Assembly (NCBI RefSeq): GCF_000227685.2
Contig: NZ_CP007029.1
Coordinates: forward strand, 124,001 to 188,000
Source: Thioalkalivibrio paradoxus ARh 1
GTDB taxonomy: Bacteria > Pseudomonadota > Gammaproteobacteria > Ectothiorhodospirales > Ectothiorhodospiraceae
DNA: 64,000 nucleotides
Direction of reading: 5' to 3'
Below the pieces are notes generated by a model. It saw nothing but the letters and a program-made list of their open reading frames with translations. It did no database searches and was not told the DNA's origin. Every line of letters begins with the position of its first letter. Position 1 is the stretch's first letter. A program made the translations under genes and the position numbers. This document shows, one piece after another, positions 1-64,000 of this stretch.

Positions 1-73
1 GCCATCTGGCTATCCTTGATGCTGAAAGGGTATATCCAGCAATTGGCTCGCCCGTCGAGCGGAGGAAAGCCAG

Positions 74-2389
<2,316 letters not shown>

Positions 2390-2708
2390 CGCGTAGCTCG
2401 GGGCTACGACCGCTCGCACCCAGGGTCGTGGCCCCGCTTCCTCATGAAGCGCTCCGCCTCCCGCAAAGTCCAGGCTAATTGGGCCGCGACGGCTGGTGGC
2501 TCCGAAACAGCGGGCGCCATCGGATTAGCCAGCGGAATGGGTTGGCAAACGGGGTTGACTGGCAGCCCCCACGCTCGCACCCGCCGTTATCCCGGCACTC
2601 GTGGTTTGGAAGCACTGGCCGTTCAACCTCGGATCTGGGCTTGTCCCCGCTTGATTCTCCCGGGCCGATAGCGCATTGTCGGATGCACGGAACGATCGCT
2701 TCAGGGCA
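2390..2708. other. Intergenic, no convincing gene
   Basis: Between the retention-module gene and the small conserved gene. A short imperfect hairpin (GTAGC...GCTAC) lies just after the stop of the first gene, but no T-tract follows. Short ORFs here show no protein-like composition. Confidence 0.5.
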
Positions 2709-3041
2709 ATGACGATGTTCGTACTACGTAACCCACAGGGTGAGATCGTCGCGGTCAGCCGAATCCAAACGCCGGAGGTGTCCGAGTCGATACCGGATTC
2801 AAGTCCCGAGCTGGGCACATTCGCCGCAACCCTTCAGGCAGGGGCGGTCTCTGAGTTAGCGGCCTCCGATCTCGATACCATTCGGGTACTGGAAGATCTG
2901 ATCGAGATCCTGACGCAGCGGGGACTGATCAGCTTCACCGATTTTCCCGAACCCGCCCAGCGAAAACTGCTGGCACGGAAGTCCCTTCGCGAGACCGGAC
3001 GCGATCTCGACCTTTTCGACGAGCGTGACGGGATAATCTGA
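2709..3041 (+). CDS. Small conserved hypothetical protein
   Basis: 110 aa from the internal ATG at 2709 (another ATG lies at 2715); an upstream in-frame ATG at 2676 gives an N-terminus without family-like sequence. The pattern matches a small gammaproteobacterial family: an N-terminal strand segment with NPQGEIVAVSR, then SPEL, then the helical stretch DLDTIRVLEDLIEILTQRGL, then FTDFPEPAQRKLLARKSLR. From memory, members are often mislabelled as tryptophan synthase beta-like, with no support for that activity. There is no signal peptide or membrane segment. It sits between the surface protein and the carbohydrate-type operon without obvious coupling. Function unknown. Confidence 0.7.
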   Translation: MTMFVLRNPQGEIVAVSRIQTPEVSESIPDSSPELGTFAATLQAGAVSELAASDLDTIRVLEDLIEILTQRGLISFTDFPEPAQRKLLARKSLRETGRDLDLFDERDGII

Positions 3042-3609
3042 TCGCGTGCTGTGCAACCGCTGAAAAAAAAGCCTGGTGATCGCCGCGAATGTGCCGCACG
3101 AACCGTGTGCATCAAGGAGCCAAGCCCCAACGCCGCTCTACTTTCGCAAAACCCCGCATAGGCCACGTGTAAGGTTCCGGCATCTCGTGTCCAACCGAGA
3201 TCTTCGCGGAACGGTCGGCGTCGCTTGCGTGACCATCACGAGTGCGCCCCTGCTTGTTTCGGCGAAGCTCATTTACTAGGCTTTGGAATGAGCAGCCCCT
3301 GCGCGTATCCTATGTTTCAAGGGGCTTCCGTTGAGCGCTCGAAAACCGGCCAGAGCTTCCAATGCATCTCTTGATTATCACTACACCTCAACCCCGACCG
3401 CGCCACCCCTTCGGGGAAGTCGTCATTGCGAGCGTAGCGCAGCAATCCAAGCGGCTTCGGGAGGGTCGATGCCGTTTTGATCGCCGCGTCGCGTCGCTCC
3501 ACGTGATGACGGTGCTTTCGAAGACGGACCGTCACAATTTGCGGAACATGCATGATAATCTGCGTGCCCCCTGCTTCACCGAGAGTCTGAATCGCTGGGC
3601 TGCACCTCG
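3042..3609. other. Intergenic region with a palindromic dispersed repeat
   Basis: No ORF here has convincing coding character. The only recognisable element is the inverted-repeat unit at 3421-3511. The promoter for the downstream operon probably lies here, but I cannot pick one hexamer pair. Confidence 0.5.
3421..3511. repeat. REP/MITE-like inverted repeat (CGTCATTGCGAGCG type)
   Basis: About 91 bp beginning CGTCATTGCGAGCG and ending GCTCCACGTGATGACG. The ends are imperfect inverted repeats (CGTCAT/ATGACG plus AGCG/CGCT). This class of palindromic intergenic unit is widespread in gammaproteobacteria. It lies between the small conserved gene and the toroid-protein gene. Confidence 0.6.
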
Positions 3610-5274
3610 ATGAGTCTCGGCCAACTCGCGTCGTCGGCAAAGCCTGTACTGTCACGCTTCCTTGAAGAGACAGAGTATTCTGTTCCCGCTTGTGGCTGGG
3701 TTCTCTTCTTCGCCGTCTGTAACGGAACTGAGCGCGCCCACGTCGTCAATGTACGGGGCGATGATTTCGAACAGGCATGGTCGAACGGCATGCAGCGGCT
3801 CCGTTTCTGGCTCAAGCGGCAGAAAACCCCGCCTCGCTGGCTTCGTGTAGACGCGGTTTCTGAAATCCGGGAGCTCTCTTGGCTCGAGCTGAAAGACACG
3901 TTTGCAAAGACCAAGACCAATTATTTCAAGTGGGGGATCGGTTGGGACAAGGAGCTGAGAATCGCAGTCCTTGAGCAGGAATTGAGCGGTACGAGTTCTT
4001 TGTACACCGGGGACATTAGGGCCTGCACACCGCATCAGCGTAATTTGCACCGACTGTTGAACCGCCGATTCGGTGTCGATCGTGGATGGCCCAAGTCAGA
4101 CAGCGACCCGATGTGGGTCTTTCGAACGCGTGCCGTGTTCGCCAATGGGCACGAGACTCTGGCTCTCGAACATGAAGGCAATATGGCGGGTGTGCGAAGG
4201 ATCGAAACGCTGGATGTCGGACTAGTACGCGAGGTGGTGCGCCGGAGTAGTGCTTATCTTGCCCGCCAGGTGAGGCCGGATGGCCGGTGGCACTACGGTT
4301 GGGCTCCGGCCTTCGATAAGCCGCTCCCGTCCTACAATTCGCTGCGGCACGCGAGTTCAGCTTACGCGCTCCTTGAAGGCTGGGAGCTGACGAAGGAACC
4401 GAAGCACCTGGCGGCTGCTGAGCGGGCACTGGAGTACCTCTGCCGCGAATTGATCCACGATGTGCGGCTTCCAAACGGCAACGAAGTCTCCTACCTCGTG
4501 GATGTTGGCAACGAAATCAAGCTGGGTGGCAACGCGGTCAGTCTTCTGGCCCTCGCCAAGCACGCCAAGCTGACCGGTGATACCAGTCGCTACTCCCTGA
4601 TGGAAAACCTCGCCCTCGGTCTGCTGGCCATGCAGGACCCGGCGACCGGAAGCTTCGTTCACGTACTCGAATACCCCTCGCTTGCGCTCAAGGAAACGAC
4701 CAGGACGATTTACTACGACGGCGAAGCCGCCTTCGGGCTCTTGCGGCTCTATGAGCTGACGGGTGATCCACGATGGCTACAGGCCGTGCATAAGGCGATG
4801 GACCATTTCATAGCCTCTGAGCATTGGAGAGCGCACGACCACTGGCTTGGCTACTGCATCACCGAATTCACGCAGCATGTGCCTGAAGAAAAGTATTTTC
4901 TGTTCGGTATTCAGAATGTACGCGAGCACCTCGACTTCGTTCTGACGCGGCTGACCACCTACCCCACGCTGCTGGAATTGATGATGGCGGCTGAGAAGAT
5001 GTTTGCGCGGATGCAGAATGACGGCCGCCTGCGTGAGATCCTTCACGCTGAATTGGATCTTGAAAAATTTGATCGTGCCCTGAATTATCGTGCCCGCTAC
5101 CTTTTGAACGGGTATTTCTTTCCCGAGTTGGCGATGTTCTTCAAAGCGCCTGCTAAGATCCTGGGTGCGTTTTTCATTCGACATTATGGTTTTCGGGTGC
5201 GGATCGATGACGTTCAGCACTATTTGTCGGGTTATGTCTCGTACTGTGACTGGTTGAGCGGGAGGAGAGGATGA
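3610..5274 (+). CDS. Alpha/alpha-toroid-like protein, first gene of a carbohydrate-type operon
   Basis: 554 aa, predicted cytoplasmic (no signal peptide). Residues 1-170 form an N-terminal domain I do not recognise. Residues about 205-480 are repeated helical hairpins with the feel of an (alpha/alpha)6 toroid as in N-acylglucosamine epimerases, six-hairpin glycosidases and terpenoid cyclases: segments such as SSAYALLEGWELTKEPKHL, then GGNAVSLLALAKHAKLTGD, then YYDGEAAFGLLRLYELTGDP, each with an AxxGLLxLxxLTGD-like signature. Such folds act on sugars or isoprenoids. It is followed by two fused NAD(P)-enzyme genes and a GT8-type glycosyltransferase, so a role in sugar modification is likely but unproven. 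No strong RBS precedes the ATG, so the exact start is uncertain. Confidence 0.55.
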   Translation: MSLGQLASSAKPVLSRFLEETEYSVPACGWVLFFAVCNGTERAHVVNVRGDDFEQAWSNGMQRLRFWLKRQKTPPRWLRVDAVSEIRELSWLELKDTFAKTKTNYFKWGIGWDKELRIAVLEQELSGTSSLYTGDIRACTPHQRNLHRLLNRRFGVDRGWPKSDSDPMWVFRTRAVFANGHETLALEHEGNMAGVRRIETLDVGLVREVVRRSSAYLARQVRPDGRWHYGWAPAFDKPLPSYNSLRHASSAYALLEGWELTKEPKHLAAAERALEYLCRELIHDVRLPNGNEVSYLVDVGNEIKLGGNAVSLLALAKHAKLTGDTSRYSLMENLALGLLAMQDPATGSFVHVLEYPSLALKETTRTIYYDGEAAFGLLRLYELTGDPRWLQAVHKAMDHFIASEHWRAHDHWLGYCITEFTQHVPEEKYFLFGIQNVREHLDFVLTRLTTYPTLLELMMAAEKMFARMQNDGRLREILHAELDLEKFDRALNYRARYLLNGYFFPELAMFFKAPAKILGAFFIRHYGFRVRIDDVQHYLSGYVSYCDWLSGRRG

Positions 5275-5395
5275 TCAAGGTTCGGATACAACCAGCCGCG
5301 CTCCGTGCGCCTGTGGTCCGCAGGTATCGAGCCTACTTTGAGGATCGCTCCTCTGCGTTTCATTTTTCTGTGGTCGGTGGTCGTGACACCCTGAG

Positions 5396-5418
5396 ACCCG
5401 CCTCCCTTGCGGGTTTTT
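5396..5418 (+). terminator. Rho-independent terminator-like hairpin inside the operon
   Basis: Stem ACCCGC (5396-5401)/GCGGGT (5409-5414), 7-nt loop, T-tract to 5418; weak pairs extend the base. It lies in the 187-nt gap between the toroid gene and the SDR-MDR gene. It may end the first transcript or act as a partial attenuator. Confidence 0.5.
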
Positions 5419-5461
5419 CGGGTGTTGATAGGATCTTGTTTCGTTTCGTGGGGATGCTCCG

Positions 5462-7228
5462 ATGATTCTTGGGGTGCGCGTGACTGGGCATGTGGCGAGC
5501 CGCGCCATTGTGGCTGAGGCACGTCGTGCAGGACACATTGTCCGGGGGATCGATCTCAGCAAGTTGTCGGGTGCCGACTGCGATGGTTTGGATGCAATCA
5601 TTCTCGCCAATGTTGCCGATCCAGATCGAGTAGGTGCGGTGTTGGGCTGGGTTTCGCCGACCTGCCACGTGATCTTTGTCTCCACGTACCTCGCCCTTCC
5701 ATCCGGGCCTTCATCAATACCCTGGTCCGAGAATGGTTTCGACCCTACAGCAGAGTCGCTTGCTGGAGCTGGAGAGGCCCAGGCCGCTCGCTTGGCGGAG
5801 CGTACGCTGATGGTAGCGGGCCGAAACGCAAACTGGACGATTCTCAGGCCCGCGATCGTAGAGGGACCCCACGACCCAGATCCATTTCACACGCGTTGGT
5901 TTGTCGAGCGGGCGGTGTCATCCGAGCCCATCTGTCTGCCGTATGAAGATGAACAACCCTACCGTCACGTTTCTACGCGGGATCTCGGTCGAGCCATCTT
6001 GGCAGTATTGGGTATGCCAGAGGCGTTTGGGAAAGTTCTGCATGTCTGTTCCGACGGCATTCTGACGCCCTCGCTTCATGCGCTGGCTGTAGCAGACGCT
6101 CTTGGCTCGTCGGGGGCGATCGAATATATCGCTGTTTCGGCATGGGACCGAGCCGGATTGCGTCGACCTATGGCTGGTCGCAATGGATCAGCGTTGCTGG
6201 CACCATCGTCTACTTTGGTAGACCTTGGGTGGGCACCAACACCGCCCATGCGATTCATCAGGAACTTGGTCCGGGAATTGCAGGAACAGCCGAGGCGCCT
6301 CAATCCGGAGATCCGAAGCGCTGAGCTTTCGCTTGTGGCTTCAGGGAGATCGGCGTCGGTAGGGAGATCGGCGTCGGTGTCAAGAGCCGGCAGCGTGGCG
6401 GGCTGGGTGCTCAGGTCAGCTGGGGAATCTGGACAGGGAATGGTCGCTGCGCCGCACGCGAGAGCACCGAAACCATGGAAAACGCTGGCGGTCGGCGTGG
6501 GGCAGGATGTTCAGCGAAGAGCGGCGCAGTTGAACGCTCTCGGAATTCGGCGGGCATTGGTTGCGCCAATGCTGGTTGAGGTCTCTCCGACGGAGGGGCG
6601 GCAACGGCGGAAACTTGTCTACGGCGAGCTGTCAATGGAGTCACTTGACGAGACCACGGCGGCGCTGGATATCCCTAACAGCTTAGGTTACGCGGCCTTG
6701 CTTGTCTTTCCGCTCGGCATGCTCCTTGCGTCATGGCCCAAAGAGCTTCCGGAAGGCGAGGTTTGGGTTCTCGGGCGGGGTGTGGAAGCATGGCTTGCTG
6801 CGACACTGGCAGGCGCAAGTGAGAAAACCGTGAGGTTGCTCGGGTTGGCAAGGGAGCGCCCGACGGGCGACGGTTTGCCAGAGATCGAGCCGCTGGAGGC
6901 GCGACGTGACGAAGCCCCTGCGCTCATCCTGAATGTCTCTGGCGGGTCGATCAAGGATGAGCAGGTGGGCGGTAAACTGCAACGAAAGGGTATCCTGGTG
7001 TCCCCGGATCTTCATGGTGCACCGTTGGGCTATCAATGTTCCATAAGGCCACTGGTGAGCCAGCCGGATCGGGACACGTTGCTGCGTGCCCTTGATCTGA
7101 TAACCGACTGGAACGTGCAGGACCGGCATCCCAATTGTTTTTTTCAGCTTTCCCGTGAGGACTTGGCGGCGGCATTTATTGCGCCCGCTTTTCAGCTCCC
7201 GGTTCTTTCAGAGGGGTCTCTGGGATGA
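5462..7228 (+). CDS. Fusion: degenerate extended SDR domain + MDR-like domain
   Basis: 588 aa. Residues 1-280 follow the extended-SDR/NAD-epimerase layout (Rossmann start, ILRPAIVEGPHDPDP, YRHVSTRDLGRAILAVLG, HVCSDG), but the nucleotide loop reads VTGHVASRA instead of GxxGxxG and no YxxxK pair is evident, so catalysis by this half is doubtful. Residues 290-345 are a Ser/Arg/Ala linker containing an 18-bp tandem duplication. Residues 345-588 resemble the cofactor half of medium-chain dehydrogenases (EVWVLGRGVEAWLAATLAG; PALILNVSGG; a late LLRALDLITDW). The gene overlaps the next one by 4 nt (ATGA), which implies coupled translation. The unusual pairing may channel an intermediate. Substrate unknown; domain calls are by motif only. 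Confidence 0.55.
   Translation: MILGVRVTGHVASRAIVAEARRAGHIVRGIDLSKLSGADCDGLDAIILANVADPDRVGAVLGWVSPTCHVIFVSTYLALPSGPSSIPWSENGFDPTAESLAGAGEAQAARLAERTLMVAGRNANWTILRPAIVEGPHDPDPFHTRWFVERAVSSEPICLPYEDEQPYRHVSTRDLGRAILAVLGMPEAFGKVLHVCSDGILTPSLHALAVADALGSSGAIEYIAVSAWDRAGLRRPMAGRNGSALLAPSSTLVDLGWAPTPPMRFIRNLVRELQEQPRRLNPEIRSAELSLVASGRSASVGRSASVSRAGSVAGWVLRSAGESGQGMVAAPHARAPKPWKTLAVGVGQDVQRRAAQLNALGIRRALVAPMLVEVSPTEGRQRRKLVYGELSMESLDETTAALDIPNSLGYAALLVFPLGMLLASWPKELPEGEVWVLGRGVEAWLAATLAGASEKTVRLLGLARERPTGDGLPEIEPLEARRDEAPALILNVSGGSIKDEQVGGKLQRKGILVSPDLHGAPLGYQCSIRPLVSQPDRDTLLRALDLITDWNVQDRHPNCFFQLSREDLAAAFIAPAFQLPVLSEGSLG
6343..6378 (+). repeat. 18-bp tandem duplication in the inter-domain linker
   Basis: Two exact adjacent copies of AGGGAGATCGGCGTCGGT (6343-6360 and 6361-6378). 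They encode GRSASV twice in the linker between the SDR-like and MDR-like halves, and the reading frame is kept. Confidence 0.9.
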
Positions 7229-9354
7229 GGGTTCTCGTGCTTGGCGGCAACCGATTTATTGGGGCCGAGCTGCTTGCACTCTTGCTGGCGCAGACGCATG
7301 AAATCACGGTTCTGGCGCTTGATCCACCATCTGCTGACATGGCAAGATCCGTCCGCTTCGTCCAGGCAAACCGCCGTGCTCTGGACGGGCTAAGGAGTTA
7401 CTTCGCGGACCAGAGCTTTGACGCGGTTTTCGATAATATTGCGTTTCAGCCCGAAGATGTCGAGAGCCTGATCGACTTGCTCGGCGATCGTTGCGGCCGG
7501 TATGTTTTGACAGGGTCCGTCGACATCTATCCTCAAGCCGTTCCACGGCAATGGCGTCCCGAAGATGGTCCGCTCGAACCGTTTACTCTTGATGGTGCTC
7601 CATCCGCAGAGCGCTACCTGCGTGGAAAGCGGGGCTGCGAACGAGTGCTTCAAGCTTCCGGCATACCGTTCAGTGTGGTCCGTCCTGCCATTGTGACCGG
7701 CCCGAAAGATCCGATCGCACCGCGCCCCCGGTATTGGGCACTGGGCCAAGCGGGTGCGGGGCGCTCGCTGCACCTGCCTGCGCGCGTTATCGATGGGCAG
7801 CCCATACTCTTGCCGCAGAGGGACCGGCGTGTCTTCCAGCTTGCCTGGGTGCAGGATGTGGCGCGGGCTCTTTATCTCGCAGCGTTTCACCCACAGGCGG
7901 CGGGGAGGTCATTCAACGTTGCCGGCGATGAACTCTGGACACACGAACGGCTCGTCCGTGCTCTATGCGAAGCGGCGGGAAAGACTCCCCGGATTGCGCG
8001 CGTGTCCGATGAGGATCTCGTCACCGTCGGTCTAGGTGGATACGATGCCCCGTACGGGCGAGGGCCGCGTTGTTCACTCGCGTCCAGCGAAAGCCTCAAG
8101 GCGCTTGGTTGGCGGCCGACGCCCCCCCGGGTGTGGTTGCCCCAGCTTCTGGACGCTGTTCGTATGACCGAGGTGCGCCCTTACTATCACCTCCGATCCC
8201 AAGAGCTAGCGCTTGCCCGGCGGCTCCGTCCGATGGGGACCCGAGATGGCGAGGTCACCATGGCTTCGGGTTCCTGTGGCAACGCTGTTCGCAGAAGCCC
8301 TGTGCGACCGACAACGGGCCTCCATCCCGCTGATAATTACCGCCAACTGGACGGAATGTCTCTTTCGACGATTGGGATCGGGACTCATCGAGGTGACGCG
8401 GACGAGTTTACTGATGCTCAGTATCTTGAATCTCTCGGTGTGGCGCTGGACGGAGGTATCAACGTCATCGATACAGCCATCAATTACCGCGCGATGCGCG
8501 CAGAGCGCGTGGTCGGGCGCGCGGTGCAGAGCTATATCGAGCGCGGCGGGGCAAGAGAGTCCGTCTTCGTGACCACGAAGGGGGGGTTCGTCCCCCACGA
8601 CTCAAGTGACAGCCGGCCTGCCGCGGTCTGGGTGCAGGAAGAGTTGGTGCAACCAGGGTTTCTGGATCCTGCGGATGCCCTGGTCCGGCATTGCCTGCGC
8701 AAGGACTGGATCGAAGAGTCCCTCCGGCGAAGTCTGAATAACCTAGGTCTATCACAAGTCGATGCCTATCTACTGCACAACCCGGAGCGGTTTTTCGTGA
8801 GGACGGGGGCGGAATTTTGGCGGATACTGACCGAGACGTTTTCGCTTCTCGAAGATAAAGTCGCTGAAGGGCAGTTGCGTTACTATGGCTTGGCACTTTG
8901 GGATGCAATCAGGGCCGATCTGAGGAGCCCGTCGCTCCTTCCACTTGCAAAGGCGCTCGAATGCGCGCGACTCGCAGCTGGTGGGGCGCGGCACCATTTC
9001 CGGATCTTGGAGATGCCTTTGAACGTCAATGACGCCTCAGCGCTTCGGCGCCGGAACCAGTTGGTTCAAGGTCGGTGGGTCGCAGCCCTTTCATTCGCGT
9101 CGGAGCATGACATGTTTGTTCTCGCCAGCGCATCAGTGGCAAGAGCCGGGACCCTAGGGCAGCGTAGCCGCTCAAGGTTGCCGGTGGTTCCTGGTACGGA
9201 AGATCCGTACGTGCGTGCTCTGCAGTTCACGAGAAGTGCGCCGGGAGTGGGCTGCGCCCTTGTTGGTATGCGGCGGGTGGAACACGTGCGGAGCGCCCTG
9301 AAGCTTTCAACCGTAACACCGGAGTGTAGTGACGCTATCATCGGCCTTCTATAA
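7225..9354 (+). CDS. Fusion: NAD-dependent epimerase/dehydratase (SDR) + aldo/keto reductase
   Basis: 709 aa. Residues 1-320 are an extended SDR: LVLGGNRFIG cofactor loop at residues 4-13, Y131-x-x-x-K135 active pair, VVRPAIVTGP, a VFQLAWVQDVARAL segment and a C-terminal LGWRPTPP motif. Residues about 380-709 are an aldo/keto reductase with the tetrad visible in order: Asp in NVIDTAINY (about 413), Tyr (about 418), Lys in VTTKGG (about 451), His in LLHNPE (about 517), then YYGLALWD. Both halves look active, so one polypeptide may do consecutive epimerisation/dehydration and carbonyl reduction of an activated sugar. The start overlaps the previous gene by 4 nt. The substrate cannot be read from sequence. 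Confidence 0.75.
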   Translation: MRVLVLGGNRFIGAELLALLLAQTHEITVLALDPPSADMARSVRFVQANRRALDGLRSYFADQSFDAVFDNIAFQPEDVESLIDLLGDRCGRYVLTGSVDIYPQAVPRQWRPEDGPLEPFTLDGAPSAERYLRGKRGCERVLQASGIPFSVVRPAIVTGPKDPIAPRPRYWALGQAGAGRSLHLPARVIDGQPILLPQRDRRVFQLAWVQDVARALYLAAFHPQAAGRSFNVAGDELWTHERLVRALCEAAGKTPRIARVSDEDLVTVGLGGYDAPYGRGPRCSLASSESLKALGWRPTPPRVWLPQLLDAVRMTEVRPYYHLRSQELALARRLRPMGTRDGEVTMASGSCGNAVRRSPVRPTTGLHPADNYRQLDGMSLSTIGIGTHRGDADEFTDAQYLESLGVALDGGINVIDTAINYRAMRAERVVGRAVQSYIERGGARESVFVTTKGGFVPHDSSDSRPAAVWVQEELVQPGFLDPADALVRHCLRKDWIEESLRRSLNNLGLSQVDAYLLHNPERFFVRTGAEFWRILTETFSLLEDKVAEGQLRYYGLALWDAIRADLRSPSLLPLAKALECARLAAGGARHHFRILEMPLNVNDASALRRRNQLVQGRWVAALSFASEHDMFVLASASVARAGTLGQRSRSRLPVVPGTEDPYVRALQFTRSAPGVGCALVGMRRVEHVRSALKLSTVTPECSDAIIGLL

Positions 9355-9875
9355 GTCGGGTTCCGAGGAGCTTCTAGCTTGGCTTGGGCCCAGAAGTGGC
9401 TCCCGGAACCGAAGCGCATGCCTGCGGTGTCCTGACCATAGTGGAGGCTGGGTTCGTTTTGCTTGCGATAGAGCAAGCTCCAGTTTTTCTCTGGTCCCGC
9501 AATGAGCGTCAGCCAGTCGCAGGAACTGCTCGGGAAGCGGTCAGCAGTGCGCAGAGGAAACCAGGAGTTTTTTAAACCGTTTTTTGCGAAACGGCGGTGT
9601 CAGGCCGACATGGGTTCCAGAGTGGCAGTTCCAATAGCCGTATAGGTATCGTGATCGATGCATGTGAACCATGCGAGCCGTGTTTCTTTACGATGGTGAC
9701 GGTTCCTAGGGCGGGGCTTAGATCGTCATGCAGCCTTGGCGTAGTGCTTGACGGGCTGTCATCAACGACCTCCGGTTTGCCGCCTTGCGGATTGGATCGG
9801 TGGGTTCGTGAGCAGTCCCGGTGCTGCGTCGTGTTGATGCTGTGCGGAGATCGTAATCGTGTATAGGAGGGTTTG
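9355..9875. other. Intergenic, AT content rises toward the glycosyltransferase gene
   Basis: No convincing ORF. A small hairpin CCGTTT (9577-9582)/AAACGG (9589-9594) follows the SDR-AKR gene, without a T-tract. Base composition shifts to lower GC from about 9860, at the start of the GT8-like gene. Confidence 0.4.
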
Positions 9876-10790
9876 ATGAGCGTGCCGTCCGGTAAGGATA
9901 TGGTTCAGGCTGCGTTTGCTTGCATTGCCGATAAGAACTATTTCGTTGGCATCTGGTCTCTGATCAATAGCATCTACGCATATCATGGTGACGAATATCC
10001 TGTGTATGTTTTCGATCTTGGGCTCTCGAAAGGACAAATTGCAAGCCTGCGCAAGCATCCCGTGGAGATTTTTGTGGTCCAAACGATCGATCCGGGAGCG
10101 TATGGTGGGAATGTGCGTAAGCTTTTTTTTGATGTGCGGTGCGGTCTTTTTGGCTATCTGATAGGCAAGGTAAAAGTCGTTTATATGATTGACGCCGATA
10201 TCGTTCTGACGGGTCGGATGGATGATGTCTTTCAGCTTGCGGAGCAGGGCAGGATTGTCACTAACTTATGGAAATATCCTCCCCTGAACCCCACGGAGTT
10301 TGAGTTTGTGGGTGAGGAATTCCGATCATATGGGGATTCGGTTGTGGGCAAGCGAAAGCTTTGGTTTCAGGCAAGTGTATTTTGTTTTGATGTCATAAAA
10401 CACTGGGACCTTGCATGTCTGTTCGGGCAGGCATCGAGATTTGCCGAGTGGCGCTCCAACGGTGGGTTTCCAGTATTTCTCAAGGGGGGGCATGAGCAGG
10501 AAATGCTCAGGCACCTTTGTATTTTGCTAAACAAGGAGCCCTATTTGCATCAATTCGGGGTGGAAGACTGGTCGGATAGTCGCCATGAACGTAGTGTCAG
10601 CATTAGGGAGGTTAAAGAGGACGGTACGCTGGTCGTGCGTAGAAGGTCATTGGATAGAGATCAGCGCTTATTGCATAATACCCCGTCTGAGAAGTGGTGG
10701 ATGTCGGAAGAGGGGGAAAGGAAGCTGGCTGGCGCAGGGGATAAGTTGCGTTGCTTCCAGCACTTTTTCAGCTTGATTAAGGATAAGTAG
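9876..10790 (+). CDS. GT8-type glycosyltransferase
   Basis: 304 aa from ATG 9876, preceded by AGGAGG at 9865-9870 (5-nt gap); an in-frame TTG directly upstream is less likely. Features of family 8 (LgtC/glycogenin-like) transferases: N-terminal AAFACIADKNYFVGIWSLINSI strand-helix, the metal-binding DAD in YMIDADIVLTG (about residues 105-110), FQASVFCFD, and a late GGHEQEMLRHL. These enzymes transfer a hexose from a nucleotide sugar. The gene is visibly AT-richer than its neighbours (TTT, AAA and TTG codons common), which suggests later acquisition. It follows the fused sugar-type enzymes and precedes a methyltransferase, so it probably belongs to the same glycan cassette. The acceptor is unknown; the Thr-rich protein at the window start is a candidate (inference). 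Confidence 0.78.
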   Translation: MSVPSGKDMVQAAFACIADKNYFVGIWSLINSIYAYHGDEYPVYVFDLGLSKGQIASLRKHPVEIFVVQTIDPGAYGGNVRKLFFDVRCGLFGYLIGKVKVVYMIDADIVLTGRMDDVFQLAEQGRIVTNLWKYPPLNPTEFEFVGEEFRSYGDSVVGKRKLWFQASVFCFDVIKHWDLACLFGQASRFAEWRSNGGFPVFLKGGHEQEMLRHLCILLNKEPYLHQFGVEDWSDSRHERSVSIREVKEDGTLVVRRRSLDRDQRLLHNTPSEKWWMSEEGERKLAGAGDKLRCFQHFFSLIKDK

Positions 10791-10923
10791 AATCCAATGG
10801 TGTCACCAGAGGTTGCGCGGGGCCGGTAAGGCGGAACAAGGATTGTCGCGGAGCGCTGTAGCAACATATTGCGCGACCGCCTGTCGCGACCTTGTGCTCG
10901 AAGTTATCGCTTTAGAGCGCTGC

Positions 10924-10972
10924 GGGCTGCGGGCTGCGGGCTGCGGGCTGCGGGCTGCGGGCTGCGGGCTGC
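10924..10972 (+). repeat. Heptanucleotide tandem repeat (GGGCTGC x7)
   Basis: Seven perfect copies, 49 bp, about 40 bp upstream of the methyltransferase start. A related heptamer array (GGGCTGA) ends the same gene. The copy number invites slippage and could change the spacing in the leader. Confidence 0.95.
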
Positions 10973-11010
10973 AGCGATGCCAAACGTGTCCGAAAGAAGA
11001 GGAGTGGCAA

Positions 11011-11820
11011 ATGCCAACCGTCGATGCCAACAAGCGGTTGTGGGATGGTGGCTACAATTGGGGTCGTGGAGGGGATGAATGGTCGGACCCTTGGGGCGGC
11101 ACGGTGCCACAGTGGCGTTTCTTGATCCTTCCGCGGATCCAGTCCTTCCTCCCCGCGGACACGATCCTTGAGATCGCGCCCGGATTCGGCCGGTGGACGA
11201 GTTTTCTTTCAGGGTGCTGCAATCGCCTAGAAATGGTCGACCTGAGCGAAGCCTGCATTGCCGCATGCAAGGAGCGGTTCCAGGGTTTGCGCACCATGGG
11301 CTATCACGTGAACGACGGGTATTCCCTAGGGATGATTGGAGATCGATCGATTGACTTCGCCTTTTCCTTCGATTCGCTCGTTCATGCGGAGGCCGATGTG
11401 CTGGACAGTTATCTGGGCCAGCTCGCGATGAAGCTGAAGCCGGATGGTGTCGGGTTTTTTCATCACTCCGCCATGGGAATTCACCGCGAAGAGCTCGACG
11501 CCATCGAGCGGATCCCGAATCAATTGAGAAGCGCAGTCGTTCAGCCTCGGTGGCTGATCCGGAACCACATGCGGGCGCGAAACGTGTCTCCTGCGGTTTT
11601 CGAGGAGCTGTGCTCAAAGCACAGTCTCCAGTGTATCGGCCAGGAGGTGGTCAACTGGCGGGAATCGGTTTTGACCGACTGTTTCTCCACATTTACGTTG
11701 CGATCGTCTTCCTGGGCACGTGAGAACCGCGTGATTGAGAATCTTGAATTCATGAGGGACGCCGAACGGATCAAGCAGTTGGCTTCTTTGTATATGCATA
11801 AGAAAGTGCTTGAGGGCTGA
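11011..11820 (+). CDS. Class I SAM-dependent methyltransferase
   Basis: 269 aa from ATG 11011, with GGAG at 11000-11003; longer readings would translate the upstream heptamer array into a Cys/Gly/Leu repeat and are rejected. Motif I is TILEIAPGFGRWTSFL (SAM-binding loop), followed by MVDLSEACIAACKERF (acidic end of strand 2) and FAFSFDSLVHAEADVLDSYL. The N-terminus (RLWDGGYNWGRGGDEWSDPWGG) is typical of sugar or peptide methyltransferases found in polysaccharide loci (family memory). It is the last gene of the putative glycan cassette. Its stop codon lies inside a GGGCTGA heptamer array, so slippage would only slightly alter the C-terminus. Confidence 0.75.
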   Translation: MPTVDANKRLWDGGYNWGRGGDEWSDPWGGTVPQWRFLILPRIQSFLPADTILEIAPGFGRWTSFLSGCCNRLEMVDLSEACIAACKERFQGLRTMGYHVNDGYSLGMIGDRSIDFAFSFDSLVHAEADVLDSYLGQLAMKLKPDGVGFFHHSAMGIHREELDAIERIPNQLRSAVVQPRWLIRNHMRARNVSPAVFEELCSKHSLQCIGQEVVNWRESVLTDCFSTFTLRSSSWARENRVIENLEFMRDAERIKQLASLYMHKKVLEG

Positions 11821-11841
11821 GGGCTGAGGGCTGAGGGCTGA
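11814..11841 (+). repeat. Heptanucleotide tandem repeat (GGGCTGA x4) at gene end
   Basis: Four perfect copies; the first contains the methyltransferase stop. Because the array has TGA in every reading frame within 21 nt, changes in copy number cannot extend the protein by more than a few residues. Confidence 0.92.
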
Positions 11842-12163
11842 GCGGTGATAATGTGCCGAGTGTGGTGCTGGGTTCTTGATGGGGCTCAACCGGGATTGAG
11901 TGCGAATTGCCGCTAGGTGCGTCGCCGAAGAAGGTGGATCGGTCCTAGAAGGAAAAATTTTGGGAAAAGCTAATCCTGCCGTTGCGTATTCCGGACCAAC
12001 GTGATCTCCTTAAGTAAAAGACCCGCTCTAGCGAGTTTCCGATGGGCACGCCGGTCAAGATCACCGGAATCAGCGGTCAGGTTCGCCGGGGAGCATTACG
12101 GATTTATTCCAATGGGGGATGAACCTGCTCGGCGACCCCCGGTCCCGGCGCGCCTGCGGCGCG

Positions 12164-12187
12164 TTCGCGAGCAAGCTCGCTCCTACG
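12164..12187. repeat. REP-like palindrome (GCGAGCAAGCTCGCTCCTAC type)
   Basis: TTCGCGAGCAAGCTCGCTCC followed by TACG. The core GCGAGC/GCTCGC is a near-perfect palindrome, the classic REP core seen in Pseudomonas and relatives. It lies in intergenic DNA. Confidence 0.6.
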
Positions 12188-12536
12188 CGGTCCAAGGCAG
12201 CGCTAATCGGTCTGCTTGGATGAGCCAGAACAATTCCGTAATGCTCCCGTTCGCTGGAATGCGCGCCACGGGAGCCAGGAAAGGTGATGGCGCGGTCCGC
12301 AGCCTATAACCGAAGGGCTCGATCGTCGTCATAACGAGTCTCCTTTATCGGTGCCCTTCTCGGTAGGGAAGGATTCGAGCAAACGCGAGGACCCAGGATG
12401 TCGATGCGGGGCGCAGTCGTCAAAATGGGCCGCTACGCATATTCGTGGCGGACCTGGGGGCGTCAGTAATGATCGGATGTGTGTCAAAATACCCACTGAA
12501 CCGGTCGGATTTGTCGCAAGAATGTCGCGCTGTGCA

Positions 12537-12566
12537 TTGACGGTAGCCATAGCCAGCATCTAGATT
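12537..12566 (+). promoter_or_regulatory. Putative sigma-70 promoter upstream of the TolC-type gene
   Basis: TTGACG (12537-12542), 18-nt spacer, TAGATT (12561-12566), in a locally AT-richer patch. It would give a leader of about 345 nt for the TolC-type gene. Spacing is slightly long and no other evidence supports it. Confidence 0.35.
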
Positions 12567-12660
12567 AGGTATTTATGGATCGCGTGTGTCGCTTCCGTCA
12601 GGCTTTCGGCTTGGTTAGCGGGTTTGTCCGGCATGGAGGGAGAGCCGGTGGTCTCGGGAA

Positions 12661-12679
12661 AGTGACGAATTTTGTCACT
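12661..12679. promoter_or_regulatory. Operator-like 19-bp palindrome
   Basis: AGTGACGAATTTTGTCACT: arms AGTGAC/GTCACT with AT-rich centre, one internal mismatch. It lies in the putative leader, about 240 nt before the TolC-type gene. The shape fits a dimeric regulator site; no regulator can be named. Confidence 0.35.
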
Positions 12680-12918
12680 CGGGTGATGCGATCCGACAGG
12701 CTTCGGGCGTCCAAGAACATGAAGACGGTCCACGCCGCCCTGGTACGCGATGTGCTTGCCGCGGATAAGGTGCGGGTTGTTGGAGGTCGAACCGGGGCCA
12801 CAGGTGCGTTTGGTGGTTGCTGGCCCGCGTGTGCTGCACTGTGGCTGTAGGCCGCCGGCGCAGCTGGTGGGGGTCGGTCTGCGGTCAATGCGAATGATCA
12901 AAAAGGTGGGTTGACGAC

Positions 12919-14346
12919 ATGAAGAGTCTAAGGCGCTTTGCATTATCCTTGGCCGTTGCAGCCATGCTGGCGGCAATGGGTACTATGGCCCAGGCCTCGA
13001 TTCCCGAGCCCTTGCGGGAGGCGATCGTCGAGGCGATCAACACGAACCCGGAGGTGCAGGAGCGCTGGCATGCGTTCCTGGCGGCCGAAGAGGGGCGCAA
13101 GGTCGCGCGCGGCCGGTTTTTCCCCGAGGTGGATCTGACGCTGTCAGCCGCTCGACAGTACCAGGAAAGCAGCGATTTCGGGCGTCTCACGCGGGATCCG
13201 CTCAGCGCCAGCCTGACGCTGAATCAAATGATCTATGACGGCTTCTTCACCCAGGCGGACGTGGCGCGCCTGGGGCACGCGAAGATGGTGCGCTATTACG
13301 AGCTGCTGGAGGCGGCGGAGCAAGCGGCGCTGGAGGCGATTCGTGCCTATGCGGACGTGGAACGCTACCGCGAGCTGGTCTTCCTGGCCGAGCAGAACTA
13401 CCAGGCGCATCGGGATCTTTACGACCAGGTCGAGGAGTTGGTCCGCACGGGCGTGGGGCGCCGGGTGGATCTGGAACAGGCGACCGGGCGTCTGGCTCTG
13501 GCGGAGTCGAATCTGCTCACCGAGATCGCGAACCTGCACGACGTGACCGCGCGTTTCTTGCGTATCGTGGGGCATACTCCGCCCGACGACTACATCGACA
13601 TGATCGGTGTATTGCCGGCGGATCACATTCCGGAAACGGTTGATGAGGCCTTGGTCGACGCGCTTGCGGCGAATCCTGCGCTGTTCGCGTCGGTGGAAAA
13701 CATCCTGTCGGCGCAGGAGCAGGTCCGGGTTGGGCGGTCATACTATCATCCGCGGCTGGACTTTCGGGTTCAGGCGAGCCGCGACAATGCCCTGAACAAC
13801 TTTTTTACGGATAGCGGCGAGGAGTGGGTGACCGATACGGTGATCGGCCTTGTGCTGACCTTCAATCTGTTCCGCGGCTTGGCCGATCAGGCGCGAATCG
13901 GCCAGTTCGTCGAAGAGGCCAACGTCGCGAAGGACAAGCGGGAAACCGTGTGCCGCAACATCCGTCAGACGGTGGCGATTGCTTTCAACGATATCGAGGT
14001 GCTCGATGAGCGTCTCGTGTATCTGGATCAGCACCAGCTGTCCAGCGACCGCGTGCGGACCGCCTATATGCAGCAGTTCACGATTGGCCAGCGGACGCTG
14101 CTGGATCTGCTGGATACGGAGAACGAGTACTTCGAAGCGCGCCGGGCGTTCGTCGATGGCCAGTTCGATCGCGAGATTGCGGTGGCGGAAACCCTTACCG
14201 GTCTCGGGCGCCTGCTGCCAGCACTCGAGCTCGTGCGGGACGACATGCCGGACGTGGGTGACCCGCCGGTGATCGATCCTGAAGAAATCTGTCCGCCAGT
14301 GGCCCCGACCGCTGTCGATGTGCCCCGGAACAGCCTGTTCCGTTGA
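12919..14346 (+). CDS. TolC-family outer-membrane channel (LapE/AggA-like)
   Basis: 475 aa with a signal peptide (cleavage after about residue 26, AQA-S). The protein is largely long amphipathic helices, typical of OEP/TolC barrels-plus-tunnels: LREAIVEAINTNPEVQERW at the mature N-terminus, a second NPALFASVENILSAQEQVRVGRS repeat and QQFTIGQRTLLDLLDTENEY near the end, the last being a hallmark of LapE/AggA-type type I secretion outer-membrane proteins. These channels export and hold retention-module adhesins, so this is the natural partner of the Thr-Asp repeat protein at 74-2389. No membrane-fusion protein or ABC exporter is encoded in the window. It is followed by a strong hairpin and a convergent diguanylate cyclase gene. 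Confidence 0.88.
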   Translation: MKSLRRFALSLAVAAMLAAMGTMAQASIPEPLREAIVEAINTNPEVQERWHAFLAAEEGRKVARGRFFPEVDLTLSAARQYQESSDFGRLTRDPLSASLTLNQMIYDGFFTQADVARLGHAKMVRYYELLEAAEQAALEAIRAYADVERYRELVFLAEQNYQAHRDLYDQVEELVRTGVGRRVDLEQATGRLALAESNLLTEIANLHDVTARFLRIVGHTPPDDYIDMIGVLPADHIPETVDEALVDALAANPALFASVENILSAQEQVRVGRSYYHPRLDFRVQASRDNALNNFFTDSGEEWVTDTVIGLVLTFNLFRGLADQARIGQFVEEANVAKDKRETVCRNIRQTVAIAFNDIEVLDERLVYLDQHQLSSDRVRTAYMQQFTIGQRTLLDLLDTENEYFEARRAFVDGQFDREIAVAETLTGLGRLLPALELVRDDMPDVGDPPVIDPEEICPPVAPTAVDVPRNSLFR

Positions 14347-14361
14347 GGTAAGCGCTCTCCC

Positions 14362-14388
14362 GCCGCCCCCCTGTGGCAAGGGGGCGGC
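14362..14388. terminator. GC-rich bidirectional terminator-like hairpin
   Basis: Perfect 9-bp stem GCCGCCCCC (14362-14370)/GGGGGCGGC (14380-14388) with a 9-nt loop, between the convergent TolC-type and diguanylate cyclase genes. No clear T-tract, so termination strength is uncertain. Confidence 0.55.
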
Positions 14389-14433
14389 TAGTATTCCTGG
14401 CGCTCGGGTGGGTGGGGCATTCTGGTACGGCTG

Positions 14434-15552
14434 CTACCCGAGCCCCTGCTCCGCCCCGTTGCCATAGGCCGTCACGCGGTTGCGCCCTGCCTTCTTGCTC
14501 ATGTACATCGCCTGGTCGGCGCGGGAGATCAGTTCCTGGATGTCTCCGGCGGCCTCTGGATAGCTGGCGAAGCCGATGCTGATCGTGGTGTTCACCCGCT
14601 TGCCGTCGGCATCGAAGGTCATGTGCTCGATCGCCTTGCGAATCCGTTCGGCGACCTCGTAGGCGGGGGCCTTGCCGGTGTTGGGGAGTAGCACGATGAA
14701 TTCATCGCCCCCGTAGCGCGCGATCAGGTCGGAGCCACGCAGCGTGTGCTTCAGGGTCTCCACCATGCGGATGATGAGCAGGTTCCCGACCTCATGCCCC
14801 AGTTCGTCGTTGATGCCCTTGAGGTTGTCGGTGTCGATCATCATCACGGTGAGTTCGGTATTCTCCCGAGTCGCCCGGATTCTCTCGCGCTCCATCGCGG
14901 CATAGAAGGCCCGCATGTTCGGAAGACCGGTCATGTCGTCGGTTTCGGAGAGATGCTGAAGGAACCGGCGGGCAAAGTTCATATCGGCCGCCAGCAGGGC
15001 CGTGAGGTAGGCCACCAGCACGAACGGCGCGAAGTTGAACATCAGGGAACTGAAGGTCTCGTAGGTATAGAACGCATCACCCAGCAGCGAGTGCGATGCG
15101 TGCAGGTAGAGCAGCGTGATCAGCGCGACCAGCGCGAGCGCCATGTACTTGCCGAGTGTGAGCGCGGAGAACACGATCGGGAGCAGGTACAGGTTCACCA
15201 GCGGGCTGTCGGACTTGCCGGTATGCCAGATCACGAACGCGGTCAGGGCGATCATGCCCAGAGTTTCGACGGTCAGCTTCCAGCGTGCTTCGGTCGTGAA
15301 CAGGTTGAGGTAGCGGAATCCGATGATCAGCAGCGCAAAGGCGCCACACGCGATCGAAATCGCCAGCGCGTTGATATCTACCCCGGGGATCACGAGGTAG
15401 ACCAGGATCAGGATCAGCAGCAACCACTCGATTTCGGCGAGCGTGCGGTTGAACCCCTTCAGTTCGATCTCTTCGGGTTGAACCGCCGCGGATCCGCCCT
15501 GAGCCGCCGCTGTCTGCTTCCTCTTATTCCATCCCATCTCTGTCGTCGCCAT
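14434..15552 (-). CDS. Membrane-bound diguanylate cyclase (GGDEF)
   Basis: 372 aa from ATG at 15552, preceded by an AAGGA-type RBS; longer readings add a low-quality Arg-rich N-terminus. Residues about 35-200 hold five to six transmembrane helices (LLLILILVYLVIPGV; LALVALITLLYLHA; FAPFVLVAYLTALLAA). Residues about 210-372 are a GGDEF domain with an intact active loop (RYGGDEFIVLLP). An RxxD inhibitory site (RGSD) sits five residues upstream, so synthesis of cyclic di-GMP with product inhibition is expected. It is convergent with the TolC-type gene. Cyclic di-GMP controls LapA-type adhesin retention through LapD/LapG, which would link this enzyme to the surface protein (inference). Confidence 0.88.
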   Translation of the reverse strand: MATTEMGWNKRKQTAAAQGGSAAVQPEEIELKGFNRTLAEIEWLLLILILVYLVIPGVDINALAISIACGAFALLIIGFRYLNLFTTEARWKLTVETLGMIALTAFVIWHTGKSDSPLVNLYLLPIVFSALTLGKYMALALVALITLLYLHASHSLLGDAFYTYETFSSLMFNFAPFVLVAYLTALLAADMNFARRFLQHLSETDDMTGLPNMRAFYAAMERERIRATRENTELTVMMIDTDNLKGINDELGHEVGNLLIIRMVETLKHTLRGSDLIARYGGDEFIVLLPNTGKAPAYEVAERIRKAIEHMTFDADGKRVNTTISIGFASYPEAAGDIQELISRADQAMYMSKKAGRNRVTAYGNGAEQGLG

Positions 15553-16225
15553 CGCGCTGGTTGTCCTTCGGACGCGGTCGGGCCAGCCGACTGCGCAAGT
15601 GCGGTCCCTGACCTGGCGCGACGGCCCCTCGTCGGAAATCCTCCCTTTTCCGTTTCCTAAGGTGCCTGGCCGACGAGGGACAGGTTCCGGGCATTCTGCG
15701 TGGGCTGAGTCTATACCAAAAACGGAGCAGCCCGCAGGGCCGGCAGTGAGCCGCGAGCGCATCGCAAGCGCGTGCCTTGAGCCTGCCCGTGGGCGGCAGG
15801 CACCGCGATGCGGCCACCGCGGTTGACGCTTGCCGTAGCGGCCACTAACTTCTATGGCCTATGTGGCCACCCCCGATGATGAAAGAGGCGTAGGCGTAGG
15901 GCGGAAGAGGCCGAAGGCCGTCATCCGCCAGCTGGCGCCGGGGTTGCCGCAGGCGCCAAGCAGGCGCGAACGCCGAGCGGCGGATGACGCTGCGCTATTC
16001 CGCCCTACGGGTCGCCCGGGACACGAGACAGGCCGTGACTTTCACGCTAAATTGTGGGCGGGCGGGGTACCGCGGTCGTGCGCATTCGGCCCGGCGGAGT
16101 TGCCCCGGCCGCGAGGGGCTTGCCAGTGCGAGTCGCCACTGGGCCATTGCCGGTCGAGCGGGCGAAATCCGGCACGGAGTTCTCCCGGCGCCGTATCCAT
16201 GATGCTTACCACCAGGAGAAAAGGG
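15553..16225. other. Intergenic, filled mostly by dispersed repeat copy A
   Basis: Divergent spacer between the diguanylate cyclase and cytochrome c' genes. 15843-16046 is a copy of the dispersed repeat; the small ORF it creates is rejected. 16047-16212 probably carries the cytochrome promoter, which I cannot place. Confidence 0.5.
15843..16046 (+). repeat. Dispersed repeat family, copy A
   Basis: Begins CACTAACTTCTATGGCC, contains the inverted pair GGGCGGAAGAGGCCGAAGGC.../...GACGCTGCGCTATTCCGCCC, and ends with GACACGAGACAGGCCGTGAC then TTTCACG. Copies B (18586-18757) and C (49071-49231, reversed) share long blocks with it; a partial double copy lies at 34493-34666. Confidence 0.88.
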
Positions 16226-16702
16226 ATGATGCAGCGAACGATGCGAATGAGCCGGAATGTCTTCGTCGCAACCGCGGCGGTACTCGCGCTTGGGCTGCCT
16301 GCGAGCGGCGTTGCGTTCGACGAAGGGGCCGAGGCCACCATCGACTACCGGCAGGGCGTGATGCGGGCCATCGGCGGCAACGTCGCCTCCACCGCGGCGA
16401 TCGTGGTCGACGGGGCGGATTACCGCGACAATCTGGAGATGCACACCCGCTATCTGGTCGACGCGACCCGCGACATTCCGGGACTGTTTCCCGAGGGCTC
16501 GGACTTCGGCGAGACCGACGCGCTGGCTGCGGTCTGGGAAGAGCCCGAGAAGTTTGCCGAGCGCTCACGCGAGACGCACGAAGCGGCGGTGGCGCTGCAC
16601 GAAGCCGTGGAGCGGGGCGATGACGCCGCGATCGGGCAGGGCTTCCGGGCCCTGGGGCAGTCCTGCCGGTCCTGTCACGAAGACTTCCGCCACCGCGACT
16701 GA
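16226..16702 (+). CDS. Cytochrome c' (class II c-type cytochrome)
   Basis: 158 aa from ATG 16226, with AGGAG at 16214-16218 (7-nt gap). A twin-Met, Arg-containing N-region and hydrophobic core (VFVATAAVLALGLPASGVAF) form a Sec signal peptide, so the protein is periplasmic. The mature part is helical (a four-helix bundle in the family) with one heme site, CRSCH, close to the C-terminus, diagnostic for cytochrome c'. Family members bind NO or carry electrons at high potential, often in sulfur and nitrogen oxidisers. The diheme cytochrome gene follows 10 nt later, so the two probably form an operon. Confidence 0.88.
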   Translation: MMQRTMRMSRNVFVATAAVLALGLPASGVAFDEGAEATIDYRQGVMRAIGGNVASTAAIVVDGADYRDNLEMHTRYLVDATRDIPGLFPEGSDFGETDALAAVWEEPEKFAERSRETHEAAVALHEAVERGDDAAIGQGFRALGQSCRSCHEDFRHRD

Positions 16703-16712
16703 TTCCCTGGGC

Positions 16713-17639
16713 GTGGCAAGATCGACCCGGTTGGTGCGGGGGCGTTCGCTGCTCGCGGCGGCGCTCCTGCCGCCACTGCTGGCGTTTTCGGGCCTGGGTC
16801 CGGCGAGCCAGACGGCAAGCGGCAGCGAAGCCGACCCGGTACGTCAGGGCGAGTACCTGCTCAGGGCGGCCGGCTGCGTGTCCTGCCATACCGAAAAGCG
16901 GGACGACGCGCCGTTTCTCGCAGGCGGGCGGCCCATCGCGAGCCCGTTCGGCACCTTTTACGGGCCGAATATCACGCCCGACTCCGAGACCGGAATCGGC
17001 GGCTGGACCGAGGCCGACTTCGAACGCGCGCTGCGTCATGGGCGGAGCCCGTCGGGTCGGCATTACTACCCGGCGTTTCCGTACACATCCTACACCCGCA
17101 TGCGCCGTGACGACGTGGCCGCCCTCTGGGCGTATCTGCAGACGGTGGAGCCGGTGCACCAGGAGAACCGGCAGCACGATCTGGCCTGGTACGTGCGGGC
17201 GCGCCCGGCGTTGGCCGTTTGGAAGTTCCTGCATTTCCGGGCAGGCGAGTTCACGCCTGATTCGGCCGCTTCGGACGAGTGGAATCGGGGCGCCTACCTG
17301 TCCCGCGCGCTCGCGCATTGTGCCGAATGCCACTCCCCGAGGACGCGAACCGGCGGCCTGGATCCGGACCGGCGCTATGCGGGTGCACGCCTGGCGGATG
17401 GCGACGCGGCGCCCAACATCACCCCCGACCGGGAGACCGGGATCGGCCGCTGGCGGCCCTCGCACATCGTGCGCTACCTCGATCTCGGCATGGATCCCGA
17501 CGGGGATTTCGCCGGAGGGTCGATGGGGGACGTGATCGGCGAAGGAACCAGCCATCTGACTGTGGAAGACCGCCGTGCACTGGCCGTCTATCTGCAGTCG
17601 CTCGAGCCGATTCGCCACCGGGTGCCGCCCGCCGAGTGA
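16713..17639 (+). CDS. Diheme cytochrome c (alcohol/gluconate dehydrogenase cytochrome-subunit type)
   Basis: 308 aa from GTG 16713, chosen because it precedes a good signal peptide (RGRSLLAAALLPPLLAFSGL) and lies 10 nt after the cytochrome c' stop; an upstream ATG at 16554 would overlap that gene in another frame. Two class I heme sites are visible: CVSCH near mature residue 45 and CAECH near 210, each followed by a PNITPDxETGIG motif shared with the cytochrome subunits of membrane alcohol and gluconate dehydrogenases. YPAFPYTSYTRMRRDDVAALWAYL is also typical. No dehydrogenase subunit is adjacent, so it may act as an independent electron shuttle with the cytochrome c'. Confidence 0.85.
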   Translation: MARSTRLVRGRSLLAAALLPPLLAFSGLGPASQTASGSEADPVRQGEYLLRAAGCVSCHTEKRDDAPFLAGGRPIASPFGTFYGPNITPDSETGIGGWTEADFERALRHGRSPSGRHYYPAFPYTSYTRMRRDDVAALWAYLQTVEPVHQENRQHDLAWYVRARPALAVWKFLHFRAGEFTPDSAASDEWNRGAYLSRALAHCAECHSPRTRTGGLDPDRRYAGARLADGDAAPNITPDRETGIGRWRPSHIVRYLDLGMDPDGDFAGGSMGDVIGEGTSHLTVEDRRALAVYLQSLEPIRHRVPPAE

Positions 17640-17702
17640 CGCAGGCAGGCGGCCTGCCGGAGCGACGGTGGGCTGCCGCCCGCATGCTGCCCGCAGGGCT
17701 CG

Positions 17703-18476
17703 TCAATTCCCGCGCGGCCGGTTGTCATCCCCGGTCCGGCTGCCTGGTTCGGCTTCGGGTGGCAACGCCCCGCTCTCATGCAGATCCGCTGGCTGGGACT
17801 CCCCGTCTGCGGTCTGCGCGTCGGCGGATTCGTCTTCCTCGGGCGGCTCCTGCTGTCTCCGCCACGGGGCCGGATCCAGCCGGTACATCATCAGCGCGCA
17901 GAGGATGCCCGACAGCGCCCCGAACAGATGGTATTCGAAGGACACGCCGGGTTCCTGCGGAAAGATGCCGGCCGCCATGCCGCCGAACACCAGGAAGACC
18001 ACCAGTGCGAGCGCGATGGCCATCGGGTCGCGCCGCAGAAAACCGATCACGACGATGAAGAACATCAGCCCGTGGGTCAGGCCGCTGATGCCGATGTGGA
18101 AGCTCTCGCGAGCGAACAGCCAGACTCCGATGCCGCTGAACAGCCAGATCAGCGGGACGGCGAGCCGGGTCGCCCGCGGATAGCCGAACGTGGCCAGCGC
18201 GCCAAGGCCCAGCAGCGCGGGGGTATTGGCCATCAGGTGCATCCAGGATTCGTGGATCAACGGGGCGGTCAGGATCCCGGTGAGCGTCGCCGGGTCGCGG
18301 GGGAACACGCCGAGTCGTATCCAGTTCGCGCTCATCGCCGCCTGGATACCGGCGATCGTCCAGAGCACGGCGACCCCGAGCAGCGGCCACAGCAATGCGC
18401 GCCGGAAGCGGGTTCTTGGCGGGTCCGGCTCACGTTCCGGCGCTTTGGCAGGCCGATCACTCATTGCCGGCAACAT
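17703..18476 (-). CDS. Rhomboid-family intramembrane serine protease
   Basis: 257 aa with six to seven predicted membrane helices between residues 28 and 205. Rhomboid hallmarks are present: HESWMHLMAN (conserved His/Asn of the L1/TM2 region), HIGISGLTHG with the catalytic Ser in GxSG, and YHLFGALSG carrying the TM6 His partner. The soluble C-terminal tail (about 50 aa) is Glu/Asp/Pro-rich. Rhomboids cleave membrane-anchored substrates; the substrate is unknown. The start is uncertain between 18476 and 18464 because no strong RBS is seen. The gene is convergent with the diheme cytochrome gene and divergent from the S8 protease gene. Confidence 0.8.
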   Translation of the reverse strand: MLPAMSDRPAKAPEREPDPPRTRFRRALLWPLLGVAVLWTIAGIQAAMSANWIRLGVFPRDPATLTGILTAPLIHESWMHLMANTPALLGLGALATFGYPRATRLAVPLIWLFSGIGVWLFARESFHIGISGLTHGLMFFIVVIGFLRRDPMAIALALVVFLVFGGMAAGIFPQEPGVSFEYHLFGALSGILCALMMYRLDPAPWRRQQEPPEEDESADAQTADGESQPADLHESGALPPEAEPGSRTGDDNRPRGN

Positions 18477-18797
18477 ACGGTGTAGTGCCGGCCGGCGGCA
18501 AGAAAGCCCGGTGCCCCGCGCTGGCGCATCGCCGGCGGGATGGACCTGGCAGCGAAAGGCGCCTGACAGTCATGGCCAGCGGCTACCCCCCGATGATGAA
18601 AGAGGCGTAGGGCGGAAAAGGCCGAAGGCCGTCATCCGCCATCCGGCGCCTGGGTCGCCGCGGGCGCCGGGGAGGCGCGAACGCCGTACGGCGGATGACG
18701 CTGCGCTATTCCGCCCTACGGGTCGCCCGGGACACGAGACAGGCCGTGACTTTCACGTTAACGTTGGGTCATCGCGAACGATGACTGGAGCGTCCGG
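18477..18797. other. Divergent spacer carrying dispersed repeat copy B
   Basis: Between the rhomboid and S8 protease genes. 18586-18757 is the repeat; only about 40 nt remain between it and the S8 start, so the repeat may supply or separate that promoter. Confidence 0.5.
18586..18757 (+). repeat. Dispersed repeat family, copy B
   Basis: Shares with copy A the blocks CCCCCGATGATGAAAGAGGC, GGCCGAAGGCCGTCATCCGC, GGCGGATGACGCTGCGCTAT and the tail GACACGAGACAGGCCGTGAC. It lacks the left tail with CTATGGCC seen in copies A and C. Confidence 0.88.
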
Positions 18798-21395
18798 ATG
18801 AACTGGCCTGTGGTAACCGTGAGCGCGCTGGCGTTGCTGCTCGTTGCCTGTGGAGGCGGCGGCGACGGCGACGCACCATCCGGGTTCACGCTGTCGGGCG
18901 TGATCAAGGCGGATGCGTTGAACCGGGTCGATTCCGATACCAACGATCCGGAAACCCCGATGATCCGCAACAATACCGCCGGCGAGGCACAGCAGGTGCC
19001 GGCGCCGGCGTTGATCGGCGGCTTCGTGGCGGCTCCCTTTACGGCTACCCGGTTTGGTCCCGCGGGCGACGAGTGGGATATCTACCAGGTCGACCTGCAG
19101 GCCGGTCAGCCCATCGTGCTGGAGTTTCCCGACGCCACCGTCGCCGATCTCGATCTCTATCTCTCCGATCGCAGCGGCACGATCGTCGATGCTTCGCTAG
19201 GAGTCGGTTCCCGGCAGTCGCTGGTGGTTCCACGCGATGACCGCTACTTCGTCGCCGTCCATGCCTATGCCGGTCGCTCCAACTATTCCCTGCGGCTCGA
19301 TGCCGTGTCTGCGCTGACGCAGGCATCCGTGCCGCGCGGGCCGCGACTCTCCGACCGGTTCGCGCCCGGCGAGATGATTGTGAGGCTCGGCGCCGACGCC
19401 GGCAGAGGTCCGGTGCAGCCGAAGATCGAAGCGCAATCCGTCGGTCTGAAGACCGTGGCCGGCGCTCCCGACCGCGAACAGTTGTGGCGCATCCCCGCCG
19501 GGCAGGCGGAACAGGTGCTCGGCATCCTGGGTGAGCGCAGCCCCGCGGTGAATGCCCTGCATTTTTCCGACCCCGAGGATCTCGAGCGCTACCAGACACT
19601 GATCGCACTCAAGGAACTCGAACGGCGGCCCGGAGTTGCCTCGGTTTCGCCCAACTACCGGCTGCAACCGCAACGACTGCCGAACGATCCGCTGCAGGGG
19701 CTGCAGTGGTACCACCGGAACATCGATCTTCCGGGCGCCTGGGACGTGTCGACCGGGCAGGCGCCCGATGCGGAGATGATCATCGCGGTGATCGACACCG
19801 GCGTCTTTCTCGATCACGAGGACTTGCGCGACCGGCTGGTTCCCGGCTTCGATTTCATTTCGAACCCGGATGTGGCCCGGGACGGCGACGGGATCGATCC
19901 CAACCCCGACGATCCCGGCGATTCGTCGCAGCCGGGTCAGAGCTCCTGGCACGGAACCCATGTCGCCGGCGCCGCCGCGGCTGCCACCGACAACGCGATC
20001 GGAATCGCCGGTGTGTCCTGGGGTGCCCGCATCATGCCGGTACGCACGGTGGGCAAGGGCGGCGGCCTGCTGTACGACACGCTGCAGGGGATTCGCTTTG
20101 CGGCCGGGCTGCCGAACGACTCGGGCACCGTGCCCGCGCGCTCGGCCGATGTGATCAATATCAGCCTGGGGGGCGGGGCGTTTGCCCAGGCGCAGGCCGA
20201 TCTCTACCAGCAGATCCGTGATCTGGGAATCTTCGTTGTCGCAGCTGCCGGGAACAGTGCCGGGTCGGTAGGCTTTCCAGCCGCCTACGACGCGGTGTTC
20301 GCGGTAGGGGCGACCGACGCACTGAATCAGCGCGCGCCGTACAGCAGTTTCGGGGATGGGCTGGACTTGGTGGCGCCGGGGGGCGACATGCGGGTCGATC
20401 GAACTGGTGACGGCTACGGTGACGGCATCCTCAGCACGGTCGCCGATGATACGACCGGAAGCCGCCGCAGCGCGTATGCGTTCTACCAGGGCACGTCGAT
20501 GGCCACCGCAGTCGCCTCCGGAGTCGTCGCGCTCGCGCGCTCGACCGAACCGGGCCTTACGCCCGACGCGTTCGACTTCCTGCTGCGCTCCGGAGCGCTC
20601 ACCGACGACCTCGGTCAAGCCGGTTGGGATCCGGAAACCGGATGGGGGTTGATCAATGCGCGCCGCGTTCTGGGCGCGGTGCGCGAGTGGGCCGGAGGCG
20701 AGCCGTTGCCGCCGTTGTTGTCGGTCACGCCGGAGCGCCTGGAGTTCGGGTTCACCGAGTCCGCGCTGGCTTTCTCGCTGCGCAATTCCGGAGGGGGTAC
20801 GCTGCGGATCGGTGAGGTGACCGCCGACGCTCCCTGGCTTTCCGTAACGCCCGAGGCGATCGATCGCGATGGCCTGGGCGGGTATCGGGCGCAGGTCTCA
20901 CGCGAAGGCTTGCAACCGGGCGACCACCGAACCTCGATCCGGGTGGCGCTCGAGGGTGGGGGCGAGCGTTCGATCCCGGTGAGCGTGCGGGTGGCGGCTC
21001 CGGAACTGGCGGAGGACAGCGTGGGCAGGGTCTATGTACTTCTGGTAGATGCCTCCGGGAACACCGTCGCCGAGGTGGGCGTGAACCCGGACGCGGGCTT
21101 ATACCATTTCCGGTTCGAGAACGTGCCTCCGGGCGACTACCGGGTCGTCGCGGGTACCGACATGGACGACGATCGCCAGATCTGCGACCCGGGGGAGGCC
21201 TGTGGGGCCTATCCCACGCTGACGTTGTTCGAACTTCTGCGTGTCGACCGCGACCTGGCTGGGCTCGATTTCTCCGTCGGCTTCCGCGCTGGGCGACCGG
21301 GGCTCAGTGGCCTTGGGGCCGATGGCGCGGAGGCGGAGCCTGGCGTTCCCAGGATTAGCGGGGGGCGATCGGAGCCGGGCGTCGCGCGGCCCTGA
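18798..21395 (+). CDS. S8 (subtilisin-family) lipoprotein protease
   Basis: 865 aa. The N-terminus is a lipoprotein signal (ALALLLVAC, lipobox Cys18), so it is membrane-anchored and periplasmic or outer-membrane facing. Residues about 65-165 resemble a PPC domain (YQVDLQAGQPIVLEFPDATV; LDLYLSDRSG). The peptidase domain (about 320-620) has an intact triad: D333 in VIDTGVFLD, H385 in HGTHVAG and S567 in GTSMATAVASG. Residues about 640-740 are a BACON-like Ig domain (LSVTPERLEFGFTES; APWLSVTP), and the end (about 750-825) has a carboxypeptidase-regulatory-like fold with GLYHFRFENVPPGDYRVVAG. Likely degrades or processes extracytoplasmic proteins. No inhibitor or substrate gene is adjacent. Confidence 0.88.
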   Translation: MNWPVVTVSALALLLVACGGGGDGDAPSGFTLSGVIKADALNRVDSDTNDPETPMIRNNTAGEAQQVPAPALIGGFVAAPFTATRFGPAGDEWDIYQVDLQAGQPIVLEFPDATVADLDLYLSDRSGTIVDASLGVGSRQSLVVPRDDRYFVAVHAYAGRSNYSLRLDAVSALTQASVPRGPRLSDRFAPGEMIVRLGADAGRGPVQPKIEAQSVGLKTVAGAPDREQLWRIPAGQAEQVLGILGERSPAVNALHFSDPEDLERYQTLIALKELERRPGVASVSPNYRLQPQRLPNDPLQGLQWYHRNIDLPGAWDVSTGQAPDAEMIIAVIDTGVFLDHEDLRDRLVPGFDFISNPDVARDGDGIDPNPDDPGDSSQPGQSSWHGTHVAGAAAAATDNAIGIAGVSWGARIMPVRTVGKGGGLLYDTLQGIRFAAGLPNDSGTVPARSADVINISLGGGAFAQAQADLYQQIRDLGIFVVAAAGNSAGSVGFPAAYDAVFAVGATDALNQRAPYSSFGDGLDLVAPGGDMRVDRTGDGYGDGILSTVADDTTGSRRSAYAFYQGTSMATAVASGVVALARSTEPGLTPDAFDFLLRSGALTDDLGQAGWDPETGWGLINARRVLGAVREWAGGEPLPPLLSVTPERLEFGFTESALAFSLRNSGGGTLRIGEVTADAPWLSVTPEAIDRDGLGGYRAQVSREGLQPGDHRTSIRVALEGGGERSIPVSVRVAAPELAEDSVGRVYVLLVDASGNTVAEVGVNPDAGLYHFRFENVPPGDYRVVAGTDMDDDRQICDPGEACGAYPTLTLFELLRVDRDLAGLDFSVGFRAGRPGLSGLGADGAEAEPGVPRISGGRSEPGVARP

Positions 21396-21706
21396 TGCAG
21401 CCGAGGCCCGGCAGCGGGCGGAATCGCCCGGGAAAGCTTGTGCGGGTTCCCGAGTCGCCGGTTACCGTTCATAATTCCAGGGTAATGGGCTTGCCGTGTC
21501 CGTTCCGGCTATAATCCCGGTAGGAGTGACTTGGGGCTGCATGCGCGCCCCGTGATGCTGAGGCTCGAGTAGCCTGCCGGTCCCCTGTAAACCGAGCTCC
21601 GCCCCCCAGCCAAGCGCCAAGCGCCGACCGCGAGATCGTGCGGAATCCGCCTGCCCGCGGATTCCCCCGTCGCGCTCATGATGAAACCCAAGGAGACAAC
21701 ACCGTA
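21396..21706. other. Intergenic, with a perfect TATAAT
   Basis: No gene. A consensus -10 (TATAAT at 21510-21515) is present, with only a TTGCCG 13 nt upstream as possible -35, which is too close. It may be the promoter of the small gene at 21707. Confidence 0.4.
21510..21515 (+). promoter_or_regulatory. Consensus -10 hexamer
   Basis: TATAAT preceded by GGC. No properly spaced -35 is visible, so an activator or a different -35 would be needed. A leader of about 190 nt would precede the small gene. Confidence 0.35.
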
Positions 21707-21976
21707 ATGAATGAACCTCAAGCCGTCTCGCCGCGCCGCCGCCTGCAGGAACTGCTGGCGATCCCGGACAGCAAGCGGACCGAGGCCGAATGGGACGAAC
21801 TGAACGAACTCGAGATCTCGCTGGCGGCCGTGAACCAGCTCTCCGGCGGTGGCGATCGGCATCCGCGGACCAATGGCGGTTCCCCGGGCGGGGAGGGTCG
21901 GTCCGGACGGAACTCCAAGGGCCGCAAACCGCAGATGCGTTCCCAGAAGCGCCCGCCTCGGGCTGTAGAGTCCTGA
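21707..21976 (+). CDS. Small conserved-looking hypothetical protein
   Basis: 89 aa from ATG 21707, with AGGAG at 21691-21695. The N-terminal half is a plausible helical hairpin (PRRRLQELLAIPDSKRTEAE, then WDELNELEISL). The C-terminal half is Gly/Arg/Ser/Lys-rich and basic (disordered; possible nucleic-acid contact). No signal peptide. I do not recognise a characterised family. It stands alone between the S8 protease and recC. Confidence 0.6.
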   Translation: MNEPQAVSPRRRLQELLAIPDSKRTEAEWDELNELEISLAAVNQLSGGGDRHPRTNGGSPGGEGRSGRNSKGRKPQMRSQKRPPRAVES

Positions 21977-22315
21977 GCCCTTCGCCCCGGCAGGGCGTCC
22001 GGTAGATTTCGTACCCGCCCGCTTCATCAAGTCTGCCGGCACTGCCTGCAGATCCAGCGTCTGCGGCACGACGGGAGCAACGCGCTTTTTTCCGCTGCCG
22101 GGATTTGCCGCGACGGCCGAATCCCGAAGGGACCTGCTTCCTGGTCAACCGGCCGTGAACCGAATGACACCCTTGGAGCCACGGTCTCCGCTGGCGCCTG
22201 GTCCCCTGTCGCCGTGAACCGGCCCTGCCGGCTGCGGTGGTGTCGGCCTGCCTGACCATCCCGACTGCCGCCCCGGTCTGGTATCGTCCCCGGTGTTTTC
22301 CCATGGAGACTGCAA
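21977..22315. other. Intergenic, nothing recognised
   Basis: Spacer before recC. No repeat, hairpin with T-tract or convincing promoter was found. Confidence 0.4.
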
Positions 22316-25300
22316 ATGGCGGATGCGGGGTCTCTGGTGCCCGGCTTCATGGTGGTGCACGGCAACCGCATGCACGACCTGCGCGCGCTGGCCGTCGAAT
22401 GGCTGCGTCGCTACCCGCTGTCGCCGCTGGAAAACGAGGTCATACTCGTCCAGAGCAACGGCATCGCCCAGTGGCTGAAGCTGGCCCTGGCCCGCGACCC
22501 CGGGCAGGATGACGGCGGCTGCGGCATCGCGGCCGCGCTGGACGTGCAGCTGCCGGCACGTTTCCTGTGGTCCGCCTACCGGGCGGTGCTCGGCGCCGAC
22601 GCATTGCCCGACGAGTCACCGCTTGCGAAGTCGCCGCTCGCCTGGCGCCTGATGCGCCTGCTTCCGGAATGCCTCGAGGCGCCCCAGTTCGCTTCGCTCG
22701 CGCGTTTCCTTGGTGACGACCCCGACCTGCGCAAGCGCTGGCAGCTCGCGGGGCGCCTCGCCGATCTGTTCGACCAGTACCAGGTCTACCGTGCCGACTG
22801 GCTCGACGACTGGGCCGAGCGGCGGGATGTGTTGCGCGATGCGCACGGGGCGCCGCGCCCGCTGCCGGACGGGCAGTGCTGGCAGGCGGCGCTGTGGCGC
22901 GCAGTGCTCGACGACCTCGAGCCCGGGCAGCGGGAGCAGAGTCGGGCCGCGGTGCATCGGCGCTTCATGGCGCGAATCCCCGGGCTCGACCAGCGGCCGC
23001 CCGGGCTGCCACGGCGGGTCATCGTGTTCGGCATCTCGTCGTTGCCTGCCCAGGCGCTCGAGGCGCTCGAGGCGCTCGGGCGTCTGTGTCAGGTGTTGCT
23101 CTGCGTCCACAATCCCTGCGAGCACTACTGGGCCGACATCGTCGCGGACCGGGATCTATTGCGCGCGCAGCGCCAGCGCCAGGCCCGCAAGCCGGGCATG
23201 CCGGAGGATCTCGGCGACGCCGACCTGCATCAGCACGCGCACCCGCTGCTGGCAGCCTGGGGCAAGCAGGGGCGCGACTACATCCGCCTGCTCGATCTGC
23301 ACGACGATCCGCAGCGCTACGGTCATCTGCTCGAGGCGCTGCGCTGGCAGCGGATCGACCTGTTCGAATCCCATGGCGGCACGACGCTCCTGAACCAGCT
23401 GCAGGACGACATCCGCGAACTTCGGCCGCTGCACGAGACGCGCGCGCACTGGCCGGCGGTGAACCCGGCCCTGGATCAGTCGCTGCGCTTTCATGTCGCG
23501 CACAGCCCCCAGCGCGAGGTGGAAGTCCTCCACGATCAACTGCTCGACCGCTTCCAGCGCGACCCGACACTGCGGCCGCGCGACGTGATCGTGATGGTTC
23601 CGGATGTCGAGGCTTACGCGCCGCAGGTGCAGGCGGTGTTCGGGCAGGTCGAACCCGACGATCCGCGCTATCTTCCATTCGCGCTGTCGGATCGCAGCCG
23701 GCGCGGCCGCGAGCCCCTGCTGGTGGCCCTCGAGCAGCTGCTCGCCCTGCCCGAATCGCGCCTCGCGGTCAGCGATCTGCTGGATCTGCTCGAGGTGCCG
23801 GCGTTGCGCCGGCGTTTCGGGATCCGCGACGACGGGCTGCAGCGGCTGCACGCCTGGATCGAGGGTGCCGGCATCCGCTGGGGGCTCGATGCCGCGCAGC
23901 GCGCGAGCCTCGGTCTGCCCGACGGCCTGGAGCAGAACACCTGGCAATTCGGACTGCGCCGCATGCTGCTCGGCTACGCGGTCGGCGGGCCGGGCTCGGA
24001 TCCGGGCGCCTGGAACGGCATCGAGCCCTACGACGAGGTCGGAGGGCTCGATGCCGCGCTGGTCGGCCAGCTCGACGCGCTGCTTGCGGCACTCGGCCGC
24101 TGGTGGTCGCGGCTGGGTCGGGATGCGTCGCCCTCGCAATGGGCCGAACGCCTGCGCGAGCTGCTGCGCGATTTCTTCGAACCCGAGGAGGAGCGCGAGC
24201 AATGGTTGCTGACCCGGCTCGACGACGCGCTCGAGGACTGGGAGGCGGCCTGCCAACTCGCCCGCACCGACGAGCCCTTGCCGCTGACCGTGGTGCGCGA
24301 GAGCTGGCTCGCGACCATCGACGAACCCGGGCTGTCGCAGCGTTTTCTCGGCGGCGCGGTCAACGTCTGCACGCTGATGCCGATGCGCGCGGTGCCATTC
24401 CGGATCGTCTGCCTGCTCGGCATGAACGACGGCGAGTACCCGCGCATTCCGACCCCGGCGGATTTCGACCTGATGGCGCGCCATTACCGGCCGGGCGACC
24501 GCTCGCGCCGCGAGGACGACCGCTACCTGTTCCTCGAGGCATTATTGTCGGCGCGGGAACAGCTCTACGTCAGCTGGGTCGGCCGCAGCGTGCGCGATGA
24601 CTCCGAGCGTCCGCCGTCGGTGCTGGTCACGCAACTGCGCGACCACGTCGCGGCGGGCTGGCGCCTGGCAGCGCCGGAGGATTCTGCCGGGGCGGGGGAG
24701 CGCAGGGGGCTGCTGGAGGCGCTGACCGTGGAGCATCCGCTGCAGCCGTTCAGCCCGCGGAACTTTCCCGCCGACGGAACGGGGCCGCTGTTCACCTATG
24801 CCCGCGAGTGGGAGCCAATGCACCGGTCGGCGCCGGAAGTTGCATCGGATTCGGGGTCCCGCGGGCCGGAATCGGCCGAAACGGGGGGCGCCGCGGCCTT
24901 CCCCCCCCTTCCGGAGCGGGATGTCGACGCGCTGTTGACGCCCGAGGATCTCGGCAGGTTTCTGCGCAACCCGGTGCAGCACTTCTTCAACCGGCGTCTC
25001 GGCGTGTTCTTCGACGAACAGGCCGCCGCCCCGGAGGACCACGAGCCGTTTTCGCTGGACGGGCTCGGGAAATGGGAGGTGCGCGACCGGCTTGCGGCCG
25101 CGGCGCTCGCGCAGCCGGACGAACCCGCTGCCTGGCCGGTACGGATCGACGCGGCGCTGCAGGGGCTGCGCCGCTCCGGCTGGTTCCCGATCGGCGGAAT
25201 CGGTACGCGTCTGGCCGATGGGCTGCAGAACGAGGTCGGCGATCTGCTCGAGCGCTACCGGCATTGCGCCGCGCGCTTCCCCGGCCGGATCGAGGGATCG

Positions 25301-25870
25301 CGGCGGCTGGCCTTCGCCGATGCCGGCGTCGCCGTCGAAGGGGAGCTGGCCGGCTTGCGGGCGGATCCGGAGGGGCGGCCGGCGGTGCTGCGTCATCGCG
25401 TCGCCAAATTGCGCGGATCGGCTCCCGCCTGGCGCTACGACGCGCTGGCGTTCGCGTGGGTGCAGCACCTGCTGGCCAATGCGACCGGTTTCGGACTGAC
25501 GACGCTGGTCGTCGGCACCGATGCCGATCTGGAATGGCGCCCGCTGGAACGCGAGGCAGCCGAAACAGCCCTGCGCGGGTTGCTCGATGGCTGGCGCGAA
25601 GGCCAGCGGGCACCGCTGCCGGTCGCGTGCCAGACCGCCTGTGCCTGGCTCGAGGCAGAGGCCATGGACAAGGATCCGGCCGATTCGGCCGGAAAGGTCT
25701 ACGCGGGCAACTGGAATCAGCCCGGAGAGGTCGGACGCAGCCCGTATCACGCCCGGGTCTACCCCACTGCCGAGAGCCTGATCGGGGCGTTGGCGTTTCG
25801 GCACTGGGCCGGGGTGCTGTACGGGCCGTTGCTGCAGGCAACCCGAGCGGACGCGGAGGCCGGCGCATGA
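22316..25870 (+). CDS. recC: RecBCD subunit RecC (exodeoxyribonuclease V gamma)
   Basis: 1184 aa, near the usual RecC length (about 1120). It opens with the RecC-type FMVVHGNRMHDLRALAVEWL and NEVILVQSNGIAQWLK segments. The dead-helicase core contains RVIVFGISSLP, RDVIVMVPDVEAYAPQVQAVF and ALEQLLALPESRLAVSDLLDL, and the C-terminal nuclease-like domain contains FLRNPVQHFFNRRLGV. RecC holds RecB and RecD and scans for Chi during double-strand-break repair. An 80-residue Ser/Gly/Pro/Ala-rich stretch near residue 850 may be a linker. Start ATG follows GGAG; the stop overlaps recB by 4 nt. Confidence 0.95.
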   Translation: MADAGSLVPGFMVVHGNRMHDLRALAVEWLRRYPLSPLENEVILVQSNGIAQWLKLALARDPGQDDGGCGIAAALDVQLPARFLWSAYRAVLGADALPDESPLAKSPLAWRLMRLLPECLEAPQFASLARFLGDDPDLRKRWQLAGRLADLFDQYQVYRADWLDDWAERRDVLRDAHGAPRPLPDGQCWQAALWRAVLDDLEPGQREQSRAAVHRRFMARIPGLDQRPPGLPRRVIVFGISSLPAQALEALEALGRLCQVLLCVHNPCEHYWADIVADRDLLRAQRQRQARKPGMPEDLGDADLHQHAHPLLAAWGKQGRDYIRLLDLHDDPQRYGHLLEALRWQRIDLFESHGGTTLLNQLQDDIRELRPLHETRAHWPAVNPALDQSLRFHVAHSPQREVEVLHDQLLDRFQRDPTLRPRDVIVMVPDVEAYAPQVQAVFGQVEPDDPRYLPFALSDRSRRGREPLLVALEQLLALPESRLAVSDLLDLLEVPALRRRFGIRDDGLQRLHAWIEGAGIRWGLDAAQRASLGLPDGLEQNTWQFGLRRMLLGYAVGGPGSDPGAWNGIEPYDEVGGLDAALVGQLDALLAALGRWWSRLGRDASPSQWAERLRELLRDFFEPEEEREQWLLTRLDDALEDWEAACQLARTDEPLPLTVVRESWLATIDEPGLSQRFLGGAVNVCTLMPMRAVPFRIVCLLGMNDGEYPRIPTPADFDLMARHYRPGDRSRREDDRYLFLEALLSAREQLYVSWVGRSVRDDSERPPSVLVTQLRDHVAAGWRLAAPEDSAGAGERRGLLEALTVEHPLQPFSPRNFPADGTGPLFTYAREWEPMHRSAPEVASDSGSRGPESAETGGAAAFPPLPERDVDALLTPEDLGRFLRNPVQHFFNRRLGVFFDEQAAAPEDHEPFSLDGLGKWEVRDRLAAAALAQPDEPAAWPVRIDAALQGLRRSGWFPIGGIGTRLADGLQNEVGDLLERYRHCAARFPGRIEGSRRLAFADAGVAVEGELAGLRADPEGRPAVLRHRVAKLRGSAPAWRYDALAFAWVQHLLANATGFGLTTLVVGTDADLEWRPLEREAAETALRGLLDGWREGQRAPLPVACQTACAWLEAEAMDKDPADSAGKVYAGNWNQPGEVGRSPYHARVYPTAESLIGALAFRHWAGVLYGPLLQATRADAEAGA

Positions 25871-28800
25871 ACCGTCACGGTTCCGGGCCGTCGCGCGCCG
25901 AGCAGCCGCCGGAAGGCCGCGGTTTGCCGCCGGGTCCGCCACACGCAGGGGCTGCGGTTGATGCCGGCGTCCTGGAGTTGCAGAACCCCGCCGGTCTGCC
26001 GCTGTGGGGCAGCCGGCTGATCGAGGCCAGCGCGGGTACCGGCAAGACCTACACCATCGCCGGGCTGTACCTGCGGCTGGTGCTCGGACACGGCGGCGAG
26101 CAGGCGTTCGCGCGGCCGCTGGCGCCGCCGGAGATCCTGGTGGTGACGTTCACCGATGCCGCGACGCGTGAGCTGCGCTCCCGGATCCAGGAGCGGCTGC
26201 TGCAGGCCGCGCGCCATTTCCGGGGCGAGGCGGGATGCCCACCCGACGCTTCACTGCAGCGGTTGCTCGACGACTATCTCGATCCGCAGGCCCGCGCCGC
26301 CTCTGCGCGCCGGCTCGAGGTCGCGGCGGAGTGGATGGACCAGGCCGCGGTCTCGACGATCCACGGCTGGTGCCACCGCATGCTGCGCGAACACGCGTTC
26401 GACAGCGGCAGCCTGTTCGACCAGCGGCTCGAGGCCGACCTCGCCGAGCTGCGCAGCGAAGTCGTGCGCGACTACTGGCGCTGCATGGTCTATCCGCAGC
26501 GCTCGCCACGGCTGGAGCTGCTGTGCGCGATCGTGGGTTCGGACCCGGCCGATCTCGAACGGGCGATTGCGCCGTTGCTGGCGCTGGAACCGCCCCGGCC
26601 GGTCGCGATCGACGAACTCGAGGCGGCGCTCGACCGGCGTCTCGAAACACTCGATCGGGTCAAACGCCCGTGGCGCGAGGACTTCGACGCGGTCGCAGCG
26701 AGCTTTCGCTCGGCGCTGCCGGAGCTGCACGGCGGCAAGTACCGCAACGCGGAAACGCTGCTCGAGAAGATGCGCGCCTGGGCGCAGGATCCCGCGCTGG
26801 CACAGCCGGACATCACCGGGGGCGGCACCGAGCGCTTCAGCCTGCAGGGCATGCGCGAGCGGCTGAAGAAGAACCGCAGCCTGCCCGAGCCGCTGCACCC
26901 TGCCTTCGAGCGGCTCGACGGCTACGCCGGACTGCCGGACGAGAGCCCCGAGCGGGTATTGCGCCACGCGGCGGCCTGGGTCCGCGACCGGCTCGAACGC
27001 GAGCAACGCCGGCGCGCGGTGCTGGGCTTCGACGACCTGCTGACCGGCCTCGACGCGGCGCTTGCCGGGCCCGGTAGCGAGCGCCTCGCGGAGACGATCC
27101 GTGCCCAGTTCCCGGTCGCGATGATCGACGAGTTCCAGGACACCGACCCGACGCAGTACCGGATCTTCGACCGGATCTACCGGCTCGAGGAGAACCGGTC
27201 CGAGCAGGGCATCTTCCTGATCGGCGACCCCAAGCAGTCGATCTACGGCTTCCGTGGCGCGGACATCCACAGCTACCTGCAGGCGCGCGCGGCGACGCAG
27301 GGCCGGCACTACACGCTCGGCACGAACTACCGCGCCACCGACGCGTTCGTGCAGGCCTGCAACCGGCTGTTCGGCCACGGCGAGGCGCAGCCAGCCGGCG
27401 CCTTCCTGTTCCGGGATTCCAGTGGTGCCAATCCCGTGCCGTTCCTGCCGGTGCGGGCGCAGGGGCTGGACGAGGTCTTCGAGGTCGGTGCCACGGCGCT
27501 GCCGGCGCTGACGCTGGCGTATCTCGACGACGCCGAGGGGATCGGCAAGACCCGATACCTGGAGGATATGGCCGAGAGCTGCGCCACCGCGATGGTCGAT
27601 CTGCTGCAGGCGGGCCAGTCGGGGCAAGCGGCGTTCCGTGGGGTCCGGGAAGCGCGTCCGGTGCAGCCCGGCGACCTCGCCGTGCTCGTCCGCGACCGCA
27701 ACGAGGCCGCACAGATCCGCCGCGAGCTGGGGCGGCGCGGCGTGCGCAGCGTCTATCTGTCGGACCGCGACTCGGTGTACGACGCTCCGGAAGCATCCGA
27801 CCTGCTGCGCTGGCTGCGCGCCTGCGCCGAGCCTGAGTCCGAGCGCTTGCTGCGCGCCGCGCTCGCTACCGCGACGCTGGGGCTGGAGCTGCCCGCGCTC
27901 GACCGCCTGAATCACGACGAGGCGCACTGGGAACAACGGGTCCTGCAGTTCCGCGAGTACCGGCGGATCTGGCGCGAGCAGGGCGTGCTGCCGATGCTGC
28001 GCCGCCTGCTGCACGACTTCGGCCTGCCCGCAGCGCTGCTGCGGCGCACCGACGGCGAACGCGCGCTGACCAACCTGCTGCACCTGAGCGAGCTGCTGCA
28101 AACGGCCTCCGGCGAGCTCGACGGCGAGCAGGCGCTGATCCGCCATCTCGCCCGGCACCTCGACGGCACGGCCGGCGCAGCCGACGAGCAGGTGCTGCGG
28201 CTCGAGAGCGACGAGGGGCTGGTGCAGGTCGTGACCATCCACAAGTCCAAGGGTCTGCAGTATCCGCTGGTGTTCCTGCCATTCATCTGCACTTTCCGGG
28301 AGCAGGATGGGAAGAACGTTCCGCTGTTCTACCGCGACGCCGACGGCCGGCCCCGGACCAGCTGGCGGCCGGAAGCGGAGCAGGTGGATGCTGCCGACCG
28401 CGAGCGCCTGGCCGAGGACCTGCGCCTGCTCTACGTCGCCGTGACCCGCGCGCGGCATGCCTGCTGGCTGGGGATCGGGCCGCTCGCGGTGGGCGGCGGC
28501 GCGAGCAAGCTGCACCGCAGCGCTGTTGGCCACCTGCTCTCCGGGGGCGAAGCGATTCCGCCCGGAACGCTGGAAAACTCGTTGCGGCGTCTCGCCGGGG
28601 ATTGCCGCGACATCGCGGTGACGCCGGCGCCCGAACCGCAGGAGCTGACCTACCGTGTCGCCGCGGCGGGGGCCGCGACCGGCGGCGCGCGCCGGCCGGA
28701 ACGACCCGCGCGCGAGCACTGGTGGATCGCGAGTTACAGCGCGCTACGCAGCGGCGAGCCGGTGGCCGAAGCCGCGGCCCCGCTCCCAGAGGCCGCCGAC

Positions 28801-29634
28801 ACCGCGCTCGAGGAGCGCTTCGCGGAGGCGGCGGACGAGCCCGCTCTGCCGCAGCCCTCCGGAAGTGGCCGGACCGACGCCGGTCCGCACCGCTTCCCGC
28901 GTGGCCCCGAGCCCGGCACCTTCCTGCACGGGCTGCTGGAATGGGCGGCGCGGGAGGGTTTCGGCGCAGTCGCGCAGGATCCGGCGCGGCTGCGCGACGT
29001 CGTGGCCCGGCGTTGCCGGCGGCGGAACTGGGAACACTGGGTCGATCCGGTCAGCGACTGGCTCGCGCGCTTGCTCGACGCACCGCTCGCGTTGCCCGAG
29101 GCCGACCGGCCGGCGCGCCTGCGCGAGCTCGCGGTCTTTCAGCCCGAGCTCGAGTTCTGGTTCGAGACCCATGCGGTGGATGCCACGCGGATCGACGACC
29201 GCGTTCGGACCCACATCCTGCCCAGGGCGGTCCGTCCGGGTGTCGCTCCCCTGCGGCTGAACGGGATGCTGAAGGGGTTCATCGATCTGGTGTTCGAGCA
29301 CGGCGGGCGGTACTACACCCTGGACTACAAATCGAACTGGCTCGGGCCGGACCCGGCGGACTACGCGCCCGGGCGGCTCGCCGCGCGCGTGCTCGAGCAC
29401 CGCTACGAGCTGCAATACGTGCTCTACACGCTGGCATTGCACCGGCTGCTGCAGTCGCGGCTTCCGGACTACGACTACGATCGGCACGTCGGCGGCGCGG
29501 TGACCTGGTTCCTGCGCGGTGTCGACGCGCCCGGAGCCGGCCTGCACCGTGACCGCCCGCCGCGCGCGCTGATCGTGGAACTGGACCGCATGGTGCGCGC
29601 GGAACCTCCGCTGCGGCAGGAGGCACCGCGATGA
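25867..29634 (+). CDS. recB: RecBCD subunit RecB (exodeoxyribonuclease V beta)
   Basis: 1255 aa from the ATG that overlaps the recC stop. The first 40 residues are a Gly/Pro-rich extension. Superfamily 1 helicase motifs are visible: Walker A ASAGTGKTYT (about 54-63), AVSTIHGWCHRML, MIDEFQDTDPTQYRIF, LIGDPKQSIYGFRGADI, VTIHKSKGLQYPLVFLPF and LLYVAVTRARHACW. The C-terminal nuclease domain has FLHGLLEWA, the IDLVFEHGGRYYTLDYKSNW motif with the metal-binding Asp/Lys (about 1140-1158) and YELQYVLYTLALHRLL. A 3'-5' helicase and nuclease. It is translationally coupled to recD by a second ATGA. Confidence 0.96.
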   Translation: MNRHGSGPSRAEQPPEGRGLPPGPPHAGAAVDAGVLELQNPAGLPLWGSRLIEASAGTGKTYTIAGLYLRLVLGHGGEQAFARPLAPPEILVVTFTDAATRELRSRIQERLLQAARHFRGEAGCPPDASLQRLLDDYLDPQARAASARRLEVAAEWMDQAAVSTIHGWCHRMLREHAFDSGSLFDQRLEADLAELRSEVVRDYWRCMVYPQRSPRLELLCAIVGSDPADLERAIAPLLALEPPRPVAIDELEAALDRRLETLDRVKRPWREDFDAVAASFRSALPELHGGKYRNAETLLEKMRAWAQDPALAQPDITGGGTERFSLQGMRERLKKNRSLPEPLHPAFERLDGYAGLPDESPERVLRHAAAWVRDRLEREQRRRAVLGFDDLLTGLDAALAGPGSERLAETIRAQFPVAMIDEFQDTDPTQYRIFDRIYRLEENRSEQGIFLIGDPKQSIYGFRGADIHSYLQARAATQGRHYTLGTNYRATDAFVQACNRLFGHGEAQPAGAFLFRDSSGANPVPFLPVRAQGLDEVFEVGATALPALTLAYLDDAEGIGKTRYLEDMAESCATAMVDLLQAGQSGQAAFRGVREARPVQPGDLAVLVRDRNEAAQIRRELGRRGVRSVYLSDRDSVYDAPEASDLLRWLRACAEPESERLLRAALATATLGLELPALDRLNHDEAHWEQRVLQFREYRRIWREQGVLPMLRRLLHDFGLPAALLRRTDGERALTNLLHLSELLQTASGELDGEQALIRHLARHLDGTAGAADEQVLRLESDEGLVQVVTIHKSKGLQYPLVFLPFICTFREQDGKNVPLFYRDADGRPRTSWRPEAEQVDAADRERLAEDLRLLYVAVTRARHACWLGIGPLAVGGGASKLHRSAVGHLLSGGEAIPPGTLENSLRRLAGDCRDIAVTPAPEPQELTYRVAAAGAATGGARRPERPAREHWWIASYSALRSGEPVAEAAAPLPEAADTALEERFAEAADEPALPQPSGSGRTDAGPHRFPRGPEPGTFLHGLLEWAAREGFGAVAQDPARLRDVVARRCRRRNWEHWVDPVSDWLARLLDAPLALPEADRPARLRELAVFQPELEFWFETHAVDATRIDDRVRTHILPRAVRPGVAPLRLNGMLKGFIDLVFEHGGRYYTLDYKSNWLGPDPADYAPGRLAARVLEHRYELQYVLYTLALHRLLQSRLPDYDYDRHVGGAVTWFLRGVDAPGAGLHRDRPPRALIVELDRMVRAEPPLRQEAPR

Positions 29635-31736
29635 CCCGGCCCGAGCCGGCTGCACTTTCCGGGCCTGAACCCTTGCTGCAGCTGCTCGCGCGCTGGGTGG
29701 AGCACGGCTGGCTGCGCGCGCTCGACCGTTCGTTCGCGCAGTTCCTGCACGAACAGGTACCCGAGGCACCGCCGCTGCTGCTGCTCGGCGCGGCGCTGGC
29801 CAGCCACCAGTTCGGGCGGGGACACGTCTGCCTGGACCTCGCGGCGGCGCTGGCGGACCCGGACCGTGCGCTGTCGCTGCCGCCCGACGGCGAGCCGGAT
29901 GCCGCGCCGCCGCCGCGGCCGTCGTCGGTGCTTGCGGGCACGACCCCACAGGCGTGGAACGCCGCGCTCGGCGACGACCGGCTGGTCGGGCAGGGCGCCG
30001 GAGCGACGCCGCTGGTGCTCGCGGACCAGCGGCTGTACCTGCGCCGGCTTTGGGAATGCGAGCAGCGGATCGCCGAGGCCGTCGGCGAGCGGCTGGGCGA
30101 TTCCGCCGCGCTGCGTGCGAACCTCGACGCCGATGCGGTGCGGGCCTGGCTCGACCGGCTGTTCGGCGCGAAGCCGGAAGCAGGCGGCACCGACTGGCAG
30201 CGCGCGGCCTGCGCGCTTGCCGCCGGCACCCGCTTCGCGGTGATCACCGGGGGCCCCGGAACCGGCAAGACGACGACGGTCGTGCGCCTGCTCGCACTGC
30301 TGCAGGCGTTGCATCTCGGCCACGGCGCGCAGGCGCCGCTGCGGATCCGGTTGGCCGCGCCCACCGGCAAGGCGGCGGCGCGGCTGAACCTGTCGGTCGC
30401 CGGTGCGGTGCACGCGCTGGCGATGCCCGCGGACGCGCTGGGAGCCCATATCCGCGCCGCGATCCCGACCGAGGTCAGCACCGTGCACCGGCTGCTCGGC
30501 AGCCGACCCGACAGCCGCCGCTTCCGGCACCACCCCGGCCATCCGCTGCCGCTCGACGTGCTGGTCGTCGACGAGGCGTCGATGATCGATCTGGAGCTGA
30601 TGACTGCGGTGTTCCGCGCGCTGCCGGCGCAGGCCCGGCTGATCCTGCTCGGCGACAAGGACCAGCTTGCGTCGGTCGAGGCCGGTGCCGTGCTCGGCGA
30701 GATCTGTGCCCGTGCCGAAGCGGGTCACTACACGCTTGATACCGCGGCCTGGCTCGAGCGCGTCAGCGGCGAGGCGGTGCCGGAGGGGATGCGCGATCCG
30801 GGGGGCGAGCGCCTCGATCAGCAGGTGGTGATGCTGCGGCGCAGCTACCGCTTCGGGGAGCAGAGCGCGATTGGACGGCTGGCCCGCGCCGTGAACGGCA
30901 GTGACGCCGACGCCGCGCGCCGCATCACCGCATCGGGGCCGCTGCCCGATGTCGCGCGGATCGTGTTGCGCGGCGCGCCGGATACGGTGCTCGAGCGTCA
31001 TGTGCTCGAGGGGGGCGGGCCGTCGTTCGCGACCGGTACGGATCGTGCCCGGCCGTCCGGTCATGCCGCCTACCTGCGGCGGATGCACGAGGCCCATCCC
31101 GGCGCGGCGGCGACGCCCGACGCGCTCGACCACTGGGCGCGGGACGTGCTGGAGGCCCACGCGGGCTTCCAGCTGCTGTGCGCGGTACGCCGCGGCCCCT
31201 GGGGCGTCGAGACGCTGAACCGCCGGGTCGAGGCCGCGCTGCGCGCCGAGGGCCTGATTCCCGCCGGCGGCATCTGGTATCCCGGACGTCCGGTGATCGT
31301 GACCGCGAACGACTATGGGCTAGGCCTGATGAACGGCGACATCGGCGTCACGCTGGCGCTGCCCGCGCAGGGGGAGGCGGGTGGCGGGCTGCGGGTCGCG
31401 TTTCCGGCCGGCGACGGCAGCGGCGGCCTGCGCTGGGTGCTGCCCAGCCGCCTGGCCAACGTCGAGACGGTCTACGCGATGACGGTGCACAAGGCGCAGG
31501 GCTCGGAGTTCGATCACGCGGCGCTGCTGCTTCCGGAGCGCGAGAACCCGGTGTTGACCCGCGAACTGCTCTACACCGCGATCACCCGTGCTCGGCGCTG
31601 GTTCACGCTGCTGGAACCGCGCGAGGGGGTGCTGGAACAGGCGATCGCGCGCCGGGTGCTGCGCGGCAGCGGTCTCGGCGATGCGCTGCGCCGGGCCACC
31701 GTTCGGATGGACAGGGATGCAGACGATGATCGATGA
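29631..31736 (+). CDS. recD: RecBCD subunit RecD (exodeoxyribonuclease V alpha)
   Basis: 701 aa. Superfamily 1B 5'-3' helicase: Walker A VITGGPGTGKTTTVVRLLAL (about residue 204), then RLAAPTGKAAARLN, VLVVDEASMIDLELM (motif II), ARLILLGDKDQLASVEAGAV (motif III), LRRSYRFGEQSAIGRLA and the late TVYAMTVHKAQGSEFDHAAL and LYTAITRARRWFTLL. The N-terminal domain (1-180) is the usual RecB-contacting helical region. With recC and recB it forms a three-gene operon with 4-nt overlaps. Confidence 0.96.
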   Translation: MTRPEPAALSGPEPLLQLLARWVEHGWLRALDRSFAQFLHEQVPEAPPLLLLGAALASHQFGRGHVCLDLAAALADPDRALSLPPDGEPDAAPPPRPSSVLAGTTPQAWNAALGDDRLVGQGAGATPLVLADQRLYLRRLWECEQRIAEAVGERLGDSAALRANLDADAVRAWLDRLFGAKPEAGGTDWQRAACALAAGTRFAVITGGPGTGKTTTVVRLLALLQALHLGHGAQAPLRIRLAAPTGKAAARLNLSVAGAVHALAMPADALGAHIRAAIPTEVSTVHRLLGSRPDSRRFRHHPGHPLPLDVLVVDEASMIDLELMTAVFRALPAQARLILLGDKDQLASVEAGAVLGEICARAEAGHYTLDTAAWLERVSGEAVPEGMRDPGGERLDQQVVMLRRSYRFGEQSAIGRLARAVNGSDADAARRITASGPLPDVARIVLRGAPDTVLERHVLEGGGPSFATGTDRARPSGHAAYLRRMHEAHPGAAATPDALDHWARDVLEAHAGFQLLCAVRRGPWGVETLNRRVEAALRAEGLIPAGGIWYPGRPVIVTANDYGLGLMNGDIGVTLALPAQGEAGGGLRVAFPAGDGSGGLRWVLPSRLANVETVYAMTVHKAQGSEFDHAALLLPERENPVLTRELLYTAITRARRWFTLLEPREGVLEQAIARRVLRGSGLGDALRRATVRMDRDADDDR

Positions 31737-31831
31737 CCGGGCAGCAGTCGGGTTCAGCGCGGCGCCGGCCACCCTGCGGTCGCGCGCAACGCGGGCCTGC
31801 CGGATGGCAGCCGCAGGCGGGTGGCGAGGCC

Positions 31832-32305
31832 ATGAGCGCTGAGTCTCCCGCCGCGACACCGGAGCTGCTCGCGGCGTACCGGGCCGCGCTGTACGTGGTG
31901 CCGGTCGGCCCCCGCGTCTGCCGGCTGCGCATCGGCGAGCCGCCGCCCGAGCCGATGCGGCGATGGCTCGCGGAGCACGGCCCGTCCGGCTGGCTCAGCG
32001 CGTTCAACCCGGGCAGCCGCGCGCTGCCGCTGCTGGAGAACCTGCGCCGTCACCAGGCGCTGTTCCAGCGCCTGCGGGCCGAAGGCTTCGACGCCCTGGT
32101 GGGCTACGCCAGCGACCCCGCCGGACACTGGCCCGACGAGACCAGCCTGCTGGTCCCGGGCATCGGCCGCGACCGGCTGAACCGGCTCGCTCTCGACTTC
32201 GGGCAGGTCGCTTTCCTGGCGCTTGCCCCCGGCGAGCCGCCCCGGATGTGGCTCGCCCACCCGGAGGGTCCGCTGCCGGATCCGTTCGGCACGGAAGACG
32301 GGTAG
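31832..32305 (+). CDS. DUF3293-like small protein downstream of recD
   Basis: 157 aa from ATG 31832 (weak GAGGC); an upstream ATG at 31733 overlaps recD by 4 nt but adds an Arg/Gly-rich segment. The sequence has the DUF3293 look: LLAAYRAALYVV, GWLSAFNPGSRALPLLENLRRHQALF, DALVGYASDPAGHWPDETSLL and LALDFGQVAFLALAPGEPP. No signal or membrane part. Such genes often follow unrelated housekeeping operons; function unknown. Probably cotranscribed with recCBD. Confidence 0.72.
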   Translation: MSAESPAATPELLAAYRAALYVVPVGPRVCRLRIGEPPPEPMRRWLAEHGPSGWLSAFNPGSRALPLLENLRRHQALFQRLRAEGFDALVGYASDPAGHWPDETSLLVPGIGRDRLNRLALDFGQVAFLALAPGEPPRMWLAHPEGPLPDPFGTEDG

Positions 32306-32505
32306 CGAGCCGCGTCAGCCGGCGCGGTCATCCGCCATGACCGGGTGCTCGCGCGGCTTCCCGCAGCCAGTGGCTGTCGGCGTGGAGGAAGAAGGCCCGG
32401 TCCTGCTCGCGTTCGAAGTCGGCGGGCGCGAGGTATCCCCTTGCCTGTCCGTTGGCTGGTGGGCCAGGGCCCCGATCCCGGGGCGATGGCCGCACCCTTG
32501 AAGAG

Positions 32506-33288
32506 TTACTTCTTGAACGCGACAAAGGTCGCGCCCTGAACGCCGAACTGGCGGGCTGCGCCTTCCTTGCTGGTGCCGGCGAAAGGATCGAAGTAGGCGA
32601 CGACCTGCGCACGTTCGAAACCTGCGTCGGCCAGTGCCGCGAGATAGCCTGCAGACTGCAGAGCCCCCGCGATTCAGCCAACCCAGAGTTCGATGTCGTT
32701 CTTCGCCGCCGCCGACAGCTCGGTCTGGATCACGATGTCGGCGAATTGCACGCGCCCGCCGGGGCGCAGCACGCGGTAGAGTTCGGAAAAGACGCGCGCT
32801 TTCTCGGGGCTCAGATTGATCACCCCATTCGAAATCGCCACGTCTACCGTTGCGTCGGCGATTGGCAGGTCGGCGATGTCTGCCTTGTCGAAACGGACAT
32901 TGTTCGCACCGGCGGCGGCAGCGCCCTCGGCAGCCGTGCGCAGCATCGCGTCGGTCATGTCGAATCCGATTACCTCGCCTTGCGGACCGACGCGGCGGGC
33001 GGCCAGCAGGCAGTCCATGCCGCTGCCGGCCCCGAGGTCGATCACCCGCGCACCGCGCGGCAGTTCCCCGGCATGAAACGGGTTGCCGACGCCCGCGAAC
33101 GGTGCCGTGACGGAGTCGGGCAAGGTGTCGAGTTCCGCCCGGTCGTAGCCGAGCCTCGACGCGGCGTATTCCGGACCGCGATGGAAATGGAAGTCGCCGT
33201 CCGGTTCCTCTGCGACCCGCGCGTAGGTGGTGCGGATCTCCTGTTTGAGTCGTTGCTGATCGAACGTCAGCTCGCAATCGTTCGTCAT
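32506..33288 (-). CDS. Probable selenocysteine-containing ArsM-like methyltransferase (TGA at codon 205)
   Basis: 260 aa if the in-frame TGA (32674-32676) is read as Sec205. Start ATG 33288 has a strong AGGAGGAGG site. Class I methyltransferase layout: VIDLGAGSGMDCLLAARRVG (SAM loop), VIGFDMTDAML, ADIADLPIADATVDVAISNG, VLRPGGRVQFADIV. The frame reads ...IELWVG-TGA-IAGALQ..., continues 55 codons without another stop (ending FVAFKK-TAA) and keeps family features (YLAALADAGFERAQVV). The paralogue at 40012-41241 has WVECVVGATV, with Cys where the TGA is; ArsM enzymes carry an As(III)-binding Cys at this place. A SECIS-like hairpin starts 2 nt after the TGA. A second ArsM cysteine (SNCVINL) is Gly here (SNGVINL), so the substrate may not be arsenite. 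The alternative is a nonsense pseudogene. Confidence 0.75.
32638..32671 (-). promoter_or_regulatory. Putative bacterial SECIS element
   Basis: On the minus strand, directly after the TGA: lower stem CGCG (32668-32671) with CGCG (32638-32641) extended by three weaker pairs. The apical 5-bp stem CTGCA/TGCAG (32649-32661) closes a GUC loop. The apical part starts 12 nt after the TGA and reads GCAGUCUGC, close to the GCAGGUCUGC apex of the E. coli fdhF SECIS, which starts about 11 nt after its UGA (from memory). Confidence 0.6.
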
Positions 33289-33636
33289 GGTCCTCCTCCT
33301 GGTGTCCGTTCCTTGCTGGTGGCATGAACGCCCGGTTTCCCGGGACTGCGGGACGGTTGCCCCGCGGTGCATCCGCTGGCGTTCCCGGGGAGCGGCCCTA
33401 TGGCCCCGCGTCAAGCGGGGATGAGGGCATCCGGCGCGGTGGGCCAGCGAAAATCGATCCTCTTGTTTCAAGGGACGCATCAGCCTTCGATAGGGTTCCC
33501 GGGTCGCTGCCCCCGTGGCTGTAGGGCTGAGGGGCGGCGGGAGCACGATGGCGTCGTGCACCTGCTCCGACCGGGCGGCCGTCGGTCGACGCTGCCGAGC
33601 GATCGCTTGGTGGCTTCCGTTCGCGGTCCATCGGGC
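33289..33636. other. Spacer, nothing beyond promoter space
   Basis: Upstream of the selenoprotein gene and downstream of the small minus-strand gene. No repeat or gene is supported. Confidence 0.4.
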
Positions 33637-33966
33637 TCAGCTCTCGTATTCGTAACGGCCGCGGCGCAGCCGCTTGTAGCGGCGGATCATGATCATGGCT
33701 TTGCGCGCGGTCGGCAGGTCGATGGATTCCACCGGCAGGCCGACCGCGATCGGGATGCTGCCGTCGGGTGCGTCCGCGCCGATTTCGATGAATCGCGGCT
33801 CGCGTGGCCGGCCCGCCACGGCTTGGGCCACGAACGTGGCCTGCCAGGTGACCTCCCGGCCCTCGAACGGACCACCGAAGCGCAGGCGCAGCAATGGGCC
33901 GCCCGGGGCATCGAGCAGTTCGGCCTCGCCGAGGAGGTCTCCCTTCAGGCGGGTGGGCGATGGCAT
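33637..33966 (-). CDS. Conserved-looking hypothetical protein (109 aa)
   Basis: 109 aa from ATG 33966; further upstream reading is Arg/Gly-rich and overlaps the divergent gene. Compact mixed alpha/beta composition (GDLLGEAELLDAPGGPLLRL; VTWQATFVAQAV; RFIEIGADAPDGSIPIAV) with a basic C-terminus (MIMIRRYKRLRRGRYEYES), possibly nucleic-acid or membrane contacting. No signal peptide. Divergent from the next small gene, 135 nt away. Function unknown; the codon pattern looks genuinely coding. Confidence 0.6.
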   Translation of the reverse strand: MPSPTRLKGDLLGEAELLDAPGGPLLRLRFGGPFEGREVTWQATFVAQAVAGRPREPRFIEIGADAPDGSIPIAVGLPVESIDLPTARKAMIMIRRYKRLRRGRYEYES

Positions 33967-34101
33967 CGTGAACAATCCCGAAAACGCTATGGGGCGCAGT
34001 CTATTGGTTCGTCCGGCGTCGCGCATGCTAGCTTCCAGGGGCTCTGGAAACCGCCGTGTGCCGCGTTGGCTGCGGCACCGGTCCGAACGGGGGACCCCAC
34101 G

Positions 34102-34446
34102 ATGAAACGACCGGCCATTCGAACCGCCATCCCGCAGCGGCGCTACCGGATCGGCGATTTTACCGCCGTGGTGCTCGGCGAGATCGAGAGCGAGGACGGA
34201 ATCGCCTACCGCTACGTCTTCGCGATGGTGCAGGACGGTGCCAGCGAGCCTGGTTTCTACGTGCTTTCCGTCAACAGTCCAGGTGCCGCCAACGATTGCG
34301 CGTTGCGGGTGCTCGCGCCGGACCTGGAGCGCGAACTCGACGTGTCGGGCCGCTGGCGCGATCTCGACGCCTTTTGCGAACAGGCGATAGCGCTCGCGCA
34401 ACAGGTGCTGCGTCTGGAGGACGAGCAGGCGCACCGGTTGCTGTGA
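34102..34446 (+). CDS. Conserved-looking hypothetical protein (114 aa)
   Basis: 114 aa from ATG 34102, preceded by GGGGGAC. Looks like a small alpha+beta cytoplasmic protein: RYRIGDFTAVVLGEIESEDG, YRYVFAMVQDGASEPGFYVL, DLERELDVSGRWRDLDAFCE, then a helical end. Divergently placed from the 109-aa gene; a shared regulatory region is possible. No family recognised with confidence. Confidence 0.62.
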   Translation: MKRPAIRTAIPQRRYRIGDFTAVVLGEIESEDGIAYRYVFAMVQDGASEPGFYVLSVNSPGAANDCALRVLAPDLERELDVSGRWRDLDAFCEQAIALAQQVLRLEDEQAHRLL

Positions 34447-34918
34447 GCCTGCGCCCGTCCTCCCGGCACCGTTGCCGCTCCTGACCCGCGTCGGCGAATG
34501 ACGGCCTTTGTCCCTTTCCGCCCTGCGCTCGCGGCCCACCCTGGGTAGGGCGGAAGAGCGCAGCGTCATCCGCCGATGGGAGTCAGCGCGATCCCCAAGC
34601 CCCTCGTGGACCCCGGAAGCGAATGGCGGATGACGGCCTTTGGCCTCTTCCGCCCTACCCGCGGACTCGATGACGGGCGTTGGGATCGGCCTTGTGTTGT
34701 CGCCGACCGCCGTGATCCACGGGCGGCGCGAGAACCCACCGCAATTCACCCGAGGGACTTTCGGCCGGCCCCGTTATGGGCTATTTTCGAGGTCACTTAA
34801 ACGCAAAGGGTAGTGTGCGTGACTCCCGGCGACAGCACCCCCGCGCCGGGAGACGTGCCGGCCCGTGGACGAGGAGCGATGTCGTCAAGCGGCGTCCCGA
34901 TCTGATGAGCGCGATCTC
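34447..34918. other. Intergenic, carrying repeat copy D
   Basis: 472 nt between the 114-aa gene and lutA. 34493-34666 is a doubled partial copy of the dispersed repeat. The lutA promoter is probably in 34670-34900 but no clear hexamers stand out. Confidence 0.45.
34493..34666. repeat. Dispersed repeat family, copy D (doubled hairpin)
   Basis: Contains GTAGGGCGGAAGAGCGCAGC then GTCATCCGCC, and GGCGGATGACGGCCTTTGGC then CTCTTCCGCCCTAC. These are the hairpin arms shared with copies A-C, here arranged as two half-units around 34553 and 34625. Confidence 0.75.
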
Positions 34919-35734
34919 ATGAGCGATGCGCGGCCGGAGTCGTCCGACACCAGCGGCGGCGGCAAGCCCAGAATCGGGCTGTTCGTCACCTGCCTCGCGG
35001 ACATCTACCGGCCGAACGTCGGGCTTGCGGCGGTCGCATTGCTCGAGCAGGCCGGGTGCACCGTGGAAGTGCCCGACACGCAGACCTGCTGCGGCCAGCC
35101 CTCGTACAACAACGGCGATCTCGCCGGTGCCGCCCGCACTGCGCGCCGCACGATCGAGGCCTTCGAGGATTACGACTACGTCGTCGTGCCGTCCGGCTCC
35201 TGCGCGGGGATGCTGCGCGACTACCCCCGCCTGTTCGAAGCCGAGCCCGGCTGGCGTCTGCGCGCGCGGGCGATGGCCGAAAAGACCCACGAGCTGATCT
35301 CGTTCCTGACCGACGTCCGCGGCATGACCACGGTCGACACCGCCTTCAGCGGCACGGCGACCTACCACGACAGTTGCCACGGGCTGCGCGCACTCGGAAT
35401 CAAGGAGCAGCCGCGCCGGCTGCTGGAAAGCGTGCGCGGGCTCGAGCTGCGCGAGATGGCGGATTCCGAGATCTGCTGCGGCTTCGGCGGCACGTTCTGC
35501 GTGAAATACCCCGAGATTTCGGGACGGATGGTCGCCGACAAGGCGGCCAGCATCGGCGCGACCGGGGCGAAGGTCGTGCTCGGCGGCGATCTCGGCTGCC
35601 TGTTGAACATCGCCGGCCGCCTCGGCCGCGAGGGCGGCGGGGTGAGCGTTTATCACGTCGCCGAGGTGCTCGCCGGCATCGCCGACGTCCCGGGACTCGG
35701 CGACCCGCCGAAGTCCCGCAGGGAAACGCGCTGA
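34919..35734 (+). CDS. lutA: L-lactate utilisation protein LutA/LldE (CCG-domain oxidoreductase)
   Basis: 271 aa from ATG 34919; an upstream GTG (34865) is possible. Two cysteine-rich CCG domains are visible: an N-terminal VPDTQTCCGQPSYNNGD and a C-terminal DSEICCGFGGTFCVKYPEIS, with PSGSCAGML and YHDSCHGLR contributing ligands. With LutB and LutC it forms the iron-sulfur L-lactate dehydrogenase complex, oxidising lactate to pyruvate. The order lutA-lutB-lutC with overlaps, plus a lactate permease downstream, makes the assignment firm. Confidence 0.93.
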   Translation: MSDARPESSDTSGGGKPRIGLFVTCLADIYRPNVGLAAVALLEQAGCTVEVPDTQTCCGQPSYNNGDLAGAARTARRTIEAFEDYDYVVVPSGSCAGMLRDYPRLFEAEPGWRLRARAMAEKTHELISFLTDVRGMTTVDTAFSGTATYHDSCHGLRALGIKEQPRRLLESVRGLELREMADSEICCGFGGTFCVKYPEISGRMVADKAASIGATGAKVVLGGDLGCLLNIAGRLGREGGGVSVYHVAEVLAGIADVPGLGDPPKSRRETR

Positions 35735-37164
35735 TGCAGCCGCTCAGCCACGCTTTCAAGAAACGCTCGGTCGCGGCATTGCAGGACGAGACGCTGCAGG
35801 TCGCGCTGCACCGGGCGAAGGACGGCTTCGCGGTCAAGCGCGCGAACGCGGTTGGCGGGTTGCCCGAGTTCGATGCGCTGCGCGACCGCGCGGTCGCGAT
35901 CAAGAACCACACGCTCGAGCACCTCGATTACTACCTGGAGCGTTACGCCGACGCGGTCGAGCGTAGCGGCGGCACCGTGCACTGGGCCGCAACCGCCGAC
36001 GATGCGCGGCGCGCCGTGGTGGAGATCTGCCGTGCCGCCGGCGCGCGCATGATCACCAAGGGCAAGTCGATGGTCGGCGAGGAGGTCGGCCTGAACGGGG
36101 CGCTCGAGGCGGCGGGGTTCGAGGTCGTCGAGACCGACCTCGGTGAGTACATCATCCAGCTCGCGAACGAGCCGCCGAGCCACATCATCGTTCCCGCGGT
36201 GCACAAGACGCGCGGGCAGATCGCCGATCTGTTCCACCAGCATCACCAGCAGTACGGGTTGACGCGCCGGCTCAACGAGGTGCCGGAGATGGTCAACGAA
36301 GCCCGGCAGGTGCTGCGCAGCAAGTATCTCGAGGCCGATGTCGGTATTACCGGCGCGAACTTCCTGATCGCCGAGACCGGCACCAGCGTGATCGTGACCA
36401 ACGAGGGCAACGGCGACCTGACCTGCTCGCTGCCGAAGGTGCACATCGTGATCACCGCGATCGAGAAGGTCGTTCCCACCGCCGAGGACGCGACCACGCT
36501 GATGCGCCTGCTCGCGCGCAGCGCGACCGGCCAGGACCTGACCACTTACACCACCTTCAGCACCGGTCCGAAGCGCCCCGGGGATCCCGAAGGTCCCGAG
36601 GAATACCACGTGGTGCTGGTCGACAACGGTCGCTCGACGATGCTCGCCGACGAGTTCCGCGAGATGCTGCGCTGCATCCGCTGTGGGGCCTGCATGAACC
36701 ACTGCCCGGTCTACGGGGCGATCGGCGGCCATGCCTACGGCTGGGTGTACCCGGGGCCGATGGGCTCGGTGCTGACGCCACTGTCGGTCGGGCTGAAGGA
36801 GGCGGGCAACCTGCCGAACGCCTGCACACTGAACGGGCACTGCGCCGAGGTCTGCCCGGTGCGCATCCCGCTGCCCGACCTGCTGCGCACGCTGCGCCAC
36901 CGCGAGTACCAGCTGAAGCTGGGCTTGAAGCCGCTGCGCTGGGGGCTTGCCGCCTGGCTCTGGTTCACCTCGCACCCGCGCATCTACCGTCTGGGCACGC
37001 GGGTGCAGGCGCGGATGCTCGCGCTGCTCGCGGGCCGCAAGGGCCGCTTCACCCGGATGCCACTCGCCGGCGGCTGGTTCCGCGGCGGGCGCGACCTGCC
37101 CGCGCCGCAGGGCGAGACCTTCATGGCGGTGTGGAAGCGCCGCCAGAAGGAGCGGGGCCGGTGA
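35734..37164 (+). CDS. lutB: L-lactate utilisation iron-sulfur protein LutB/LldF
   Basis: 476 aa; the ATG at 35734 shares one base with the lutA stop. The N-terminal DUF162/LUD domain has KNHTLEHLDYYLERY, MITKGKSMVGEEVGLN and NFLIAETGTSVIVTNEGNGD. Two [4Fe-4S] motifs follow: CIRCGACMNHCPVYGAIGGH (about residues 314-333) and CTLNGHCAEVCPVRIPLPDL (about 365-384). This is the electron-transfer subunit of the lactate dehydrogenase complex. The last segment is basic and helical. Overlaps lutC by 4 nt (GTGA). Confidence 0.95.
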   Translation: MQPLSHAFKKRSVAALQDETLQVALHRAKDGFAVKRANAVGGLPEFDALRDRAVAIKNHTLEHLDYYLERYADAVERSGGTVHWAATADDARRAVVEICRAAGARMITKGKSMVGEEVGLNGALEAAGFEVVETDLGEYIIQLANEPPSHIIVPAVHKTRGQIADLFHQHHQQYGLTRRLNEVPEMVNEARQVLRSKYLEADVGITGANFLIAETGTSVIVTNEGNGDLTCSLPKVHIVITAIEKVVPTAEDATTLMRLLARSATGQDLTTYTTFSTGPKRPGDPEGPEEYHVVLVDNGRSTMLADEFREMLRCIRCGACMNHCPVYGAIGGHAYGWVYPGPMGSVLTPLSVGLKEAGNLPNACTLNGHCAEVCPVRIPLPDLLRTLRHREYQLKLGLKPLRWGLAAWLWFTSHPRIYRLGTRVQARMLALLAGRKGRFTRMPLAGGWFRGGRDLPAPQGETFMAVWKRRQKERGR

Positions 37165-37814
37165 GCGGGCGCGACACCGTGCTGGCCGCGATCCGCCGCG
37201 GCCTCGGACGCGGCCCGCTGGGGGCCGACGCGCGACGGGCATTGGAACGCCGCCAGGGCGCGACCGACAGCGAGCTGCTGCTGCCGAGGCTGCCGCACGG
37301 GCCACTGGCGCAGGTGTTCCGCGCCGGGCTCGAAAAGGTCGCCGGGACGATGTCGGAACTCGAGTCGCTGGCCGAAGTGCCGGCCGCGGTGGCCGGTTAC
37401 CTGTCCAGCCATGGCCTGGGCCCCGAGGCGGCGGTGGCGCCGTCGCTGGCACAGCTCGACTGGGCCGGGGCGGGAATCGCCGCGAACGTCGGACCCACCC
37501 GGGGCGGCGACTATGCCGGGGTGAGCCTGGCCTGGCGCGGTGCCGCCGAGAACGGCAGCCTGGTGCTGCTGTCCGGCCCCGACGATCCGACCTCGCTGAA
37601 CTTCCTGCCCGACCACCACATGGTCGTGCTGCGCGCGGGTGATCTGGTGCCGCACCTGGAGCAGGTCTGGGCCGCGCTGCGCGAGCGGGGCCGGGACGGC
37701 TGGCCCCGGACCGTGAACGTGATCACCGGGCCGTCGCGTACCGCGGACATCGAGCTGACGATCCAGCTGGGTGCCCATGGACCGCGCAGCCTGCACGTGT
37801 TCCTGGTGGACTAG
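37161..37814 (+). CDS. lutC: L-lactate utilisation protein LutC/LldG
   Basis: 217 aa from GTG 37161 with AAGGAG at 37147-37152; upstream ATG 37131 is in lutB and less likely. LUD-domain protein: SGRDTVLAAIRRGLGRG start, IAANVGPTRGGDYAGVSLA, GAAENGSLVLLSGPDDPTSL, LPDHHMVVLRAGDLV and INVITGPSRTADIE-like end (here VNVITGPSRTADIELTIQLG). Third subunit of the LutABC lactate dehydrogenase; ends the operon 255 nt before the permease. Confidence 0.94.
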   Translation: MSGRDTVLAAIRRGLGRGPLGADARRALERRQGATDSELLLPRLPHGPLAQVFRAGLEKVAGTMSELESLAEVPAAVAGYLSSHGLGPEAAVAPSLAQLDWAGAGIAANVGPTRGGDYAGVSLAWRGAAENGSLVLLSGPDDPTSLNFLPDHHMVVLRAGDLVPHLEQVWAALRERGRDGWPRTVNVITGPSRTADIELTIQLGAHGPRSLHVFLVD

Positions 37815-37850
37815 GTCGATGAGGGGCCTCGTCAGAAGGGGGATCGGGGC

Positions 37851-37938
37851 GCCCTGTCTGCCGGCGGGGAGCCGTGAATACCTCCCTGTAGGCTTCACGG
37901 CAGCATCCCTGCTGCCGACACCCGCCGGAAGGCAGGGC
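37851..37938. repeat. Nested palindromic intergenic unit
   Basis: Outer arms GCCCTGTCTGCCGGCGGG (37851-37868) and CCCGCCGGAAGGCAGGGC (37921-37938), 16/18 complementary. Nested inside are CGGCAGCA/TGCTGCCG (37898-37917) and CCGTGAA/TTCACGG. Resembles a common gammaproteobacterial palindromic repeat; it could also form an RNA hairpin between lutC and the permease. Confidence 0.7.
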
Positions 37939-38069
37939 ACCCCGGTCCTTTCGGTTCTTGCGGCGCCCTGCTGTAGGCCCACAACCGCATTCTTCGCCAC
38001 GCGCCGGCCCGCTGCTTTCGGTCCGGAGGCGGCGGAGCCTGATACCAATAAGAACAGAGGAGCGAGTCC

Positions 38070-39842
38070 ATGAACCTGGGTATCCTGTTCCTGCTGGCAC
38101 TGATGCCGGTGGCCACGGTGTTCGTCTTCCTCGTAGTGCTGCGCTGGCCGGCCAAGCACGCGATGCCGCTGGCCTACGTGGTGACTGCGGCGATCGCGCT
38201 GCTGTTGTGGGGCACTGATTTCAAGGTGATCGCCGCCGCCAGTGTGCACGGCGTCGTCACGGCGCTGAATATCCTGTTCATCGTCTTCGGCGCGATCCTG
38301 CTGCTCTACACGATGCGCGAGAGCGGGGCGCTGCAGACGCTGCGCCAGGGGTTCACGAACATCTCGCCGGACCGGCGCATCCAGGCGATCATCATTGCGT
38401 GGATGTTCGGCTCGCTGATCGAAGGCTCCGCCGGTTTCGGCACGCCGGCGGCAGTTGCGGCACCGCTGCTGGTCGCGATCGGTTTCCCGGCGATGGCCGC
38501 GGTGCTCTCGGCGCTGATCATCCAGTCGACGCCGGTGTCGTTCGGCGCCGTTGGCACGCCGATCCTGGTCGGCGTGAACGCCGGCCTGTCGGGGCAGGAG
38601 ATCGTCGAAGGGCATATCGGCGACGTCGCCTTCGCCGACTACCTGCTGCAGATCGGCGGAAACGTCGCGTTGTTGCACACCCTGGTCGGTTTCCTGATCC
38701 CGCTGATCATGGTCGGCATGCTCACGCGATTCTTCGGCAAGTCGCGTTCGTTCCGCGAGGGCCTGAAGGCGTGGAAGTTCGCGCTGTTCGCAGGCGTGTC
38801 GTTCACGATTCCGTACCTGCTGGTCGCCTGGCTGCTGGGTCCCGAATTCCCGTCGATCGTGGGCGGCCTGGTCGGCCTCGCGATCGTCGTTACAGCGGCG
38901 AAGAAGGGCTTCCTGGTCCCGAAGGAAATATTCCAGTTCGAGGAGCGCAGCCGCTGGGAGCCCGAGTGGATCAGCCGCTTCCAGGATCAGCCGGACCCGG
39001 TCAGGACCGGTGCCGCGATCACGATGGTGCAGGCGCTGATCCCCTATATCGTCGTCGTACTCCTGCTGGTGATTACCCGGACCGTGGAGCCGGTCACCGC
39101 GTTCCTGCGCTCTCCGGAGATGACGCTGTCGTGGACCGGGATCTTCGGCACCAACATCAATACCTCGTCGCAGCCGTTGTACCTGCCCGGGGCAGTGCTG
39201 CTGGTTGCGTCGATCGTCACCTACTTCCTGCACAGGATGTATCGGGAAAAGGGTGCCTACGCCCGGGCATGGGGGCAGTCCGGCAAGACCATTCTGGGCG
39301 CCAGCGTGGCCCTGCTCTTTGCGGTGCCGATGGTGCAGGTGTTCATCCAGTCCGGGCAGGCGTCGGAGTACGCGAGCATGCCGCTGGTCCTGGCAGAGGG
39401 GGTTTCCGCGATGTCGGGGAGCGCCTGGCCGTTCTTCTCGCCGATCATCGGCGCGCTCGGCGCTTTCATCGCCGGTTCGAACACGGTCAGCAACATGATG
39501 TTTTCGCTGTTCCAGTTCGCGACTGCGGAGAGCATCGGGCTGGATGCGAACGGCGCCGCCTTCGTGGTGGCGTTGCAAGCGGTCGGCGGTGCCGCGGGCA
39601 ATATGATCTGCGTGCACAACGTGGTCGCGGCGTCGGCTACCGTTGGCCTGATCGGGCGCGAGGGTGACCTGATCCGCAAGGCGCTGATTCCGATGACCTA
39701 TTACGTGCTCGCGGCCGGTGCACTGGGTATGGCGATCATCTACGCCGCCACGCTCTGGTACGTCGTGTGGGTCGCGATCGTGGCCGCGTTCCTGCTGTTC
39801 ATGCTCTGGAACAAGGGCAGGCAGCCGGCCACCGCGGTCTGA
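38070..39842 (+). CDS. L-lactate permease (LctP family)
   Basis: 590 aa, about a dozen or more membrane helices. LctP hallmarks: early [60 protein letters not shown] (signature), [20 protein letters not shown], and C-terminal [20 protein letters not shown] and [20 protein letters not shown]. Imports L-lactate (and likely glycolate) with protons across the inner membrane. GAGGAGCG precedes the ATG. It follows lutABC in the same orientation, so uptake and oxidation are genetically linked. Confidence 0.95.
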
Positions 39843-40011
39843 ACGCAGTCGCCTTTGGAGTGCGGCGGCTTGCCGCCGCGCTCCCGATCGTCCGACCGTG
39901 CCCACGCCGCCGTAGGCTGTGCCGCAGGCACAACGTCGCGACCGTTCGCGATAGCTCCAGGGTCTGCGGTGGTAGCGGCGTGGGTTTTTGTGCCTCCTGT
40001 GTCGGCACAAC

Positions 40012-41241
40012 CTACGGCGACTGCGCGCCCAGCCCCAGCAGCCTTGCCTGTTGCCGCCGGCGCAGCCAGATGTCCCAGCCCACCGCGCCGGCCAGGAACA
40101 CAAAGCCGGTCAGTTCCGTCAGCGCGTGGTAGTTCACGAACAGCGCGTAGACGATCACGCCGGCGCCGCCCGCGGCCAGCAGCGACGGACCGACCCCGCG
40201 GTGGCGGCGGAACCCGGGCACGACCGCCAGCGCCGTCAGCACCGCGAACAGTGCGATCGCCCCGGCCCAGATTCCTTCGTCGAGTGAGAGACCGATTCCG
40301 AGCACCGCGAGCAGCCCCAGCGCGGCCAGCGTGCCGTAGCAGGCCAGCAATGCGACCGCGAGCCCCAGCACGCCCGCGAAGCCCCGCCGCCACATCGATG
40401 CGGCCAGGCGCGCTGGACTGGCCCTCCGGAAGAACTGCGCGGTGCGCGACGGCGCACGATCACCACGGCGCATCGCGAGCTCGACCGAACGCGCCCCGAA
40501 GCCGGCGGCGACCTCGCGGGTCTGGCGGCTCGGGCTGTGGGCGAAATAGTCCCGCGAGCCCACTACCCGTATATCTTCGAACCCGGCGTCGCGAAACATG
40601 TGCAGCAGGTCCTCGTCGACCGTGGCGCCGACCACGCACTCGACCCAGAGGCGCGGATCCTCGGCGCAGTCGACGGTGACGGGCCGGTCGATCACCACGT
40701 CGGCGAGTTGCAGGCGCCCGCCAGGACGCAGCACGCGGAACATCTCGCCGATCGCGCGTCGCTTGTCCGGGACCAGGTTCAGCGCACCGTTGCTGGTGAT
40801 GCTGTCGACGCTCGCATCTGCCAGCGGCAGCGCCTCTGCCGAACCCCGGATCACGCTGACCGGAGCGCCCCCGGATTCGCTGGCGGCGTGCCGGAGCTTG
40901 CGGGTCATCGCCGTGGTCAGGTCGAGTGCGACCACATGTCCGTCGGGGCCTGCCAGTTGGCCTGCGATCAAAGTATCGACGCCGGCCCCGGCGCCGACGT
41001 CGAGCACGGTGTCCCCGCGCTGGACGGCTTCGCCATTGAAGGGGTAACCGACGCCGGCGAAGGACTCCTGCACGGCGCGTGGAAGGGGGGCGGTGCGCTC
41101 GCTCGGATAGCCGACCAGCGCGCTGGCAGAGGCCCCGACCGGGAAATGGAAGTGCGAGTCGGGGTGGTCGGCCACGGCGGTGTACATGTCCTGCACCGCC
41201 GAGTGAATCTGCTCCCGCGAGTAACCGAGTATGGCGACCAA
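40012..41241 (-). CDS. ArsM-like methyltransferase fused to a MerC-like membrane domain
   Basis: 409 aa. The start is TTG at 41241, supported by GGGAGGA 7 nt upstream. Residues 1-250 are a class I methyltransferase (VLDVGAGAGVDTLIAGQLAG; VVALDLTTAM; SITSNGALNL; VLRPGGRLQLADVVID), closely related in plan to the selenoprotein at 32.5 kb, with Cys in WVECVVGATV at the Sec position. Residues about 280-400 contain four hydrophobic helices (AGVLGLAVALLACYGTLAAL; AGAIALFAVLTALAV; LLAAGGAGVIVYALFVNY; GFVFLAGAVGWDIWL), resembling the MerC-type tail seen on some methyltransferases. A metal/metalloid or thiol substrate is plausible. It lies 103 nt after the ECF/anti-sigma genes, same strand, likely one operon. 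Confidence 0.75.
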   Translation of the reverse strand: MVAILGYSREQIHSAVQDMYTAVADHPDSHFHFPVGASASALVGYPSERTAPLPRAVQESFAGVGYPFNGEAVQRGDTVLDVGAGAGVDTLIAGQLAGPDGHVVALDLTTAMTRKLRHAASESGGAPVSVIRGSAEALPLADASVDSITSNGALNLVPDKRRAIGEMFRVLRPGGRLQLADVVIDRPVTVDCAEDPRLWVECVVGATVDEDLLHMFRDAGFEDIRVVGSRDYFAHSPSRQTREVAAGFGARSVELAMRRGDRAPSRTAQFFRRASPARLAASMWRRGFAGVLGLAVALLACYGTLAALGLLAVLGIGLSLDEGIWAGAIALFAVLTALAVVPGFRRHRGVGPSLLAAGGAGVIVYALFVNYHALTELTGFVFLAGAVGWDIWLRRRQQARLLGLGAQSP

Positions 41242-41344
41242 GGCGGAATCCTCCCTGTCGTTGTCTCGAACCAGAGAGTCTAGCAGCGCTGGGCCGGAGG
41301 CCCGTCGGGTATTCGGGTGGCCCGCCGCCGGGGTTTCCCCGCCC

Positions 41345-41581
41345 TCAGAACCGCTCGATCAGGCGCCGCACTCGACGCCGCAGCCGCGGCGGTGCTTCGT
41401 CCTCGGCGGCTGCGTGAACGCGTGCACGCAGCTTCTTCTCGAACTCTGCGCGGCTGAAGCATTCCCGGCAGCGTTCGAGGTGGCGGTCGATGTCGCTGGT
41501 CCGGCTTGGATCCAACTCGCGGTCCAAATACTCGAAGAGGAGCCGAATGACCTCCTCGCAGTTGATTTCGTGTGCCGTCAT
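41345..41581 (-). CDS. Zinc-finger anti-sigma factor (ZAS)
   Basis: 78 aa. Has the HxxxCxxC signature (HLERCREC) of zinc-binding anti-sigma factors, preceded by a helix with INCEEVIRLLFEYLDRELD, and a basic C-terminus. No membrane helix, so a soluble redox/zinc-responsive type like RsrA/ChrR is likely. Its ATG overlaps the sigma gene stop by 4 nt, giving coupled synthesis of sigma factor and inhibitor. Confidence 0.88.
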   Translation of the reverse strand: MTAHEINCEEVIRLLFEYLDRELDPSRTSDIDRHLERCRECFSRAEFEKKLRARVHAAAEDEAPPRLRRRVRRLIERF

Positions 41582-42228
41582 CGCGTCTTCCCGTGCCCCG
41601 TCGCACCGGGATCCAATCCTTCCTCCCGAGCGATCTCCCAGAGACGGTGTTGCAGCAGACTGCGCCCCCGGCTCAGGCGCGAGCGCACGGTCCCAACCGG
41701 GATTTCGAGCAGACCGGCGACTTCCTCATAGGTATGCCCCTGCACCTCGACCAGCACGACGACGATACGAAATGCGTCCGGCAGGCTGTCGAGTGCCGCC
41801 TGCAGGTCCTCCCGGAGCAGATCGTTCAGGAAACGCTCCTCCGGGGTTCCCCACCACAGCAGGAACGGCTGGTGCAGTTTCTCGAACAGCGAGAAGTCCG
41901 CGACCGCGGACGGATCGGCAATCTCGGGATCGGTGTGCTGCTCCACCTGGCTCCGTGTCCTGTGGCGGCGCCACGCGCTGATGAACGTATTGTTCAGTAT
42001 ACGGAACAGCCAGCCCTCGAGGGATCCCGCGTCACGCAGGTCTCCGAAACTGGCCCAGGCCTTCGCCACCGTCTCGGCGACGATGTCTTCGGCGTCGTCC
42101 GGATCACCCGCCAGGCGCAGGGCCGTGCCATAAAGGCGATCCATGAGCCGATCGACCGTCCTTTCGAAGATGTCCCGACGCTCGCTCCTGCCGAGAGATC
42201 TCGCATCGTCTGCGCCTGGGTCCGCCAT
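41578..42228 (-). CDS. ECF-type sigma-70 factor
   Basis: 216 aa from ATG 42228; an upstream ATG (42321) adds an Arg-rich piece. Region 2: RLYGTALRLAGDPDDAEDIV, AKAWASFGDLRDAGSLEGWL and RILNNTFISAWRR. Region 4: LDSLPDAFRIVVVLVEVQGH, YEEVAGLLEIPVGTVRSRLS and RGRSLLQHRLW. Directs RNA polymerase to stress promoters, held by the adjacent ZAS protein. The insert between regions 2 and 4 is long and contains HQPFLLWWGTPEE. Likely senses oxidative or thiol stress (inference from the anti-sigma type). Confidence 0.93.
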   Translation of the reverse strand: MADPGADDARSLGRSERRDIFERTVDRLMDRLYGTALRLAGDPDDAEDIVAETVAKAWASFGDLRDAGSLEGWLFRILNNTFISAWRRHRTRSQVEQHTDPEIADPSAVADFSLFEKLHQPFLLWWGTPEERFLNDLLREDLQAALDSLPDAFRIVVVLVEVQGHTYEEVAGLLEIPVGTVRSRLSRGRSLLQHRLWEIAREEGLDPGATGHGKTR

Positions 42229-42655
42229 GACAAGCCTTGTACCGATCCTCCATCGTTCGCGGTCCCTGCCGGAACGGGGTCCGGCACGTCGCCTGGTCAA
42301 GACCATCGGTGACTCGATCATGGATCATTCCGCAGGGGCGCGCCAACGCGGCACCTGCGGATCGGCGATTCATCCGTCGCCATTTCGGGCGCAACGCAGA
42401 TCTTCCTAGGGCAGGGGTTTGCTTTTCCCAAGGGGCATCTGTGGTGTCCTGATTGTCGTGGACACCTCGATAGGATGCGAAAGGATGTTCGGCGAGAGAT
42501 TGCCGTTGCTGCGTGCACCGTCCGGGCAGTCGTCAAGGGTTCCTGCTTCCCGGGGTTCCCGAAAGCCCTATCCGCGACGAGAAGCGGCGTGCGGTTCCGA
42601 TCACCCACCGCACGCCTGCCTCCTCGTTCCGTTCAGGTCCGGATTATCCCCCCGC
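42229..42655. other. Intergenic, probable ECF operon control region
   Basis: Between the DUF302-gene end and the ECF sigma start, both on the minus strand. No gene or repeat found. An autoregulated ECF promoter would be expected here, but I could not identify one reliably. Confidence 0.4.
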
Positions 42656-43099
42656 TCAGTCGAACACGGTGTCCAGCATCGCTTCGAAGGCGGGCAGGGC
42701 CTTGTCCCCCGCCCTCTCGAGGTTGGGATCGGGATAGAGTTCGTTCATGAAACGCGGATGCAGCAGTGACATCCGGGTGATGTCTCCTTCCTCGTAGATC
42801 GCGAGGTTGCCGCAGGGCAGCATCGCGGACGCCTTCATGTCCGCCTGGAAGAAGTCCGGGCCGATCGGCGGGTAGCAGATCTTCATGATCGTCACTTCTC
42901 CTCCCTTCAATGGGTGCTCCGAGAGGAACAGCCAGTCGTCGTGCCCTTCCGCATATTGCCGGATCCTGGCGGCGAGTTCCGCGGGCGAGTCGGTGGTATC
43001 GCGGATGATGAACATCCCGTCGTCCGCGGTGGCGACCGATACGTGGGTGAAGGCCGTCAGACAGCCGGCAACCAGCATGCTCGTGGTCAGGTGTTTCAT
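42656..43099 (-). CDS. Exported DUF302-family protein
   Basis: 147 aa from ATG 43099, with AGGAGGAG upstream. N-terminal signal peptide (MKHLTTSMLVAGCLTAFTHV; a Cys lies inside the hydrophobic stretch, so a lipoprotein cannot be excluded). The mature part matches the DUF302 plan: FIIRDTTDSPAELAARIRQY, VTIMKICYPPIGPDFFQADM, AMLPCGNLAIYEEGDITRMS and a final helix. DUF302 proteins are common in sulfur-oxidising bacteria; biochemical role unknown. It is divergent from the AhpD-Rieske fusion gene (373-nt gap). Confidence 0.8.
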   Translation of the reverse strand: MKHLTTSMLVAGCLTAFTHVSVATADDGMFIIRDTTDSPAELAARIRQYAEGHDDWLFLSEHPLKGGEVTIMKICYPPIGPDFFQADMKASAMLPCGNLAIYEEGDITRMSLLHPRFMNELYPDPNLERAGDKALPAFEAMLDTVFD

Positions 43100-43472
43100 G
43101 CGTGCTCCTCCTTCGTTGTGGTTCGGATCGACCTGCACGCGCCGCGTGCGAGATCCGGTCCCCGGTGCGCGGGTGTAGCCCGAGGTGCTGCAGGGACGCG
43201 CGAGACGCCCGGAGGGTTCCCGGGCGTGGTTCGGTTCCCGCTGCATGGACAGGTCTGCCCGGAAAAGGCGCGCGCACCTCGCTTCGCCGGATCCCTCGGC
43301 TGGCCGCGAACCAGAGCGTTCGCCGCCACGAACGCCGGGCAGGGGCGGGGCCGACTGCCATAGCGCCCCCTTGCCGGAGCGGCCTATGGCTCCGCGCCCG
43401 GCGCGTCCCTACAATCGTGGTCATCTCCCTCAACCCGAACCCCGGTTCGCCAGTCAGGAGTGGTACATCACC
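43100..43472. other. Divergent promoter region, DUF302 / AhpD-Rieske
   Basis: 373 nt between two divergent genes. No coding sequence supported; no clean sigma-70 hexamers. A shared ECF-type promoter is conceivable given the neighbouring sigma factor. Confidence 0.4.
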
Positions 43473-44099
43473 ATGAGCGATGCCCTGAACTACCTGGTCC
43501 AGGTGCGCGGCGACGCGCTCGGCCATTACTTCAAGTTTCTCAAGGACGCCGGCAAACACCTCGACCCGAAGACCCGCAATCTAATCTCGGTGATCACCAA
43601 GGTCCATTCCCAGACCGAGGCAGGCTTCAAGCAGTATTTGATGCGCGCGCTGCGCGAGGGCTGCACGCCGATGGAGGTCATCGACGCACTGATGATGGCG
43701 TTCCCTGCATTGGGCTTGGCCAAGGTCGTCTGGGCCACCGAAATCATTCTGGAGATGGATATTCCGGAGTTTTCCCCGGAACTGATCGCCGCCGAGCCCC
43801 AGTGGCGCGATGTGATGGCCGCCGACGATATCGTGGACGGCGAAGTGCTTCGTGTGGAATCCGCCACCCGTACCGTGTTCGTGTACCGCGAAGGGGATTC
43901 CTACCGGGTCTACGATTCGCATTGTCCGCACCAGGTGACCAACATTCCGCACCTGGCCCTGGAGGGCATGACGCTGACCTGTCCGAAACACCAGTGGAAG
44001 TTCGACATTCGTACCGGTGACTGCATCGCCAAAGGCAAACACCCGATGAAGGCGTTCGAGACACGGGTCGCGGATGGGCGTCTGTTGGCCTGGTGGTAG
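43473..44099 (+). CDS. Fusion: AhpD-like (carboxymuconolactone decarboxylase fold) + Rieske [2Fe-2S] domain
   Basis: 208 aa from ATG 43473 (AGGAG 12 nt upstream). Residues 1-100 follow the CMD/AhpD helical fold (KTRNLISVITKVHSQTEAGF; MEVIDALMMAFPALGLAKVV), but the AhpD CxxC redox pair is missing. Residues about 115-208 are a Rieske-like domain with both ligand pairs, SHCPH and TCPKHQWKF, plus the closing ETRVADGRLLAWW. Cytoplasmic. This pairing suggests an iron-sulfur electron carrier hooked to an AhpD-like oligomerisation scaffold. Divergent DUF302 and nearby ECF genes suggest redox stress or sulfur metabolism. Partner and substrate unknown. Confidence 0.82.
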   Translation: MSDALNYLVQVRGDALGHYFKFLKDAGKHLDPKTRNLISVITKVHSQTEAGFKQYLMRALREGCTPMEVIDALMMAFPALGLAKVVWATEIILEMDIPEFSPELIAAEPQWRDVMAADDIVDGEVLRVESATRTVFVYREGDSYRVYDSHCPHQVTNIPHLALEGMTLTCPKHQWKFDIRTGDCIAKGKHPMKAFETRVADGRLLAWW

Positions 44100-44184
44100 G
44101 GTGGTCGGGAAGGGTCGTTGACCGGGCAACGCACAGGGCCCTATGCTGCCGCGTGTTCCGCCTTCCCCTGACTGGAGACCGCTG

Positions 44185-45102
44185 ATGCCGAGATTCCTTC
44201 GTTCCGGACGCAATGCTCTGTTGGCCGCCGGCCTGTTGCTGGCGGGTCTGCTCGCCTTTGCTGCAACCGCCGCTGCCGGCGATGCCATGCGCCCGTTCAT
44301 CCTGGCTCCGGATGGCGCTGGTGATCCGCAGACGCGTCTCAACGATGCGCGCAACGCGCTGGAAGGTGCCGGCTTCGAGGTCGTCGGCGAGTATGCTCCC
44401 TACCCGCAGGCCCGGGTGTTGGTGGTGACCAGCGAGGCACTGCGGCAGGCGGCTGCCGCCAGCGATTCCGGTGCCTACGCCGCGGCCCAGCGCGTTGCAG
44501 CGACCGCCACCGATGGCGGTACCGAGCTGGCCTTTACCAATCCCCGCTACATGGCCGCCGCCTATCGCCTGGGTGACGATCTCGACGGCGTGGCCAGTTC
44601 GATGGAAGCGGCTCTCGGGCGTGCCCGCGATTTCGGCTCCGAGGAAGGCAAGTCGGTACGCGACCTGAACCGCTATCGCTACATGATCCGCATGCCCCGG
44701 TTCGATGACCCCCTGACACTGGCCACGCATTCCAGCCATGCAGCGGCCGTCGCCGCGGTCGAAGCCGGCCTAGCGGCCGGGGCAGGGGATACCGCGCAGG
44801 TCTACCGGATCGACATCCCGGGACGGGACCAGGTGCTGTTTGGTGTCGCGCTGCTGGGAGGCGAGGCTGCGGATGCCCACATCATGGGGAACATCGATGG
44901 ACGCTCGCCGCATCACACCCCTCATCTGCCCTACGAGTTGCTGGTGGATGGAGATACGGTCCAGGCTCTGGACGCCCGCTTCCGCATCGCCATCAACTTC
45001 CCCGACCTGTCGATGATGGGCAGCGGTAGCTTCATGAGCATCCGTTCTGCTCCCGACGCCATTGCGGAATCCCTGGCGGCGGCGGCGAACCACGCACCGT
45101 AA
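44185..45102 (+). CDS. Exported hypothetical protein
   Basis: 305 aa from ATG 44185 with TGGAGA upstream; the earlier ATG at 44143 lacks an RBS. Signal peptide SGRNALLAAGLLLAGLLAFAATAAA. The mature part is Ala-rich and looks globular: DARNALEGAGFEVVGEYAPY, YMAAAYRLGDDLDGVASSME, YRIDIPGRDQVLFGVALLGG and FRIAINFPDLSMMGSGSF, with no Cys ligand motif. I do not recognise the family. It follows the AhpD-Rieske gene by 85 nt, same direction, so cotranscription is possible. Confidence 0.65.
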   Translation: MPRFLRSGRNALLAAGLLLAGLLAFAATAAAGDAMRPFILAPDGAGDPQTRLNDARNALEGAGFEVVGEYAPYPQARVLVVTSEALRQAAAASDSGAYAAAQRVAATATDGGTELAFTNPRYMAAAYRLGDDLDGVASSMEAALGRARDFGSEEGKSVRDLNRYRYMIRMPRFDDPLTLATHSSHAAAVAAVEAGLAAGAGDTAQVYRIDIPGRDQVLFGVALLGGEAADAHIMGNIDGRSPHHTPHLPYELLVDGDTVQALDARFRIAINFPDLSMMGSGSFMSIRSAPDAIAESLAAAANHAP

Positions 45103-45212
45103 ACGGCGATGGGCGCCGGGCACCCCGTCCGGACGTTACGTCGGTTTCGCGTGAGCAGCGTCGCGTGCATCCTGCACGGCGTTGATGCGATGTAGCGGCA
45201 GGGCGGCGGGTG

Positions 45213-47633
45213 ATGTCGGAGGCAGCAGCCGGGGCGGTGCAGGTGGAGGCCGGGAACGACGACCCGGTGCGCCGGCTCGTGCGGCGACTCGACGCCCGCT
45301 ACAAGGCGCGGATCACCGGGAATGTGGTGCTGCCCGGGCGCCCGGCGCGGCTGCTGCCGCTGCCCGACGAACTCGACCCGCGCCTTGCGTCCGCGCTGCG
45401 CGCCCGCGGCGTGGCCCGGCTCTACAGCCACCAGCGCGAGGCCTGGGACGCGGTGACCGCCGGGCGGCACACGGTGGTGGTCACTCCCACCGCGTCGGGC
45501 AAGACGCTCTGCTACAACCTGCCCGTGCTGCAGGACGCGCTCACGAACCGGGCGAAGGCGCTGTACCTGTTCCCGACCAAGGCACTGTCGCAGGACCAGG
45601 TCGCCGAGCTGATGGAGCTGAACGACGCCGGCAACCTCGGCATCCGCGCGTTCACCTTCGACGGCGACACGCCGGGCGATGCGCGCAAGGCGGTACGCAC
45701 CCGGGGTGACATCGTCGTCTCGAACCCGGACATGCTGCACCAGGGTGTGCTGCCGCACCACACCAAGTGGGCGCAGTTCTTCGAAAACCTGCGCTACGTG
45801 GTGATCGACGAGATGCACAGCTATCGCGGCGTATTCGGCTCGCACGTCGCGAACGTGATCCGGCGGCTGCGGCGTGTCTGCCGGTTCTACGGCTCCGACC
45901 CGGTGTTCGTGCTCAGTTCGGCAACCATCGCGAATCCGGCGGAACTCGCCGAGGGGCTGATCGGCGCACCGGTGACCGTGGTCACCGACAGCGGCGCGCC
46001 CGTCGGCGAACGCCACCTGCTGCTGTGGAACCCGCCGGTGGTGAACGCCGATCTCGGCATCCGCGCGTCGGCGCGCTCGCAGGCGACACGCATCGCCCGG
46101 ATGGCGGTGAAAAGCGGGCTGAAGACGATCGTGTTCGCGCAGTCGCGGCTGATGGTCGAGGTGCTGACCAGGTACCTGAAGGACGTGTTCGATTCCGACC
46201 CGCGCCGGCCGGCCCGCGTCGCCGCCTACCGCGGCGGCTACCTGCCCGGCCAGCGGCGCGAGACCGAGAAGGCGTTGCGCGCCGGCAACGTCGACTGCGT
46301 GATCGCGACCTCGGCGCTGGAACTCGGCGTCGACATCGGCAGCCTCGACGTCTGCGTGCTGAACGGCTATCCGGGAACGATCGCGGCGACCTGGCAGCGC
46401 CTGGGCCGGGCCGGGCGTCGCCAGCGGCCGTCGCTCGGCGTGCTGGTCGCGACCAGCCAGCCGCTGGACCAGTACATCATCCGCAACCCGGAGTTCTTCC
46501 TCGAAAGCTCCCCGGAGCACGCGCGGATCGATCCCGACCAGTTGCTGATCCTGCTCGACCACGTGCGCTGCGCGGCATTCGAACTGCCGTTCCGCAGGGG
46601 CGACCGCTTCGGCAACGAGAACCTCGAGGAACTGCTGACCTACCTCGAGGAGCACGGCGTATTGCACCGCGAGGCCGACACCTGGCACTGGACCGAGGAC
46701 AGCTACCCCGCGCAGAGCGTGAGCCTGCGTTCGGTCGCCGAAGGCAACTTCGTCGTCGTCGACACCACCGGCGGGCGCAGGGACATCATCGCCGAGGTCG
46801 ATTACTCCAGCGCCGCCGAGACGCTGTACGAGGGCGCGATCTACATGGTGCAGGCGCAGACCTGGCAGGTCGAGCGGCTGGACTGGACCGGGCGCAAGGC
46901 CTTTGTGACCAGGACCGAGGTGGACTACTACACCGACGCGATCGACTACACGCGGCTGAAGATCCTCGACCGCTTCGAGCACCGCCAGGACGGGCATACC
47001 GAGACCGCGCACGGCGAGGTGCACCTGGTCCGCCGCATCCCCGGCTACAAGAAGATCCGCTACTACAGCCACGAGAACATCGGCTACGGGAACATCGACC
47101 TGCCGGACCAGGAGATGCACACCACCGCCGCCTGGTGGGAGGTCGCCCCCGAGGTGCTCGCGCAGTGCTTTCCGAACCGCCAGCAGGCACTGGACGGGTT
47201 CCTCGGCGCCGCGTATGCGATGCATCATGTCGCCGCGCTGATCGCGATGTCGGAACCGCAGGACATCGGGCGTGCGGTTGGTGACGGCGATGCCCGCTGG
47301 TTCGCGACCGTCGGCGCCGACGGGCGCGGGCAGATGCGCAGCCTCGACGGCGGCGAGCGGGATCCGGAGCACGAGACCCGCTTTCGCCCGGCGGTGTTCC
47401 TGTACGACAACTACCCCGGCGGCGTCGGGCTCGCCGCGCCGCTGTACGATCAGCGCGACCGGGTGATCGGAGGTGCGGCTCAGCTGATCCGCGACTGCGA
47501 CTGCCGTCACGGCTGCCCGGCCTGTATCGGCCCGATCCTCGCGTCCGACGAAGCGCGCGGGTTCTCGCCGAAGGCGGCGGCGCTGACCGTGCTCGCGCAG
47601 TTCCAGAGCCATGGACCTGAAGGCCCGGCTTGA
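45213..47633 (+). CDS. mrfA: MrfA/YprA-type superfamily 2 helicase
   Basis: 806 aa from ATG 45213 (an in-frame GTG precedes it). Superfamily 2 helicase motifs: RLYSHQREAWDAVTAGRHTV, TPTASGKT (Walker A), YLFPTKALSQDQ, VVIDEMHSYRGVFGSHVANV (DEMH), LSSATIANP, ATSALELGVDIG and WQRLGRAGRR. The C-terminal DUF1998-type domain ends with four clustered cysteines in DCDCRHGCPACIGP, a probable metal site. In Bacillus subtilis the YprA/MrfA helicase with MrfB exonuclease repairs mitomycin C adducts; the same gene pair is present here with a 23-nt overlap. Confidence 0.9.
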   Translation: MSEAAAGAVQVEAGNDDPVRRLVRRLDARYKARITGNVVLPGRPARLLPLPDELDPRLASALRARGVARLYSHQREAWDAVTAGRHTVVVTPTASGKTLCYNLPVLQDALTNRAKALYLFPTKALSQDQVAELMELNDAGNLGIRAFTFDGDTPGDARKAVRTRGDIVVSNPDMLHQGVLPHHTKWAQFFENLRYVVIDEMHSYRGVFGSHVANVIRRLRRVCRFYGSDPVFVLSSATIANPAELAEGLIGAPVTVVTDSGAPVGERHLLLWNPPVVNADLGIRASARSQATRIARMAVKSGLKTIVFAQSRLMVEVLTRYLKDVFDSDPRRPARVAAYRGGYLPGQRRETEKALRAGNVDCVIATSALELGVDIGSLDVCVLNGYPGTIAATWQRLGRAGRRQRPSLGVLVATSQPLDQYIIRNPEFFLESSPEHARIDPDQLLILLDHVRCAAFELPFRRGDRFGNENLEELLTYLEEHGVLHREADTWHWTEDSYPAQSVSLRSVAEGNFVVVDTTGGRRDIIAEVDYSSAAETLYEGAIYMVQAQTWQVERLDWTGRKAFVTRTEVDYYTDAIDYTRLKILDRFEHRQDGHTETAHGEVHLVRRIPGYKKIRYYSHENIGYGNIDLPDQEMHTTAAWWEVAPEVLAQCFPNRQQALDGFLGAAYAMHHVAALIAMSEPQDIGRAVGDGDARWFATVGADGRGQMRSLDGGERDPEHETRFRPAVFLYDNYPGGVGLAAPLYDQRDRVIGGAAQLIRDCDCRHGCPACIGPILASDEARGFSPKAAALTVLAQFQSHGPEGPA

Positions 47634-49023
47634 CGCGTTGCGCCGGCAGTCGGGAGCCGCCCCCGCTGCCCGCCTCGCCACGCCCGACGCGGGCGTGCCA
47701 GACGATGCGTCAAGCCCCGTCTCCGCTCCGAGCCTTGCCGATGAATCACGCGAGGATCTGCGTTCGCGTCTGCGGCGTCTGGCGGGCCGGGTGGGTTCGG
47801 GGCCATCGGCCGCCGCTGCGGCGGGCGGCGGCAGGTTTCCGGCGCCGGGGCCAGGAGTGCATAGGTCCGGCCCATCGCGTCGCGGGACGCCGGTTCCGGC
47901 CGCCGTGCTTGCCGACCAACTGGGTGGGCAGGTCGTCGCGGAACATCTGGTGTTGGTCGAGACCGTGCTGCCGCCGCATGCGATGCACGGACGCCGGCGT
48001 CTCGCCGATGCGCTGGAGTCGTTGTGGCCGCTGGCAATCTCCGCCCCAACCCCTCCCCCGCAGGCGGGGGAGGGGCTTTACTCCCTTCTGCCGCCGGCTC
48101 GAGAGGCGCCGGGGGGAAGGGTGCTTGGCATCGACACCGAGACCACGGGGCTCGCCGGTGGCACCGGCACCGCCGCGTTCATGGTCGGGATCGCCGAGCC
48201 CGGCCTTGACGGCGTGCGCCTGCGCCAGTGGCTGCTGACCGCCTTCGCCGGCGAGGCGGCAATGCTCGCCGAGCTGGACGCGGCCTTGGCCGGGGCCGGG
48301 CTGCTGGTCAGCTACAACGGCAAGACCTTCGACCTCCCGCTGCTGCGCGATCGCCGGCGCCTGCAGCGCGCTCCCGCGTTCCCCGAGCCCCCGCACCTCG
48401 ACCTGCTGCACCCGACCCGGCGCCTGTTCCGCGGCGTCTGGCCCGATTGCCGACTGGTCACCGCGGAGCAGCGGCTGCTGGGACTGTTTCGCGAGGACGA
48501 TCTGCCCGGCTCGGAGGCGCCACGCGCGTGGCGTGACTACCTGGCTGGTGGGACTCCCGACGACCTCGGGCGCGTGCTCCGTCACAACGCGCTGGACGTG
48601 CTGAGCCTGCTGTTGCTCGGTCCGGTTCTGGCCCGGGCACTGCACGACCCCCTGGGCTTCGGCGCCGACCCGCTGGCTGCGGCGGATGCCTGGTCGCGGC
48701 GCGGGGAATCGCGTAGGGCGCTTACCGTGCTGGAACGTGCACGGCATGGCCTCGATGTCCGCGGAGCGCTGGAACTGGCGCGCCGGCTGCGCCGGGCCGG
48801 GCGCTGGACGGAGGCCGTCGCGGTCTGGGAGCGTCTGGCGCAATCCGGCTGTCCCGAAGCGGTGGAGTCCCTCGCCAAGTACCACGAGCACGTGCGCCGG
48901 GATTGGGAAACCGCGCTGGACTACACGGCGAGGCTCGGCGAAGGGCCGGAGGCACGCCGGCGACGGGGAAGGCTCGAACGGCGGCGCGGGGGTGTGCAGG
49001 GGCGGCTGGATCTGGCCGAGTAG
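47611..49023 (+). CDS. mrfB: MrfB/YprB-type RNase H-like exonuclease
   Basis: 470 aa; begins 23 nt before the mrfA stop. After a disordered Ala/Gly/Arg-rich N-terminus (1-90), the exonuclease core shows DEDD-type motifs: LGIDTETTGLAGGTG (about 171), LLVSYNGKTFDLPLLRDRRR (about 231) and VLRHNALDVLSLLLLG (about 325). The C-terminal region (about 360-470) is TPR-like (LTVLERARHGLDVRGALELA; RRAGRWTEAVAVWERLAQSG). Acts with MrfA on damaged DNA in the known pair. An odd low-complexity insert (PTPPPQAGEGLYSLLPP, about residues 147-163) is encoded by an inserted palindrome; it appears to leave the frame intact. Confidence 0.85.
   Translation: MDLKARLDALRRQSGAAPAARLATPDAGVPDDASSPVSAPSLADESREDLRSRLRRLAGRVGSGPSAAAAAGGGRFPAPGPGVHRSGPSRRGTPVPAAVLADQLGGQVVAEHLVLVETVLPPHAMHGRRRLADALESLWPLAISAPTPPPQAGEGLYSLLPPAREAPGGRVLGIDTETTGLAGGTGTAAFMVGIAEPGLDGVRLRQWLLTAFAGEAAMLAELDAALAGAGLLVSYNGKTFDLPLLRDRRRLQRAPAFPEPPHLDLLHPTRRLFRGVWPDCRLVTAEQRLLGLFREDDLPGSEAPRAWRDYLAGGTPDDLGRVLRHNALDVLSLLLLGPVLARALHDPLGFGADPLAAADAWSRRGESRRALTVLERARHGLDVRGALELARRLRRAGRWTEAVAVWERLAQSGCPEAVESLAKYHEHVRRDWETALDYTARLGEGPEARRRRGRLERRRGGVQGRLDLAE
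48050..48075. repeat. Perfect 12-bp-stem palindrome inside mrfB
   Basis: CCCCTCCCCCGC (48050-48061), 2-nt loop, GCGGGGGAGGGG (48064-48075). Resembles a common intergenic palindrome; here it is translated in frame between the N-terminal and nuclease domains of the exonuclease. Confidence 0.9.
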
Positions 49024-49070
49024 CGGGAAGTCGCCGCGTTCAGCCGCGTTCGCATCCGCGTGTAAACAGT

Positions 49071-49231
49071 CCCGCAGGGCGGAATAGTGCAGCGTCATCC
49101 GCCACATGGCGTTCGCGGTGTCCGGGCGCCCACAGTACCCCGGGCGCCGGCTGGCGGATGACGGCCTTCGGCCTTTTCCGCCCTACGGCTCTTTCACCAC
49201 CGGGGGTGGCCACATAGGCCATGGAAGTTAG
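49071..49231 (-). repeat. Dispersed repeat family, copy C (reversed)
   Basis: Reverse orientation of copy A: reads on the minus strand CTAACTTCCATGGCCTATGT, GGCCACCCCCGG, then GCCGTAGGGCGGAAAAGGCC and the closing GATGACGCTGCACTATTCCG then CCCT. Fills most of the gap between mrfB and the MarR gene. Confidence 0.88.
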
Positions 49232-49266
49232 CGGCGCGACGCTGCGAGGTGGTACCCGGCAAGACC

Positions 49267-49839
49267 TCAGGCCGAATCCTGCCACTCGTGTTCGTGGCAG
49301 ATCCGTTCGCTGTCCGAATCGGACAGGGCTTCGCCGGTCAGGCCGCAGCGGTGCTCTGCCTCCGATACCGTCTGGAAGTGGCGGCAGCTGCGGCAGATGC
49401 CGAACGTTCGCCCTCCGTTCGCTAGCTGCAGGCCCTTCAGCAGGCGCTCGAGTCCGTCGGTGATGGCCTCGCGTTCCTGTCCGGACAATGTCTGCTCCGC
49501 CCGGGTCCAGGCCTGCGCAGCAGTGGTGTCCGCGAGCACGCGTTGCCCTCGGGGCGTGAGCTCGAGGCGTACGACCCGCCGGTCGTCGGGGTCGTCGTGT
49601 TTCGTCAGGTAGCCCTCGCGTTCCAGCAACTTCAGCGACTGCGACACCGTTCCCTTGGTCTGGCCGAGGTAGGCGCGCAGTGCCGCGGGGGTGTTGCTGT
49701 AGCGGTTGCAGCGCTGCAGGTACTCCAGTGCATGCAGGTGCACCGGCTGGAGCGAGGCATTCGCCCCGAGGCGGCGTGCCTCGGTGCGCAGAAGCATGCC
49801 GATCCGGTCGATCAGTTCGTGCAGTCTGGAATGTTCCAT
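49267..49839 (-). CDS. MarR-family regulator with Cys-rich C-terminal tail
   Basis: 190 aa from ATG 49839 (an ATG at 49857 is also possible; neither has a clear SD). MarR winged helix: LQPVHLHALEYLQRC, TKGTVSQSLKLLEREGYLTK, HDDPDDRRVVRLELTPRG. Beyond the usual length, the tail carries ICRSCRHF, HRCGLTGEAL and ERICHEHEW: CxxC, C and CxxH groups that could bind zinc or iron-sulfur, or act as a redox switch. It is divergent from the cytochrome P460 gene, whose promoter lies in the 91-nt gap, so it probably represses that gene in response to a redox or NO-type signal (inference). Confidence 0.85.
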   Translation of the reverse strand: MEHSRLHELIDRIGMLLRTEARRLGANASLQPVHLHALEYLQRCNRYSNTPAALRAYLGQTKGTVSQSLKLLEREGYLTKHDDPDDRRVVRLELTPRGQRVLADTTAAQAWTRAEQTLSGQEREAITDGLERLLKGLQLANGGRTFGICRSCRHFQTVSEAEHRCGLTGEALSDSDSERICHEHEWQDSA

Positions 49840-49867
49840 GGTCTTATGGTATCGCATCGAAACTTGT

Positions 49868-49896
49868 TTGACGATCCCCGCGGCCTGGCCTATAGT
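49868..49896 (+). promoter_or_regulatory. Sigma-70 promoter of the cytochrome P460 gene
   Basis: TTGACG (49868-49873), 17-nt spacer, TATAGT (49891-49896). The predicted start lies near 49903, 28 nt before the ATG and close to a strong AAAGGAGG. Flanking half-site-like repeats GTATCGCATCGA and GTATCGACACGA (49850-49861 region and 49894-49905) could be MarR contacts. Confidence 0.7.
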
Positions 49897-49930
49897 ATCG
49901 ACACGACACCACAAAGGAGGAGGATCAAAC

Positions 49931-50419
49931 ATGACTCGCACGCAGTTTCCTTTCCTGGCTTCCGCGGCGCTGGCCGCGCTGGTCGCAGTGCCGCTGGGCG
50001 TCTTCGCCGAGCCGGTGGCCTATCCCGAGGGGTACCGTCACTGGCACCACGCGAAGTCGATGGTGATCCACGACGGCCACCCGCTGGCCGATCCCTTCGC
50101 AGGAATCCATCACATCTACGTGAACGATCCAGCGCTGGAGGGGCTGCAAACCGGCCGGTATGCCGATGGCTCGGTGTTCGTGTTCGACCTGCTCGAAGCG
50201 GACGCCGGCGACGAGGCGATTACCGAAGGCGAGCGCAAGCTGGTCGGCGTGATGGTCAAGGGGGCCGAAACCTACCGGGAGACCGGTGGCTGGGGCTTCG
50301 AGGGCTTCGCCGGTGACTCGCGGGATCAGCGTCTGGTGTCCGACGGCGGCCAGGGCTGCTTCGCCTGCCATCAGTCGCAGGCCGATTCCGATTACGTGTT
50401 CACCCGCTGGCGGCCGTGA
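49931..50419 (+). CDS. Cytochrome P460-family protein
   Basis: 162 aa from ATG 49931 with AAAGGAGGAGG just upstream. Signal peptide (FLASAALAALVAVPLGVFAE), so periplasmic. P460-like body: YPEGYRHWHHAKSMVI, GIHHIYVNDPALEGLQTGRY, GSVFVFDLLEAD, RKLVGVMVKGAETYRETGGW, and a single heme site GCFACHQSQADSDYVFTRW at the end. P460 enzymes oxidise hydroxylamine or convert NO, though related proteins without the lysine cross-link act otherwise; the cross-link cannot be judged from this sequence. Divergent MarR regulator suggests inducible expression. Confidence 0.88.
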   Translation: MTRTQFPFLASAALAALVAVPLGVFAEPVAYPEGYRHWHHAKSMVIHDGHPLADPFAGIHHIYVNDPALEGLQTGRYADGSVFVFDLLEADAGDEAITEGERKLVGVMVKGAETYRETGGWGFEGFAGDSRDQRLVSDGGQGCFACHQSQADSDYVFTRWRP

Positions 50420-50576
50420 ACCGCGCCGGGCCCGCGCGTCCGCCGGGCCCGGTTCCGTTGCCTGTCTGTGCCGGGAAATGTGACCGAAAGCCGTTTCTGT
50501 ACGCCGATCGGTGCGATCATCCGTTCAAACGGTAGGTAAAGCGTCTGGAAAAGGGCCGCCCCTCGGCCTAGTCTTA

Positions 50577-50629
50577 ATTCAGGCTACTGGGATTCAGGCT
50601 ACTGGGATTCAGGCTACTGGGATTCAGGC
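50577..50629 (+). repeat. 15-bp tandem repeat (3.5 copies) before the PilZ gene
   Basis: ATTCAGGCTACTGGG at 50577-50591, 50592-50606 and 50607-50621, plus a partial copy to 50629. It lies about 70 nt upstream of the PilZ start, probably in or near its promoter. Confidence 0.95.
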
Positions 50630-50699
50630 GAGGTGGCCCGTGGATCTCACCAAGGCTCCGCGCCCCGATGGGGCGGCCGCCGGGTACGGTATAGGGATC

Positions 50700-51086
50700 A
50701 TGGACAAGCGCAAGAACACACGACTGCCGCTCAAACTCTCCGGACACCTGAGTCTGGAGGATGGTCAGTACCACGAAACCGAGACGCAGGATCTGAGCCT
50801 CAGTGGGGCTCGTGTGGATTTCGTCCCCGGCGACTCGTCGGACCGGGACCGGAGTTGTGTTCTGACGCTGTTCGCCGAGGGAGAAGACGTGTTCTCGGTG
50901 ACCATCGACGGTTGGGTCGTCTACGAGGACAATCGCGGCTGCGGAATCGCGTTCCAGTCGATGGATAAGCAGGATTTCGAGGCCTTCAAGGCGTTCGTCG
51001 AACGCCAGACGCAGAGGCCCGACCAGCTCCGCGAGGAGGTCGAGCAGGGCAAGATACCCAAGCTGAAGGACTGGGTTATCTCCTGA
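50700..51086 (+). CDS. PilZ-domain protein (cyclic di-GMP receptor type)
   Basis: 128 aa from ATG 50700; the longer reading from 50511 would translate the 15-bp repeat and is rejected. A single PilZ domain with both ligand motifs: RKNTR (RxxxR) at residues about 4-8 and DLSLSGARV (D/NxSxxG) at about 35-43. Cyclic di-GMP binding is therefore expected. The C-terminal 25 residues are a charged helix (RQTQRPDQLREEVEQGKIPK). It may couple the second messenger made by enzymes such as the window's diguanylate cyclase to a motility or surface target; no partner is adjacent. Confidence 0.87.
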   Translation: MDKRKNTRLPLKLSGHLSLEDGQYHETETQDLSLSGARVDFVPGDSSDRDRSCVLTLFAEGEDVFSVTIDGWVVYEDNRGCGIAFQSMDKQDFEAFKAFVERQTQRPDQLREEVEQGKIPKLKDWVIS

Positions 51087-51168
51087 CTTGGCCAGCGCTC
51101 CCGATCATTGCCGACCGGGCGGTTCGCAGCAGCTACCCGCCATCACCCGAGGCCTGCCCGGGTCCGTT

Positions 51169-52308
51169 TCATCCGGACTTGCGTCCCACGATCAGACCGT
51201 GATCGCGCGGCAGCCGCAGCCGGCTGACCGACTGGAAACCTGCGTCCCGTACCCAGTGCTCGTATTCGCTCCACGTATAGAGCATGCCCCGGCCGGTGGC
51301 CAGCGTCAGGAAATACGGTGAGCCCAGCGCGGCGCTTAATGGGCCCCGGCCGTCGTCTGCTTGCATCATGTTGAAGATCATCACCTGCCCGCCGCTGGGC
51401 AGTGCCTGAAATGCCTTTTCGAGCAGCCGCCGGTTCTCGGCCTCGGACCAGATCGTCAGGAAGTGACAGAACAGAAAGGCGTCGGCGCCCTCCGGAAACG
51501 GATCGGTGAAGCAGTTTCCCGCATGCGTGCCCAGTCGGTCGGCGTGTGGGCCTTGCTGGAAGTTCCGCTGCGCGATTGTGCACACGCTCGGCAGGTCGAA
51601 GACCGTACCCTGCAAATACGGATGCTGGCGGGCGAGTTCCAGGATGTTGGTCCCATTGCCGCCGCCGACGTCGACGAGATGGCGAACACTGGAAAAATCG
51701 CCGAAACGGGCCAGCAGTTGGTTGGCCTGTACGGAGATCGACTCCATCGCCTCCTGGAAGATGGTTTCCAGGCGCGCGTCGTGGGCCAAACGCTCGTACA
51801 GGGTGGGTTCGCTGCCCGGGAACTCCTCGAGGCCAACATTGGTGTTTGCAGCAAGCGCGTCGGGAAAATGCGCGAGCGCCCGGTAGTTGATTTCCTGCTG
51901 CCAGCGCAGGATCGGCACCACGTTGCCCGGAACTCCGTCCACCAGCAACCGGCTCGCGAGGTAGCCGTTCCGGTAGCGGTGCCGTCGTTTGCGCAGCAGG
52001 CCCAGGCTGGTGCACCCGAGCAGCAGGATGCGGGTGGGCTTTTCTTCCAGCCCCAACCGTTCGGCGATCTCCGCGAGTGTGAGTCCAGGCTCTCGGTCGA
52101 GCAGTCGGAACAGACCAGTCTGCACCCCGGCACAGACCGTCTGGAAGTAGATGTGACCGCCCATCAATAAGTACATGTGTTGGGCATGCCGCCGCAACAG
52201 CAGGCCTTCCATCACACGCGTCGACCAGATCCGTTCGGCATGCCGCCACAGGCGGCTGAGCCTTCCCGGTGGCGCAATGGGTGCGGTCGATGGATTTGGC
52301 GTTGACAT
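51169..52308 (-). CDS. O-methyltransferase (caffeate/hydroxyneurosporene OMT type)
   Basis: 379 aa from ATG 52308. N-terminal winged-helix dimerisation domain (LFRLLDREPGLTLAEIAERL; TRILLLGCTSLGLLRK), then the SAM domain: LVDVGGGNGTNILELAR (about 220), VFDLPSVCTIAQRNF, GNCFTDPFPEGADAFLFCHF, WSEAENRRLLEKAFQALPSG and MLYTWSEYEHWVRDAGFQSV. Methylates a hydroxyl on a small aromatic, polyene or quinone substrate in the family. Same strand as the P450 and GNAT genes, suggesting a small tailoring cluster. Confidence 0.85.
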   Translation of the reverse strand: MSTPNPSTAPIAPPGRLSRLWRHAERIWSTRVMEGLLLRRHAQHMYLLMGGHIYFQTVCAGVQTGLFRLLDREPGLTLAEIAERLGLEEKPTRILLLGCTSLGLLRKRRHRYRNGYLASRLLVDGVPGNVVPILRWQQEINYRALAHFPDALAANTNVGLEEFPGSEPTLYERLAHDARLETIFQEAMESISVQANQLLARFGDFSSVRHLVDVGGGNGTNILELARQHPYLQGTVFDLPSVCTIAQRNFQQGPHADRLGTHAGNCFTDPFPEGADAFLFCHFLTIWSEAENRRLLEKAFQALPSGGQVMIFNMMQADDGRGPLSAALGSPYFLTLATGRGMLYTWSEYEHWVRDAGFQSVSRLRLPRDHGLIVGRKSG

Positions 52309-52477
52309 GAAGGTTTCCCTCGTGTGGCGAGGGGACCGATGCATAGTCCTCGCCGAGCGTGTTGGGCGAATCCGGGGGGAATGCTCGCGTCCAGTCTCCG
52401 GCCTTCTGCAGCCCGCCGCAGTATCCGTTCCTCGCCAGTCCTGCGTCAATCGGCCCCGGGTTCCGGCCTCCCCCGAT

Positions 52478-53707
52478 TCAACGATCAGAGCTATCGGGAG
52501 TCACCGGGATCTGGCGGTGGCCGCGAAACGTAATCAGATCCCGTTCCACCGTCCGGTCCAGGTCGATGGCTTCCGGTGGCAGATATGCCAGTACGGTTTC
52601 CAGCGCCACAGCGATCTCGAGTCTGGCCACATGCTTTCCCGCGCAGACGTGCGGGCCATGCCCAAACGTGCGACTGGCCGCCGGCCTGCGGTCGAGTCGC
52701 ACGGTTTCGGGCATTGGGAACGCCTCCGGGTCGCGATTGGCGCTGGCCAGGACCGGAACCACAGCAGTATTCGCGGGGATTGCGATCCCCGCGATGGTCA
52801 GGGGCTCCGCAGCGATCCGGGTTGCGGCGTATTGCAGCGGGGGGTCGTAACGCAGGAGTTCGTCGGTGGCATCGAGGCTGTCGACCTGACCCGAGGCCAG
52901 GCTGCGCCAGGCTTCGGGGTTCCGCGCGAGTGACACGACGGCGTTGCCCAGGCCGTCCACTGCCGTTTCCTGCCCGGCGAACAGGAGGAAGACGAGATTG
53001 GTCACCAAGTCTTCCCGCGACCAGTTCCCGCCTTCGTACAGTTCCAGGAAGCGCATGCAAAGACCGTCCGGGTGCGGCTTCGTCGTCGTCAGGGTACGTT
53101 CGACGCGTCGCGCCAGAGCAACCGCGGCGGGGGCGTGTCCCGAGCAGGGCGAATCCTCGTGCTGCAGGTCCAGCGCCCGTGCCAAGCGCGCTGTTTCCTC
53201 CTTCAGGGCCAGTGGGTCGCCGAGTGGCAGGCCCATGAGGTCGCCGAGGGCTCCCACAATGTAGGGGGAGGCAAAGTCGGCGACCAGATCGAAATGCTTG
53301 CGCCGGCAGCACGCGTCGAGCAGCGACTGGGCTCGTGCCTGCAAGGCGGCCCGCCGTGGCTGTACGGAGGCCATGGTCATGGCCTGGCTCATCGGGCGGC
53401 GCAGCACGGCATGGGCGGGCGGATCCGTAAATAGCACAGCCGCGAGGATCATCCGGAAATCCGGGGTGGCCTTTAAGGCGTCGCGAATGATCCGGTATTC
53501 CGCGGTCTCCGGGGCCTGGAGCAGCGCGGGGTGGGCCAGGCCTCGGGTCACCGCGTGGTGGGAGAACAGATAGAGCGCATCGCCGAAGACGCGCTGAGGC
53601 GGTCGGCCCCAGGCCGCGGGTGCGCGTTCGCGGAACCACCGGTACTGGTCATAGCGCCCCCCATCGCGGGCGGCGAGGAAGGGGTCGAAAAATGGTGCCG
53701 GATTCAT
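52478..53707 (-). CDS. Cytochrome P450
   Basis: 409 aa, normal for soluble bacterial P450. Heme-binding loop FGHGPHVCAGKHVARLE (Cys about 357), ExxR in ATDELLRYDPPLQYAATR, I-helix LLFAGQETAVD (Glu in place of the usual Asp before Thr) and the early FTDPPAHAVLRRPMSQAM. No membrane anchor. Overlaps the GNAT gene by 4 nt. No ferredoxin or reductase gene is adjacent, so redox partners must come from elsewhere. Substrate unknown; the OMT neighbour suggests hydroxylation followed by methylation. Confidence 0.92.
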   Translation of the reverse strand: MNPAPFFDPFLAARDGGRYDQYRWFRERAPAAWGRPPQRVFGDALYLFSHHAVTRGLAHPALLQAPETAEYRIIRDALKATPDFRMILAAVLFTDPPAHAVLRRPMSQAMTMASVQPRRAALQARAQSLLDACCRRKHFDLVADFASPYIVGALGDLMGLPLGDPLALKEETARLARALDLQHEDSPCSGHAPAAVALARRVERTLTTTKPHPDGLCMRFLELYEGGNWSREDLVTNLVFLLFAGQETAVDGLGNAVVSLARNPEAWRSLASGQVDSLDATDELLRYDPPLQYAATRIAAEPLTIAGIAIPANTAVVPVLASANRDPEAFPMPETVRLDRRPAASRTFGHGPHVCAGKHVARLEIAVALETVLAYLPPEAIDLDRTVERDLITFRGHRQIPVTPDSSDR

Positions 53708-54378
53708 GGCCCGTCCCCTGCACGCGCTGCGCCTAGCGGTTTGGCAAAGATCACACGAAAGCCACCAGAAGCACGATCCTCAGGCAGGAATCCTGGAGCA
53801 AGGTGAAGGAACTCGCAGCCGAGGCGGCGATGGTAGTAACGAAGCACGGGGTCGCGAATCAGCAGCCGCAGATCGGGGCGCAGGCCGGTGCACAGCCAGT
53901 CGTCGATTGCCCGCTGAAATTGCGGGTCGTGGCGAATCCGGTCTGGTCCTGGGCCGGCAGTACCTGCGTAGGAGGGGCATCGACCGTCGCCTACAAGGAA
54001 CCGGGCGCCGTTCGCCCGGGCGTCGCAGATCACCGCATCGATCACGCGTTCTGCGCTTCCGCGGCCCCGCTGTGCTGGGGTCACGCACAGGTTGTACACA
54101 TACGTCGAGCGCACAGGTGTGCTTGCCGGGGACGTGGAGAACGACTCGAAGTCGCGTGGAAACGTCGTGGCATTGGTGGGGTCCGCGGCGGTGTGATAGA
54201 AACAAGCGGCCGCAACGAAGCGGTGTTCGAACGCGGCGACGACCACCCGGTGCCCACGCAACAAGCGCATTCGGATCGTGCTTGCGTCGGCGCGCAGCCC
54301 GGAGGGCCATGCTTCCGATTCGAGTTGCGCGAGCCCGTCAATGTCCCGGCTCTGGGCCGTCATCAGACGTATCTTCAT
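53704..54378 (-). CDS. GNAT-family N-acetyltransferase
   Basis: 224 aa. GNAT core: RLMTAQSRDIDGLAQLESEA, YVYNLCVTPAQRGRGSAERV with the pyrophosphate-binding RGRGSA loop, and VLRYYHRRLGCEFLHLAPGF near the end. The distance between these parts is longer than typical, with a PSYAGTAGPGPDRIRHDPQF insert. First gene of the minus-strand group (GNAT, P450, then OMT), divergent from the ATP-grasp-like gene only 35 nt away, so the two directions likely share control. Confidence 0.78.
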   Translation of the reverse strand: MKIRLMTAQSRDIDGLAQLESEAWPSGLRADASTIRMRLLRGHRVVVAAFEHRFVAAACFYHTAADPTNATTFPRDFESFSTSPASTPVRSTYVYNLCVTPAQRGRGSAERVIDAVICDARANGARFLVGDGRCPSYAGTAGPGPDRIRHDPQFQRAIDDWLCTGLRPDLRLLIRDPVLRYYHRRLGCEFLHLAPGFLPEDRASGGFRVIFAKPLGAARAGDGP

Positions 54379-54413
54379 CGGCGGCGGAATTGGAGGCCGT
54401 GGTCAGGCGCGGC

Positions 54414-55448
54414 ATGAGACCAGGTCTGGACCCCAAGATGATCTACTACGTTTGTGTTGAACGCTTTGCGCATACTCTTGCCTCGATGCTGGTCCATTTT
54501 CGACCGGATCTTCGCCACCGTTTGCGCGTGATTCCGTACGCCCGGCTCGAATTGCTGGATAGGGTACACGCGGGCGTGGTGATCTGGGCAGACGTGGACC
54601 GCATCGCGCCAGCAATGCGCCAGCGCGCGGCGGCCATCCATGAACGACTTGCCGGCCGCGGCATCCGGCTGTTGAATCACCCGGAACGCAGTCTCCGCCG
54701 ATTTCAGTTGCTCGACGCGCTGGCGGCCTCAGGGCACAACGCATTTCGGGTGTTTCGGCCGGGCGCCTTGCCACCGGACTTGCGGTTTCCGGTTTTCCTG
54801 CGACGGGAAGCAGGTGCGTTGGCAGTCCCGCCGGATCTCCTTCCAGACCGGGCGTCGTTACTGAACGCCCTGGACGCTGCGCCCATGCAGGGCGCGAACG
54901 ATGATGACTGGATCGTCGCGGAATATTCGGCCGAGTCCGAAGCCGATGGCCATTTCCGCAAGTACGGTGCCTACCGGATCGGCGACACGGTGTTCGCGCA
55001 GCACTGCTTCATCTCTCCTTCGTGGTTCGTGAAGCACCCGCCGGCCGGGATGAACGACTCGCATCGGCTCGAGCACCGCGAGTACGTGCGGCAGAACCCG
55101 CACGCCGACTGGGTCCTCCAGATGTTCGATTTGGCGGGAATCGCTTACGGCCGAATCGACTACGGTCGCATCGCGGGTCGGTTGCAGGTGTTCGAAATCA
55201 ACACCAATCCGATGGTGCTCGGGAATCCGCAAACGCGTTTCGATCCGAACCTGCGGCCCTACGCCGACCGCTGGGCCGAAGCCGTGATCGCACTCGATTC
55301 GACCGCCAGTGCTGCTCCTGCGTCGGATCCGGCCATCGATCGCCTCCAGCGGCGGATCCTGTTGCGCCTGTATGCATCAGCGTACCGTGCACGGTGGCGC
55401 AGGCTCGTAGCCGGTGTCCGCGCTTGGTGGGGCCATCGAGCGCGGTGA
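54414..55448 (+). CDS. ATP-grasp-like protein
   Basis: 344 aa from ATG 54414 (GTG codons just upstream and ATG 54438 are alternatives). The C-terminal half fits an ATP-grasp fold: DDDWIVAEYSAESEADGHFR, KYGAYRIGDTVFAQHCFISP, then LQMFDLAGIAYGRIDYGRIA and GRLQVFEINTNPMVLGNPQT (metal-binding E..N). The N-terminus (YYVCVERFAHTLASMLVHF) and ADVDRIAPAMRQRAAAIHER suit the substrate lobes. Family members ligate a carboxylate to an amine or thiol. The tail is basic and Trp-rich. With GNAT, P450 and OMT it suggests assembly and decoration of a small amide or peptide (inference). Confidence 0.7.
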   Translation: MRPGLDPKMIYYVCVERFAHTLASMLVHFRPDLRHRLRVIPYARLELLDRVHAGVVIWADVDRIAPAMRQRAAAIHERLAGRGIRLLNHPERSLRRFQLLDALAASGHNAFRVFRPGALPPDLRFPVFLRREAGALAVPPDLLPDRASLLNALDAAPMQGANDDDWIVAEYSAESEADGHFRKYGAYRIGDTVFAQHCFISPSWFVKHPPAGMNDSHRLEHREYVRQNPHADWVLQMFDLAGIAYGRIDYGRIAGRLQVFEINTNPMVLGNPQTRFDPNLRPYADRWAEAVIALDSTASAAPASDPAIDRLQRRILLRLYASAYRARWRRLVAGVRAWWGHRAR

Positions 55449-55992
55449 AACGCGCTGGCAGTTGGGCCGCTTCGCGCGGGGGCAGTGTTCAGGCGTTGGG
55501 TGCGAGGCGACCCAAGTGCCCATCCCGGTGCTTGCGCGCCAGCTGGCAGTGATCGCTAGATGTGGGCGATACGGGTTGCAAGAAGCTGCGGTTCCTCGGT
55601 CTTTTGAACGGCACCGAAGCGGGCCGAGCAGGGCGTATCGCGGTCGTGGATCTTGCCGTCCTTTTTCGCACGATGATAGCCCGGCCCGGGGCCGATGCCT
55701 GGAGCCGATGGGTTCGGCACGGCGGCCAAGCAGGCCTGTGTCATCGATCCTGTTGCCGGTCGCCATACGATGGGGGCGGGTGGCGTTCGCGTTGAGGGCG
55801 CCCATGTGGCTGGATCGATGACATGGAATCCGATCCCTGTGTTACGGTTGGCCACACAGGCGCCGGCGCGTTCAGGGATCGCCTTCCTGGGCTACTTGCA
55901 AAGCGCCGCATGAGGATATGGCCGAAGTTTTTCTGTAGAGTGTCCGGCTGTGGTCTGGGGAAGCCATTGCGCGAAGTCGCTGCTGTCGTCAG
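55449..55992. other. Intergenic, nothing recognised
   Basis: 544 nt between the ATP-grasp gene and the signalling cassette. Short ORFs here lack coding character and no repeat family member is seen. The cassette promoter may lie near 55900-55990. Confidence 0.4.
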
Positions 55993-56709
55993 ATGTGGGG
56001 CGGTCTCCTGATCGAGGGATTGGTGGTCGATGACGAGGTGTCGCAGGCTATGATGGATGTCAGGGTCCCCGTGAACTTTCTTGTCGACGGAACCAAGACT
56101 CTGTATTTGCGGGGGCTTCCCGACCCCGGTGAGGCGATGGTCCTGCTCGAGCACCGTGTGCTCGAAAACCCGCGAGATCTGTTCAGCCACGTTCGGCGTG
56201 TGCTTCTGGCGATTGATCAGGGGGACGCCTTCGCTCTGGAGGGAGCGCTGACCGATCTGTTCATCGTTCTCGGGGGCAACGGGATCGCTCTGAAGGAGTT
56301 GCTCCTGTATCTCGTCGAATCCCGTTTTCCGGAATCGTTGGCGGAGCATTTCCGGCGGCACCTCGAGGCGGGTTTCGAGCCATGGGATGCCGCGGTTGCG
56401 CAGACCGACGCTTCGGTATTGTCGCTGGGCTTTTCCGGGATGCACGACCTGGTGATCCAGGGCGAGCCGGATGCGGCCTCCGGCTTTTCCAGCGCGCTTG
56501 AGGAGGCGCGGTCTTGCCTTGAGTACGGCCAGGTCGACGCGGCACGCGACGTGCTGGAGTGGGCCTTGAAGCAGGATCCGACGGACGAACACCTCGCCAC
56601 TGAGCTTCTGGAAATTTATACCTACACTCGGGATACTCAGCGGCGCGAGGCGATGCGCGAATTTCTGGAGCTGCATCGGCCAAACCTCCCGGAGGGTTGG
56701 TACGCTTAG
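55993..56709 (+). CDS. Helical-repeat protein (FimV/TPR-like C-terminus)
   Basis: 238 aa. The C-terminal third has a tetratrico-type pair, SALEEARSCLEYGQVDAARD, VLEWALKQDPTDEHLATELL and EIYTYTRDTQRREAMREFLE, similar to the FimV C-terminal TPR. The middle (ALEGALTDLFIVLGGNGIAL) and the start are helical but unassigned. No signal peptide. The start is uncertain (GTG codons at 56030-56036 are options) and no RBS is clear. It opens a seven-gene same-strand cassette with receiver-like, GTPase, Roadblock and PAS proteins, so it is likely a scaffold of that system. Confidence 0.6.
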   Translation: MWGGLLIEGLVVDDEVSQAMMDVRVPVNFLVDGTKTLYLRGLPDPGEAMVLLEHRVLENPRDLFSHVRRVLLAIDQGDAFALEGALTDLFIVLGGNGIALKELLLYLVESRFPESLAEHFRRHLEAGFEPWDAAVAQTDASVLSLGFSGMHDLVIQGEPDAASGFSSALEEARSCLEYGQVDAARDVLEWALKQDPTDEHLATELLEIYTYTRDTQRREAMREFLELHRPNLPEGWYA

Positions 56710-57021
56710 ATTCCTGGTTCGGGGGAGGGGATGCCGCAGCGCTCGGGGGTTCTGCTTTGGGGGAATTTGTATTGTCGGCTGTATTGTCGCTGCCGGGTCT
56801 TGGTCCGCGATATGCGCGATGAGTCCCGGTCGCGCGGGCGTTTGTTGGCGGCTGCTGCTCGAGGGGCATGCGCGTTTCTGGCTCGTGCTGGGGCATCCTA
56901 TGCACGCCTCGGATGCTCGTGTCGGCCCCTGAGTGCCGTGCTGCGGACGCGCGCAAACGTCCTTGCTGGCACCCCCTTTATCCGGCGTGCGGACCAGGGC
57001 GAATTATGAAGGGAGTCGATT
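56710..57021. other. Intergenic, nothing recognised
   Basis: 312 nt before the pseudo-receiver gene. GAAGGGA precedes the GTG start at 57022. No repeat or terminator with a T-tract was found. Confidence 0.4.
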
Positions 57022-58722
57022 GTGAAAAAACCCTCTGACACCCAACCTCTGCGTGTGGCTGTGCTGGGGCTCGATGACCGTGGAGAGAATCTCTTCGGGA
57101 TGTTCATACGGGGGCCGGCCAAGGGTATCTGCAGGCTGGCGCCGGAGGCGGATGCGGAGGCCGTGCTCGTCGATGTCGACGGGCCCGAAGGTCCCGAGCT
57201 GTGGGCAGTAGTTCGCGAGCGTTTTCAGGGGCCGATCGCCGTGATGTCGGTGCGGGACCAGAATCTGGGTGATGCTGTTTGGATCCGGAAACCGCTGACG
57301 GTCGACAGTTTCGAAGAGTCGATCGATCGGATCCGTAGGCAACTTGCGGGTGCGCGACGCAAGGCGGGTGCAAGGCCCCCTTCCAAGACGCCGTCGTTGG
57401 GGGGCGCTGCGCGGTTCGTTTCGCACGACAACGATGCCGCAGCTCTGGAGTCGGGGCCGGTCCCGGTCGGCCTGGTCGGGCTTGACCCAAAGGCAGCAAA
57501 GCTCTTCGGCATGTTCGTCCAGGAGGCGGCGCAGGGTAGCTGTGAACTCGTCGACGAATGGCATGCCAAGGTGCTGATTGTCAACGGGGAAGGCAGCGAA
57601 GGCCTCGATCTCTGGAAAAGGGTACGCGCCCGTTTCGGTGGCCCGGTAGCCGTGATGTCAAGCCAGGATCCCGACCTTGAGGACGTCGTCTGGATCAGCA
57701 AGCCGCTTACTGTTGACGGCTTTCATGCTTCCCTGGAGCTGGTCAAGGGTCAATTGGCCGGCAAGAGGTTGCCCCCGCGGCGGCAACCCGCGCCTGGCGC
57801 ACCCACCCGGGGCCAGAGTGGGCCGAACGCACTCGCTGGCGCCAACAACCTCGCTGGCGCCAACAACCCTGCGGACCCGGCGCAGAACCCCGTCGCCGGG
57901 CGGGCTGCGGATCCCGCCCGGCTGGGCCGTTCGGGCGCGTCTACCGATGATGCGGCCAGCGATCTGAGTACCAGTCAGGCGGCCGGAATGATCTGGGCTC
58001 CCGAGCAGGCTGAAGCCTGTTGCGGCGACATCGACGAAGCCGCTTACCTCGATCCGGCGCGTCATGAAGAGGTCGAATACGACCCGTCCGTGTACTTTCA
58101 GGGGCTTCTGGAGAGAGCGTACGTCGATTCGGCGCGTCTGCGCGTGCCTGTCGTTCTGGACGATCTGGGCCAGAGGATCCTTGTCTTGCCTGCAACCAAG
58201 CAGGTCTACAGCGAGGTCGGCGAGCGAGTCTTCCGGCCATTGTGCATGCAGCCGCTGGGAGTCGGCAAAGGCAACCTCCGCGTGCTGAATCGGGATGAGC
58301 CTTCGGAGTTCGCTTCGGATGACCCGAATCTGCATGAATACTATCAAATCCTGTGGATGGCCACGTTGTGGGCGGCACGCGGTCGCATCCCGGTCGGAAC
58401 CGACCCTGAAGCACCCGTGCGCTTTCGGCACTGGCCCAATTTCACTCGATTGCTGATTCCAACGCACGCCATGCAGATTGCTGCGCTCTGGACGCGAGGG
58501 CCGGTCTCGTTGCTGGAAACGGCGCGGTTACTGGGGGTTCCCCATCGCTATGTATTCACCATGTATAGCGGTTGTCTGGCCCTCGGCCTGGTCGAGCGCC
58601 GAGCGAAGCCGAGGGGGGCGGTTTCGCCGGTCGTGCCGCAGCCAGTCGCGGATCGGCCAGTCACTCAGGAAAAGCGGAGTTTCCTCGGTCGGCTCCTGCG
58701 CAAGCTGACCGGGGATCGCTGA
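57022..58722 (+). CDS. Duplicated pseudo-receiver protein with C-terminal helical domain
   Basis: 566 aa from GTG 57022. Two related domains (residues about 9-110 and 150-250) follow the response-regulator order: LRVAVLGLDDRGENLFGMF..AVLVDVDG..GPIAVMS..VWIRKPLTVD, and VGLVGLDPKAAKLFGMF..VLIVNGEG..GPVAVMS..VWISKPLTVD. The first keeps an Asp at the phosphorylation position; the second has Asn-Gly there, and the leading acidic pair is lost in copy 2. An Ala/Gly/Asn/Pro linker (260-320, with the imperfect repeat LAGANN LAGANN) precedes residues 330-545, which end in a winged-helix-like segment (LLIPTHAMQIAALWTRGPVS; RLLGVPHRYVFTMYSGCLAL). Likely protein-protein signalling near the GTPase; output unknown. 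Confidence 0.6.
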   Translation: MKKPSDTQPLRVAVLGLDDRGENLFGMFIRGPAKGICRLAPEADAEAVLVDVDGPEGPELWAVVRERFQGPIAVMSVRDQNLGDAVWIRKPLTVDSFEESIDRIRRQLAGARRKAGARPPSKTPSLGGAARFVSHDNDAAALESGPVPVGLVGLDPKAAKLFGMFVQEAAQGSCELVDEWHAKVLIVNGEGSEGLDLWKRVRARFGGPVAVMSSQDPDLEDVVWISKPLTVDGFHASLELVKGQLAGKRLPPRRQPAPGAPTRGQSGPNALAGANNLAGANNPADPAQNPVAGRAADPARLGRSGASTDDAASDLSTSQAAGMIWAPEQAEACCGDIDEAAYLDPARHEEVEYDPSVYFQGLLERAYVDSARLRVPVVLDDLGQRILVLPATKQVYSEVGERVFRPLCMQPLGVGKGNLRVLNRDEPSEFASDDPNLHEYYQILWMATLWAARGRIPVGTDPEAPVRFRHWPNFTRLLIPTHAMQIAALWTRGPVSLLETARLLGVPHRYVFTMYSGCLALGLVERRAKPRGAVSPVVPQPVADRPVTQEKRSFLGRLLRKLTGDR

Positions 58723-58736
58723 AAAAGGAAAAGACC

Positions 58737-59279
58737 GTGGCAAATTACAAGATTCTTTTTGCCGGGCCTGTTGGTGCGGGCAAGACCACTGCTATCCGTG
58801 CTATCAGTGATATCCCGACCGTCAGTACAGACGAAGCCGCCAGTGACATGGCTCGGAATCGCAAACCGGCGACCACCGTTGCAATGGATTACGGCCTGAT
58901 GAAGCTGGGTGGGGGGAATAGCGTGCATTTGTACGGAACCCCTGGGCAGGAACGTTTCGATTTCATGTGGGATATTCTGAAAGAGGGGGGGCTTGGGCTG
59001 GTCCTCCTGCTGGACAATACGCGATCCAACCGCTTCAAGGATCTCAGTTTTTTTGTCACGGCATTCCGTGAGTTTATCGATAACACCAGCCTGGCGATCG
59101 GCGTTACACGGATGGATGAACAGCGTGAGCCCGGCTTGGAACTCTGCAACGAGCATCTCAGGTCGCTTGGTCTAAAGTGTCCGATCTTTGAGGTCGATGC
59201 GCGCAGTCGACGCGATGTGTCGTTGCTGGTCCAGGCTCTGCTTTATACGATTGACCCGGGGGTTGTCGAAGATGTCTGA
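58737..59279 (+). CDS. MglA-like small GTPase
   Basis: 180 aa from GTG 58737 after AAAAAGGAAAAG. G1 (Walker A) is ILFAGPVGAGKTTAIRAISD, switch I includes KPATTVAMDYG, G3 is LYGTPGQERFDFMWDIL, and the base-recognition loop is IGVTRMDE in place of NKxD. This is the bacterial Ras-like type (MglA/Cvn/ATP-GTP-binding family). It is followed by a Roadblock/LC7 gene two genes later, a classic GTPase-activating partner. Overlaps the next gene by 8 nt. Confidence 0.9.
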   Translation: MANYKILFAGPVGAGKTTAIRAISDIPTVSTDEAASDMARNRKPATTVAMDYGLMKLGGGNSVHLYGTPGQERFDFMWDILKEGGLGLVLLLDNTRSNRFKDLSFFVTAFREFIDNTSLAIGVTRMDEQREPGLELCNEHLRSLGLKCPIFEVDARSRRDVSLLVQALLYTIDPGVVEDV

Positions 59280-59910
59280 TTACGAACTCGTTCCAGGGTT
59301 GTATGTGGCTCCGTCACCAGCGGGCGCCTATTACGCGGTGTCGGGAACCAAAATGGATGGCGCGCGTCGCGTGCTTCTGCATCTGATGTCATTGGATAGC
59401 AGCCCTGAGCTGACACCTGACCTATTTCAGGAGATCAACGGTTTGGACACGGATGATCCGGCCGGATACCTGCACCGAATGCAATCCATGCATCTGCTTG
59501 AGGGGTTCCCCGAGCCGCGCGCCAGACCGGCCGACAGTATCGAAAATGCGATGCCGGGGCTGCTCGGGGATCTGGCTGGGCCAAAGGGGAAGGCGCTACT
59601 CGCGGACGAACATGGATTCTATCTGTCGACTCATGGGTTTCCCCACGAAACCGCCGAGGAACTCGCGGCCCTTGCGGCGGACGTGGGCGGCCTGGATCAG
59701 CGGCATCGGCGATTGCTGGAGGGCAACCTCGCCTTGCAGACGTCGGCCTGGGGATTGCTCACCGCAGGGGGGAACAGCGAACTGGGTTTCTGGCCCCTGT
59801 ATGTTGGGAGTGTCCGTTTCTCACTCGTGTTGAAGGGGCGCCCCAGGCTCAACAAGGCAGCATTGGTGGATGTGGTGTGGATGCTGGTCAATCGGTACGG
59901 ATCTGGATAG
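59272..59910 (+). CDS. Hypothetical protein of the GTPase-Roadblock cassette
   Basis: 212 aa, cytoplasmic. Starts inside the end of the GTPase gene (8-nt overlap), so it is translationally coupled. Recognisable pieces: YELVPGLYVAPSPAGAYYAV, RVLLHLMSLDSSPELTPDLF, GKALLADEHGFYLSTHGFPH (reminiscent of a Roadblock-like ligand loop) and a C-terminal LYVGSVRFSLVLKGRPRLNK. The middle GFYLSTHGF-containing part could be a second, divergent Roadblock/LC7 fold. I cannot assign a family firmly. Confidence 0.6.
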   Translation: MSDYELVPGLYVAPSPAGAYYAVSGTKMDGARRVLLHLMSLDSSPELTPDLFQEINGLDTDDPAGYLHRMQSMHLLEGFPEPRARPADSIENAMPGLLGDLAGPKGKALLADEHGFYLSTHGFPHETAEELAALAADVGGLDQRHRRLLEGNLALQTSAWGLLTAGGNSELGFWPLYVGSVRFSLVLKGRPRLNKAALVDVVWMLVNRYGSG

Positions 59911-59997
59911 ATGAGATCGTCGGCCGGGTGTCGACTGTTGCGGGCCGGGCACGAACGGGTGTAATCGTAGGCTGGATTTTTAATTGAGAGGTACGTG

Positions 59998-60360
59998 ATG
60001 CGCGCAGATATGTTGGATTCGATCCTGAAAGACCTAAATGGTACCTCGGCAGATATCGAGGCATCCGCGGTAATTTCCACGGATGGACTCATGATGGCTG
60101 CGCTCCTGCCGGCGGGCATGGATGAGGATCGTGTGGGCGCAATGAGTGCGGCGATGCTTTCTCTTGGGGAAAGGACGGCGCAGGAGTTGGCGCGTGGGAC
60201 GATGGAGCAGGTTCTGGTCAAAGGGAACAAGGGGTACATCCTGATGACGGGGGCCGGTAGCGAGGCCGTATTGACCGTGCTATCGAAGCCCAATGCCAAG
60301 CTCGGGCTGATTTTTCTGGATGTGAAGCGCGCCGCCGAGAGCATCGTTGACGTGATCTGA
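59998..60360 (+). CDS. Roadblock/LC7-domain protein (MglB-like)
   Basis: 120 aa from ATG 59998 with GAGAGG upstream; a GTG lies one codon before. The whole protein is a Roadblock/LC7 fold: MLDSILKDLNGTSADIEASA, VISTDGLMMAALLPAGMDED, AMSAAMLSLGERTAQELARG, VLVKGNKGYILMTGAGSEAV, LTVLSKPNAKLGLIFLDVKR. Such proteins dimerise and regulate MglA-type GTPases. Gene order GTPase, unknown, Roadblock supports a functional pair. Confidence 0.9.
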   Translation: MRADMLDSILKDLNGTSADIEASAVISTDGLMMAALLPAGMDEDRVGAMSAAMLSLGERTAQELARGTMEQVLVKGNKGYILMTGAGSEAVLTVLSKPNAKLGLIFLDVKRAAESIVDVI

Positions 60361-60478
60361 TGCAAACGGAACCGACACATCGGGAACGAGCGAGCTCGCG
60401 CAGGAATTGCTGCGGGCGAATGGTTCTTTCTCGTCGGGCGGGATTCCAGGTACTCATCCGGAAACGGAGGGCAGCGCA

Positions 60479-60973
60479 ATGCTACAGGACATGAACCCCG
60501 AGGACATTCAGGGTCCGTATCAGGAAGTAACTCTTCAATTGTACGGTGTGGGCCCGCGCAGGGTCTTGTGGGTAGACGAGGAAGTTCCGTTTCCGGATGG
60601 TCGATTGATCGTCTCGAGGACCGACCTGAAGGGGGTCATCACTCATTGCAATGCCTCGTTTGTTGCAATGTCGGGCTATTCCAGAGAGGAGTTGATCGGG
60701 GCGGAGCATAGTATTCTGCGGCACCCGGATATGCCAGCCATTGCGTTCAAGGGCCTGTGGGACGATGTCGAGGCGGGCAAGAGCTGGCATGGCTATGTAA
60801 AGAATCTGCGCAAGGATGGGAAATTCTACTGGGTTCACGCTGCGGTGGTTCCCAATATCCGCGGGGGGAAGGTGGTTGGGTACACATCGGTGCGCCGAAA
60901 GCCATCGCGGCACAAGGTGGACGAGGCGAGCGAGTTGTACAAGAAGCTTCTGGCCGAGGAGAAAGGGCAATGA
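60479..60973 (+). CDS. Single PAS-domain protein (Aer-like PAS)
   Basis: 164 aa from ATG 60479 with GGAGGG at 60466-60471. The PAS domain spans residues about 35-145 and resembles the Aer/FAD-type: GRLIVSRTDLKGVITHCNAS, FVAMSGYSREELIGAEHSIL, RHPDMPAIAFKGLWDDVEAG and YVKNLRKDGKFYWVHAAVVP. There is no transmitter or membrane part, so it acts as a redox or small-molecule sensor in the cassette. Its stop overlaps the start of the PhnD-like gene (ATGA). Confidence 0.87.
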   Translation: MLQDMNPEDIQGPYQEVTLQLYGVGPRRVLWVDEEVPFPDGRLIVSRTDLKGVITHCNASFVAMSGYSREELIGAEHSILRHPDMPAIAFKGLWDDVEAGKSWHGYVKNLRKDGKFYWVHAAVVPNIRGGKVVGYTSVRRKPSRHKVDEASELYKKLLAEEKGQ

Positions 60974-61725
60974 ACGATATCGTGCAGATGACCGCAAGTC
61001 CTGATTTCCCGACCAAGCGCATCCCCGGCTGGTTTTTCCTCAATACTTGGCTTCAGAAAGCGCTTGAGACGCGCATACATCTTGAGATTTACCAGGATTT
61101 TGAGCAACAGCGCGAAGCCATTCAGTCCGGTCGTGTGGACATCATCTACGCCAACCCGTTCGATGCCGCGATGCTGGTGCGCGAGCAGAATTTTGTCCCG
61201 CTCGTACGGCCGTCGGGACGCAGTGACGAATGCATCGTGGCAGTGGCTGCGCAATCGCCGATCCAGGCCGTGGAAGACCTGAAGCCTGGATGCCGATTGG
61301 TACGTACGGCCGATCCGGACGTCAACCTGGTAGGGATGATCCTGCTCGAGCCGGCCGATCTCCACGAGGGAAATGTCAAGGTAGAGCAGGTGGAAAGCTA
61401 TCCGCTGGTTGCCAAGGCCTTGTTGCGCGGAAACGCAGATGTAGGGTTCTTTCTCGAAGAATCCTATGACGAGCTGACCGGGCTGGTTCGCAACGAAATG
61501 CGGCCGCTGGTCAGGAGCCAGATTTTCGACATCTGGCATGTCCTTCTGGTGGGGCCGCGATTGAGTGAGCGCCACGAGGAGATACGCCAGGTTCTGTTGG
61601 GCATGGCCAACGACCCAAGCGGCGCGGATATCCTGAAGGAACTCGGGTTTTCTTCCTGGGAGAACGTGGAGCACGAAGACACCGAGTTCATGATCGACTT
61701 GATGGATACGCTCAAGATTTCCTGA
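60970..61725 (+). CDS. Cytoplasmic PhnD-like (type 2 periplasmic binding fold) protein
   Basis: 251 aa. Phosphate/phosphonate-binding-protein fold: LEIYQDFEQQREAIQSGRVD, IIYANPFDAAMLVREQNFVP, LKPGCRLVRTADPDVNLVGM, SYPLVAKALLRGNADVGFFL and LSERHEEIRQVLLGMANDPS. Unlike transport proteins it has no signal peptide and no ABC genes nearby, so it is probably a cytoplasmic ligand sensor paired with the overlapping PAS gene. Last gene of the cassette. Confidence 0.8.
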   Translation: MNDIVQMTASPDFPTKRIPGWFFLNTWLQKALETRIHLEIYQDFEQQREAIQSGRVDIIYANPFDAAMLVREQNFVPLVRPSGRSDECIVAVAAQSPIQAVEDLKPGCRLVRTADPDVNLVGMILLEPADLHEGNVKVEQVESYPLVAKALLRGNADVGFFLEESYDELTGLVRNEMRPLVRSQIFDIWHVLLVGPRLSERHEEIRQVLLGMANDPSGADILKELGFSSWENVEHEDTEFMIDLMDTLKIS

Positions 61726-61905
61726 TGGATTCAGCGCTTCGGGGCGACAGGCACTGCGCCGTCGTCGAAGTTCGGGTCGAGCCGGCTTTTCAGTAGTTGG
61801 GCGGGCGAGCGGCCCTCCGCATCCCATCGCTTCGGACTTCCATCGGTCACGTCGTTGGGCTATTCGATTGCCTGGCGAACCTGCGGTTGTCGAGCACCGA
61901 GGCCG

Positions 61906-61916
61906 CCCCCCCCCCC
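61906..61916. repeat. Homopolymer C tract (11 nt)
   Basis: Eleven consecutive C in intergenic DNA after the signalling cassette. No nearby start codon that could be phase-varied was identified. Confidence 0.9.
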
Positions 61917-62278
61917 GCCCCAGCGAGCTCATCATCGCGAGGCCCCGCCGGGTGGTGTGGGCCCAGTAGCCGGGGCCATGTTCGATTCAGGGGCTTGCAT
62001 GCCGTTGCCGGCCGACCTCTCGGCCCCCAAGCAGACCATCTCCGCGCGCCGCGGCTGTACGAAGCGGTCTGGCTGCGCGGCATCACTGACGCAAGGTTCG
62101 CTGGCCCTCGCGTCTGCACCGACCTGCGATGTGGCTGGGATCCGTGGGCGACTGCGGGGGCGGAAATCCCGCAAGCAGGAGCGGGGGCGGCCGCATCAGC
62201 CATTGGGGGCTGTTTGGGAAGGCGTAGCGGCCCTTTGGCGTTCCGGGCCGGCAACGCGCACCCCTGTGCCCCCGAAAC

Positions 62279-62308
62279 GACATGGGCCCGGTCACCCGGG
62301 CCCATGTC
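62279..62308 (-). terminator. Strong hairpin downstream of tRNA-Pro
   Basis: Perfect 13-bp stem GACATGGGCCCGG (62279-62291)/CCGGGCCCATGTC (62296-62308) with a 4-nt loop, 11 nt past the tRNA 3' end. No T-run is visible on the minus strand (it continues GTTTCGGG), so it may be a processing or protective stem. Confidence 0.6.
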
Positions 62309-62319
62309 GACGATTCAAT

Positions 62320-62396
62320 TGGTCGGAGTGAAAGGATTCGAACCTTCGACCCCTGCCTCCCGAAGGCAGTGCTCTACCAGGCTGAGCTACACTCCG
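62320..62396 (-). tRNA. tRNA-Pro (anticodon CGG)
   Basis: 77 nt. Acceptor CGGAGTG/CACTCCG, D arm with TAGCTCAGCCTGGTAGAGCA, anticodon stem CTGCC/GGCAG closing TTCGGGA (anticodon CGG, reads CCG), T arm GAAGGTTCGAATCCTTT-type and encoded ACCA end. Fits the bacterial tRNA-Pro(CGG) pattern. Confidence 0.96.
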
Positions 62397-62461
62397 AACC
62401 GAGCCGCATATTCTGCACGGAACTGGTGCCGCTGTCCATGCCTTGCGGGCAACGCGCTGCG

Positions 62462-63430
62462 TCAGTGGTCGCGTTCCACCGCGAAGCGAGCGAGTTGGGT
62501 CAGCGCGTCGCGGTGCGGCGAGGGCGGCAGACGGTCGAGGGCGGCGATCGCTGCCGACACCTCGGCCTCGGCGCACGTTCGCGCGTAGTCGAGCGCGCCG
62601 CTGTCGCGCACGATCGCAAGAATGCGGTCGACATGATCCCGGCCGCCCGACTCGATTGCGCCGCGGATCAGGGCCTGGCCTTCGGGGGGGGCAATGCGCA
62701 GGGCCTCGATCAGCGGCAGCGTGGGCTTGCCCTCGGCGAGGTCGTCGCCCATCCGCTTGCCGGTCACGTCGCTGTCGGCGGAATAGTCGAGCACGTCGTC
62801 GATCAGCTGGAATGCGGTGCCGAGGTGCATGCCGTAGCGGGCCAGCGCCTGTTCCTCCGGCTCCGGCCTGCCGGCCAGTATGGCCCCGAGCTGGCACGCG
62901 GCCTCGAACAGTTTCGCGGTCTTGGACCGGATGACCTCCATGTAGCGCGCTTCGTCGACGTCCGCGTCGTGACAGTTCATCAGCTGCATCACCTCGCCCT
63001 CGGCGATCACGTTGGTCGCGTGCGCCAGGATCTCCATCACGCGCATCGAGCCGACATCGACCATCATTTCGAAGGCCCGCGAGTACAGGAAATCGCCGAC
63101 CAAGACCGCTGCCTCGTTGCCGAACAGCTGATTGGCCGTTTCCTGGCCCCGACGTAACTCCGAGGCGTCGACGACGTCGTCGTGCAGCAGGGTTGCGGTA
63201 TGGATGAACTCGACCACGGCGGCGAGCGTCACATGGTGCGGGCCCTCGTAACCGCAACTGCGCGCGGCGAGCACCGCGAGCAATGGGCGCAGGCGTTTGC
63301 CGCCGCTGCGGACAATATAGTGCGAGAGCTGATTGATCAGCGCCACCGGCGAGGCAAGGCGCTCGCGGATGCACTGATCGACCGCCTGCATGTCGTCTGC
63401 AGCGATGGTTGGGATGGCGCTCATGGACAT
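62462..63430 (-). CDS. ispB: Polyprenyl diphosphate synthase (octaprenyl type, IspB)
   Basis: 322 aa. Trans-isoprenyl synthase motifs: GGKRLRPLLAVL, first Asp-rich motif LLHDDVVDASELRRGQETAN (DDVVD, residues 84-88), GDFLYSRAFEMM and the second motif QLIDDVLDYSADSDVTGKRM plus GDDLAEGKPTLPLIEAL. Makes the side chain of ubiquinone or menaquinone. Divergent from rplU, the usual gammaproteobacterial arrangement. An ATG two codons downstream (63424) is also possible. Confidence 0.95.
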   Translation of the reverse strand: MSMSAIPTIAADDMQAVDQCIRERLASPVALINQLSHYIVRSGGKRLRPLLAVLAARSCGYEGPHHVTLAAVVEFIHTATLLHDDVVDASELRRGQETANQLFGNEAAVLVGDFLYSRAFEMMVDVGSMRVMEILAHATNVIAEGEVMQLMNCHDADVDEARYMEVIRSKTAKLFEAACQLGAILAGRPEPEEQALARYGMHLGTAFQLIDDVLDYSADSDVTGKRMGDDLAEGKPTLPLIEALRIAPPEGQALIRGAIESGGRDHVDRILAIVRDSGALDYARTCAEAEVSAAIAALDRLPPSPHRDALTQLARFAVERDH

Positions 63431-63536
63431 GTTGCAGGCAGGAAAGCCGATGGTGAGGGCGATTGCATGCTAGAAACGGCTTGGAGGGGTGTCAAGCGGC
63501 CCCTCGTCCGCGCGGTCGTAGGCGGGCGCCCCGGCG

Positions 63537-63565
63537 TTGACCGCGGAGCGATCCGTTGCTAGTAT
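63537..63565 (+). promoter_or_regulatory. Sigma-70 promoter of rplU-rpmA
   Basis: TTGACC (63537-63542), 17-nt spacer, TAGTAT (63560-63565). Predicted start near 63572, 40 nt before the rplU ATG. Good match and expected for a ribosomal protein operon. Confidence 0.75.
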
Positions 63566-63611
63566 TCCGCCCCTTTCGCGAGAGCAGTAGCGCCAACGGA
63601 GTCTGAGCAAC

Positions 63612-63923
63612 ATGTACGCGATCATCGCAACGGGTGGAAAGCAGTATCGGGTGGCCGAAGGCGACCTGATCCGGATCGAGAAGCTCGAGGCCGACGTCGG
63701 TTCGACCGTCGATTTCGACCGGGTTCTGATGGTCGGTGAGGGCGAGGACGTGCGTGTCGGAGCTCCGCTGGTCGAAGGCGGCAAGGTCACGGCCACCGTG
63801 GAATCCCACGGGCGCGGGGACAAGGTGCGCATCATCAAGTTTCGGCGCCGCAAGCATCATCGCAAGCAGATGGGGCACCGCCAGTACTACACGGCCGTGC
63901 GCATCACCGGCATCGCCGGGTAA
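63612..63923 (+). CDS. rplU: 50S ribosomal protein L21
   Basis: 103 aa, normal length. [20 protein letters not shown] start, then [60 protein letters not shown] and [15 protein letters not shown]. Binds 23S rRNA. rpmA follows after 12 nt. Confidence 0.98.
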
Positions 63924-63935
63924 GGAGAACGAACG

Positions 63936-64000
63936 ATGGCACACAAGAAGGCAGGCGGCAGTACTCGTAACGGCCGCGATTCCGAGAGCAAGCGCCTGGG
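63936..64000 (+). CDS. rpmA: 50S ribosomal protein L27, cut by the window end
   Basis: First 21 codons only: AHKKAGGSTRNGRDSESKRL after the ATG at 63936, with AAGGAG at 63922-63927. Standard L27 N-terminus; no N-terminal extension of the Firmicutes type. The partial state is due to the window end, not to truncation. Confidence 0.97.
   Translation, partial: MAHKKAGGSTRNGRDSESKRL

Follow-up and report, generated by a model that had tools for sequence, protein, structure and literature searches.

Does an in-frame TGA in a methyltransferase gene of Thioalkalivibrio paradoxus ARh 1 encode selenocysteine (Sec), and if so, what might the resulting enzyme do? The gene lies in a 64,000-nucleotide stretch of contig NZ_CP007029.1 (positions 124,001 to 188,000), here called the window; coordinates are those of the window except where the whole genome is discussed. 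It codes for an ArsM-like class I SAM methyltransferase and is on the minus strand (32506-33288), with an ATG start, a TAA stop, and a Shine-Dalgarno-like sequence that is a good match (AGGAGGAGG, 33292-33300, minus strand) immediately 5′ of the ATG. The 260-codon frame, from 33288 to 32506, yields 260 amino acids if its one TGA is read as Sec. A first-pass annotation of this DNA had described a single TGA at 32674-32676 followed by 55 codons without a further stop up to the TAA, and rereading the frame gave the same result, with the TGA at codon 205.

The same annotation took the open frame past the TGA as a cue for readthrough. The open frame is certainly present, but as an argument it is weaker than it looks: of the 38 predicted ORFs in the window that end in TGA, 14 (the present gene included) continue for at least 55 open codons, a count resting on a crude ORF set for a G+C-rich window. 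Since long post-TGA extensions are so common here, the open frame alone carries little weight, and the selenoprotein claim rests instead on conservation and on the Sec machinery of the genome.

This machinery, proposed in the first pass as something to look for, is present in full. In the 3.76-Mb genome, selA, selB, tRNA-Sec (selC), and selD form one cluster (genome positions 2528976-2537768). Profile searches of the organism's own genome place selA at 2528976 (583 bits), selB at 2530352 (465 bits), and selD at 2536839 (413 bits); tRNA-Sec, for which 150 candidates were scored per genome, is at 2532502 (78.4 bits), and its anticodon is TCA according to ARAGORN. A second selD match over the cut-off (L013, C1:1145820-1146737, 306 bits) lies within an 896-aa open frame and is perhaps a SelD fusion. 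A gene for formate dehydrogenase alpha (L083, C1:2518344-2521388), some 8 kb ahead of selA, contains one in-frame TGA and so gives the genome a second selenoprotein gene, of a classical type.

The TGA at codon 205 is shared by the window gene and all nine of its intact close homologues (71-86% identity), which are labeled Thioalkalivibrio, Hydrogenophilales, Rhodocyclales, and Sulfuritalea, and once Planctomycetota or unnamed. One further entry (L039) is apparently the same contig as L015 and was not counted. Cys occupies the position in a paralogue within the window and in 22 other, more distant sequences, or 23 of 23 non-canonical sequences (those outside canonical ArsM, defined below) besides the ones with TGA. 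Homologues had been suggested as a check on this codon; those sampled have TGA or Cys there, and nothing else. Ratios of nonsynonymous to synonymous change (dN/dS) are 0.12 before the TGA and 0.13 after it (codons +12 to +54), with synonymous sites near saturation. In these aligned genes, purifying selection on the protein is equally strong on either side.

The selection analysis included 10 of 12 sequences with TGA. One of the other two, L046, is an additional copy from the Sulfuritalea assembly that also contains L044; it keeps the TGA, but its frame is broken, being lost within the hairpin described below. The other, L019 (G047:C126), is only distantly related (~42% identity); its TGA falls on the same codon, and the hairpin it has lacks the bulged U and is unexceptional in folding energy (z −0.53). 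In its assembly selA was not detected, and the best tRNA-Sec match is a tRNA-Ser, leaving its TGA a candidate Sec codon only, and an unproven one. In a tree of 45 sequences, one per locus (the set used also for the active-site counts below; L039, L046, L035, and L062 were left out), the 10 Sec sequences group together with support of 99/100, while L019 is separate on a long branch. With the deepest forks at 25/51, the tree fits either one or two gains of Sec. A sequencing error, or the recent nonsense mutation of a gene in decay that the broken L046 copy might suggest, is scarcely credible as the origin of the TGA when the same codon recurs in 10 intact genes of various assemblies, with dN/dS at ~0.12-0.13.

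The hairpin that the first-pass annotation saw beyond the TGA, with GCAGUCUGC at its apex and at the distance expected of a bacterial SECIS element, is also there (minus strand, 32637-32672, core 32647-32664). Its core is GC-(bulged U)-CUGC-AGUCU-GCAG-GC. In the predicted fold the first and last bases of AGUCU pair with each other, giving the order stem, bulged U, CUGCA, loop GUC, UGCAG, stem, with a minimum free energy (MFE) of −18.9 kcal/mol (z −2.48; six of 200 shuffles fold equally well). Bacterial SECIS rules, as quoted in the accessible part of PMC13188914 and applied here by hand, agree with its 3-nt loop GUC, its 5-bp stem, its distance of 17 nt from the UGA, and its MFE. An Rfam search of the hairpin region gave three matches, each far under its gathering score.

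Two further comparisons, besides the fold, support reading the hairpin as a SECIS element. At codons +4 to +10, 285 of 306 synonymous comparisons are identical (93%), the top value among 240 seven-codon intervals, against 3491 of 6470 (54%) upstream and, past the hairpin codons, 792 of 1431. Such synonymous constraint, as read from the alignment, is characteristic of an RNA element within the coding sequence. The second comparison is with the formate dehydrogenase gene, whose hairpin lies about as far from its own UGA: stem, bulged U, GGCCA, loop GUC, UGGCC, stem. Both hairpins follow the plan 2 bp, bulged U, 5 bp, loop GUC. Across two unrelated genes, then, the folds have their unpaired parts in common, and their stems differ with pairing kept. 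On energy alone the formate dehydrogenase hairpin is unexceptional (z −1.47; 18 of 200 shuffles as good). The plan with an AGUCU tip, a pattern defined after both hairpins had been seen, occurs once on the two strands of the window, at the selenoprotein gene, and 40 first-order simulations gave no instance of it.

If the TGA were instead a true stop, the gene would produce a 204-residue protein and the remainder would go untranslated. The many open extensions past other TGA codons in the window would suit this explanation, but it does not account for the purifying selection downstream, the kept TGA, the constrained hairpin, or the sel genes, and the short form would be missing two strands of the predicted fold (see below); it is very improbable. 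A real stop, a pseudogene, and a sequencing error were all rejected on the conservation of the TGA and the purifying selection past it. The gene almost certainly encodes a 260-residue selenoprotein with Sec at codon 205, in the motif U-I-A-G, the TGA being kept in close homologues and replaced by Cys in others. The first-pass call of a selenoprotein is thus strongly supported, by the sel genes, the kept TGA, the constrained hairpin, and the selection past the TGA. SelB acting on the hairpin past the UGA would bring Sec-tRNA to codon 205, the machinery for this being present. Annotations of the gene probably give a 204-residue protein, without its active-site residue and last two strands, and if so they should be corrected.

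The distribution of the gene was compared with that of the Sec machinery. Within the genus, selA was found in four of 30 genomes, some of which are incomplete assemblies, and these four are also the ones with the TGA gene; beyond these 30, two genomes of the same family (G030 and G036) have selA and no TGA gene. In one genome (G017) selA and a SelB gene follow immediately downstream of the TGA gene, in the same orientation. Among six genomes reached via other loci, selA was found in four and tRNA-Sec in five. The assembly with L043 has tRNA-Sec, and selA was not detected in it; in the assembly with L040, neither was detected. The L040 gene, on a contig labeled Planctomycetota, is 80% identical to that of the window, and its neighbor in the tree is a Hydrogenophilales gene. 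Given an assembly without detected selA or tRNA-Sec, this contig may be misbinned.

As for the protein itself, it can be called a SAM methyltransferase with considerable confidence. It matches Pfam Methyltransf_31 (4.5e-32), and Pfam, an AlphaFold2 model, and Foldseek all indicate the Rossmann-like methyltransferase domain of class I enzymes. The model, built with seven sequences, has a mean pLDDT of 89.2 and is mostly confident past residue 205 (ten-residue means 85-96). Its last two strands (226-233 and 251-258) follow residue 205, and according to the model a 204-residue product would be without both. Foldseek's top 12 matches in the PDB are all ArsM or human AS3MT, led by ArsM 4fr0. By NCBIfam, the match to NF008823 (arsenite methyltransferase) scores 233.3 bits, under the cut-off of 263.

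ArsM is reported to bind arsenite through three cysteines, and PDB titles name ArsM mutants in two of these (C72A and C224A). In an alignment with CmArsM (positions counted by hand), C224 corresponds to Sec205, C174 to Gly155, and C72 to Val67. The replacement of the second Cys by Gly had been pointed out in the first pass and is confirmed as Gly155; the third ligand, C72, is also gone. The same division runs through the tree set. All 11 canonical sequences have Cys at all three ligand sites. In the 34 non-canonical ones, position 67 is Val in every case, position 155 is Gly in 33 and Ala in one, and position 205 is Cys or Sec in all 34. Beyond these sites a single Cys or His reaches 80% conservation or more among them, His34 (32 of 34); in the selenoprotein it is part of an F-H-F motif at 33-35 that is absent from the 11 canonical sequences. 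The sampled sequences outside canonical ArsM therefore keep, as aligned, just one of the three arsenic ligands (C224/Sec205). With Cys at C72 or C174 in none of 34, the label arsenite methyltransferase should not be given to every ArsM-like gene, and for the window gene a canonical ArsM identity was rejected, two of its three ligands being missing.

Relatives are also found on plasmids. Plasmid-record searches gave 65 and 67 matched records, whose best places were all below 60% identity. The four opened, one alphaproteobacterial and three haloarchaeal, have His, Val, Gly, and Cys at the sites discussed above, the last in place of Sec, and no internal stop.

The first-pass annotation considered this a new selenoprotein, which it is not in kind. 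A Sec-containing arsenite methyltransferase was already in a 2008 survey (PMC2398784, accessible part), and one with the motif UxxG, which U205-I-A-G208 fits, is tabulated as a family along with three fusion families in the part of PMC13188914 available. Compared by its description in that table, the stand-alone family (NF008823/PRK11873, UxxG, example WP_011987699.1) has the same Sec motif; the window selenoprotein differs in its sub-threshold score and perhaps in the loss of two of three ArsM ligands. The fusion families are NF041537 (ArsM/AhpD), NF041536 (ArsM/DUF2284), and NF047649 (methyltransferase/UXPK-star), all with UxxG as the listed motif in the same part of that source. They are among the four best NCBIfam matches of both the selenoprotein and its paralogue, over the methyltransferase part. 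The selenoprotein falls well outside them, however (216.7 bits vs. a cut-off of 510, 205.3 vs. 575, and 196.8 vs. 460, respectively): they are longer and listed with two or three Sec, whereas it is stand-alone with one. With ArsM and AS3MT of known structure (4fr0, 5evj, 8xt7) it shares the fold, the SAM domain, and the placing of Sec205 at C224; it differs in the changes from C72 to Val67 and from C174 to Gly155, and in the F-H-F at 33-35. What is distinctive is the branch, by its loss of two of three arsenic ligands, rather than the kind. A literature search on Sec ArsM by title and abstract opening, covering open articles and so excluding most subscription journals, turned up none describing this branch.

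Could the selenoprotein nonetheless be an ordinary arsenite methyltransferase, with Sec for one Cys and stepwise methylation of inorganic As(III) as in ArsM? ArsM is nearest to it by both sequence and fold, and Sec members with UxxG are filed under that name in reviews (PMC13188914, accessible part). Against this, arsenite is reported to be bound by three cysteines, methylarsenite by two, and dimethylarsenite by one (PMC3877260, accessible part), and two of the three are replaced here, C72 by Val in all 34 non-canonical sequences and C174 by Gly in 33. The accessible part of PMC5552862 describes C72, C174, and C224 as conserved in its collected ArsM sequences, a set that had been selected for at least three of four such cysteines. 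An ordinary arsenite methyltransferase is improbable.

Compared with cysteine, selenocysteine would allow faster ligand exchange and tighter binding of soft substrates. The reading preferred here is that the protein is probably a SAM methyltransferase in which the selenolate of Sec205 binds a soft substrate, either metalloid or chalcogen; that Sec205 acts directly, as substrate ligand or nucleophile, is likewise somewhat favored by the evidence. The first-pass proposal that Sec would bind or react with a metalloid or thiol substrate is reasonable, and the chemistry may be new, as was suggested there. As proposed, the selenolate would be the sole remaining one of three chalcogen ligands, Val67 and Gly155 having replaced the other two. 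It would hold by one bond a soft substrate, whether an As(III)-type species that is thiolated or partly methylated or a species of Se or Te, with the conserved His34 perhaps assisting in substrate binding, and SAM would then methylate the bound substrate as a detoxification step. Since arsenite reportedly takes three cysteines and dimethylarsenite one (PMC3877260, accessible part), a one-ligand site would suit a mono-liganded substrate better than arsenite. Much more tentatively, an enzyme with a single selenolate and a histidine (Sec205 and His34) might finish the methylation of organic or mono-liganded metalloid or chalcogen species to volatile products, for example of dimethylarsinous or telluride-type species. 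If so, its chemistry would differ from arsenite methylation and be common to the sigma-factor-linked, MerC-fused paralogue described below, and the AhpD, DUF2284, and UXPK selenoprotein fusions perhaps use it as well.

A role in thiol or oxidant stress, and not in arsenic metabolism, fares better than ordinary arsenite methylation, although it too is unlikely. The substrate methylated would be a thiol, selenol, sulfide, or telluride, or else Sec205 would be a redox residue, and for chemistry of this sort one conserved chalcogen suffices. OsmC adjoins the Cys relatives in three of three haloarchaeal records examined, of many matched, which favors thiol chemistry somewhat; one of these relatives is also near a carboxymuconolactone decarboxylase gene, and the related NCBIfam family NF041537 is fused to AhpD. 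However, the relatives that adjoin OsmC have ~41% identity and are outside the Sec branch, the nearest structures are of metalloid enzymes, and the residue retained is an arsenite ligand.

The paralogue within the window (40012-41241, minus strand; identified by Pfam, NCBIfam, and alignment) has Cys at the Sec205 position and is fused to a MerC-like membrane domain; its sequence WVECVVGATV aligns with that position, as the first pass had it. It belongs to the same non-canonical group: its three ligand sites carry Val, Gly, and just one Cys, and it has the F-H-F motif. It differs from the selenoprotein in having Cys in place of Sec and the extra MerC-like domain, and in adjoining a sigma-70-family factor and a zf-HC2 protein. 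A single-ligand Sec enzyme and a natural Cys paralogue in one genome make a clean test bed for the benefit of selenium.

The genes around the paralogue (40012-42321, minus strand) place the MerC-fused methyltransferase downstream of the zf-HC2 protein and the sigma factor, whose two-region make-up we read as that of the ECF type. A sigma factor, a zf-HC2 protein, and a member of this methyltransferase group occur together in six of the 17 loci with gene tables, two of them from this genus, and on the Chelatococcus plasmid, source of the alphaproteobacterial relative, a sigma factor and a zf-HC2 gene adjoin the methyltransferase as they do in the window. No literature on an ECF/MerC/methyltransferase module was found by title.

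Less can be drawn from the surroundings of the Sec gene. Ten window proteins near it were scanned, with no matches to an arsenic family, and its gene arrangement is common to G010, of the same genus. Gene tables were made for 17 of 28 loci by crude ORF picking, and neighbors elsewhere are mostly unnamed by search. Outside the genus, L040, L041, and L042 each have a member of one cluster close to the gene, a zinc-binding dehydrogenase according to Pfam in L041 and L042; apart from the methyltransferase and shadow ORFs, this is the only neighbor cluster common to the Sec loci examined there. Between the two methyltransferase paralogues of the window, on the plus strand (34865-39842), are lactate utilization genes (a CCG-domain protein, a LUD/4Fe-4S protein, and a LUD protein) and an L-lactate permease, in an arrangement similar to that in G010. 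Near the sigma factor is a gene for a DUF302 protein (42659-43246, minus strand; a weak match, 24.0 bits vs. 23), whose cluster is also found beside a related methyltransferase in L064.
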